A program made the translations under genes and the position numbers. A model generated the notes under the pieces. The model did no database searches, was not told where the DNA came from, and worked only from the letters and a program-made list of their open reading frames with translations. Source: Anaerolineae bacterium (GTDB taxonomy: Bacteria; Chloroflexota; Anaerolineae; Aggregatilineales; Phototrophicaceae). Taken from it: 33,583 bases of DNA. The stretch covers positions 1 to 33,583 of the forward strand of contig JAFLCH010000014.1 of the NCBI GenBank assembly GCA_017303775.1. The letters run 5' to 3'. Below are positions 1 through 33,583 of the stretch, piece by piece. Every line of letters begins with the position of its first letter. The first letter of the stretch is position 1.

Positions 1-95
1 ACACCCGGACCCATTCCGAACCCGGAAGTTAAGCTCACGAGCGCGGATGGTACTGCTTTGGTAACGAAGTGGGAGAGTACGCCGCTGCCAACCCC
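1..95 (+). rRNA. rrf: 5S ribosomal RNA, 3' part (5' end outside the window)
   Basis: The first 95 bases match the conserved core and 3' half of bacterial 5S rRNA: the loop containing CCGAACCCGGAAGTTAAGC, then a helix with the GGGAGAGTAC element, and the 3' strand GCCGCTGCCAACCCC of the terminal helix. The 5' strand that would pair with it (about 20-25 nt) lies to the left of the window, so the gene is cut by the window edge. The 3' end at about 95 is judged from the terminal helix strand. It is probably the last gene of an rRNA operon, which cannot be confirmed here. Confidence 0.93.
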
Positions 96-178
96 TTTTT
101 CTCTCATCTCCTCTGCCTCCCGCTTTTCGTTTCTCCTCCCCCCCCTTTTCCTCCCCTTTCCTCCCTTTCAATATCCAC
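96..178 (+). other. Polypyrimidine tract after the 5S gene, possible Rho-type termination region
   Basis: Directly after the 5S rRNA lies a stretch of about 80 bases that is almost only C and T, including a run of eight or more C around 137-145. No hairpin is visible in it. A C-rich, unstructured, G-poor transcript is what Rho loading sites look like, so it may end the rRNA transcript. That role is an inference; the composition is seen directly. Confidence 0.5.
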
Positions 179-243
179 CCTATTGGCGGTGACTCAGCAG
201 AGACGTTAAACTCTCTTTATTGATATGATTCAAAGGGAGCAAC

Positions 244-525
244 TTGGCCGAGTGGATGGTAGTCTATCAAACCCATGACGTGATGGATGCCCACATTGTA
301 GCTGGACGTCTACAGGTTGAATCCATTCCCGCGATGGTGCATCGCCCAATCGGTGCTGCGGCATTAGGTATCACTATCGGTAGCCTTGGGGAAATCAGAG
401 TCTTAGTAAACCCCGCCGATTATGAACATGCTATCGCGATCCTCGAGCCTGATGAACAAGATGTATTAACGGACACAAACGACACAATTTCATATTATGG
501 ATTGGACGAAAATGAATCTGAATAA
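244..525 (+). CDS. DUF2007-type small protein (putative signal-transducing protein)
   Basis: A 93-residue soluble protein. The N-terminal half (YQTHDVMDAHIVAGRLQVESIP) resembles the DUF2007 fold, in which a ferredoxin-like domain begins with a sentence about moving between subunits or ligands ('xxDxxxAxxxxxxLexxGIP'), and it continues to a strand 'EIRVLVNPADYEHAIAIL' typical of the family. The function of the family is unknown; it is often called a putative signal transducer. The start is a TTG codon preceded by AAAGGGAG at a good distance; an ATG at 256 is an alternative. Its 3' end overlaps the start of the P1 peptidase gene, so the two are probably translated together. The tail after residue 70 is acidic and looks disordered. 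Confidence 0.75.
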   Translation: MAEWMVVYQTHDVMDAHIVAGRLQVESIPAMVHRPIGAAALGITIGSLGEIRVLVNPADYEHAIAILEPDEQDVLTDTNDTISYYGLDENESE

Positions 526-1486
526 TACCCTCACTGATGTCCCCGGCATCAGTGTCGGTCATGCCACCAATACAGATGCCGTTACAGGTTGCACAGTTAT
601 TCTTTGTCCACCCAACACCGTCGGCGGTGTAGATCAGCGTGGCGGCGCGCCGGGCACGCGCGAAACTGATCTCTTGCATCCGATGCACCTTGTCAATGCG
701 GTCAATGCCGTTTTACTTTCAGGAGGAAGTGCCTATGGCCTTGCTGCTGCTGATGGTGTGATGCGTTACTTGGAAGAACACGACATTGGCTATAAAGTTC
801 AAATCCCCGGTGCTGAATTGGTTGTACCCATTGTTCCATCAGCAATTCTCATGGATCTCGGAATTGGACGTTCTGATGTCCGTCCCGATTCAACCATGGG
901 GTATGCCGCCTGCCTCGCTGCCACTACTGATCCCGTCGAGCAAGGGAGTGTAGGCGCGGGAACGGGCTGCCGGATTGGTGCGATGATGGGTAACGAATTG
1001 GCTACTAAAGGTGGAATTGGTTCTGCATCCGTCGATTTAGGGGACGGTCTCATAGTTTCCGCCCTCATAGCCGTGAACGCTGTTGGTGATGTCGTCGATG
1101 AAGCCGGCCAGATAATAGCTGGCTTACGACAATCCCCGGATTCAAATCAATTTTCTGGTGCGATGAACCTGATGCGTATGATGGCTCGTGTCGTCGAAGT
1201 ACCTTCCTCTAGCAATACAGTGATTGGTGTCGTAGCGACCAACGCCCGCTTAACGAAAGATGAAATTAATAAAGTTGCCCAAATGGCACATGATGGTCTA
1301 GCTCAAGCGGTTCGTCCATCCCATACAATGTTCGATGGGGATACCATATTCTCGTTAGCAACTGGACAAATACCAGCTAATGTGAATGCAATTGGCGCTT
1401 TTGCTGCCGAGGCCGTTGCGATCTCTATCCGTAATGCAGTTCGTGCTGCACACACCCTCGGTGGCGTACGATCTTTAAGAGATTAA
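512..1486 (+). CDS. P1 family (DmpA/S58) self-processing aminopeptidase
   Basis: About 324 residues. Members of this N-terminal-nucleophile family (DmpA, BapA) cut themselves into two chains and then remove N-terminal amino acids, often from D- or beta-peptides. Visible family features are the opening 'LTDVPGISVGHAT', the glycine-rich 'QRGGAPGTRETDLL', 'LSGGSAYGLAAADGVMRYLEE' and, near residue 236, 'SSNTVIGVVATNA'. In relatives the chain is cleaved just before the Ser/Thr of this last motif, so Thr236 (counted from the ATG at 512) is the probable nucleophile. There is no signal peptide, so it should be cytosolic. An ATG at 497 would add five residues; 512 matches the usual family start better. 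It overlaps the upstream DUF2007 gene, which suggests coupling. Confidence 0.88.
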   Translation: MNLNNTLTDVPGISVGHATNTDAVTGCTVILCPPNTVGGVDQRGGAPGTRETDLLHPMHLVNAVNAVLLSGGSAYGLAAADGVMRYLEEHDIGYKVQIPGAELVVPIVPSAILMDLGIGRSDVRPDSTMGYAACLAATTDPVEQGSVGAGTGCRIGAMMGNELATKGGIGSASVDLGDGLIVSALIAVNAVGDVVDEAGQIIAGLRQSPDSNQFSGAMNLMRMMARVVEVPSSSNTVIGVVATNARLTKDEINKVAQMAHDGLAQAVRPSHTMFDGDTIFSLATGQIPANVNAIGAFAAEAVAISIRNAVRAAHTLGGVRSLRD

Positions 1487-1555
1487 ACTAAATTAAACAA
1501 AGCATATCCACCATTTAATAATTCGTTGATAGCATTTAGGCGAGGTGAAGAAAAA

Positions 1556-2260
1556 GTGAAAGACAATAAGAGTATGCCGAAAGTGCTGATTATTGAAGAC
1601 GAATTGACCCTCGCCAATAATCTGTCGGATAAGTTGCGTGGTGAGGGCTATAGCGTCGCCATGTCTACCGACGGTGAAGATGGCCTGTCCAAAGTGCGTG
1701 CCGAACATCCTGATCTCGTCGTGCTCGACATCATGCTGCCCGGTCTTGATGGTCTCAGTCTCTGCCGCATTATCCGACGTGACCCCGCTACCGCCCACAT
1801 TCCAATCATCATGGTAACAGCGCGTGGTACCGAAGTGGATAAAATCGTCGGCTTGGAGAGCGGTGCGGATGACTATGTAGTCAAGCCGGTTGCCCTCGGT
1901 GAATTTCTAGCACGGGTGCGAGCCGTCTTGCGTCGCCCATCAGGTCGCCCCGTCTTACAAGATGAACTCTCGTCAAATGACCTGCAAGTCAGTTTAACAG
2001 GTCGCCGCGTTTATAAGTCTGGTGAAGAAGTCAAGCTGAGCAATAAAGAGTTTGACCTCCTTGCCGAACTGATGCGCAACAAAGGTGTCGTCCTCTCTCG
2101 TGATCTGATTCTCACCAAAGTGTGGGGATACGATTACTTCGTTGATAAGCGCACAGTGGACGTACATATTCGCTGGTTACGAGAGAAGCTAGAAGACGAT
2201 GCCTCTAACCCGCGTCGCATAGTCACTGTTCGTGGTGTTGGATACCGCTTTGAGGGCTAA
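1556..2260 (+). CDS. OmpR/PhoB-type DNA-binding response regulator
   Basis: About 234 residues. The receiver domain occupies roughly residues 7-125, with the acidic pair in 'IIEDE', the phosphoacceptor Asp58 in 'DLVVLDIMLPGLDG', the Thr of 'MVTARG' and the Lys of 'VVKPV'. The C-terminal winged helix (about 135-234) shows 'DVHIRWLREKLEDD' and ends in 'VRGVGYRFEG'. The start is GTG at 1556, because AGGTGA at 1543-1548 sits seven bases before it; a TTG at 1526 in the same frame has no such site. Its stop is followed four bases later by the histidine kinase start, so they form a two-component pair. The signal and regulon cannot be read from the sequence. Confidence 0.93.
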   Translation: MKDNKSMPKVLIIEDELTLANNLSDKLRGEGYSVAMSTDGEDGLSKVRAEHPDLVVLDIMLPGLDGLSLCRIIRRDPATAHIPIIMVTARGTEVDKIVGLESGADDYVVKPVALGEFLARVRAVLRRPSGRPVLQDELSSNDLQVSLTGRRVYKSGEEVKLSNKEFDLLAELMRNKGVVLSRDLILTKVWGYDYFVDKRTVDVHIRWLREKLEDDASNPRRIVTVRGVGYRFEG

Positions 2261-2264
2261 TTCG

Positions 2265-3314
2265 GTGGACGAACACGAATGGTCCTATAAACAGGCATTA
2301 ATGCTGACCCTCGCCAATACTGCCTATGAATCACTTCTAGTGCTCAATGGTGACTGTCAAATTATTGCTATCAACAATGCTGCCGAGGAGCTATTTAATC
2401 GCCCACGTCCCATTGGCGATCATCTACTAGATGTGACCAATTCCCCTGAATTACTCTCAATGGTCGAAAGTGCCTTGGAGTATCAGGAAGAAGTGTTTGA
2501 AGAACAGGTCATCATCAATAAGCGTCACTACCGGGTTCGCGCACAGGTCATCACGCGGGATGGCAACTTCTTTATCGGCCTTGCCTTACAAGATGTCAGT
2601 GAACTTGTCCGCTTGAACCGCGCTCGGCGGGATATGGTAGCCAACATCTCCCATGAACTCCGCACACCCATCGCGAATATCCGCTCCATCATCGACTCAC
2701 TGTTTCATGAAGATGAAAAACCCAAACGCAAGCGTAGCATCTCGTCGCTACAAGCCATTGCTCGTGAAACAGACTCGCTCCTTTGGGTGATTCAGGAAAT
2801 GATGGATCTTTCCATGATCGAATCGGGGCAATCCATCCTTCGCATGGTCGAAATCAACCTCCGCAGCCTTGTTCAGAACGCTGTGGATCGCATGGAAGAT
2901 CAGGCCGAATCCAAAGAGGTGAAGATTATTCACGACATCTCCAAAAAATATCAAGTCTGGTGTGATTGGGATCAGCTTCAGCGCGTACTCGTTAACCTCA
3001 TCCACAACGCCATCAAATGGTCGCCTCGGGGCGGTAAGATCACCATCACCGCCAGCAATGGCTCGGACGAAATCACCGTCAAAGTTGTTGATGACGGTCC
3101 CGGTGTGCCTGATGATCAGGTTGAACGTATCTTTGAACGTTTCTACCAAGTGGATTCTTCGCGCTCTGGTGGCGAAGGTACTGGCCTCGGCCTTGCTATC
3201 TGCCGCCATATTGTCGAAGCCCATGGTGGTCGCATATGGACGGAAGGAAAATCACAAGCAGGGCACGGTATTTTCCTCTTTACCTTAGCTGCCGTCGAAA
3301 CATCATCAACATGA
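2265..3314 (+). CDS. Soluble PAS-domain sensor histidine kinase
   Basis: About 349 residues. A PAS-like domain lies near residues 15-110 ('LVLNGDCQIIAINNAAEELF'), then the HisKA dimerisation domain with the H-box 'ISHELRTPIANI' (His130), and a HATPase domain with 'NLIHNAIKWSP', 'VDDGPGVPD', 'FERFYQVDSSRSGGEGTGLGLAI'. No transmembrane segment is visible, so it should sense a cytosolic signal through the PAS domain. The GTG at 2265 has GAGGG 8 bases upstream and starts just after the regulator's stop; a GTG at 2232 would overlap the regulator gene by 29 bases. The protein is PhoR-like without the membrane part. Its partner is the regulator at 1556-2260. Confidence 0.92.
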   Translation: MDEHEWSYKQALMLTLANTAYESLLVLNGDCQIIAINNAAEELFNRPRPIGDHLLDVTNSPELLSMVESALEYQEEVFEEQVIINKRHYRVRAQVITRDGNFFIGLALQDVSELVRLNRARRDMVANISHELRTPIANIRSIIDSLFHEDEKPKRKRSISSLQAIARETDSLLWVIQEMMDLSMIESGQSILRMVEINLRSLVQNAVDRMEDQAESKEVKIIHDISKKYQVWCDWDQLQRVLVNLIHNAIKWSPRGGKITITASNGSDEITVKVVDDGPGVPDDQVERIFERFYQVDSSRSGGEGTGLGLAICRHIVEAHGGRIWTEGKSQAGHGIFLFTLAAVETSST

Positions 3315-3332
3315 ACCATAGCTGAGTCCTCG

Positions 3333-3362
3333 TTGCATCGCCGGGTTTATTTCTGCTATACT
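3333..3362 (+). promoter_or_regulatory. Promoter of the FMN riboswitch / riboflavin transporter operon
   Basis: TTGCAT (3333-3338) and TATACT (3357-3362) are separated by 18 bases, and the -10 box is extended by TG at 3354-3355. Transcription would start near 3369, about 15 bases ahead of the riboswitch. The position between the kinase stop codon and the riboswitch supports the call. Confidence 0.65.
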
Positions 3363-3383
3363 GTTCTTACAATCAAATAGGCA

Positions 3384-3576
3384 AACCTTCGGGGCAGGGT
3401 GAAATCCCCTACCGGCGGTAGGACACAATTGGTGTCAAGCCCGCGACCCGAGTCACCAACGCTTCTCGTGCGACTACATGATCGAATACCAGTGTTGGTG
3501 CATTACGACAACTGTCGTAACGGTGGATCTGGTTCAAGGCCAGAGCCGACAGTGAAAGTCTGGATGAAAGAAGGTG
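3384..3576 (+). promoter_or_regulatory. FMN riboswitch (RFN element)
   Basis: The conserved RFN blocks are all present in order: ACCTTCGGGGCAGGGTGAAA with CCCCTACCGGCGGTA (3385-3420), AGCCCGCGA (3438-3446), and GCCGACAGTGAAAGTCTGGA with GAAAGAAGGTG (3545-3576). The first and last blocks pair as the closing P1 helix (ACCTTC with GAAGGT). It binds FMN and normally shuts off downstream riboflavin genes when FMN is plentiful. At about 193 nt it is longer than a usual RFN: a GACAC/GTGTC arm follows the second block, and an extended variable arm (CACCAACGC pairing with GTGTTGGTG, plus a TACGACA/TGTCGTA hairpin) occupies 3455-3525. It lies upstream of the transporter genes. Confidence 0.95.
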
Positions 3577-3713
3577 TCTAACAGAGCATTGCATCGTTCG
3601 GTGCATCGCTTTGTTGGCTTTGCTTAGCGCAAATAATCACTCACGTATGCGATCAGAATTTGCTGACTCAGCTCTGTTTGCTTTAATTGGTGGTTCCCGC
3701 TAAGTAGATAATG

Positions 3714-3750
3714 AACCCCGCTGTGCTTGTCTGACAAGAGCGGGGTTTTT
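3714..3750 (+). terminator. Riboswitch expression-platform terminator overlapping the ribX ribosome-binding site
   Basis: AACCCCGCT (3714-3722) pairs with AGCGGGGTT (3739-3747), with an inner CTTGT/ACAAG helix, followed by five T at 3746-3750. This is a strong intrinsic terminator. The 3' arm contains GCGGGG (3740-3745), which is also the best ribosome-binding site for the ATG at 3753. The hairpin could thus stop transcription and also hide the start of ribX. Confidence 0.85.
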
Positions 3751-3752
3751 CT

Positions 3753-4589
3753 ATGCACGAGAATGCGCTTCTTAAATCGGTCGACCGGACAAAAATGAAC
3801 TTGATAACGGATCGTCGCCGTCTGTTGATGCATTTGAGGCGATTTGCTCCTTGGCTGATGCTCTTTGGCTTAGTCCTTGTGTGGCAGTTAATCTACATGC
3901 TCCGCGTCTATCCGCCTTTTATTATCCCCGCACCGGTTGATGTCTTAGTCAAATTTCGTGATGTTTTGCTTGACGGTCGCCTCTTTAATCACACCATAGC
4001 TACGTTAGTGAATGTTTTGGTCGGGCTGGTTGCTGGTCTGCTATTAGCCTTGACTTTGGGCTATGCCATCGCGAAAACGCCCATTCTTGAAGATATACTT
4101 TCACCCATAATTGTTGCCATTCAATCAGCTCCGGTGGTTGCCTACGCCCCTTTACTGGTGATTTGGTTCGGTAGCGGCCCTTCTAGCAAAATTGTCACCG
4201 GTGCCTTGATTGTCTTTTTCCCGATGCTTATGAATACCATCGTCGGTATTCGCAATGTACCTGCCTCACTCAAGGACTTAATGCGCTCAATGCAGGCGAC
4301 CCCTTGGCAAACATTTACCCGCTTGGAAATCCCTTCTGCCATGCCCATCCTGATGAGTGGCCTCAAGATTAGTGCTACGCTTGCGGTTATTGGGGCTGTC
4401 GTTGGCGAATTCATCTCTTCCAATGCTGGCTTAGGCTTTTTGATTAATCTTGCGCGTAGTCAGTACGACACGCCTTTGGTTTTGGTCGCGGTGCTCATGC
4501 TCACGCTGATCGCACGCTTACTCTATGGTGTTGTGTCGTTACTCGAACGGTCGCTTCTCAGTTGGCAGCGTCGTTCTCAGCGTAATTGA
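3753..4589 (+). CDS. ribX: Riboflavin ABC transporter permease RibX (ThiX/SsuC type)
   Basis: About 278 residues with roughly six hydrophobic segments starting at about residue 30 ('PWLMLFGLVLVWQLIYML'). The cytoplasmic EAA loop is visible as 'MQATPWQTFTRLEIPSAMP', the site that contacts the ATPase. Relatives are permeases for thiamine precursors, sulfonates and nitrate (ThiX, SsuC). The FMN riboswitch directly upstream identifies the cargo as riboflavin or a related flavin, as in the RibXY systems known from Chloroflexus. The start at 3753 lies just past the terminator, with GGGG seven bases before it; an ATG at 3795 is possible but less well supported. The binding protein and ATPase genes follow on the same strand. 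Confidence 0.85.
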   Translation: MHENALLKSVDRTKMNLITDRRRLLMHLRRFAPWLMLFGLVLVWQLIYMLRVYPPFIIPAPVDVLVKFRDVLLDGRLFNHTIATLVNVLVGLVAGLLLALTLGYAIAKTPILEDILSPIIVAIQSAPVVAYAPLLVIWFGSGPSSKIVTGALIVFFPMLMNTIVGIRNVPASLKDLMRSMQATPWQTFTRLEIPSAMPILMSGLKISATLAVIGAVVGEFISSNAGLGFLINLARSQYDTPLVLVAVLMLTLIARLLYGVVSLLERSLLSWQRRSQRN

Positions 4590-4616
4590 TGAATTCAACT
4601 ACGTTTTGTTTATAAA

Positions 4617-4666
4617 CTCATGTGAGGATCTAGAGCACATGAGATATTTCAACCAACAAGCTCTAG
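4617..4666 (+). promoter_or_regulatory. Two competing hairpins between ribX and ribY
   Basis: CTCATGTG (4617-4624) pairs perfectly with CACATGAG (4636-4643). CTAGAGC (4630-4636) pairs perfectly with GCTCTAG (4660-4666). Both cannot form fully at once because they share base 4636 and the second arm starts inside the first loop. The second hairpin ends four bases before the ribY ribosome-binding site AAGGAG (4671-4676). A role in setting the level of the binding protein, or in mRNA stability, is possible but not shown. Confidence 0.45.
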
Positions 4667-4681
4667 GATCAAGGAGATTGA

Positions 4682-5812
4682 ATGATGGTTCGTCGTATTG
4701 TATTAATATTACTGTTCGCGTGGGTAGGTGTTTTGGGGGTCAATGCTCGTCAGCCAGACCAGCAAACATTGTTCCTCACCTTTATACCCAATATTCAGTT
4801 TGCCCCGATCTACATGGCCGGGGAAAAAGGTTATTTTGCCGAAAATAACCTTACTGTGACCTTCGAATATGGAGATGAGAATGTCGGCGTTGATATGCTC
4901 GCCATCAATCAACGACAGTTTGGTATTATCAGTGGCGAAGAAGTAATCAAGTCGCGTGCGGCCGGTCGTCCGCTCGTCAGTGTTTTCGAATGGTTTCAGA
5001 AATATCCAGTTGGTATCGTCTACCCCGATAACAGCGGAATCGAATCCTTAGCGGATCTCAAAGGTCGGAAGGTCGGCATTCCGGGACGTTTTGGTGCTAG
5101 CTATAATGGCCTTATTGCAATTCTGGCTGCTAATGACCTTGTCGAGGCTGATATTCAACTTGAGCCGATTGGCTTCAATGCTGCTGATGTCTTTTGTGTC
5201 GGTGGCGTAGAAGCATCTGTGGTTTACGTCAGCAACGAACCCCTGCAAATCCAGCAGCGAGCAGATGCTGGGCAGTGCAATGGCATCAGCGGCGTGAGCG
5301 TTTTCCCTGTAGCCGATTCTGCGGATATGGTTTCCAATGGTCTTGTGACCAATGAAGAAACATTGAATAATAACCCTGATTTGGTTCAACGTATGGTCAA
5401 TGCCTACCATCTGGGGCTTCAGTCTGCCATCAACAATCCGGCTGAAACTTATCTTCTCAGTGCCAATCAGGTCGAAAATCTTCCGCTTGATGATGCTTTC
5501 CGCGCCGCTCTCGAAGCCGCCTCTGTAGCACAGGCTGAATTTTTGGCGACCAATCCGGATCGGGAAGCAGTCGCTGCCAGTCGGGATGCACTTTGGCAGC
5601 AGCTCACCCAACAGTTCGACTCCGCCACCTTACTTCAGTTCCGTGTTCTCTTGAATTCTATCGAACTCTGGGATGCGGATGTTCTCGGCTATGCCGATGA
5701 GTCATCATGGATAACCACTCAAGAAGTGCTCACAACCATGGGCTTTGTCACTACCCCCATTGATGTCACTGCCGCCTTCACCAACCAGTTCTTACCACAG
5801 TCTGAAGGGTAA
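4682..5812 (+). CDS. ribY: Riboflavin ABC transporter substrate-binding protein RibY (NMT1/THI5-like)
   Basis: About 376 residues. An N-terminal signal sequence (two Arg, then 'IVLILLFAWVGVLGVNA') is followed by the NMT1/THI5 fold: 'LFLTFIPNIQFAPIYMAGEKGYF', 'VTFEYGDENVGVDMLA', 'GIVYPDNSGIESLADLKGRKVGIPG'. THI5-like proteins bind pyrimidine or flavin-like compounds; together with the FMN riboswitch this points to RibY, which captures riboflavin outside the cell and delivers it to RibX. No lipobox cysteine is visible, so how it stays at the cell surface is unclear. AAGGAG lies five bases before the ATG at 4682; the next ATG at 4685 is equally possible. The ATPase gene starts five bases after its stop. 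Confidence 0.87.
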   Translation: MMVRRIVLILLFAWVGVLGVNARQPDQQTLFLTFIPNIQFAPIYMAGEKGYFAENNLTVTFEYGDENVGVDMLAINQRQFGIISGEEVIKSRAAGRPLVSVFEWFQKYPVGIVYPDNSGIESLADLKGRKVGIPGRFGASYNGLIAILAANDLVEADIQLEPIGFNAADVFCVGGVEASVVYVSNEPLQIQQRADAGQCNGISGVSVFPVADSADMVSNGLVTNEETLNNNPDLVQRMVNAYHLGLQSAINNPAETYLLSANQVENLPLDDAFRAALEAASVAQAEFLATNPDREAVAASRDALWQQLTQQFDSATLLQFRVLLNSIELWDADVLGYADESSWITTQEVLTTMGFVTTPIDVTAAFTNQFLPQSEG

Positions 5813-5817
5813 TACCG

Positions 5818-6597
5818 TTGACCGGTCATATCACAGGGCGGAATCTTGTTGCCAGCTATCCAGCGCCGGGGGGGGGGATCCTCCCGGCCTTGGGGCCGGT
5901 CTCTTTTGATGTCGCCCCCGGAGAATTTGTCTGTTTATTAGGGCCGAGTGGCTGTGGCAAGAGTACCCTTATCCGCATTCTCGGTGGTCTACAGCTCCCT
6001 TCGCAAGGGCAAGCCTTCTTAGATGGTAGCCTGATCACGCAGCCTTCTCCTCAAGTTGCGTTGATGTTTCAAGAATCCAATCTCATGCCGTGGCGCACGG
6101 TTCTGCAAAACATCGCTTTGCCTCTTGAACTCAAAGGAGTCGAGAAGGTCGAACGGATGGAAGCAGCGCGCCATCTTCTACCCGGTTTGGGATTGGGGGC
6201 GGAATTCGCGGATGCCTATCCGGGGGAATTATCAGGAGGTATGGCGCAGCGAGTTGCGTTAGGGCGTGTTCTGATTCAACGCCCTGAAGTTCTCTTACTA
6301 GATGAACCTTTTGGCGCGCTAGACGCGCTCACTCGCGAACAAATCACCCTCGACTTAATGCAGGTTTGGGCAGCCGAACAACAAACCGTCATCATGGTTA
6401 CCCACAATATTAATGAAGCTATTCTCCTAGCAGATCGTATTCTAGTCTTCAGCCAGCGTCCGGGGCGCATCATCGCGAATATCCCCGTCACGCTTCCCCG
6501 TCCTCGGCGCATCGACGACTCCTATAGCGATGCCTTCGGTCAGGTCGCGCAGCAAGTTCGTGCGGCTGTCCGGCAGGCTCATCCGGTGATGGGTTGA
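5818..6597 (+). CDS. ATPase of the riboflavin-type ABC transporter
   Basis: About 259 residues, with a Walker A 'GPSGCGKST' (42-50), Q-loop 'MFQESNLMPWR', signature 'LSGGMAQ' (138-144), Walker B 'VLLLDEP' (158-164) and the switch His in 'MVTHNINEA'. It belongs to the SsuB/TauB/ThiZ-like nucleotide-binding subunits that energise permeases such as RibX. The start is TTG at 5818 with GAAGGG eight bases before it, five bases after the ribY stop. Codons 17-20 contain a run of ten G (5868-5877), an unusual slippery tract so early in a gene. Its last 19 bases overlap the end of the opposite-strand kinase gene. Confidence 0.88.
   Translation: MTGHITGRNLVASYPAPGGGILPALGPVSFDVAPGEFVCLLGPSGCGKSTLIRILGGLQLPSQGQAFLDGSLITQPSPQVALMFQESNLMPWRTVLQNIALPLELKGVEKVERMEAARHLLPGLGLGAEFADAYPGELSGGMAQRVALGRVLIQRPEVLLLDEPFGALDALTREQITLDLMQVWAAEQQTVIMVTHNINEAILLADRILVFSQRPGRIIANIPVTLPRPRRIDDSYSDAFGQVAQQVRAAVRQAHPVMG
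5868..5877 (+). repeat. G10 homopolymer inside the transporter ATPase gene
   Basis: Ten consecutive G fall in codons 17-20 (Pro-Gly-Gly-Gly) of the ATPase gene. The frame downstream is intact in this sequence. A gain or loss of one G would stop translation early and silence the ATPase. It could be a sequencing problem spot or a mutable tract; the sequence alone cannot tell. Confidence 0.9.
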
Positions 6598-8207
6598 GCT
6601 TTGAGTCCGTGGGGGGAGAGTGTTATGCCGAATGTGCTGCCACTTCCCGGTTGGCTTCTTACATACACACTCCCACCATGAATCTCAGCCACTGATTTGA
6701 CAATCGCCAGCCCTAATCCCGTCCCTTGAATTTTCTCATTTCCAGCTGCGCGATAGAATCGTTCGAACAGGCGGGTTTGGAATTCCGGCGCGATGCCGGG
6801 GCCGTTATCAACCACCTCAATGTGAACAAGTTCATCCTTCATAAATGCTTTTACGAGGATCTTGCCACCTTCTGGTGTGTATTTGATCGCATTATCAATA
6901 TAGTTGACTATTGCCCGCTTGACCCATTTTCGATCACCCTCAATCGGCGAGAGTTCCGCAGCAAGACTCACTTCATGCTCGATTTTTCGTTCGAATAGAA
7001 TGGGTTTCAAGTCGCTAAAAACCTCTCGAATGAGTTCGCCGACCTCAAAATCGGTTTTGCTGACACCCAATCCACTTTCGATCTGTTCGAGATTCAGAAG
7101 ATCATTAATCAGGCTTTGTAGTCGGTTGATACCGTTCAGCGCCAGCCGGATGATTTCAAGTGCTGTCGCGTCGGATGCGCCATAATAATCTTGCAGCATG
7201 TGCATTGCGCTCAGTGCTACACCGAGTGGATTCTTCATATCATGCGCCGCTGCTCGCATGAATTCTGCCCGTCGAATTTCCGATTCTCGCAGATGCGAGA
7301 TGTCCCGCAGCACAATCACCCACCCATTATTCTTTCGGTTCTGTTCCACTTGCCGCATAACATAAATCGGCGAAACAATTACCGATAAAACCTTTCCATT
7401 CTCCAGTGTGGTCTGGAAAGATTGGCTTTCAGTGGTTTGTGTCGAAAGTGCGTACAACAGCGAGTCTCGAATCCGAACATGAATTGGCGCTTCTCGTAAA
7501 TCACTCCCCTTCAATGCGCGTGCATCAACGTCGAATAAGACCTCTGCTGCATGGTTTATCAGATGTATGCGCCCATTCTGATCGGTCGCGATCATACCAT
7601 CAGCCGTCGATTGGAAGATCGCATGCAGTTGTTTCTCATGCTCCGATGTGGTTTCGTAAAGGCGCGCGTTCTCAATTGCCACGCCCACCGTATCCGCAAT
7701 CGCCCGCAGCACATTAATGATCTCATTGCTGAAGCTGTTCGGTTGGTTGCTCATGATGCTCAAAATACCGATGATCTTGCTCCGTGCATGTATTGGAGCC
7801 ATCACAATCGATCGGAATTGCTCATCATGAAAGCGCGGGACAGCGAGTTCTTCTGTGCCGTCAAGATTGTTATCGACTACAATGTCATCGGTATCAATCA
7901 CTTTGCCGGACATCCCTTTGCCAAGTGGGATTCGCATCGGCGGATTGACGAAATCATGCGGCCAACCTTGTTGTGCCCGCAGCACGACTTCCTTCGCTTC
8001 TTCATCTACGAGGCTGATGCCCCCCGCTTCAGCCCCTACCACATCCAGTACTGCTTTCAGGGCAGTAGTCAGAGTTTGGTTAAGGTCGAGCGATTGGCTG
8101 ACGGTTGCTGCAACGGTATTGATGGCGCCGAGTTGGTCTATGCGTCTTTTGACTTCATCCGTGAGCAGTCGGTTTTGGATCAGTAAACTTTGAAGATCGT
8201 TTTGCAC
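6579..8207 (-). CDS. GAF-PAS sensor histidine kinase
   Basis: 542 residues. A GAF domain spans about 30-185 ('DVVGAEAGGISLVDEEAKEV', 'GILSIMSNQPNSFS'), a PAS domain about 190-305 ('IFQSTADGMIATDQNGRIHLIN'), a HisKA domain with the H-box 'AAHDMKNPLGVAL' (His322), and a HATPase domain with 'NYIDNAIKYTP', 'VDNGPGIAPE', 'FYRAAGNEKIQGTGLGLAIV'. There is no membrane segment, so the input is a cytosolic ligand or redox signal. The start is GTG at 8207. No response regulator gene lies next to it; the orphan regulators at 9667-10512 and 11914-12594 are possible neighbours in function, but that is a guess. Its 3' end overlaps the transporter ATPase gene tail to tail by 19 bases. Confidence 0.9.
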   Translation of the reverse strand: MQNDLQSLLIQNRLLTDEVKRRIDQLGAINTVAATVSQSLDLNQTLTTALKAVLDVVGAEAGGISLVDEEAKEVVLRAQQGWPHDFVNPPMRIPLGKGMSGKVIDTDDIVVDNNLDGTEELAVPRFHDEQFRSIVMAPIHARSKIIGILSIMSNQPNSFSNEIINVLRAIADTVGVAIENARLYETTSEHEKQLHAIFQSTADGMIATDQNGRIHLINHAAEVLFDVDARALKGSDLREAPIHVRIRDSLLYALSTQTTESQSFQTTLENGKVLSVIVSPIYVMRQVEQNRKNNGWVIVLRDISHLRESEIRRAEFMRAAAHDMKNPLGVALSAMHMLQDYYGASDATALEIIRLALNGINRLQSLINDLLNLEQIESGLGVSKTDFEVGELIREVFSDLKPILFERKIEHEVSLAAELSPIEGDRKWVKRAIVNYIDNAIKYTPEGGKILVKAFMKDELVHIEVVDNGPGIAPEFQTRLFERFYRAAGNEKIQGTGLGLAIVKSVAEIHGGSVYVRSQPGSGSTFGITLSPHGLKAQPITG

Positions 8208-8422
8208 GCTGAAACCTGTCGATGAAAATTAGGATAGCAGAGACATAAATAACAGTTTTCATACCAATAGTATACCCCAGAATGTGGTTCGGATGGAATA
8301 AACCATATACTCGGATCAACTTATGCCGTTCATGGACTTATACCGACTTCCGTGGGCTAGTTTCGTACACCCCCTTTCGTTATCATTATCCGCGCTCTGC
8401 TTTCTAACTGAAGGGGATAATA

Positions 8423-9670
8423 ATGAATTTTGATGTGGCTGCTGTGCGCGCCCAATTTCCAATGTTAGCGGGCAATACGCCCATTTATTTCGATAATCCT
8501 GCTGGAACGCAGGTTCCGCAGCGCGTAATTGATGCCGTCAGCGGCTATTTTCTGCGCATGAATGCCAACTCTGGCGGCCTATTTGCCACCAGTCTCCACA
8601 CCGATGAAATGGTGCAGTCAACCCGCGAAAAGGTAGCCGACTTCCTCAACGCCCCGGACTCTAGTGAAATTGTCCTCGGCCCAAACATGACCACCCTCAA
8701 CTTTGCTCTCAGCCGCGCCCTCGCCAAAACGTTGAAGCCCGGTGACGAAATCGTCCTCACCCGCATGGATCACGACGCCAATGTGGCTCCATGGTTGCGC
8801 ATTGCCGAAGACTACAACTTGGTCGTGCGCTGGGTCGACATTCGTACTGCCGACTGCACTCTCGACCTCGACTCCCTTGAAGCCGCCCTCACAGATCGCA
8901 CCCGTGTAGTAGCCACCGTGCATGCCTCAAACGCAGTCGGCACCATCAATCCGGTCGCCAAAATTGCGCAGATGGCACACGCTGCTGGCGCTCTTTATGT
9001 AGTTGATGCGGTTCAAAGCGCGCCCCATATCCCCATTGATGTGCAATCGATCGGCTGTGACTTCCTGCTCTGCTCGGCCTACAAATTCTTCGGCCCGCAC
9101 ATTGGCATCATGTGGGGACGCTACGACCTGCTTCAATCGCTCCCTGCTTACAAAGTGCGCCCCTCCAAGGACAAAGCCCCTTACCGTTGGGAAACAGGCA
9201 CACCCAGCTTTGAAACCATCGCCGGCGTCGGTGCCTGCATCGACTATCTCGAATCAATCGGTCAATCCATCGGCCAGCCTGCCGAGTCCGCCTATCCGGC
9301 TTTCTCAGGTCGCCGCTTGCATCTCAAAACCGCCATGACCGTTCTCGGTGACTACGAACGGGAACTCGTGCAGCACCTCATCGACGTCATCCAACAGACA
9401 CCCGGCAGTGCCATCGCCGGCATTACCGACGCCAATCGATTCGAAGAGCGCGTGCCCACCGTCGTCTTTACCCTCGACCGCGCCACCCCACAGCAAATCG
9501 CAGCCCATTTGGCCGGTCACAATATTTTCGTTTGGGATGGCAACTATTACGCCGTCGAGATCATGAACCGGCTTGGACATGCCGAAAATGGTATGGTGCG
9601 CGTCGGCCTAGCGCACTACAACACCCACGAGGAAATTGAACGCTTCGGAGCTGCGCTGAAGGCGCTTTAG
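8423..9670 (+). CDS. Class V PLP enzyme, cysteine-desulfurase-like, without the catalytic cysteine
   Basis: 415 residues with the class V aminotransferase fold: 'IYFDNPAGTQVP', 'GDEIVLTRMDHDANV', 'VVDAVQSAPHIPIDV', the PLP lysine in 'CSAYKFFGPHIG' (Lys221), and 'YRWETGTPSFE'. It most resembles the family annotated as cysteine desulfurase-like (VC1184 type). In SufS-type enzymes a catalytic Cys lies in an R-x-G-x-x-C-A loop near the C-terminus. Here the matching stretch is 'FVWDGNYYAVEIMNRLG', with no Cys, followed by 'VRVGLAHYNTHEEIERF'. It therefore probably does another PLP reaction (lyase, epimerase or transaminase). AAGGGG six bases upstream supports the ATG at 8423. The gene stands alone on this strand and overlaps the next gene tail to tail by four bases. 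Confidence 0.85.
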   Translation: MNFDVAAVRAQFPMLAGNTPIYFDNPAGTQVPQRVIDAVSGYFLRMNANSGGLFATSLHTDEMVQSTREKVADFLNAPDSSEIVLGPNMTTLNFALSRALAKTLKPGDEIVLTRMDHDANVAPWLRIAEDYNLVVRWVDIRTADCTLDLDSLEAALTDRTRVVATVHASNAVGTINPVAKIAQMAHAAGALYVVDAVQSAPHIPIDVQSIGCDFLLCSAYKFFGPHIGIMWGRYDLLQSLPAYKVRPSKDKAPYRWETGTPSFETIAGVGACIDYLESIGQSIGQPAESAYPAFSGRRLHLKTAMTVLGDYERELVQHLIDVIQQTPGSAIAGITDANRFEERVPTVVFTLDRATPQQIAAHLAGHNIFVWDGNYYAVEIMNRLGHAENGMVRVGLAHYNTHEEIERFGAALKAL

Positions 9671-10512
9671 CCGATGAGTTCTTTCGAAATTGCGGAACCC
9701 AATTGGGCAGCCATCAACTCAAGGTGCATCACCTGTTCTTCCGAGATGCTGCCCGCTTCTTCGCGGAACACCGCCAGCACGCCATACCGGTTGCCGCTGA
9801 ACGACACCGGTACACAGGCCACCGCCCCCAACCGTCCCTTGGTGACCAGCGGATGATTGGGGGTATCACCACTCCCCGCGACTCGGCTCTGCCCGTGTTG
9901 CAGCACCCATGTGATCAAATCCTGAGCTTCCGACTCCTTCGGGCTGACCGCTTGAATCGGGGCAGGGCCATCCTGCGCTTTCAATACCAGTGTGATCGGG
10001 TTCGCGTTCACCATCCGGTAAAACGCCACATAATCATAGCCAAGGTTCTTGCACGCCGTCACCGTGACCTGCTGCTTGCCTCCTTCGCCCGCAGCATGTC
10101 GCAGCTCTTTCGCGAACTGCCGCACTGCCGGTAAGCTGTCGGCGCGCAGCGTTTCCAACTGCCGGTCGGACATCAACTTGGTGATTCGTCGGATCAAATC
10201 ATTGTCCTTGAACGGATCAGTGCTAATCTCATCAGCCCGCCCCGGCATTCCGAAGTCAGCTTCCTCATCCACCAGTATGATAAATAAGCGCGGGTAACTG
10301 TGCCGGATTTCGTTCACCAGTTCAAACGTATGACCGATTTGGTTATCCAGCACCAGAATATCAACATGCTTACTCTGGTCTGCCAGCGTATCAGGCACAT
10401 CTTCCAATGCTGAAACAATTTGTACGCGGAAATCTGGCTGTGCCGATAGATTCTTATAATATTGGTTTGCCACTTCCCGTCGCGCGGCCACCAGAATTTC
10501 AACAGATGTCAT
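9667..10512 (-). CDS. Receiver-like plus GAF domain protein
   Basis: 281 residues. The N-terminal part (1-120) looks like a response-regulator receiver: 'VEILVAARREVANQYYKNL', then 'HVDILVLDNQIGHTFELVNEIR' with an Asp at the phosphorylation position, and 'RLFIILVDEEADFG'. The typical acidic pair and Lys are not clear, so it may not be phosphorylated in the usual way. The C-terminal part (about 125-280) resembles a GAF domain ('TACKNLGYDYVAFYRMV', 'RLGAVACVPVSFSGNRYGVLAVF'). There is no output domain for DNA binding or catalysis. It is probably a small signalling or scaffolding protein. A likely -10 box lies about 40 bases upstream. Confidence 0.7.
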   Translation of the reverse strand: MTSVEILVAARREVANQYYKNLSAQPDFRVQIVSALEDVPDTLADQSKHVDILVLDNQIGHTFELVNEIRHSYPRLFIILVDEEADFGMPGRADEISTDPFKDNDLIRRITKLMSDRQLETLRADSLPAVRQFAKELRHAAGEGGKQQVTVTACKNLGYDYVAFYRMVNANPITLVLKAQDGPAPIQAVSPKESEAQDLITWVLQHGQSRVAGSGDTPNHPLVTKGRLGAVACVPVSFSGNRYGVLAVFREEAGSISEEQVMHLELMAAQLGSAISKELIG

Positions 10513-10551
10513 CGTTATTTGAACCCCCGGATTGTGTCATCTCCATAACCC

Positions 10552-10557
10552 ATTATA
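10552..10557 (-). promoter_or_regulatory. Putative -10 box for the receiver-GAF gene
   Basis: On the minus strand a perfect TATAAT lies in the 67-base gap between the M20 peptidase gene and the receiver-GAF gene, about 40 bases before the latter's start. No convincing -35 box is seen 17 bases upstream. It suggests the receiver-GAF gene can be expressed separately from the peptidase. Confidence 0.4.
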
Positions 10558-10579
10558 GGTCAGGAATATCTGCGCATGT

Positions 10580-11740
10580 TTACGATGCTGCTACATAATC
10601 GCAGCAAGCCAGCGTCAGCAAGAGCAAATGCCGCATGCCGTCAGCCACTGGTTTGCTCTCAATGTACTCGTCTAGCCGGTGAGCATTTCCGCCATGTGTC
10701 ACCCCCACCGTGATCGCAGGGCATCCTGCCGCCAGCGGGATATTCGCGTCAGTGCTCCCGTTCTCTAGGGTGCCTTTTACCCCGACTTGTTCCAGTGCGG
10801 CGTATGCCCCTTGTATCAGTACATGATCAGCCGGAATCTGCCCCGCAGGTCGGTCACCCACCACCTCAATCGCCAGCGGGAGCGAGGCCTTATTCATTCG
10901 CGCTACTGTCTCTCGCACTTTCTCCTCAAATTGTCCGAGCGTAACCGAATCTTCCGACCGCAAGTCCAGCCATAAACCGGCCTCTGTCGCAATCGTGTTG
11001 ATGCTCTGCCCGCCCTCAATGATCCCGATGTTATACGTAGTGCGTGGGGCTTCCGGTGGCCGCAGCGCAGTGATCGCTGCCCCCAACTCCATGATTCCAT
11101 GAATCGCGCTTGTTCGTCCGAAGTTCAACCAGCTGTGTCCGCCTTCGCCCTTAGCGGTGATATGCAGCCGTCGCACCGCAATCCCTGCATGATACACATG
11201 CCCGAATGCCATCCCCTCCAGATTGAGCACACATGCAATATCCGGCTGAAGCTGCTGGAACACCGCCTTCATCCCCCCCAGATCGCCCAATCCTTCCTCG
11301 CGTGTGTTTGCCACGAACCAGATGTCGCATGCAGGCTGGAGCTCCAATTGTCGTAAACTCCGTAGGATACCCAGCATTCCCGACACGCCGATGCTGTTAT
11401 CCCCCAACCCCGGCCCATAAATCAGGTCGCCCTCTTGCCGGATAGTCAAATCAGCGTGCTCTGCAAACACAGTATCCGTGTGTGCCGAGATCATGATTCC
11501 CGGTCGCCCGCTCTGCTTCCCTTTCAATTTCCCGATCACGTTAAACAGCGCGTCGCTCTGAACGGCTTCCAGTCCCATTGCCTCGAATTGTGCTCGGACG
11601 TATTCTGCTCGCCGTTCTTCTGCGAAAGTTGGGGCGGGGATCTGTTGAATGGCGATAGCTTCCTCAATCACCCACTTGGCTATGTCCCCTATCCAACCCC
11701 AATTCAACCTTTTATCCCATTGCGCGACCAGTTCTTTCAT
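10580..11740 (-). CDS. M20 family metallopeptidase (di-/tripeptidase-like)
   Basis: 386 residues. The zinc-binding pattern of M20 peptidases is present: 'MISAHTDTVF' (His87, Asp89), 'GPGLGDNSIGVSGML', the catalytic acid pair in 'TREEGLGDLGG', 'VLNLEGMAF', and near the end 'VTHGGNAHRLDEYI'. The lid/dimerisation domain lies between about 190 and 310 ('ITAKGEGGHSWLNFGRTSAIHG'). It should release amino acids from small peptides or N-acylated amino acids in the cytosol; the exact substrate is not readable. The ATG at 11740 is chosen because AGGTAGGA lies six bases upstream; a TTG at 11746 falls directly on that site. Confidence 0.88.
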   Translation of the reverse strand: MKELVAQWDKRLNWGWIGDIAKWVIEEAIAIQQIPAPTFAEERRAEYVRAQFEAMGLEAVQSDALFNVIGKLKGKQSGRPGIMISAHTDTVFAEHADLTIRQEGDLIYGPGLGDNSIGVSGMLGILRSLRQLELQPACDIWFVANTREEGLGDLGGMKAVFQQLQPDIACVLNLEGMAFGHVYHAGIAVRRLHITAKGEGGHSWLNFGRTSAIHGIMELGAAITALRPPEAPRTTYNIGIIEGGQSINTIATEAGLWLDLRSEDSVTLGQFEEKVRETVARMNKASLPLAIEVVGDRPAGQIPADHVLIQGAYAALEQVGVKGTLENGSTDANIPLAAGCPAITVGVTHGGNAHRLDEYIESKPVADGMRHLLLLTLACCDYVAAS

Positions 11741-11823
11741 GCACAATCCTACCTGTTCTTGGATAACGGCGTTTGTATTCCGTTAGAAATTATCGAATTT
11801 AATTAGTTCATCAGCTTCTAGGG

Positions 11824-11852
11824 TTTCACGACCCTTTGAATACCGCTATAAT
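11824..11852 (+). promoter_or_regulatory. Promoter of the atypical response regulator gene
   Basis: TTTCAC (11824-11829) and a perfect TATAAT (11847-11852) are 17 bases apart, placing the transcription start near 11860 and a leader of about 55 bases before the GTG at 11914. This also argues against a start codon at 11836, which would lie between the two boxes. Confidence 0.65.
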
Positions 11853-11913
11853 AACCAATCCTTTTACTTTGAGCGATGTGCTTATCTGTCTGCCGAAACT
11901 TTGGAGGTGCTGG

Positions 11914-12594
11914 GTGGAAGCCGCGAGAGTATTGTTGATCGGACGCGCCCAGTCGAATGGCTCTTCTCTAGCCAATGCCCTCAAGAAAAAGTACGACGTT
12001 TTGCACGCGACCAGCGGCAAACACGGTACGCAGCTCGCCCAGCAAGAACAGTTCCAACTTATCGTTCTGGACGCCGTTTCCATGCGCACACCCGGCGAAC
12101 GCATTTGCTATGATCTGCGTCGTGTTGCGGGCGCGGCTTCCCTCGTCCATCTTCACCCCGGCCCGCGTGAGTCGGCGCAGAGTATGGCCGACATCCTCCT
12201 AATTCATCCGGTTAGCTCCCGTCGTTTGCTCAACGCCGTAGATCGGCTCTTGCTCAAGCAAGATGACGATGTCATTTTCTGCGGCCCTTTTGCCATCAAT
12301 CGCTCCCGTCGCATCCTGCTTGCCCATGGTCAGGAAACTCAGCTCACCCCCAAGCAAGCGTTGCTTGTTGAACTCTTTTTCTCCAACCCCGGCGCAACCT
12401 TGGATCGTCGCACCCTCATGGAACGCGTATGGCAAACCGACTACATGGGTGACACCCGTACCCTCGATGTACACATCCGTTGGGTGCGCGAAATGCTCGA
12501 AGCGGACCCCAGTCACCCCATCTATCTTCGCACAGTGCGTGGAGTTGGTTATCGCCTCGAACTCAATGTCAACGGCCTAGCCAAATCGACCTGA
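11914..12594 (+). CDS. OmpR-family winged-helix regulator with a degenerate receiver
   Basis: About 226 residues. The C-terminal winged helix (about 120-226) is a clear OmpR/PhoB DNA-binding domain: 'LTPKQALLVELFFSNPG', 'TRTLDVHIRWVREMLEADP', 'LRTVRGVGYRLEL'. The N-terminal part has a receiver shape, but key residues are missing: the acidic pair of 'IVDDE' is replaced by 'LIGRAQ', and the Lys-Pro of the fifth strand by His-Pro in 'ILLIHPVSSRRLL'. An Asp remains in 'QLIVLDAVSMRTPGERICYDLR'. It is probably regulated without ordinary phosphorylation. GGAGGT (11903-11908) before the GTG at 11914 fixes the start. There is no kinase gene beside it. Confidence 0.85.
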   Translation: MEAARVLLIGRAQSNGSSLANALKKKYDVLHATSGKHGTQLAQQEQFQLIVLDAVSMRTPGERICYDLRRVAGAASLVHLHPGPRESAQSMADILLIHPVSSRRLLNAVDRLLLKQDDDVIFCGPFAINRSRRILLAHGQETQLTPKQALLVELFFSNPGATLDRRTLMERVWQTDYMGDTRTLDVHIRWVREMLEADPSHPIYLRTVRGVGYRLELNVNGLAKST

Positions 12595-12607
12595 ACCCTC
12601 ACTCAAT

Positions 12608-12637
12608 CAAAAAAACCGGCTGCTGAGGCCGGTTTTT
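12608..12637. terminator. Bidirectional intrinsic terminator
   Basis: ACCGGC (12615-12620) and GCCGGT (12628-12633) form a hairpin flanked by an A run on the left and a T run on the right, so it works in both directions. It sits between the convergent regulator gene (plus) and rpsT (minus). Confidence 0.88.
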
Positions 12638-12662
12638 AGAGTTAATCAATTTTTACTGAGCT

Positions 12663-12935
12663 TTACTTGGCCGCAAGCGCTGCCAGTTGCTTCATCAGAC
12701 GGCTCTTGCGGCGAGCAGCGTTCTTGGGATGGATAGTGCCACGGCTCGCGGCCATATCCAGATCACGCACCGCCTCAAGGGTCGCTGCCTTCGCGTCTTC
12801 AAACTTCCCGCCACCCTGAATGGTTGTACGAGCCTTCTTCACCAGAGTGCGGACGCGGTTCCGGTAAACGCGGTTATGGGCGCGGCGCTTCTCATTCTGG
12901 CGGAAACGCTTAATTGCAGATTGATGATTAGCCAT
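12663..12935 (-). CDS. rpsT: 30S ribosomal protein S20
   Basis: 90 residues, the normal length for S20, a primary binder of 16S rRNA in the small subunit. Family features are the N-terminal 'MANHQSAIKRFRQNEKRRAHN', rich in Arg and Lys, and the C-terminal 'DMAASRGTIHPKNAARRKSRL'. GGAGG precedes the ATG, and a small perfect hairpin lies immediately upstream of it. It is transcribed alone: a terminator follows and its own promoter precedes it. It is a useful marker for placing the organism. Confidence 0.97.
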   Translation of the reverse strand: MANHQSAIKRFRQNEKRRAHNRVYRNRVRTLVKKARTTIQGGGKFEDAKAATLEAVRDLDMAASRGTIHPKNAARRKSRLMKQLAALAAK

Positions 12936-12940
12936 TCAAT

Positions 12941-12960
12941 GCCTCCAGCAGTGCCTGCTG
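12941..12960 (-). promoter_or_regulatory. Hairpin next to the rpsT ribosome-binding site
   Basis: On the minus strand CAGCAG and CTGCTG (12960-12955 and 12951-12946) form a perfect six-base stem with a three-base loop, directly followed by the GGAGGC ribosome-binding site. S20 is known to regulate its own translation in E. coli. This hairpin could play such a role, which is an inference. Confidence 0.4.
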
Positions 12961-12993
12961 TCTTGCTCTGTATCTTCGTGTGAATAGACCGGA

Positions 12994-13023
12994 ATACTAT
13001 CATACATGGGCGGCATTTGTCTA
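12994..13023 (-). promoter_or_regulatory. Putative rpsT promoter
   Basis: Minus-strand TAGACA (13023-13018) and TAGTAT (12999-12994) are 18 bases apart, about 60 bases upstream of rpsT. The -35 box differs from consensus at one base; the -10 box is weaker. Confidence 0.4.
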
Positions 13024-13054
13024 GCTTGAATTCATTCCACCCTGTTATTTTTCC

Positions 13055-14050
13055 TTACGTGCTCGTCAGGCTGCTGATTAAGAACACAACCGCGCCGATA
13101 TTCACCAATCCTAACACCACCACCGCCAACATCACTGGAATCGGATACCCTTCATTCGTACCCGGCAGCCGTGTCGCGGTGATCTCGCGAGGAATGTACT
13201 GGAAGAACTCATCTGCCTCCAGCTTTTCCATCTGAGCGTCATCATAATCCTCGATCAAAGCGGCGCTGCGGATGTCCTCTTCCTCATCATCCAGCAGCCC
13301 GAATGCTGCCGACGAAGTGGGCATCTTCGGGCTGGGGGGCGGGCTGGCGGGTGAACTGGCGCGCAGTGGGCTTTGTGGCTTGGGCGTTTCGGATTTCGGC
13401 AGTGGATTAACCGGCGCTTCTTCGCTGAATGGCCCGGACGAGAACAAATCCTCCATCCCGCTCATCGCATTGATGTCGAACCGCTCATCGTCGTCGTCAT
13501 CATCAGTGATCGACATGAACTTCGCCGCTTCATCCAGCGCAGCAGGACTCATGTTACCCGTCCCACCGAGGTTCAGCTTGCTCACCCAATCGTCATATTC
13601 TGCCTCCGACGGCTCATTGACTTTGTGGGTCGAACTCACGCTGCTTGTGGCGGTTACTGGCGCGTCCCATCCGATATTGCTAGGCAGTTCATCATCATCC
13701 CCGGCGCTGAATGGCCCCGGTGCAGGCATTGGCGGCGGCGTAAAACTGCTGTTTGCCAGCACATCCTCTGCTTGCGCGGGTGGCGCTTTCGGGTTGCTTG
13801 GCTGGCGTTGATCCAGTACGGAGATACCTTGTTTTGCACGCTCATTATTCGGGTTGATCGTGAGCACATTTTCGAGGCAGGTGCGCTGCTCTTCGGGGCT
13901 GTCCACTACCGCGCTTAACCATAACCAAGCCTGTTCGTTATATTGATCAATCTCAACCGCCCGCATGAGCATTGCGCGGGCGTCTTCTTTACGTCCGGCT
14001 CGATATGCGCTAATGCCTTCCCGTACCATCCCGTCAACATTTGCTGGCAT
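13055..14050 (-). CDS. TPR protein with acidic linker and C-terminal membrane anchor
   Basis: 331 residues. The N-terminal 80 residues form two to three TPR-like helix pairs ('GISAYRAGRKEDARAMLMRA', 'LENVLTINPNNERAKQGI'). A long, Pro/Ser/Asp-rich, low-complexity linker follows (about 85-290), including a run of six acidic residues near 'SITDDDDDDERFD'. One hydrophobic segment near the C-terminus (about 307-328, 'PVMLAVVVLGLVNIGAVVFLI') should anchor the protein in the membrane, with the TPR part probably in the cytoplasm. TPR domains bind partner proteins; the partner is unknown. GGAGAG nine bases before the ATG supports the start. I do not recognise a named family. Confidence 0.75.
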   Translation of the reverse strand: MPANVDGMVREGISAYRAGRKEDARAMLMRAVEIDQYNEQAWLWLSAVVDSPEEQRTCLENVLTINPNNERAKQGISVLDQRQPSNPKAPPAQAEDVLANSSFTPPPMPAPGPFSAGDDDELPSNIGWDAPVTATSSVSSTHKVNEPSEAEYDDWVSKLNLGGTGNMSPAALDEAAKFMSITDDDDDDERFDINAMSGMEDLFSSGPFSEEAPVNPLPKSETPKPQSPLRASSPASPPPSPKMPTSSAAFGLLDDEEEDIRSAALIEDYDDAQMEKLEADEFFQYIPREITATRLPGTNEGYPIPVMLAVVVLGLVNIGAVVFLISSLTST

Positions 14051-14145
14051 GAGTCTTGCTCTCCAAACATGTTCGCTGCTGAAGTTATCATAGCATGAAC
14101 TTCTCGCCTGCGAAACTTAAATCCTCGCTCATTCCGACTTTAGGC

Positions 14146-14174
14146 GGATGCAGCATCCTTCCAGAATAGGATGC
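14146..14174. repeat. Alternating GGATGC/GCATCC inverted repeats
   Basis: GGATGC (14146-14151), GCATCC(T) (14153-14159) and AGGATGC (14168-14174) lie in the divergent gap between the TPR gene and the SRPBCC gene. The middle copy can pair with either neighbour. No T run follows, so it is not a clear terminator; it could be an operator or an mRNA leader structure. Confidence 0.4.
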
Positions 14175-14247
14175 TTCCTAATCACCCATCAGGTTAAATA
14201 GAGGAGTAGGTGAAAGCCGTTCAGGACATTCAGCACGGAGTATGAAG

Positions 14248-14700
14248 ATGAGCACCATTCATGTCGAAGAGTCGCGTATCATCCCTGCCAGCCCCCAGCA
14301 GGTCTATGCCGTCATCGCCGATTACCACGAAAAACATCCGGCCATCCTCCCGCGCCCTTACTTTAACGACATAACCGTCGAGCAGGGCGGCATCGGCGAA
14401 GGCACGGTGATCCGTTTTTCCATGACCGTCATGGGGCGCACTTTTCACTATCACCAGCGGATTACGGAACCCGAACCCGGTCGCAAACTGGTCGAAACAG
14501 ATCTCAACACCGGTCAGCAGTCCGCATTCATCTTCGAACCCCTCGCCAATAATCAGCAAACTCGCCTGACCATTGCCTCCGATTTTCCTCGCAGTCCCGG
14601 CCTTGCTGGAATCATCGAAAGCATCACACAGCCGCCTATCGTCCGTCGTATTTATCGTCAGGAACTTCAAAATATCGCTGACTACGTGCAAGCGAATTAA
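14248..14700 (+). CDS. SRPBCC family (START-like) protein
   Basis: About 150 residues. The pattern 'VEESRIIPASPQQVYAVIADY', then 'EGTVIRFSMTVMGRTFHYHQRITEPEPGRKLVE', and a C-terminal helix ending 'RRIYRQELQNIADYV' is typical of the polyketide cyclase/dehydrase branch of the SRPBCC superfamily. These proteins have a deep hydrophobic pocket for lipids or aromatic compounds. The substrate is unknown. The ATG at 14248 is preferred because GGAG (14237-14240) is seven bases before it; the ATG at 14242 is only one base away from that site. It is convergent with the RidA gene. Confidence 0.82.
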   Translation: MSTIHVEESRIIPASPQQVYAVIADYHEKHPAILPRPYFNDITVEQGGIGEGTVIRFSMTVMGRTFHYHQRITEPEPGRKLVETDLNTGQQSAFIFEPLANNQQTRLTIASDFPRSPGLAGIIESITQPPIVRRIYRQELQNIADYVQAN

Positions 14701-14712
14701 CCGTTACTCTTA

Positions 14713-14747
14713 AAGGATGGGGCAGGGCTGTCCTTGCCCTTATCCTG
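14713..14747. terminator. Hairpin between the convergent SRPBCC and RidA genes
   Basis: GGAT...GGGCA (14715-14724) can pair with TGCCC...ATCC (14735-14745), with a small bulge. It overlaps the last codons of the RidA gene. T runs are short on both sides, so termination strength is uncertain. Confidence 0.4.
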
Positions 14748-15138
14748 TCGGGATCACCGCGGTCGCTTCAATTTCCACGCGTGCTGCGTCCTCGATCAAT
14801 GCCTTCACCTCCAGCGCCGTCATCGCCGGATAATGATTGCCCATGACTTCACGGTATGCCTGTCCCAGTGCCTTCCCGCTTGCCAGATACTCTTGCTTAT
14901 CCACCACATACCACGTCAGCCGTGTCACATGCTCTGGCTTTCCGTCGGCTGTTTCCAGTATCGCGACGATATTTTGCAGCGCTTTTTTGGCCTGCTCCAC
15001 GAAATCCTCACTTTGGAATTGGCAGCTCTCATCCCAACCAATCTGCCCGCTGATGAACACCAGCTTGCCGTTTGCTACTGCAATCCCGTTGGAATAGCCG
15101 CGTGGTTTTGCCCACCCCGGTGGCTGTAATATTTCCAT
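14740..15138 (-). CDS. RidA family (YjgF/YER057c/UK114) protein
   Basis: 132 residues, the normal RidA length. Visible features are 'YSNGIAVANGKLVFISGQIGWD', 'FVEQAKKALQNIVAILETADGK', 'VTRLTWYVVDKQEY', and the C-terminal 'YPAMTALEVKALIEDAARVEIEATAVI' with the Arg and Glu used in the imine/enamine pocket. RidA proteins hydrolyse reactive enamines and imines made by PLP and flavin enzymes; relatives also act as 2-aminomuconate deaminases. It lies downstream of the kynureninase operon on the same strand, but 407 bases separate them. It could help hydrolyse the ring enamine made from 2-aminobenzoyl-CoA, or detoxify products of the PLP enzymes nearby; this is an inference. Confidence 0.9.
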   Translation of the reverse strand: MEILQPPGWAKPRGYSNGIAVANGKLVFISGQIGWDESCQFQSEDFVEQAKKALQNIVAILETADGKPEHVTRLTWYVVDKQEYLASGKALGQAYREVMGNHYPAMTALEVKALIEDAARVEIEATAVIPTG

Positions 15139-15178
15139 TCCGCTTATCGCTCCCGGTTTAATAATCGGGTTCTATATC

Positions 15179-15207
15179 TTGACAGATATGAACTTTTGTT
15201 CTATAAT
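15179..15207 (+). promoter_or_regulatory. Consensus sigma-70 promoter pointing into the 15.2-15.5 kb gap
   Basis: TTGACA (15179-15184) and TATAAT (15202-15207) are separated by exactly 17 bases, a perfect match to the housekeeping promoter. Transcription would start near 15214, away from the RidA gene and toward the 3' end of kynU on the opposite strand. Why such a strong promoter lies here is not explained by the recognised genes. Confidence 0.75.
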
Positions 15208-15244
15208 GAAATGTGCGAATGAGTCGCTTAAATTGAGGATCGCC

Positions 15245-15553
15245 ATGTCCCCATCAACCCAATCTCACATTTTTTGTCCTAATTGTTTGGCGGATGTGGC
15301 GGCGTTTGTCTGCGGCAGTTTCGCGTCTTCCCGCACACCAACCCCATTCAATGCCGTTTTGTCGGCGGCTCCGTCGCTTACAGCCGCCCATATGGCGGGA
15401 TTGGCGGGACGGCGGCAGCCAACACCGTATTTCCCGCAGCCAAAAGCGGCCATCACCCGTCTTCCCGCCGTTCACCGCCATAAACGCGCGCCAAACAAGC
15501 CTGTTCCCGCCGCCAATAACGGCGGGTATTCTGCCATAAAACGACTTAGGTGA
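15245..15553 (+). CDS. Possible small protein of unknown function (or leader of a non-coding RNA)
   Basis: A 102-codon reading frame begins at an ATG with GAGGA five bases upstream, about 30 bases after a consensus promoter, so transcription and initiation look real. The N-terminus contains 'FCPNC' and another Cys ('AFVCGSF'), like half a zinc ribbon. The rest is rich in Ala, Pro, Arg and Ser and resembles no family I know. It could be a frame-shifted or decaying gene, or the region may act as RNA. Its last eight bases overlap the end of kynU on the other strand. The stretch 15139-15545 otherwise holds only GC-rich repeats with four copies of TTCCCGC (15328, 15431, 15462, 15504). Confidence 0.3.
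   Translation: MSPSTQSHIFCPNCLADVAAFVCGSFASSRTPTPFNAVLSAAPSLTAAHMAGLAGRRQPTPYFPQPKAAITRLPAVHRHKRAPNKPVPAANNGGYSAIKRLR
15506..15526. terminator. GC-rich hairpin downstream of kynU
   Basis: CCCGCCG (15506-15512) and CGGCGGG (15520-15526) form a perfect seven-base stem with a seven-base loop, 20 bases past the kynU stop on the minus strand. There is no long T run on either strand, so it may be a weak or Rho-assisted terminator or an RNA-stabilising end. Confidence 0.45.
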
Positions 15554-16799
15554 CTTTGGCTCGTGCTTTGAACGCTGCGTTGTCCCACGCCCGCGTTTCG
15601 AGGATTTCAGCCAGTATCCCCACCGCTTTCCAGATGTCCTCGTATCCCACATACAGCGGCGTAAATCCAAACCGCAAAATATCCGGCGCGCGGAAGTCTC
15701 CAATCACCCCCCGTGCGATCAGCGCCTGCATCATCGCGTATCCTTCCGGGTGGCTCAGGCAGACTTGGCTTCCCCGCTGTTCTCGCTCGGTCGGCGTCAC
15801 CAATTTTAGGTCGTAACCCTTGCACTGTTCTTCCACCAGCCGCATGAACAGGTCAGACATAACCAGCGACTTCTCTCGCATCGCCTGTAAATCAGCCTCT
15901 AACATCACGTCAACGCCGCATTCCAGTGCCGTCATACTCAGTACCGCCTGCGTACCGGCCAGATACCGCGAGATACCCTCCGCCGGTTCGTACTTCCACT
16001 CAAATGAGAACGGCTGTGCGTGTCCCATCCATCCCGCTAGCGGCTGGCTGAATCGTGCCTGATGCCGTTCCGCGACGTAAACGAAAGCCGGTGCTCCCGG
16101 CCCCCCATTTAAGTACTTGTATCCGCACCCGATTGCAAAATCAGCTTCGACATCATCCAACTCCACCGGCATCGCTCCGGCTGAATGTGCCAGATCCCAA
16201 ATCACCAGCGCTCCCATCTCATGCGCGCGCTTGGTAATCGCTTTCATATCGTGCATCCAGCCCGTCCGGTAATTCACATGCGTGAGCATCACCACAGCCG
16301 TTTGCGTATCAATCGCGTCGATGATCTCCTCAGCCCATTTCAACCGGAGTTCATGCGCGCTGCCCAACAGTTCAACCAGCCCTTGCGCCATATACAAATC
16401 AGTCGGGAAGTTATCTGGCTCCGAAAGGATGACACTCTTACCCACCTGTAGCTTAAGCGCTGCCGCCAGTACCTTGAACAGGTTCACCGAGGTTGAATCA
16501 GCAACTACAACCTGCCCCGGCTTCGCGCCCACCAATCGCCCGATCTTATCTCCTAACCGTCGCGGCATATCGTACCAGCCGGCCCCAATCCAACTTCGAA
16601 TGAGTCCGTTGCCCCACTCTTGCCTCACAGCCTCTCCCAGTCGGGCTTCAACCCCTTTTGGCAGTGCTCCCAACGAATTTCCGTCAAAGTATAAGACACC
16701 CTCTGGAACGTAGAATTTTTCCCTGAAGGCCTTTAGCGGATCATTAGCATCCATCTCACGGATTGCTTCATACGATATTGTGGTCAACTTGCTCTCCAT
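15546..16799 (-). CDS. kynU: Kynureninase
   Basis: 417 residues, the standard length. Kynureninase is a PLP enzyme that splits L-kynurenine into anthranilate and L-alanine. Signature stretches are 'LYFDGNSLGALPKGV', 'DSTSVNLFKVLAAAL', 'EPDNFPTDLYMAQGL', 'THVNYRTGWMHDM', 'WDLAHSAGAMPVEL', and the PLP lysine in 'GCGYKYLNGGPGAPAF' (Lys228). It is the last gene of the operon: its ATG overlaps the stop of the CoA ligase gene (TAATG), so the two are translationally coupled. This joins anthranilate formation directly to its activation. Tryptophan 2,3-dioxygenase and kynurenine formamidase, the earlier steps from tryptophan, are not in the window. Confidence 0.97.
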   Translation of the reverse strand: MESKLTTISYEAIREMDANDPLKAFREKFYVPEGVLYFDGNSLGALPKGVEARLGEAVRQEWGNGLIRSWIGAGWYDMPRRLGDKIGRLVGAKPGQVVVADSTSVNLFKVLAAALKLQVGKSVILSEPDNFPTDLYMAQGLVELLGSAHELRLKWAEEIIDAIDTQTAVVMLTHVNYRTGWMHDMKAITKRAHEMGALVIWDLAHSAGAMPVELDDVEADFAIGCGYKYLNGGPGAPAFVYVAERHQARFSQPLAGWMGHAQPFSFEWKYEPAEGISRYLAGTQAVLSMTALECGVDVMLEADLQAMREKSLVMSDLFMRLVEEQCKGYDLKLVTPTEREQRGSQVCLSHPEGYAMMQALIARGVIGDFRAPDILRFGFTPLYVGYEDIWKAVGILAEILETRAWDNAAFKARAKVT

Positions 16800-18427
16800 T
16801 ACTGTGCCTTGATCATTTCCTGTCGGCGCAGGACAAAACGCTGTAACTTACCGGTGTTTGTTCGTGGGAGCGATTCTTTGAACTCAATTGCTCGTGGATA
16901 CTTATAAGGCGCGATGACCTGCTTTACGAATTCTTGCAATGTTTTCACCATTGCCTCGTCGCCTGTTTCTCCTGCTTTCAGCACCACGAACGCTTTTACA
17001 ATCTGTCCGCGGTCATCATCCGGTGCCCCCACGACTGCGCAATCAGCCACAGCCGGGTGTTTCATTAACGCTTCTTCAACCTCCGGCCCGGATACATTGT
17101 AGCCAGCCGTCAGGATAATATCATCCGTGCGCGCGTGGAACCAGAAGTAGCCATCATCATCCATGAAATAAGCATCGCCCGTCACGTTCCAACCGTTTTG
17201 CGAATAATCTTTTTGTCGCTCATCAGACATATATCGGCATCCGGTCGGCCCTTTTACCGCTAGTCGCCCCACGTTACCGGAGGGCAGGGGATTGCCTTGC
17301 TGATCGAGAATGCATGCCCGATAACCCGGTATCGGCCTGCCTGTCGACCCCGGTCGTACATCTGCCCCTGCCGCCGAGATAAAGATATGCAGCAACTCGG
17401 TCGAGCCGATCCCATCAATCATCTCAATCCCGCTTGCCTCGCGCCACATCGTTCGGGTAGAAACAGGCAGCGCCTCTCCTGCCGAGATGCACTTTTTGAG
17501 GGACGAAATATTATATCCCCCCACCAATCCGGACATCTGTCGGTAGAATACGGGGGATGACCACGTAATCGTAATTTTAAAATCTTGAATAGCCTTTAAC
17601 ATAATGTCAGGTGAGAGCTTTTCGAGCAGCACCGTCGATCCCCCGACCCGCATCGGGAACAGCAGTATCCCACCCAGACCAAAGGTGAACGCGAGGGGCG
17701 GTGTACCGATGCTGATGTCATCCGGTGTCATCTGCACAATCGACTTCGGGAAACAATCACAAATTGTCAGCACATCGCGGTGGAAATGCATGGTTCCCTT
17801 AGGCTTGCCCGTGGTGCCGGAGGTAAAAGCGATCAGCACCACATCATCTGCTGCGGTATCGATTGCCTCGAACTCCCCAGACTTTCCGCCCGCACGAGCT
17901 TCCAACCCATCACTCGAAGCATCGTTAAAGTACATAATCTGTTTTAAGCTAGGACAGCGTTTTTGTGCGGCCAGCAGTTCGGTGTCCAGCGCTTTATCAC
18001 ATAACGCTGCGTTCACCTGCGCTTTTTCCATCACATCCACGAGTTCTTTTTCCCGCAGCATTGCCATCGTGGTTACAGCGATTAACCCCGCTTTTACCAC
18101 CGCAAACCAGCAAATAGCCATAATGGCGCTGTTTGCCCCACGCAGTAGCACACGGTTTCCCGGAACCAATCCCATATCCTCGGTGAGAACTTGTGCAATC
18201 TGGTTCACCTGCTTGAGCATCTCAGCATAACTGATGACGCCCGTGTAATTATGAATGACAGGGCGATTCCCCCATCCCTTTTGCACATGCTTATCGAGAA
18301 GTTCAGCGCCACAGTTAATGCGTTCTGGATATTGAACCTCTGGTATTTCAAAGATCATTTCCGGCCACTGATCGCGGGGTGGTAGGTTGTCCCGTGCGAA
18401 AGTATCCACATGTGCGGTGTAACTCAT
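16799..18427 (-). CDS. abmG: 2-Aminobenzoate-CoA ligase (aryl-CoA ligase)
   Basis: 542 residues of the AMP-forming acyl-CoA synthetase superfamily. The AMP-binding motif '[11 protein letters not shown]' lies at 201-211, '[20 protein letters not shown]' holds the hinge region, and the C-terminal catalytic Lys is in '[11 protein letters not shown]' (Lys527). The opening '[18 protein letters not shown]' is characteristic of 2-aminobenzoate-CoA ligases. It should convert anthranilate, ATP and CoA to 2-aminobenzoyl-CoA in the cytosol. Overlaps with its neighbours (ATGA at 18424-18427, TAATG at 16799) place it in the middle of a tightly coupled operon. A benzoate or salicylate ligase is possible, but kynureninase beside it favours anthranilate. 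The gene symbol follows the Azoarcus clusters and is less certain than the function. Confidence 0.88.
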
Positions 18428-19578
18428 GTTGTTGAACCTTTCAATAAGGAGCGGGCAATGATTAACTTCTGGACTTCAGTTGCGCCTTCATAAATACGGA
18501 GTGCTCGGATTTCCCTGTACAATCGTTCAGTGATTGTCCCATGTTGAATACCAAGACCCCCGAAAATCTGTACTGCCGAGTCAATTACCTGCTGCGCCGA
18601 CTCAGTAGCCATCATCTTAGCCATTGCAGCCTCTTGTGTAGTTGGCTTGCCTTGTATATCACGCGTCCATGCTGCCTGAGCAGTGAGGAGCGCTGAAGCT
18701 TCAACAGCCGTAGCCATATCAGCTAACTTTGCCTGTGTCATCTGGAAATCAGCCAGTGATTGCCCGAAAAGCTGTCGCTGCTTGGCGCGTTGGAGTGCCT
18801 CATCAAGTGCCCGTCGGGCGAACCCGACTGCCGCCCCGGCGACTGATGCCCTGAAGATGTCTAACGTCTGCATAGCCACCTTAAACCCCGATCCAGCCTC
18901 ACTTAAGCGCTGCTCAATTGGGATGCGGCAGTTCTCGAACCGCAGTGTTGCCAGAGGGTGCGGCGCGATGACTTCGATTCGTTCAGTAATCTGCAATCCC
19001 GGAGTATTCGACGGGACAATGAATGCCGAAATCCCCCTTGCTCCGTTAATAGGCTCACTTCGTGCAAATACTGTGTAGAAATCAGCAATTCCACCATTGG
19101 AAATCCACGTCTTGCAACCATTAAGGATATACGTGTCACCTTCTAGTGTTGCTGTAGTGGTCATCGCCGCGACATCAGATCCTGCTTCAGGTTCTGAAAG
19201 TGCGAATGCTGCAATCCACTCTCCTTCGGCCACCTTCGGTAAATAGGTTTGCTTCAAATCCTCCGAACCATAAAGTGTGATTGCACCACTCCCTAGTCCT
19301 TGCATGGCGAACGAGAAATCAGCCAATCCGGCGTGGTATGCTAGTGTCTCTCGGATCAAACATAATGCCCTTGAATCCAGCTTCTCTAGGACACCGCCGT
19401 ATGCCTCCGGAACACAGTATCGTAGCCATCCTGCCTGTCCCAACTGTTGAACCAGATCACGACATGCAGCGTCAACATCTTCTGGTTCATCAGCGGCGAG
19501 ACTCCTTTTGCACCACGCGTTTAATGCTTCGACGAGTTGAGCATGTTTTGTCTCAAAGAAGGGTAGGGCTGTGTTCAT
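18424..19578 (-). CDS. Acyl-CoA dehydrogenase
   Basis: 384 residues, typical for the family. FAD and substrate motifs are visible: '[18 protein letters not shown]', '[19 protein letters not shown]', '[36 protein letters not shown]'. The last stretch holds the catalytic Glu of the Y-E-G-A/T motif. It should oxidise an acyl-CoA to the enoyl-CoA and pass electrons to ETF. In this operon a likely substrate is a cyclic or ring-opened C7 acyl-CoA derived from 2-aminobenzoyl-CoA; that assignment is inferred from position. Its gene starts two bases after the crotonase stop and overlaps the ligase start by four bases. Confidence 0.92.
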
Positions 19579-19580
19579 AC

Positions 19581-20387
19581 CTAATCGCCCTTGAAAAGAG
19601 GTTTTTGTTTTGCGGCAAACGCTTCATATGCTCGTCGAAAATCTTGGGTTTGCATGCAAATGGCTTGTGCTTCGGCCTCGGCCTCAATGGCTTCATCGAT
19701 ACTCATCGACCATTCCTGATGCAGCATTTTCTTCGTCATTGCATGCGCGAATGTTGGTCCAGTCGCCAATTGCTCAGCCATCTGTCTGGCTTTAATGATG
19801 AGTTCGTCGCCCTCGAGAAGCGCGTTATAGAATCCCCACTGGAACCCTTCTTCAGCCGTCATTGTTCGCCCTGTGTACAGCAGTTCTGCTGCACGGCCTT
19901 GACCGATAATCCGGGGTAATATGGAACATGCACCCATATCGCAACCGGCCAATCCCACTCTTGTAAACAGAAAAGCAGTTTTGCAGCTAGGCGTTCCGTA
20001 ACGGAAGTCCGATGCCATCGCTAGGATTGCGCCTGCTCCCGCGCAGACTCCTTCTACTGCGCTGATGACCGGTTGTGGGCAAGCGCGCATCGCTTTCACC
20101 AAATCACCTGTCATCCGCGTAAAATCAAGGATTTCCGGCATACTCATACGAGTGAGTGGCCCGATAATTTCGTGTACATCACCACCTGAACAGAAATTGC
20201 CTTCCGCACCGGTCAAAATAACGACTTTGATCTCTTTTTCATACACCAAGTTGCGAAATAAATCACGCAGCTCCGCATAAGATTCAAACGTTAGAGGATT
20301 CTTTTTTTCCGGACGGTTTAACGTGATTTCGGCAACCTTGCCAGAGACCTTCCATAAAAAATGTTTCGCTGCATACTCTTTGAGCAT
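19581..20387 (-). CDS. Crotonase-fold (enoyl-CoA hydratase/isomerase family) protein with altered active site
   Basis: About 268 residues. The fold is clear: '[20 protein letters not shown]', '[20 protein letters not shown]' (oxyanion hole), '[20 protein letters not shown]', '[35 protein letters not shown]'. The two catalytic Glu of classical enoyl-CoA hydratases are absent: the first is replaced in 'GAGAILAMA' and the second falls in 'FTRVGLAG'. The Asp in 'GCDMGA' may take over. It may therefore be a ring-opening hydrolase or an isomerase rather than a simple hydratase. ATG 20387 is chosen because GGAGAG is eight bases upstream; a start at 20420 would overlap the MarR gene. Confidence 0.85.
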
Positions 20388-20391
20388 GTGT

Positions 20392-20895
20392 TCACTCTCC
20401 TGTATGTCTTTCCTGAACACTGCGTTTAACTTTGCCTAGCAATATATACAAAGTATGTTGCTCTTCCCCCGTCAACCCGCTCATCCAATCCGCAATCCAG
20501 TTCTCGTGTTCTGCTGCCATTTCTTGGAAGGTTTCGTTTCCTTTTACAGTGAGCCTAACCTTCCATACCCGTCGATCATCGGGCAATGTAACGCGTTCGA
20601 CTAAACCTTCTTTTTCCAATTGATCGGTGATACCTGTGATATTCCCTCCGGAAACCATCATCCGTTGCGAAATTTCTCCCATCCGCAACCCTTCTGGGTG
20701 GCGAGCGAGCTGAGCCATCAGGTCAAAACGAGGAAGCGTGATATCAAAGTCGATGCGTAGGCGTTTTCTTACACAGTTTTCGATCAGCGTAGTGCTTGCC
20801 AGCATGCGTAGCCATAACCGGAGAGAGGTATGGTCGGTTTCCGAAATGATTGTTTCCCGGTCGATAAAAATGGTCTCGTTTGTTACTTGAGACAT
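20392..20895 (-). CDS. MarR family transcriptional regulator
   Basis: 167 residues with the MarR winged helix near 60-120: '[46 protein letters not shown]', then the wing '[14 protein letters not shown]'. Regulators of this type in aromatic-degradation operons often bind the CoA thioester of the substrate and then leave the DNA; here 2-aminobenzoyl-CoA is a plausible ligand. It sits inside the operon between the monooxygenase and crotonase genes, so it probably controls its own synthesis. AAGGAG precedes the ATG. A likely operator is the inverted repeat at 23223-23243. Confidence 0.9.
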
Positions 20896-20914
20896 GACTT
20901 CTCCTTAACTACTA

Positions 20915-23179
20915 TTAACTCTGTGCCGCTCTCGCAAGGTTACGTTCAAGTTGTGCTTTCCCACGCAGATATTGGTTAGGCCACTGAACGTCTGCATAGC
21001 CGAGTTGCGCGGCTGCATGAAGTGTCCAATATGGGTCAGCGAGATGTGGCCTTCCAATGGCGCATAAATCAGCTCGCCCCGCAGCAATGATACTGTTAAC
21101 ATGATCAGGTTCGAAAATAGCTCCCACTGCCATCGTTGCGATGCCGACTTCATTTCGGATACGGTCAGAAAATGGCGTCTGATACATACGACCATAAATC
21201 GGTTTTGCCTGCTCACTCGTTTGCCCTGATGAAACGTCAATCAAATCAGCTCCAGCATCTTTGAATAAATGTGCAATCATTACAGCGTCATTGTCTGTGT
21301 TTCCACCCGGAGCCCAATCATGTGCAGATATTCGAACCGACATTGGTTTGTGAGAAGGCCAACTATCACGCATTGCCCGAAATACTTCTAAGGGATAACG
21401 ACAGCGATTCTCAATAGAACCACCATACTCATCAGTTCGCTGATTACTGAGTGGGGAAATGAAACTCGAGAGAAGATACCCGTGCGCACAGTGTAGCTCC
21501 AACCAATCGAATCCACATGCTGCTGCCCACTCTGTTGACCTTAGGAAGTCAGCCTTCACGCGTTCCATATCATCTTTTATCATGGCTTTGGGGATTGCGT
21601 GGCGTGGACTATAGGGAACAGCCGATGGGGCAATCAGCGGCCAATTCCCTTCCAGTAGCGGCTCACCATCTTCTTCCCACCCCAATTGAGTTGATCCTTT
21701 TGCCCCGGCATGACCCAGTTGTATTGCAATTTTGGCAGATGTTCGTGAATGCACATAATCTACGATGTGTTTCCATGCATCCTGATGCTCAGGCAAATAC
21801 ATACCTGCACATCCGGGGGAAATTCTTGCGTCAGCCGAAACGCAGGTCATCTCTGTAAAAACCAGACCCGCTCCCCCATGTGCCCGACTTCCAAGATGAA
21901 CAAGGTAGAAATCATCTGGGGTACCGTTTTGACATGAGTACATAGCCATAGGCGAAACTACAACACGATTATCTAAGGTGAGTTCACGTAGCTTAAACGG
22001 AGTGAACATTGGCGGAATTGGTTTCGCATCAATTCCGCTTTGGGCTGCCATCCAACTTTCAACCTGTTTAACGTATTGATTGTCACGTAGTCGTAAATTC
22101 TCGTGGGATATGCGCTGACTTCTTGTCAAAAGACTATAAGCAAATTGCTCTGCTTCTAGCTTTGTATAGCGCTTGACATTTTCAAACCAGTCCGTGCTGT
22201 TACGTGCGGCATTTTGGATTTTAAGTACTTCAATTTTGCGTTCAGCTTCATAACTTTTTAGTGCTTCTTGAAGATTGCTATGAGTCTCAATCGATTTCGC
22301 GAGGGCGATTGCGTCTTCCAATGCCAGTTTTGTCCCTGACCCGATTGAAAAATGGGCTGTATGGGCCGCATCTCCTAACAGAACAATATTTTGATGAACC
22401 CAATTTTCGTTAGTGATACGTAGAAAGTTAATCCAAGGTGATTTTAGATGACTGGCATTGCTCATCAATGATTCGCCGTCTAAATACTTTGCGAACAGCT
22501 TTTCGCAAAATGAAATTGATTCGGCTGTGGTCATACGATCTAGACCCGCTCGCAGCCAATTTTCCTCTGGCGTTTCTACGATGAAGGTACTGGTTGACTC
22601 ATCAAAGCGATAGGCATGAGCTTGGAACCACCCCCATTCTGTTTCCTCAAATGCAAAGGTAAAAGCGCCAAACTGTTTACGAGTTCCGAACCATGCGTAT
22701 TTACAGTTTCGTTTTTCAATATGGGGCTTGAAGAATGCTTCGTATTTGCGTCTGATCGAACTATTTGCGCCATCACCAGCGATGATGAGGTCTGCATTTC
22801 GATAATCGGTATCGTCAATGATTTCCGTGTTAAAAATCAGCTCCACACCAAGTTCTCGGCACCGATCTTGCAGGATATTGAGCAAATGTTTACGCCCGAT
22901 ACCACAGAATCCATGCCCACTCGATGTGATCGTTCTGCCTTTGAAGTGAACCTCTATATCATCCCAGTGATTAAAACTGTTCAGGATGCGTTCGTGACTT
23001 TTTGGGTCTGCCTGAGCGAGATTTCCAAGCGTTTGATCTGAGAAAACAACACCCCAACCAAATGTGTCATCAGGGCTGTTGCGCTCAATGATGGTAATTT
23101 GATGTCTAGAGTCAATTTTTTTCAGTAGAAGCGCAAAATATAGTCCTGCCGGTCCGCCGCCTATACAAATAACTCTCAT
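20915..23179 (-). CDS. abmA: Anthraniloyl-CoA monooxygenase/reductase (fused flavoprotein)
   Basis: 754 residues in two halves. The N-terminal half (about 1-385) is a class A FAD monooxygenase: '[19 protein letters not shown]', '[16 protein letters not shown]', '[19 protein letters not shown]'. The C-terminal half (about 390-754) is an Old Yellow Enzyme-type FMN oxidoreductase: '[20 protein letters not shown]', '[21 protein letters not shown]', '[16 protein letters not shown]'. This fusion hydroxylates and then reduces 2-aminobenzoyl-CoA, giving a non-aromatic 2-amino-5-oxocyclohexene carboxyl-CoA, with NAD(P)H and O2. Salicyloyl-CoA 5-hydroxylase has the same architecture and is the main alternative; the CoA ligase and kynureninase favour anthranilate. 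It is the first gene of the operon. Its base composition is noticeably AT-rich. Confidence 0.93.
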
Positions 23180-23222
23180 ATCAGCACCTTGGAAATCATA
23201 ACTGTGATATATTTATGCTTGA

Positions 23223-23243
23223 AATGTTTATACCTAAAACATT
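23223..23243. promoter_or_regulatory. Putative operator between the monooxygenase operon and the SDR gene
   Basis: AATGTTT (23223-23229) and AAACATT (23237-23243) form a perfect inverted repeat with seven bases between them, in the 84-base gap between two divergent genes. Its place and symmetry fit a site for the MarR protein encoded in the operon, which could control both directions. Binding is not shown by the sequence. Confidence 0.5.
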
Positions 23244-23263
23244 AATCTGTCAAGGAATTGCGT

Positions 23264-24043
23264 ATGGATCAATTTTCATTACAAGGCAAAGTTGCATTGA
23301 TCACAGGTGCTTCACGCGGAATTGGAGAAGCAATTGCACAGACCTTTGCTAAGGCTGGTGCTCAAGTGATCGTAGCGAGTCGCCATCTAGATAATCTCGA
23401 AGTCGTTGTACAAACCATTCGAGGGAATGGCGGAGAGGCGTTTGCTATTGCAGCTCATATGGGAGATGCTGGCGCTGTTAAGTTACTCGTACAGCAATCG
23501 ATTGATCTATTTGGTGGAATTGATGTTGTCGTGAATAATGCCGGTATAAATCCATATTGGGGATCATTATTAGAAGCAGAAGAAAGCCTATGGGATAAGA
23601 CACTTGATGTTAACCTCAAAGGATATTTCCGCCTGATTCGAGAAGCAACCCCGTCAATGATCGAACGAGGCGGGGGTAAGGTGATTAATATTGCTTCGAT
23701 AGCTGGATTGAGTCCGATGCCGGGAGTTGGATTGTATGGGATCTCCAAAGCGGCTGTAATTATGTTGACTAAAATACTCGCCGTTGAACTTGCTCCAAAC
23801 AATATCCAAGTGAATGCAATCGCACCCGGGTTTGTAAAAACTCGCTTTAGTCAGGCGATTTGGGGAGACGAAACTGTGAATCAGGCTGTGATCGACAACA
23901 CACCAGCTAAGCGAATTGCTGATGTGGACGAACTTATGGGCTTAGCTTTGTATCTAGCTACCCCTGCCAGTCAATATTTGACAGGACAAACGATTGTAAT
24001 TGATGGAGGACTCACCTTGTCTACCAGTAACTACGGAGACTAA
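23264..24043 (+). CDS. Short-chain dehydrogenase/reductase (SDR)
   Basis: About 259 residues. Classical SDR motifs are present: the cofactor-binding 'TGASRGIGEAIA' (about 14-25), 'VVNNAGINPYWG', the catalytic Ser in 'INIASIAGLS', and the 'YGISK' Tyr-Lys pair, with 'LTGQTIVIDGG' at the end. It oxidises or reduces a hydroxyl or keto group with NAD(P). Being divergent from the anthraniloyl-CoA operon and sharing its control region, it is a good candidate for the hydroxyacyl-CoA dehydrogenase step. ATG 23264 has AAGGA seven bases before it; a TTG at 23258 is less likely. Its 3' end overlaps the dehydratase-like gene tail to tail by four bases. Confidence 0.9.
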   Translation: MDQFSLQGKVALITGASRGIGEAIAQTFAKAGAQVIVASRHLDNLEVVVQTIRGNGGEAFAIAAHMGDAGAVKLLVQQSIDLFGGIDVVVNNAGINPYWGSLLEAEESLWDKTLDVNLKGYFRLIREATPSMIERGGGKVINIASIAGLSPMPGVGLYGISKAAVIMLTKILAVELAPNNIQVNAIAPGFVKTRFSQAIWGDETVNQAVIDNTPAKRIADVDELMGLALYLATPASQYLTGQTIVIDGGLTLSTSNYGD

Positions 24044-24999
24044 AATTCTCTTTTGAAAATTTTGATTAATTTTTCGAAATCAATATTGCCTCCGGATATG
24101 ACGCAAACGATTTTCTGGCCGGGCGCTTTCCCATTGAGCGCTGCTGCAACTGGAGTAGCCCCAGCCCCTTCTGCAATTACGCGATTGCGTTCGGCAAGCA
24201 GCCGAACGGCATCGGCAACTTGAGCTAATGAAACAACAATTGATCCATCCAGTAATTTTTTTGCGAGCGGCCACATATCGGGTAGAACGCTGCTGCTGCC
24301 GATACCGTCTACAAAGCTTGCTTGATAGTCGATTTTTGTGATTTCACCTACATTGAGAGCCGCTTTGAACGCCGCTGAGGTTTCAACTTCACAAGCATAG
24401 ATTCGGGTATCAGATTTAAGCGGTTGTACAGCTGATGCAATCCCACAACTTAATCCACCACCACCATATGGAATAAGGATTGTATCAACATCAGGTAAAT
24501 CCTCCAGTATCTCCAATCCAATAGTGCCGTTACCTGCCATAACATCAGGATTACTGACTGGATGGATGAAAAAGCCTTTTTGACCGGGATATTGATGGCT
24601 TACGATGACTTGCCACCAATCATCAAAAGGTACTTTGATGATTTTGCCACCTAATCGGGTGATCGCCGCAATTTTGGTTTCTGGAGCGTGGTCAGGAACA
24701 ATTACTGTGCATGGAATGCCAAGTTGTCTTGCGTTCCATGCTACCCCTTGTGCCATATTACCTGCACTAGCTGTATATACACCTTCAGTAAGTTGTTCTT
24801 TTGAGGCGAGTTTGATTGCATTTCCAGCGCCGCGTAACTTAAATGAGCCTATTGGTTGTAGGTTCTCAAGTTTTAGAAAGATTTCTGTAGGCGAGTCTGG
24901 AATGTTTAAACGGATGAGAGGGGTTCTGTTTACAGTGTCTTTAATTCGATCTTGTGCAGCACGAATGGCATCCAATGGGATAGGATTAATTGTTTCCAT
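24040..24999 (-). CDS. Threonine-dehydratase-like PLP enzyme (EutB/BhcB-like)
   Basis: About 319 residues, fold type II PLP family. PLP lysine in 'LQPIGSFKLRGAGNAI' (Lys54), 'TASAGNMAQGVAWNARQLG', the phosphate-binding 'LIPYGGGGLSCGIA', and 'VCVISGGNIDF' near the C-terminus. The short form without a C-terminal regulatory domain fits catabolic threonine/serine or 3-hydroxyaspartate ammonia-lyases. Next to an ornithine-cyclodeaminase-like gene, it recalls the EutB-EutC pair of hydroxyectoine degradation and the BhcB-BhcD pair of the beta-hydroxyaspartate cycle. GGAGGA seven bases upstream sets the ATG at 24999, which overlaps the end of the previous gene by 14 bases. The substrate is not decided by sequence. 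Confidence 0.85.
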   Translation of the reverse strand: METINPIPLDAIRAAQDRIKDTVNRTPLIRLNIPDSPTEIFLKLENLQPIGSFKLRGAGNAIKLASKEQLTEGVYTASAGNMAQGVAWNARQLGIPCTVIVPDHAPETKIAAITRLGGKIIKVPFDDWWQVIVSHQYPGQKGFFIHPVSNPDVMAGNGTIGLEILEDLPDVDTILIPYGGGGLSCGIASAVQPLKSDTRIYACEVETSAAFKAALNVGEITKIDYQASFVDGIGSSSVLPDMWPLAKKLLDGSIVVSLAQVADAVRLLAERNRVIAEGAGATPVAAALNGKAPGQKIVCVISGGNIDFEKLIKIFKREF

Positions 25000-25996
25000 C
25001 GCGATGTCCTCCAAGCTCGATACTGATCCCTATCCCTGCTACTTTGGCTTTCTGATAAACGTGATGGGCGGCAGCAACATCCTCGACAGCTAACCCTAGA
25101 GACTTAAATAGTGTTACATCTTGACGAGACTGTCTTCCTTTAATTCTACCCATTAGGAGTTCACCGATTTCCCCACGTATGTGGTCATCTGTAATTGAGC
25201 CTTCTTGCTTCGGGAATAAGAAATCTCCCGCTTCATTGATTGTTGACTCGCGGCGATCCACAAAGAGTTTTGACTTCACAACTGCTGCCGTATCAAGTTC
25301 ACGGGCGAATGCTACACTTGAGCCAACCGCATTGATATGGGCACCCTCAGAAATCCAATTTCCCTTGAGAATAGGTTCCTGCGCTGAAGTCGTTGTGCAG
25401 ATAATATCCACATTCTCCACTGCTTCTTCTACTGTAGAGGTTGCTTCAACTGGAATGTTATATAGAGCAGTAGCGCGTTCGGCAAATAGTTGAGCGTGTG
25501 CCTGATTACGGCTCCAAATTCGGATATGGCTTAGTCTCCGAGCGACCAGCATAGCTGCTAAGTGAGATTGAGCTTGAACCCCACTACCCAGAATTGCTAG
25601 GGTTGCTGCATTGTCTCTGGCGAGGAGACGAGTTGCAACCCCACTCACAGCAGCTGTGCGTATCGCTGTGATTTCGCTTGCGTCCGCAATCGCAAGTAGC
25701 TGACCGTGTTGGGCTTCAAATAACATAACTGCGCCGATATGTGAATCGAATTCGGTACCATGGTTTCCGGGGAATACACTGACAACTTTTAGTCCCATCA
25801 TGCCGATGTTATGAAGGTAGCTTGGCATCATGCCTAATGCGCCTACTTTTTCAGGTAACCACATGACGGGACGTAAGGGAAGGATTGCTTCTCCTCTCGC
25901 AAGTGCTTTCAACGTTTCGGCCATGACGTCCATGCATTCATCCATTGGTAGCAACTTGCGAACTTCTTGTTGATTAATCATCAACACTTTCATCAA
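24986..25996 (-). CDS. Ornithine cyclodeaminase / mu-crystallin family protein (EutC/BhcD-like)
   Basis: 336 residues. The Rossmann motif 'LAILGSGVQAQSHLAAMLVA' (about 133-152) binds NAD(P); 'LRPVMWLPEKVGALGMMPSYL', 'GLKVVSVFPGNHG', 'AIADASEITAIRTAAVSG' and 'GEIGELLMGRIKGR' are family landmarks. Members include ornithine cyclodeaminase, alanine dehydrogenase (archaeal), ketimine reductases and iminosuccinate reductase. Coupled to a dehydratase-like gene that makes imines or keto acids, a ketimine/iminosuccinate reductase role is plausible. It starts ten bases after the aldo/keto reductase stop and is translationally coupled to the dehydratase-like gene. Confidence 0.87.
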   Translation of the reverse strand: MMKVLMINQQEVRKLLPMDECMDVMAETLKALARGEAILPLRPVMWLPEKVGALGMMPSYLHNIGMMGLKVVSVFPGNHGTEFDSHIGAVMLFEAQHGQLLAIADASEITAIRTAAVSGVATRLLARDNAATLAILGSGVQAQSHLAAMLVARRLSHIRIWSRNQAHAQLFAERATALYNIPVEATSTVEEAVENVDIICTTTSAQEPILKGNWISEGAHINAVGSSVAFARELDTAAVVKSKLFVDRRESTINEAGDFLFPKQEGSITDDHIRGEIGELLMGRIKGRQSRQDVTLFKSLGLAVEDVAAAHHVYQKAKVAGIGISIELGGHRDGNN

Positions 25997-26006
25997 TATA
26001 CCCTTC

Positions 26007-26990
26007 CTAAAACCCCGGAAATAAGTCGGTGAGGAATTGACGGTCTGATTGAGTTAATTCGATAGTGAGTGCTTCGTGGACTGGTTGGAAATGGTCGATT
26101 TTACGAGGGCCGATAATTGGTGCAGTCACAAGTGGATTGCTCATGACCCAAGCCAGTGCTAAGCCACCCATACTGATGTTTCGTTCATTTGCTTGCTGTC
26201 GGAAGCTTTCAAGAGCTTCAAATGTGCTGGGGTTAAGCAGTTTGGCATATGGCTCCGGACGTAATGTCATTCGCGAGCCGGGAGGGAAATCTTGAGCTGA
26301 TTTATACTTGCCTGTAAGCCAACCGCCCGCTAGAGGGCTGAATGGTGTATAGCCGAGATGCTGATCTGCGCATAGTGGGAGTAATTCTTGATCATCGTGA
26401 CGTTCCAATAAACTGTAAGAATTCTGTACCCACTCAAATCGCTGGAGGTTGTATTTGTCGCTAATCCATAGCGCTTTTGCTGTTAACCATGCAGGCATAT
26501 TGGAGGCGCCGATATAGTGAATTTTCCCCTGCCTAATGAGATCATCGAGCGCTTGGAGTGTTTCCTCTAGTGGGGTAGTAGGGTCTGGTTCGTGGATGAG
26601 ATACATATCCAAGCGCTCGATACCAAGTCTTTTTAGACTGGCTTCGACTTGACGGAATATATGGCGGCGGGAAAGCCCTCGATCATTTGGACCATCTCCA
26701 ACTGGATTAAAGACCTTTGAACTGATGATGATTTGGTCGCGTACCGCAGCGCCTTTTGATTGCAACCATTTGCCGATGTAGGTTTCGCTGCGGCCACCGC
26801 CATAAGCGTCTGCCGTATCAAAAAAATTAATTCCCATTTCCCATGCAGCGTTCATCAGGGCAAATGCTTCTTCCTCAGATTCGCCTTTGCCAAAGAAGGC
26901 CGGAGCACTCCCAATTCCTCCAAAGTTGCCACAGCCTAGCGCAACTATAGAGACTTGGAGACCGGTTCGACCTAAGTTTGTATATTTCAT
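26007..26990 (-). CDS. Aldo/keto reductase
   Basis: About 327 residues. Catalytic residues of the family are visible in 'NFFDTADAYGGGRSE' (Asp and Tyr), 'IIISSKVF' (Lys) and 'DMYLIHEPDP' (His); the NADP(H) site is suggested by 'APIIGPRK' near the C-terminus. It reduces carbonyls to alcohols with NADPH. It is the first gene of the three-gene operon with the cyclodeaminase-like and dehydratase-like genes; its substrate is unknown. ATG 26990 is preferred with AAGGA nine bases before it; an ATG at 26999 overlaps that site. Confidence 0.9.
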   Translation of the reverse strand: MKYTNLGRTGLQVSIVALGCGNFGGIGSAPAFFGKGESEEEAFALMNAAWEMGINFFDTADAYGGGRSETYIGKWLQSKGAAVRDQIIISSKVFNPVGDGPNDRGLSRRHIFRQVEASLKRLGIERLDMYLIHEPDPTTPLEETLQALDDLIRQGKIHYIGASNMPAWLTAKALWISDKYNLQRFEWVQNSYSLLERHDDQELLPLCADQHLGYTPFSPLAGGWLTGKYKSAQDFPPGSRMTLRPEPYAKLLNPSTFEALESFRQQANERNISMGGLALAWVMSNPLVTAPIIGPRKIDHFQPVHEALTIELTQSDRQFLTDLFPGF

Positions 26991-27080
26991 GCACTGCATT
27001 CCTTAAACGGGAACTTGATTAGACCGAGGAGTATAGCTTGTGGCTGTACAAACGAACACCAGCATTGGTATTAATTCTTT

Positions 27081-27167
27081 GTGAAGTGCTTCACCAATTC
27101 GACAGTGTAAAAAAATATGTTTATACTCCTCGACCTGCTGATAGTCTGGTCGTTCACTAATCAGTGA
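27081..27167. promoter_or_regulatory. Cluster of inverted repeats in the divergent control region
   Basis: Three symmetric elements lie in the 272-base gap between the aldo/keto reductase operon and the transporter operon: GTGAAG-TG-CTTCAC (27081-27094), CGACC and GGTCG (27131-27135, 27148-27152), and TCACT-AATC-AGTGA (27154-27167). The first is just upstream of a -35 box. They are candidate operators; the regulator is unknown and no regulator gene lies beside them. Confidence 0.45.
27099..27127 (+). promoter_or_regulatory. Promoter of the LIV-type transporter operon (upstream candidate)
   Basis: TCGACA (27099-27104) and TATACT (27122-27127) are 17 bases apart, giving a leader of about 125 bases before the binding-protein ATG at 27263. 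Confidence 0.55.
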
Positions 27168-27199
27168 TTGAACAGAAATGAGGTTTTATCTGGAACAGT

Positions 27200-27231
27200 T
27201 TGACGACTGGTCAGGGCTGTTCATCTATAAT
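27200..27231 (+). promoter_or_regulatory. Second possible promoter of the transporter operon
   Basis: TTGACG (27200-27205) and a perfect TATAAT (27226-27231) are 20 bases apart, longer than ideal. It would give a short leader of about 25 bases to the ATG at 27263. Confidence 0.35.
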
Positions 27232-27262
27232 CGTCTATTCTTTTAGAAAGGTAGAAGCAGTC

Positions 27263-28450
27263 ATGTCCCAAGGTAGGAAACCCCTGTTATTAGTTCTTGT
27301 ACTAGCTTTGCTGCTGGTGGCGACCAATGCGGTTGTTTTTGCGCAAGCGCCTGAACAGACGATCAAGGTTGGGATTATGGGACCCTTTACCGGTCCTGCA
27401 GCCTCAATTGGTCAGGAGCAATTGAACTGGGCTAAGTTGGCCGTTGCAGATTTCAACGCCGCAACTGGCTGGAATGTTGAATTGGTTGAAGGCGATACAC
27501 AGATTGATCCCGCGATTGCGGTGACGATTGCGGAAGCGCTCATTTCAGACCCGGAGATTTATGCCGTGGTCGGCCCCGCAGGCAGCCAAGAAGTTGAAGC
27601 CGTGGCAGCAGCTTTCGTTGATGCCCGCCTCGCGCACATTTCGGGTTCTGCGACTCGTCCGTCTTTGACGACAAGCGGGTTTGATACATTCTTCCGCACT
27701 GTTCCGACAGACGCTGCTCAAGGCCCGACCGACGGCAATTTCCTTGCCTATGAATTGGGCGTGACTAAGCTGTTCGTGATTGATGACCAAACTTCATATG
27801 CAGTTGGTCTGGCAGATGAAGCATCAGCGGCATTCGAAGCGGCTGGTGGCGAAATCCTCGGGCGTGAATCCGTCACTCAGGAAGACACCGACTTCTCATC
27901 TTTGGCTACTGTGATTGGTGCTTCGGGCGCTGAAGCCGTCTTCTTCCCCGGACAGATCGCATCGCAGGGCGCGCTGTTGGCGAGAGCATTTGCTGAACAG
28001 GGCATTGAAGTGATTTTGTTTGGTGCAGATGGTTTCTTCTCGGTTGATGACTTTATTGCAGGCGCTGCTGGTACAACTGAAGGTGCTTATGTCTCTGCCT
28101 TCGCGCCGGATATTCATGATCTGGAATCTTCAGCTGATATTGTGGCTCGTTATACTGAACAGTATGGTGAGTTTGGCACGTTCGGCCCGCCCACTTATGC
28201 AGCGACCATCGTAGCTCTGGAAGCCATTCAGCGCGCCTACGAAGCAGGGGAGTTGAGCCGCGAAGCGGTTCGTGATCAGGTAGCAGCTACCGACCAAGAA
28301 TTGAGTGTATTGGGTGGCCCGTTAGCTTTCGACGAGAACGGCGATGTCTTGGACGCTTCGTTCTACATTTTCCAAGTTCAGGGTGATAACTTCGTGTTGG
28401 TTCCGACCAGCGCGGATGAAGCGGAACCTGAAGCGACTCCTAGCAGCTAA
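27263..28450 (+). CDS. livJ: Branched-chain amino-acid-type ABC transporter substrate-binding protein
   Basis: About 395 residues. A signal sequence (residues 1-28, 'PLLLVLVLALLLVATNAVVFA') is followed by the type I periplasmic binding fold: 'KVGIMGPFTGPAASIGQEQ', 'VGPAGSQEVEAVAAAF', 'HISGSATRPSLTTSGFDTFF', 'FLAYELGVTKLFVIDDQTSYAVG', 'GAEAVFFPGQIASQGALLARAF'. It captures amino acids or similar small carboxylates outside the cell. No lipobox Cys is seen. The ATG at 27263 directly precedes the signal sequence; a TTG at 27200 lies in the promoter. The name livJ shows the family only; the ligand could be branched-chain, aromatic or another amino acid. Confidence 0.88.
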   Translation: MSQGRKPLLLVLVLALLLVATNAVVFAQAPEQTIKVGIMGPFTGPAASIGQEQLNWAKLAVADFNAATGWNVELVEGDTQIDPAIAVTIAEALISDPEIYAVVGPAGSQEVEAVAAAFVDARLAHISGSATRPSLTTSGFDTFFRTVPTDAAQGPTDGNFLAYELGVTKLFVIDDQTSYAVGLADEASAAFEAAGGEILGRESVTQEDTDFSSLATVIGASGAEAVFFPGQIASQGALLARAFAEQGIEVILFGADGFFSVDDFIAGAAGTTEGAYVSAFAPDIHDLESSADIVARYTEQYGEFGTFGPPTYAATIVALEAIQRAYEAGELSREAVRDQVAATDQELSVLGGPLAFDENGDVLDASFYIFQVQGDNFVLVPTSADEAEPEATPSS

Positions 28451-28479
28451 CTAGCCTTCGCTTGGATATAATCGTATTG

Positions 28480-28514
28480 AAACTAGGGTGACGCAATTCA
28501 GGTCACCCTAGTTT
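28480..28514 (+). promoter_or_regulatory. Perfect 13-bp intra-operon hairpin after the binding-protein gene
   Basis: 28480-28492 pairs without mismatch to 28502-28514 (arms AAACTAGGGTGAC and GTCACCCTAGTTT) around a nine-base loop. It lies 30 bases after the binding-protein stop and before livH. Only a short T stretch follows, so it may act as a partial terminator or an mRNA 3'-end protector that keeps binding-protein levels above those of the membrane parts. Confidence 0.75.
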
Positions 28515-28542
28515 ATTGCATACGCAAGAAGTCGGTAAACCT

Positions 28543-29472
28543 ATGGATATTTTTATTGCAACACTGCCACAACAGATTATTAACGGGTTGACGCTTGGTG
28601 CAGTATATGCACTGATCGCACTGGGATATTCGATGGTTTATGGCGTTTTGCAGCTGCTGAACTTTGCTCATGGTGATGTTTATATGGTGGGTGCGTTTAT
28701 CGGATATGGCGTCATGATGGCGTTTATTCCGGAAAGCGGCCCATTGTTTGCACCCGTTATCATCATCATTCTTATGCTGCTAGTGGCGATGCTAGGCTGC
28801 GGTGTACTGGGAATTGTGATTGAGCAGTTTGCTTATCGTCCATTGCGAAATTCTCCACGAATTGCCCCTCTGATTAGTGCTCTGGGCGTATCATTCTTCA
28901 TTCAGAATGCGATCCAACTCACATTGACGGCACAATTCCGGAATTACGAAACCGAGAAGCTGATCGCACCGGCTGCGGGGATTGATCTGGGGTTTGCACG
29001 ACTTTCGGCAACTAGAGCATTGGTGATTGTGACCGCGATTGTGTTGATGATTGTGCTCCAGTATTTGATTAAGCGAACCCGTCTGGGGAAGGCGATGCGT
29101 GCGGTGGCGATTGACCGCGAGGCTGCTGCGATGATGGGTGTGAATGTTGACCGCGTCATCATTTTCACGTTTTTCATTGGCAGCGCGTTGGCGGGGGCTG
29201 CGGGCGTGTTGACCGGTATTGTGTTCACACGGGTCTGGCACTTCATGGGGTTCGCAGCCGGTTTGAAGGGATTCACAGCCGCTGTTTTAGGGGGGATTGG
29301 TAACATCCCCGGCGCGATGTTGGGCGGTTTCATACTGGGGTTGGCTGAGACGTTTGCTGTAGGATTTATTTCGGCAACGTATAAGGATGTGGTGGCGTTT
29401 GTGGTGCTGATTATTGTTTTGCTGCTACGGCCTCGCGGTTTGCTGGGCGCCCGTATACCACAGAAGGTCTGA
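28543..29472 (+). CDS. livH: LIV-type ABC transporter permease LivH
   Basis: About 309 residues, highly hydrophobic with about eight membrane segments. Family hallmarks are the opening 'QQIINGLTLGAVYALIALGYSMVYGVLQLLNFAHGD', 'RAVAIDREAAAMMGVNVDRVI' (the cytoplasmic loop touching the ATPase) and 'GGIGNIPGAMLGGFILGLAET'. It pairs with LivM to form the membrane channel. The ATG at 28543 matches the usual family start; a TTG at 28516 is less likely. Its last codons contain AAGGT, the ribosome-binding site for livM, whose ATG follows three bases after the stop. Confidence 0.92.
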   Translation: MDIFIATLPQQIINGLTLGAVYALIALGYSMVYGVLQLLNFAHGDVYMVGAFIGYGVMMAFIPESGPLFAPVIIIILMLLVAMLGCGVLGIVIEQFAYRPLRNSPRIAPLISALGVSFFIQNAIQLTLTAQFRNYETEKLIAPAAGIDLGFARLSATRALVIVTAIVLMIVLQYLIKRTRLGKAMRAVAIDREAAAMMGVNVDRVIIFTFFIGSALAGAAGVLTGIVFTRVWHFMGFAAGLKGFTAAVLGGIGNIPGAMLGGFILGLAETFAVGFISATYKDVVAFVVLIIVLLLRPRGLLGARIPQKV

Positions 29473-29475
29473 GCG

Positions 29476-30918
29476 ATGTCACAAAATAAAATAGGTGTCG
29501 ATCAGTGGGTTGAGCAGTACGATCAGCGTGTGAATAAAGCGAAGGGGCTGCAAGGGTTTATCGCCCGGACGAGCCAGCGGCTGCCTCCGTGGGGGTGGTT
29601 GATTGTGCTGGTGGCGGTAGGAGCACTGCTACCTGTTATTACGCAGAATAACTTCGCCATTCGCATTGCCGGCAATATTGCCCTGATGGGCACGCTGGCT
29701 TTGGGGCTGAATGTGGTGGTGGGGTACGCAGGGCTGCTTGATTTGGGGTTCGTGGCTTTTTACGGTATCGGGGCATACACTTACGCCTATCTTTCGTCTG
29801 ACTTCAGCGGCGTTCATTTACCGACATGGGTCAGTTTGCCGATTATTATTGTCATTTCGGCGTTGTTCGGGCTTGTGCTCGGCTCACCCTCGCTGCGATT
29901 GCTGGGAGACTATCTGGCGATTGTGACATTGGGCTTCGGGCAAATTTTTGTGCAATTGATGACCAGCCTGACGCGGGTTAGTTTGCCGGGGCATGAACGA
30001 CCGGTTGATTTGACCGGCGGGCCAAATGGAATTATCAATCTGGATAAGCTTAGCCTCTTCGGTTTCACTGCCCGCACGGTCACGGATCATTATTTGATTT
30101 TGCTGGTGGTGCTGGCAGTGGCGCTGCTGGTTATTTATCACCTCAACCGATCCCGAATTGGTCGGGCATGGCGTGCGCTACGGGAAGATGAACTGGCGGC
30201 GGAGGCTATGGGTATGCCTACCCGGCGGTTAAAACTACAAGCATTCGCGATTGGGGCGGCGGTTGCCGGTTTCAGCGGTGCTTTGTTCGCGGGGTGGCAG
30301 GGTTCGGTGTTTCCGGCCAATTTTGACACTACGCTGTTGATTAGCGTTTACGCCATCATTGTGCTGGGCGGGTTGGGCAGCCTGCCGGGGGTTGTGGTTG
30401 GTTCGATTGTGATGGTGGCCGCGCCGGATATTTTGCGGGATGTGACACTGGCGGGGACGCTATTTTACGTCGGCGTGCTGGTTACCCTGATCGGGGCTAT
30501 CCGACCTCGATGGCAGACGGCGCTTTTGATCGGGTTAGTCGTTGTGTTTGGTGTCATTGTTCGATTGATTGTCGGGGCGTTGGACGCGCAGGCACTGGCT
30601 GAACCCCAGCTTAGCAATTCGCTGATCACGAATACTGTGAGGAGCTGGTTGATTATACCTGTCAACGCTACGATTATCGGGAATTATGCGTTCGGGCTGC
30701 TCATCCTGATGGTGTTGGGAGTGAGCCGGATTAAGCATTCAGTGTGGCGATTGGCTGCACTTGTGCCTACGCTGTACGTGCTGATTTTTGTTTGGGAGAC
30801 ACGCCTTTCGCAAGAACCGAGCGTGACGCGCCTGTTATTTGTGGGCGTGCTGCTGATCGTCCTGATGATTTACCGGCCTAACGGACTGCTGGGGCAGAAG
30901 CGCGTGGAGATCGTATAA
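29476..30918 (+). CDS. livM: LIV-type ABC transporter permease LivM with an extra C-terminal membrane region
   Basis: 480 residues. The core (about 40-320) is LivM: 'IALMGTLALGLNVVVGYAGLLDLG', 'FYGIGAYTYAYL', 'SLRLLGDYLAIVTLGFGQI', 'RAWRALREDELAAEAMGMPTRRLK', 'IIVLGGLGSLPGVVVGS'. Usually the chain then runs quickly to the final 'RPxGLLG'. Here some 125 residues (about 325-450) with about three to four added hydrophobic segments come first, and the family ending 'YRPNGLLG' appears only at 466-473. The extra part is encoded in frame with no break. Together with LivH it forms the transport path. Confidence 0.9.
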   Translation: MSQNKIGVDQWVEQYDQRVNKAKGLQGFIARTSQRLPPWGWLIVLVAVGALLPVITQNNFAIRIAGNIALMGTLALGLNVVVGYAGLLDLGFVAFYGIGAYTYAYLSSDFSGVHLPTWVSLPIIIVISALFGLVLGSPSLRLLGDYLAIVTLGFGQIFVQLMTSLTRVSLPGHERPVDLTGGPNGIINLDKLSLFGFTARTVTDHYLILLVVLAVALLVIYHLNRSRIGRAWRALREDELAAEAMGMPTRRLKLQAFAIGAAVAGFSGALFAGWQGSVFPANFDTTLLISVYAIIVLGGLGSLPGVVVGSIVMVAAPDILRDVTLAGTLFYVGVLVTLIGAIRPRWQTALLIGLVVVFGVIVRLIVGALDAQALAEPQLSNSLITNTVRSWLIIPVNATIIGNYAFGLLILMVLGVSRIKHSVWRLAALVPTLYVLIFVWETRLSQEPSVTRLLFVGVLLIVLMIYRPNGLLGQKRVEIV

Positions 30919-30923
30919 GAATC

Positions 30924-31712
30924 ATGGCACTATTTGAGCTTCAGAACGTTTCAAAGCATTTTGGCGGGCTACAGGTTGTGAGCAATTTGTCGCTGGCGGT
31001 GGAACAGGGAGAGATCGTCAGTTTGATCGGCCCGAACGGGGCGGGCAAGACGACGGTTCTTAACCTGATTACCGGCTTGTATGCACCGGATGCGGGCAAG
31101 ATTGTTTTTGATGGGCGGTCGATCGCCGGTAAAGATGTACACCAGATCACGCGGTTGGGGATCGCCCGAACTTTTCAGAACCTACGGCTGTTCTTGAATA
31201 TGTCGATCATCGAGAATGTGATGAGCGCGGCGTATGCCCGGACGAGCGCGAACTGGTTTCAAATCATCTTGCGGACGCCGGGATTCTGGAAAGAAGAGCA
31301 ACACATCCGAGCGGTTGCCGAGCAGAAGCTGGCGTTTTTCGGCGAGCGATTGGTGGGATACCGGTTTGAGCAACCGGCTTACAGCCTGTCTTATGCTAAC
31401 CGACGACGGTTGGAGATCGCGCGGGCGCTGATGACCGAGCCGAAGCTCTTGCTGCTGGACGAACCGGCGGCGGGCATGAACCCCAAGGAAACACAAGAGG
31501 TCACGGAATTGATCGGGAAGCTGCGGGATGAATTGGGGCTGACGATCATTTTGATTGAACATGATATGGGTGTGGTGGGTGGAATCTCTGACCGGGTGAT
31601 TGCGCTGGATCATGGTGAGAAGATCGCGGAAGGATCATTTGAGGCGGTTGCAACTGATCCGCTGGTGATCGAAGCTTATCTGGGGCGTAACGAGAATATG
31701 GTGCGGAAGTAA
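30924..31712 (+). CDS. livG: LIV-type ABC transporter ATPase LivG
   Basis: 262 residues. Walker A 'GPNGAGKT' (36-43), 'GIARTFQNLRLFLNMS' typical of LivG, signature 'LSYANRRRLEIARAL' (155-169), Walker B 'KLLLLDEP' (174-181), then 'AAGMNPKE' and the switch His in 'LIEHDMGVV'. One of two ATPases that power the LivHM channel. The ribosome-binding site is weak. The gene overlaps livF by one base (TAATG), so the two are translationally coupled. Confidence 0.94.
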   Translation: MALFELQNVSKHFGGLQVVSNLSLAVEQGEIVSLIGPNGAGKTTVLNLITGLYAPDAGKIVFDGRSIAGKDVHQITRLGIARTFQNLRLFLNMSIIENVMSAAYARTSANWFQIILRTPGFWKEEQHIRAVAEQKLAFFGERLVGYRFEQPAYSLSYANRRRLEIARALMTEPKLLLLDEPAAGMNPKETQEVTELIGKLRDELGLTIILIEHDMGVVGGISDRVIALDHGEKIAEGSFEAVATDPLVIEAYLGRNENMVRK

Positions 31713-32443
31713 TGAGTAACAACGGGACGAAAACGACTTTACTACGCCTTGAGGATATCAATACTTACTACGGGCCGATTCACATTTTACAAGGTGTGAG
31801 TCTTGAAGTTTTCGCCGGCGAGTTGGTGTGCTTGCTGGGGGGGAATGCTTCGGGAAAGTCGACGACGCTGAAGACGATTCTGGGGATTGTGAAGCCAGCC
31901 AGCGGACGGGTGGTTTTTAACGGCGAGGCGATCCAAAACCAGCCTACCGGATACCGTGTGGAGCGGGGGATGGCTGTGGTGCCGGAGAACCGGCGCATTT
32001 TCGGGTCGATGAGTGTGCTGGAAAACCTTGAGATGGGCGCGTTTTTGCGACATGATCGGGACGGCATTAAAGCGGATTTCGAGCGGATTTTAGGACTGTT
32101 CCCACGGCTGAAGGAACGGCTGCACCAGTTGGGGGGGACGTTGAGCGGGGGCGAGCAGCAGATGCTGGCGATGGGGCGGGCATTGATGTCGCGCCCGAAG
32201 CTGCTGTTGATGGACGAGCCTTCGATGGGGCTGGCACCGAAGCTGGTGGAGCAGAATTTCGAGCTGATTCAGCAGGTGAACCAGCAGGGGACGACGGTGT
32301 TTATGGTGGAACAGAACGCGAATATGGCGCTGTCTATCGCGCATCGAGGGTATGTGGTGCAGACGGGGCGTATTGTGCTGGCGGACGAGGCTAAGAATCT
32401 GCTGGATAATGAACAGCTACGCAAGGCGTATCTGGGACGTTGA
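31712..32443 (+). CDS. livF: LIV-type ABC transporter ATPase LivF
   Basis: 243 residues. Walker A 'GGNASGKS' (43-50; LivF usually has G-x-N-G-A-G-K-T/S, so Ala-Ser here is a small variation that still fits G-x4-GKS), 'MAVVPENRRIFGSMSVLENLEMGA', signature 'LSGGEQQ' (144-150), Walker B 'LLLMDEP' (164-170), 'SMGLAPKLVEQ', then 'MVEQNANMAL'. It works with LivG. Nine bases separate its stop from the start of the class V PLP enzyme gene. Confidence 0.94.
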   Translation: MSNNGTKTTLLRLEDINTYYGPIHILQGVSLEVFAGELVCLLGGNASGKSTTLKTILGIVKPASGRVVFNGEAIQNQPTGYRVERGMAVVPENRRIFGSMSVLENLEMGAFLRHDRDGIKADFERILGLFPRLKERLHQLGGTLSGGEQQMLAMGRALMSRPKLLLMDEPSMGLAPKLVEQNFELIQQVNQQGTTVFMVEQNANMALSIAHRGYVVQTGRIVLADEAKNLLDNEQLRKAYLGR

Positions 32444-32452
32444 GGTGTGATG

Positions 32453-33580
32453 ATGTTGATGCGTGACCGGTTTCCGATTCTGAAAAATCAGATTTACATG
32501 AACAGCTGCTCGCAGGGGGCACTTTCGGTTGATGTGAAGGATGCTTACGCGAGCTACCTGCGCGATTGGGACGAAAAAGGCTCGCCGTGGGAGTATTGGG
32601 CGGAGCGGAACGAGGCGGCGCGGCAGGCGTTCGCGGGGCTGGTGAACGCGGAGGCGAGCGAGGTGGCGGTGACGACTTCGCTTTCGGCGGGGGTGAGCGC
32701 GCTGGCGAGCGCGATGGACTTCAGCGGAGAGCGGAATAAGGTTGTGGTGAGCGACTTCGAGTTCCCGACGGTGGCACAAATCTGGCACGCGCAGGAAGCG
32801 CGCGGGGCGAAGGTGGTGCATGTACCGGCGGCGGGGAATGTGATTCCGTTGAGCCGGTTTGAGGACGCGATTGACGAGCAGACGGCGCTGGTTTCGATCA
32901 GCCATGTGTGCTTCCGGAACGGGTCGAAGCTGGATATTGAGGCGATCACGGAGATCGCGCACCGGAAAGGCGCGCTGGTGCTGGTGGACAGCTATCAGGC
33001 GCTGGGGACGACGCCGATTGATGTGAAGCGATTGAAGGTTGACTTCCTCGCGGGCGGGGTGTTGAAGTACTTGCTGGCTTCGGCGGGGCTGGCGTATTTG
33101 TATGTGCGAAAGGAACTGGTCGGGGGGTTGAACCCGACGACCATGGGATGGTTTTCGCAGGCGAACATCTTCGCGATGGATATTTACGCGAACACGCCAC
33201 ATCCGACGGCGAGACGGTTTGAATCCGGGACGCCGGCAGTGCCGAATACTTACGCGGCGGTGGCGGGGATCAAGCTGGTGCAGTCGGTAGGGGTGGAGCG
33301 CATTGAGCAGCAGATCAAGGAACTGACGGGGGCGATCAAAGAAGGGGTGATGAAGCGCGGGTTTAATCTGGTTTCGCCGGTTGACCCGAAGAAACACGGG
33401 GCGCTGATCACGGTGCGTTCGCACAAGGTGGATTTGCTGACGAAGTGGCTGGCGAAGGACGGGATTATTGTTTCCCACCGCGATGATAACCTGCGGATTT
33501 CGCCGCATTTTTACAATGATTTGCATGATGTGGACTGCGTGATCGACGGGCTGACGCGGCACCGGGAACTGCTGGTTTAG
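32453..33580 (+). CDS. Class V PLP-dependent enzyme (aminotransferase/kynureninase/isopenicillin epimerase-like)
   Basis: About 375 residues. Class V features are 'QIYMNSCSQGALSVDV', 'FSGERNKVVVSDFEFPTVA', 'VSISHVCFRNGSKLDI', the Asp that holds the PLP ring in 'VLVDSYQALGTTPIDV', the PLP lysine in 'GGVLKYLLASAGLAYLYV' (about Lys205), and 'RRFESGTPAVPN'. It has no desulfurase-type cysteine loop. It is the last gene of the transporter operon, so it probably acts on the imported amino-acid-like substrate; the reaction (transamination, beta-elimination or kynureninase-like cleavage) is not decided. GAGGTG five bases before the ATG at 32453 sets the start; ATGs at 32450 and 32459 are close alternatives. 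The region is very G-rich. Confidence 0.85.
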   Translation: MLMRDRFPILKNQIYMNSCSQGALSVDVKDAYASYLRDWDEKGSPWEYWAERNEAARQAFAGLVNAEASEVAVTTSLSAGVSALASAMDFSGERNKVVVSDFEFPTVAQIWHAQEARGAKVVHVPAAGNVIPLSRFEDAIDEQTALVSISHVCFRNGSKLDIEAITEIAHRKGALVLVDSYQALGTTPIDVKRLKVDFLAGGVLKYLLASAGLAYLYVRKELVGGLNPTTMGWFSQANIFAMDIYANTPHPTARRFESGTPAVPNTYAAVAGIKLVQSVGVERIEQQIKELTGAIKEGVMKRGFNLVSPVDPKKHGALITVRSHKVDLLTKWLAKDGIIVSHRDDNLRISPHFYNDLHDVDCVIDGLTRHRELLV

Positions 33581-33583
33581 GCT

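Follow-up and report, generated by a model that had tools for sequence, protein, structure and literature searches.

Results

Features of the ribX locus

The window, by which we mean the whole stretch of DNA analysed (33,583 nucleotides, from an Anaerolineae-type Chloroflexota bacterium), carries a predicted FMN riboswitch directly followed by the genes of a putative transporter. The features are listed below; all are on the forward (+) strand and coordinates are those of the window.

3333..3362, +, promoter candidate: TTGCAT (3333-3338), 18 nt, TATACT (3357-3362), with TGC just before TATACT
3381..3579, +, FMN riboswitch aptamer (RFN element); cmscan match to RF00050, 98.5 bits, E 7.4e-22
3390..3394, +, CGGGG of the aptamer, end of the P1 5' strand and the following junction; proposed antiterminator/antisequestor strand
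about 3446..3526 (approximate), +, enlarged variable arm of the aptamer, with a 66-nt stretch unshown in the Rfam alignment
3579..3616, +, hairpin directly after P1, contains ACAGAGC (3581-3587); -18.2 kcal/mol, probability at least 0.91
3714..3750, +, intrinsic terminator/Shine-Dalgarno sequestor hairpin with U tract (3746-3750)
3716..3720, +, CCCCG, proposed swap strand; partners 3390-3394 or 3741-3745
3742..3745, +, GGGG, Shine-Dalgarno candidate inside the terminator 3' arm; identified from sequence and kept in relatives
3753..4589, +, ribX-like ABC transporter permease gene; PF00528 (BPD_transp_1), 3.5e-29
4682..5812, +, ribY-like substrate-binding protein gene (NMT1/THI5-like); PF09084, 3.1e-39
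5818..6597, +, ABC transporter ATPase gene, probable RibXY partner; PF00005, 1.1e-30

The aptamer match covers the full RF00050 model (1-138) at a score well above the gathering score of 66.2, which places it in the family, and no other FMN riboswitch was found in the assembly (4.5 Mb, about 76% complete). Together with the permease gene at ATG 3753 this bears out an earlier sequence-only reading of the DNA, which had predicted an FMN riboswitch before ribX. The enlarged variable arm noted in that reading is also real, since the match spans 199 nt against the 138 positions of the model, though such a length is normal for the lineage: aptamer lengths run from 186 to 202 nt within the genus and from 118 to 217 nt when all loci are counted. 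The same reading placed the expression platform some 140 bases after the aptamer, farther than usual. The distance is nearly right, as the terminator starts about 134 nt 3' of the aptamer, but it is ordinary for the lineage. Both the aptamer and the 173-nt gap from aptamer to start codon lie at the long end of the lineage range and are not exceptional.

The promoter candidate was absent from the output of a simple consensus scan. Leaders of the same genus have TATACT at a similar distance 5' of the aptamer, most with a TTGCAA/TTGCAT/TTGAAA-like box upstream. The contig opens with the 3' portion of a 5S rRNA gene (window 1-93, 64.3 bits).

Genes with PF00528 and PF09084 lie directly 3' of the FMN riboswitch, which is the gene content of RibXY, and the operon (3753-6597) is predicted to encode a riboflavin ABC transporter of this kind. 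Most related genomes keep a ribX-like gene downstream of the RFN element. Genome G020 has a second FMN riboswitch (L050), with no ribX homologue in the downstream stretch that was fetched.

The frame of ATG 3753 has a stop codon upstream with no other start codon between, and many ribX homologues of relatives align with the window protein from residue 1. An N-terminal MxxxxLxKxL-like motif is common to most genus members, and an ATG directly follows the hairpin in 16/16 genus leaders. An internal start at ATG 3795, the alternative raised in the sequence-only reading, would lie downstream of an N-terminus that is conserved in most genus relatives. Given the conserved N-terminal motif and an in-frame stop without an alternative start, ATG 3795 is unlikely to be the main start.

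A conserved hairpin overlaps the Shine-Dalgarno candidate

The hairpin before ribX has a stem (3714-3722/3739-3747) extended by an inner stem (3726-3730/3734-3738), runs into TTTTT (3746-3750) and folds at -19.9 kcal/mol. A GC-rich stem with a U tract behind it is the intrinsic terminator expected of a dual attenuator. The other mark of such an attenuator, a Shine-Dalgarno sequence in the terminator 3' arm, is present as GGGG within GCGGGG (3740-3745), 7 nt upstream of an ATG that is itself backed by relatives. GGGG is a modest Shine-Dalgarno. The terminator 3' arm thus doubles as the ribX Shine-Dalgarno arm, as had been read from the sequence, and folding and comparative evidence agree with the further suggestion that one hairpin could block both transcription and translation.

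Comparison of related ribX leaders, which the sequence-only reading had put forward as a check, supports this layout. Screening of 101 related genomes found the FMN aptamer in 78; those close relatives that bear a name are metagenome-assembled genomes of Anaerolineae/Chloroflexi. Seventy leaders with a ribX homologue were compared, the window included (genus 16, family 31, order 23). Every genus leader (16/16) has a Shine-Dalgarno-like stretch paired within the 3' arm of the hairpin, as do 28/31 leaders of the family and 20/23 of the order (64/70 in total), counts that lean toward the hairpin layout because the relatives' start codons were chosen partly by it; many genus starts are fixed independently by the residue-1 alignment. 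In the genus alignment 90% of the terminator stem cells are paired, compared with 45-55% in slid controls, and five pairs have changes on both sides. The RNAalifold consensus of the genus platform recovered only the terminator; what is conserved between aptamer and terminator is therefore the presence of a hairpin and not the sequence.

Leaders that combine the Shine-Dalgarno arm with a run of at least four U number 14 in the genus, 19 in the family and 9 in the order. These 42 of 70 leaders, and the strong hairpin with five-U tract in the window, would fit a transcription terminator and nothing else, the Shine-Dalgarno overlap being a by-product of a short leader. Against this, the Shine-Dalgarno arm is kept without a good U tract at 2 genus, 9 family and 11 order loci, so that sequestration seems to be conserved no less than termination, and we consider a pure terminator unlikely. 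The wider retention of sequestration than of the U tract in family and order could be taken in the opposite sense, namely that the hairpin acts mainly on translation with little intrinsic termination in vivo. That is quite unlikely, given that 14/16 genus leaders keep the U run directly after the stem and that stem and U tract in the window have the standard form of an intrinsic terminator.

The chance background for a hairpin abutting an ATG was counted by sequence patterns over the assembly. The pattern CCCCGN{4,34}CGGGGTTTTN{0,6}ATG has two matches in 4.5 Mb, one of which is the ribX leader, and the reversed CCCCG...CGGGGTTTT...ATG pattern has zero matches in the assembly, which marks the arrangement as more than a chance occurrence. 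The second match of CCCCG...CGGGGTTTT...ATG (locus L145, G000:C65:1174-1217, minus strand) is likewise a hairpin and U tract abutting an ATG. It directly follows a promoter-like TTGACG/TAAACT and precedes a short gene that encodes a TPP_enzyme_N domain. L145 has no Rfam match, and the TPP-enzyme-like gene downstream is unrelated to ribX.

A different platform on the same aptamer was seen in another family of the class. The FMN riboswitch L152 (genome G269) has a separate terminator lying clear of the start, and the P1 3' strand looks complementary to part of this terminator.

A proposed competition of the aptamer and the Shine-Dalgarno arm for one strand

The C-rich 5' arm of the terminator is complementary to the aptamer's CGGGG, and the two pairings of CCCCG would exclude each other. 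Folding was modelled with ViennaRNA, which ignores aptamer tertiary structure and FMN. For transcripts ending at 3722-3740, the 3390-3394/3716-3720 helix (the antiterminator) is predicted with a probability of 0.76-0.88, and P1 drops from 0.98 to below 0.1. When P1 is enforced in silico as a stand-in for bound FMN, CCCCG 3716-3720 stays free. Once the modelled transcript passes 3746 the terminator is complete at probability 1.0, and at equilibrium the full leader is predicted to form the terminator whatever P1 does.

Comparative evidence for the aptamer-terminator pairing can be summarised as (i) 90% of the antiterminator cells in the genus alignment are paired, against 36-54% in slid controls; (ii) in 7/16 genus sequences the aptamer GGGG has A in place of its first G, and each of these has U as the facing terminator base; (iii) the covariation score of the antiterminator was equalled in 0/500 shuffles; (iv) across 58 loci an aptamer A stands opposite U in 8/8, and an aptamer G opposite C or U in 49/50; (v) the bases before the CCC[C/U]G core pair in register with the aptamer, the first at 45/58 loci and the next at 37/58, complementarity reaching 12-13 bp in some relatives. 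In 6/7 genus sequences with the aptamer A, the corresponding pair of the terminator in the alignment is U-G, which argues that the aptamer pairing, and not the terminator alone, is under selection. The ribX tree shows just about 4 occurrences of the G/A change, yielding 2-3 usable independent pairs, and the test on these is not significant. A class-wide search for A-bearing aptamers added two distant loci, L152 and one without a clear counterpart. At the comparable stage of transcription the predicted antiterminator probability exceeds 0.5 in 13/16 genus and 20/24 family leaders; it is low in 3/16 genus members (L033, L038, L042).

Most genus aptamers with CAGGG for CGGGG (L036-L038, L040, L042, L044) also carry ATCGG for ACCGG further in; L045 does not. 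The two changes may co-occur by common descent or be linked within the aptamer.

The antiterminator of the window is 5 bp, shorter than in most relatives, and has ACCCCG where TGCCCCG is common. This substitution, with a full-length equilibrium that is entirely terminator, could indicate a decayed switch whose antiterminator is too weak, the hairpin mostly formed and ribX low and barely regulated. Such decay appears very unlikely: the antiterminator is still predicted at the probabilities above while the terminator 3' arm is incomplete, no damage is visible in aptamer, promoter, hairpin or genes, and ACCCCG also occurs in two other genus members.

The sequence-only reading had suggested another switching helix, between ACAGAGC and GCTCTGT. 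The complementarity is real and perfect (8 bp with a flanking A-U pair) and GCTCTGT was correctly placed at 3671-3677, but ACAGAGC lies one base earlier than had been given, at 3581-3587. A switching role can practically be set aside, as the helix has probability 0.0 against at least 0.91 for the local hairpin directly after P1 (a position that holds a hairpin in 16/16 genus leaders) at every transcript length tested, pairs in 48% of genus alignment cells against 36-52% when slid, a chance level in a poorly aligned region, and touches neither P1 nor the terminator, so that it would not alone switch the hairpin.

Discussion

We propose, with a probability of about 0.75, that the ribX leader is a dual-acting OFF riboswitch that works by strand swap, one C-rich strand having two mutually exclusive partners. 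The analysis establishes the aptamer and the hairpin overlapping the Shine-Dalgarno candidate, together with their conservation and the matched substitutions. At low FMN, nascent CCCCG (3716-3720) would be captured by the aptamer CGGGG (3390-3394). Capture would open P1 and delay the terminator, allowing polymerase to pass and ribX to be made. At high FMN, P1 and the ligand pocket would hold CGGGG 3390-3394 and, with the aptamer strand occupied, CCCCG would pair instead with the CGGGG of the Shine-Dalgarno arm. The resulting hairpin would stop transcription at the U tract, and in transcripts that read through the same hairpin would hide the ribX Shine-Dalgarno. That FMN binds, that it switches the genes off, that transcripts end here in vivo and that the steps follow in this kinetic order is our inference. 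Since the full leader at equilibrium is all terminator and the window helix has 5 bp, switching must be kinetic.

The U tract has been gained or lost on the ribX tree in at least 14 changes by a coarse criterion. We tentatively suggest, at somewhat less than even odds, that the FMN platforms of this Chloroflexota order form an evolutionary series on one strand swap, with the U tract repeatedly gained and lost. If so, U-tract turnover would turn translational control into dual control and back, leaving the switch unaltered. The relatives, which differ in the presence of a U tract and in antiterminator length (5 to 13 bp), provide a natural set that could serve to study the evolution of dual platforms and the effect of antiterminator strength on the response.

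Published work already places FMN riboswitches in front of the ribXY genes of Chloroflexi (PMC3766115; PMC4418817), and RibXY of C. aurantiacus is reported to complement an E. coli riboflavin auxotroph (PMC4418817). These systems share the aptamer family, the kind of transporter operon and the phylum with the ribX leader. Those passages contain no description of the platform, whereas the present work traces hairpin, overlap and swap over some 70 relatives. The adjacent ATPase gene is a feature of the window cluster, unlike the ribXY systems in the same passages (PMC3766115; PMC4418817). Our literature search found little on FMN platforms in the phylum Chloroflexota.

Dual transcription and translation attenuation is an established class of riboswitch platforms (Barrick and Breaker 2007, PMC2258182). 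The layout of the ribX leader is that of the class, without difference; the one detail added to it is a proposed competition, conserved in relatives, in which the 5' strand of the aptamer itself takes part. Dual control by an FMN aptamer is also known from E. coli ribB, reported to act on transcription and translation (Pedrolli et al. 2015, as cited in PMC11218506 and PMC9885008). The two leaders have the same aptamer-to-platform complementarity: ribB carries TCAGGGC in its aptamer and the complement, GCCCTGA, 43 nt upstream of its start codon. They differ in that ribB is a biosynthetic gene whereas the ribX leader precedes a transporter operon, and in that ribB termination is described as Rho-dependent (PMC11218506) whereas the ribX leader has the layout of an intrinsic terminator immediately before the start codon.

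The platform class, the dual control of ribB and the Chloroflexi ribXY riboswitches are all published, and the ribX leader is therefore not a new mechanism. It belongs to a described riboswitch class, of which it is a new and well-conserved member: a clean example of a hairpin able to be terminator and Shine-Dalgarno lock at once.
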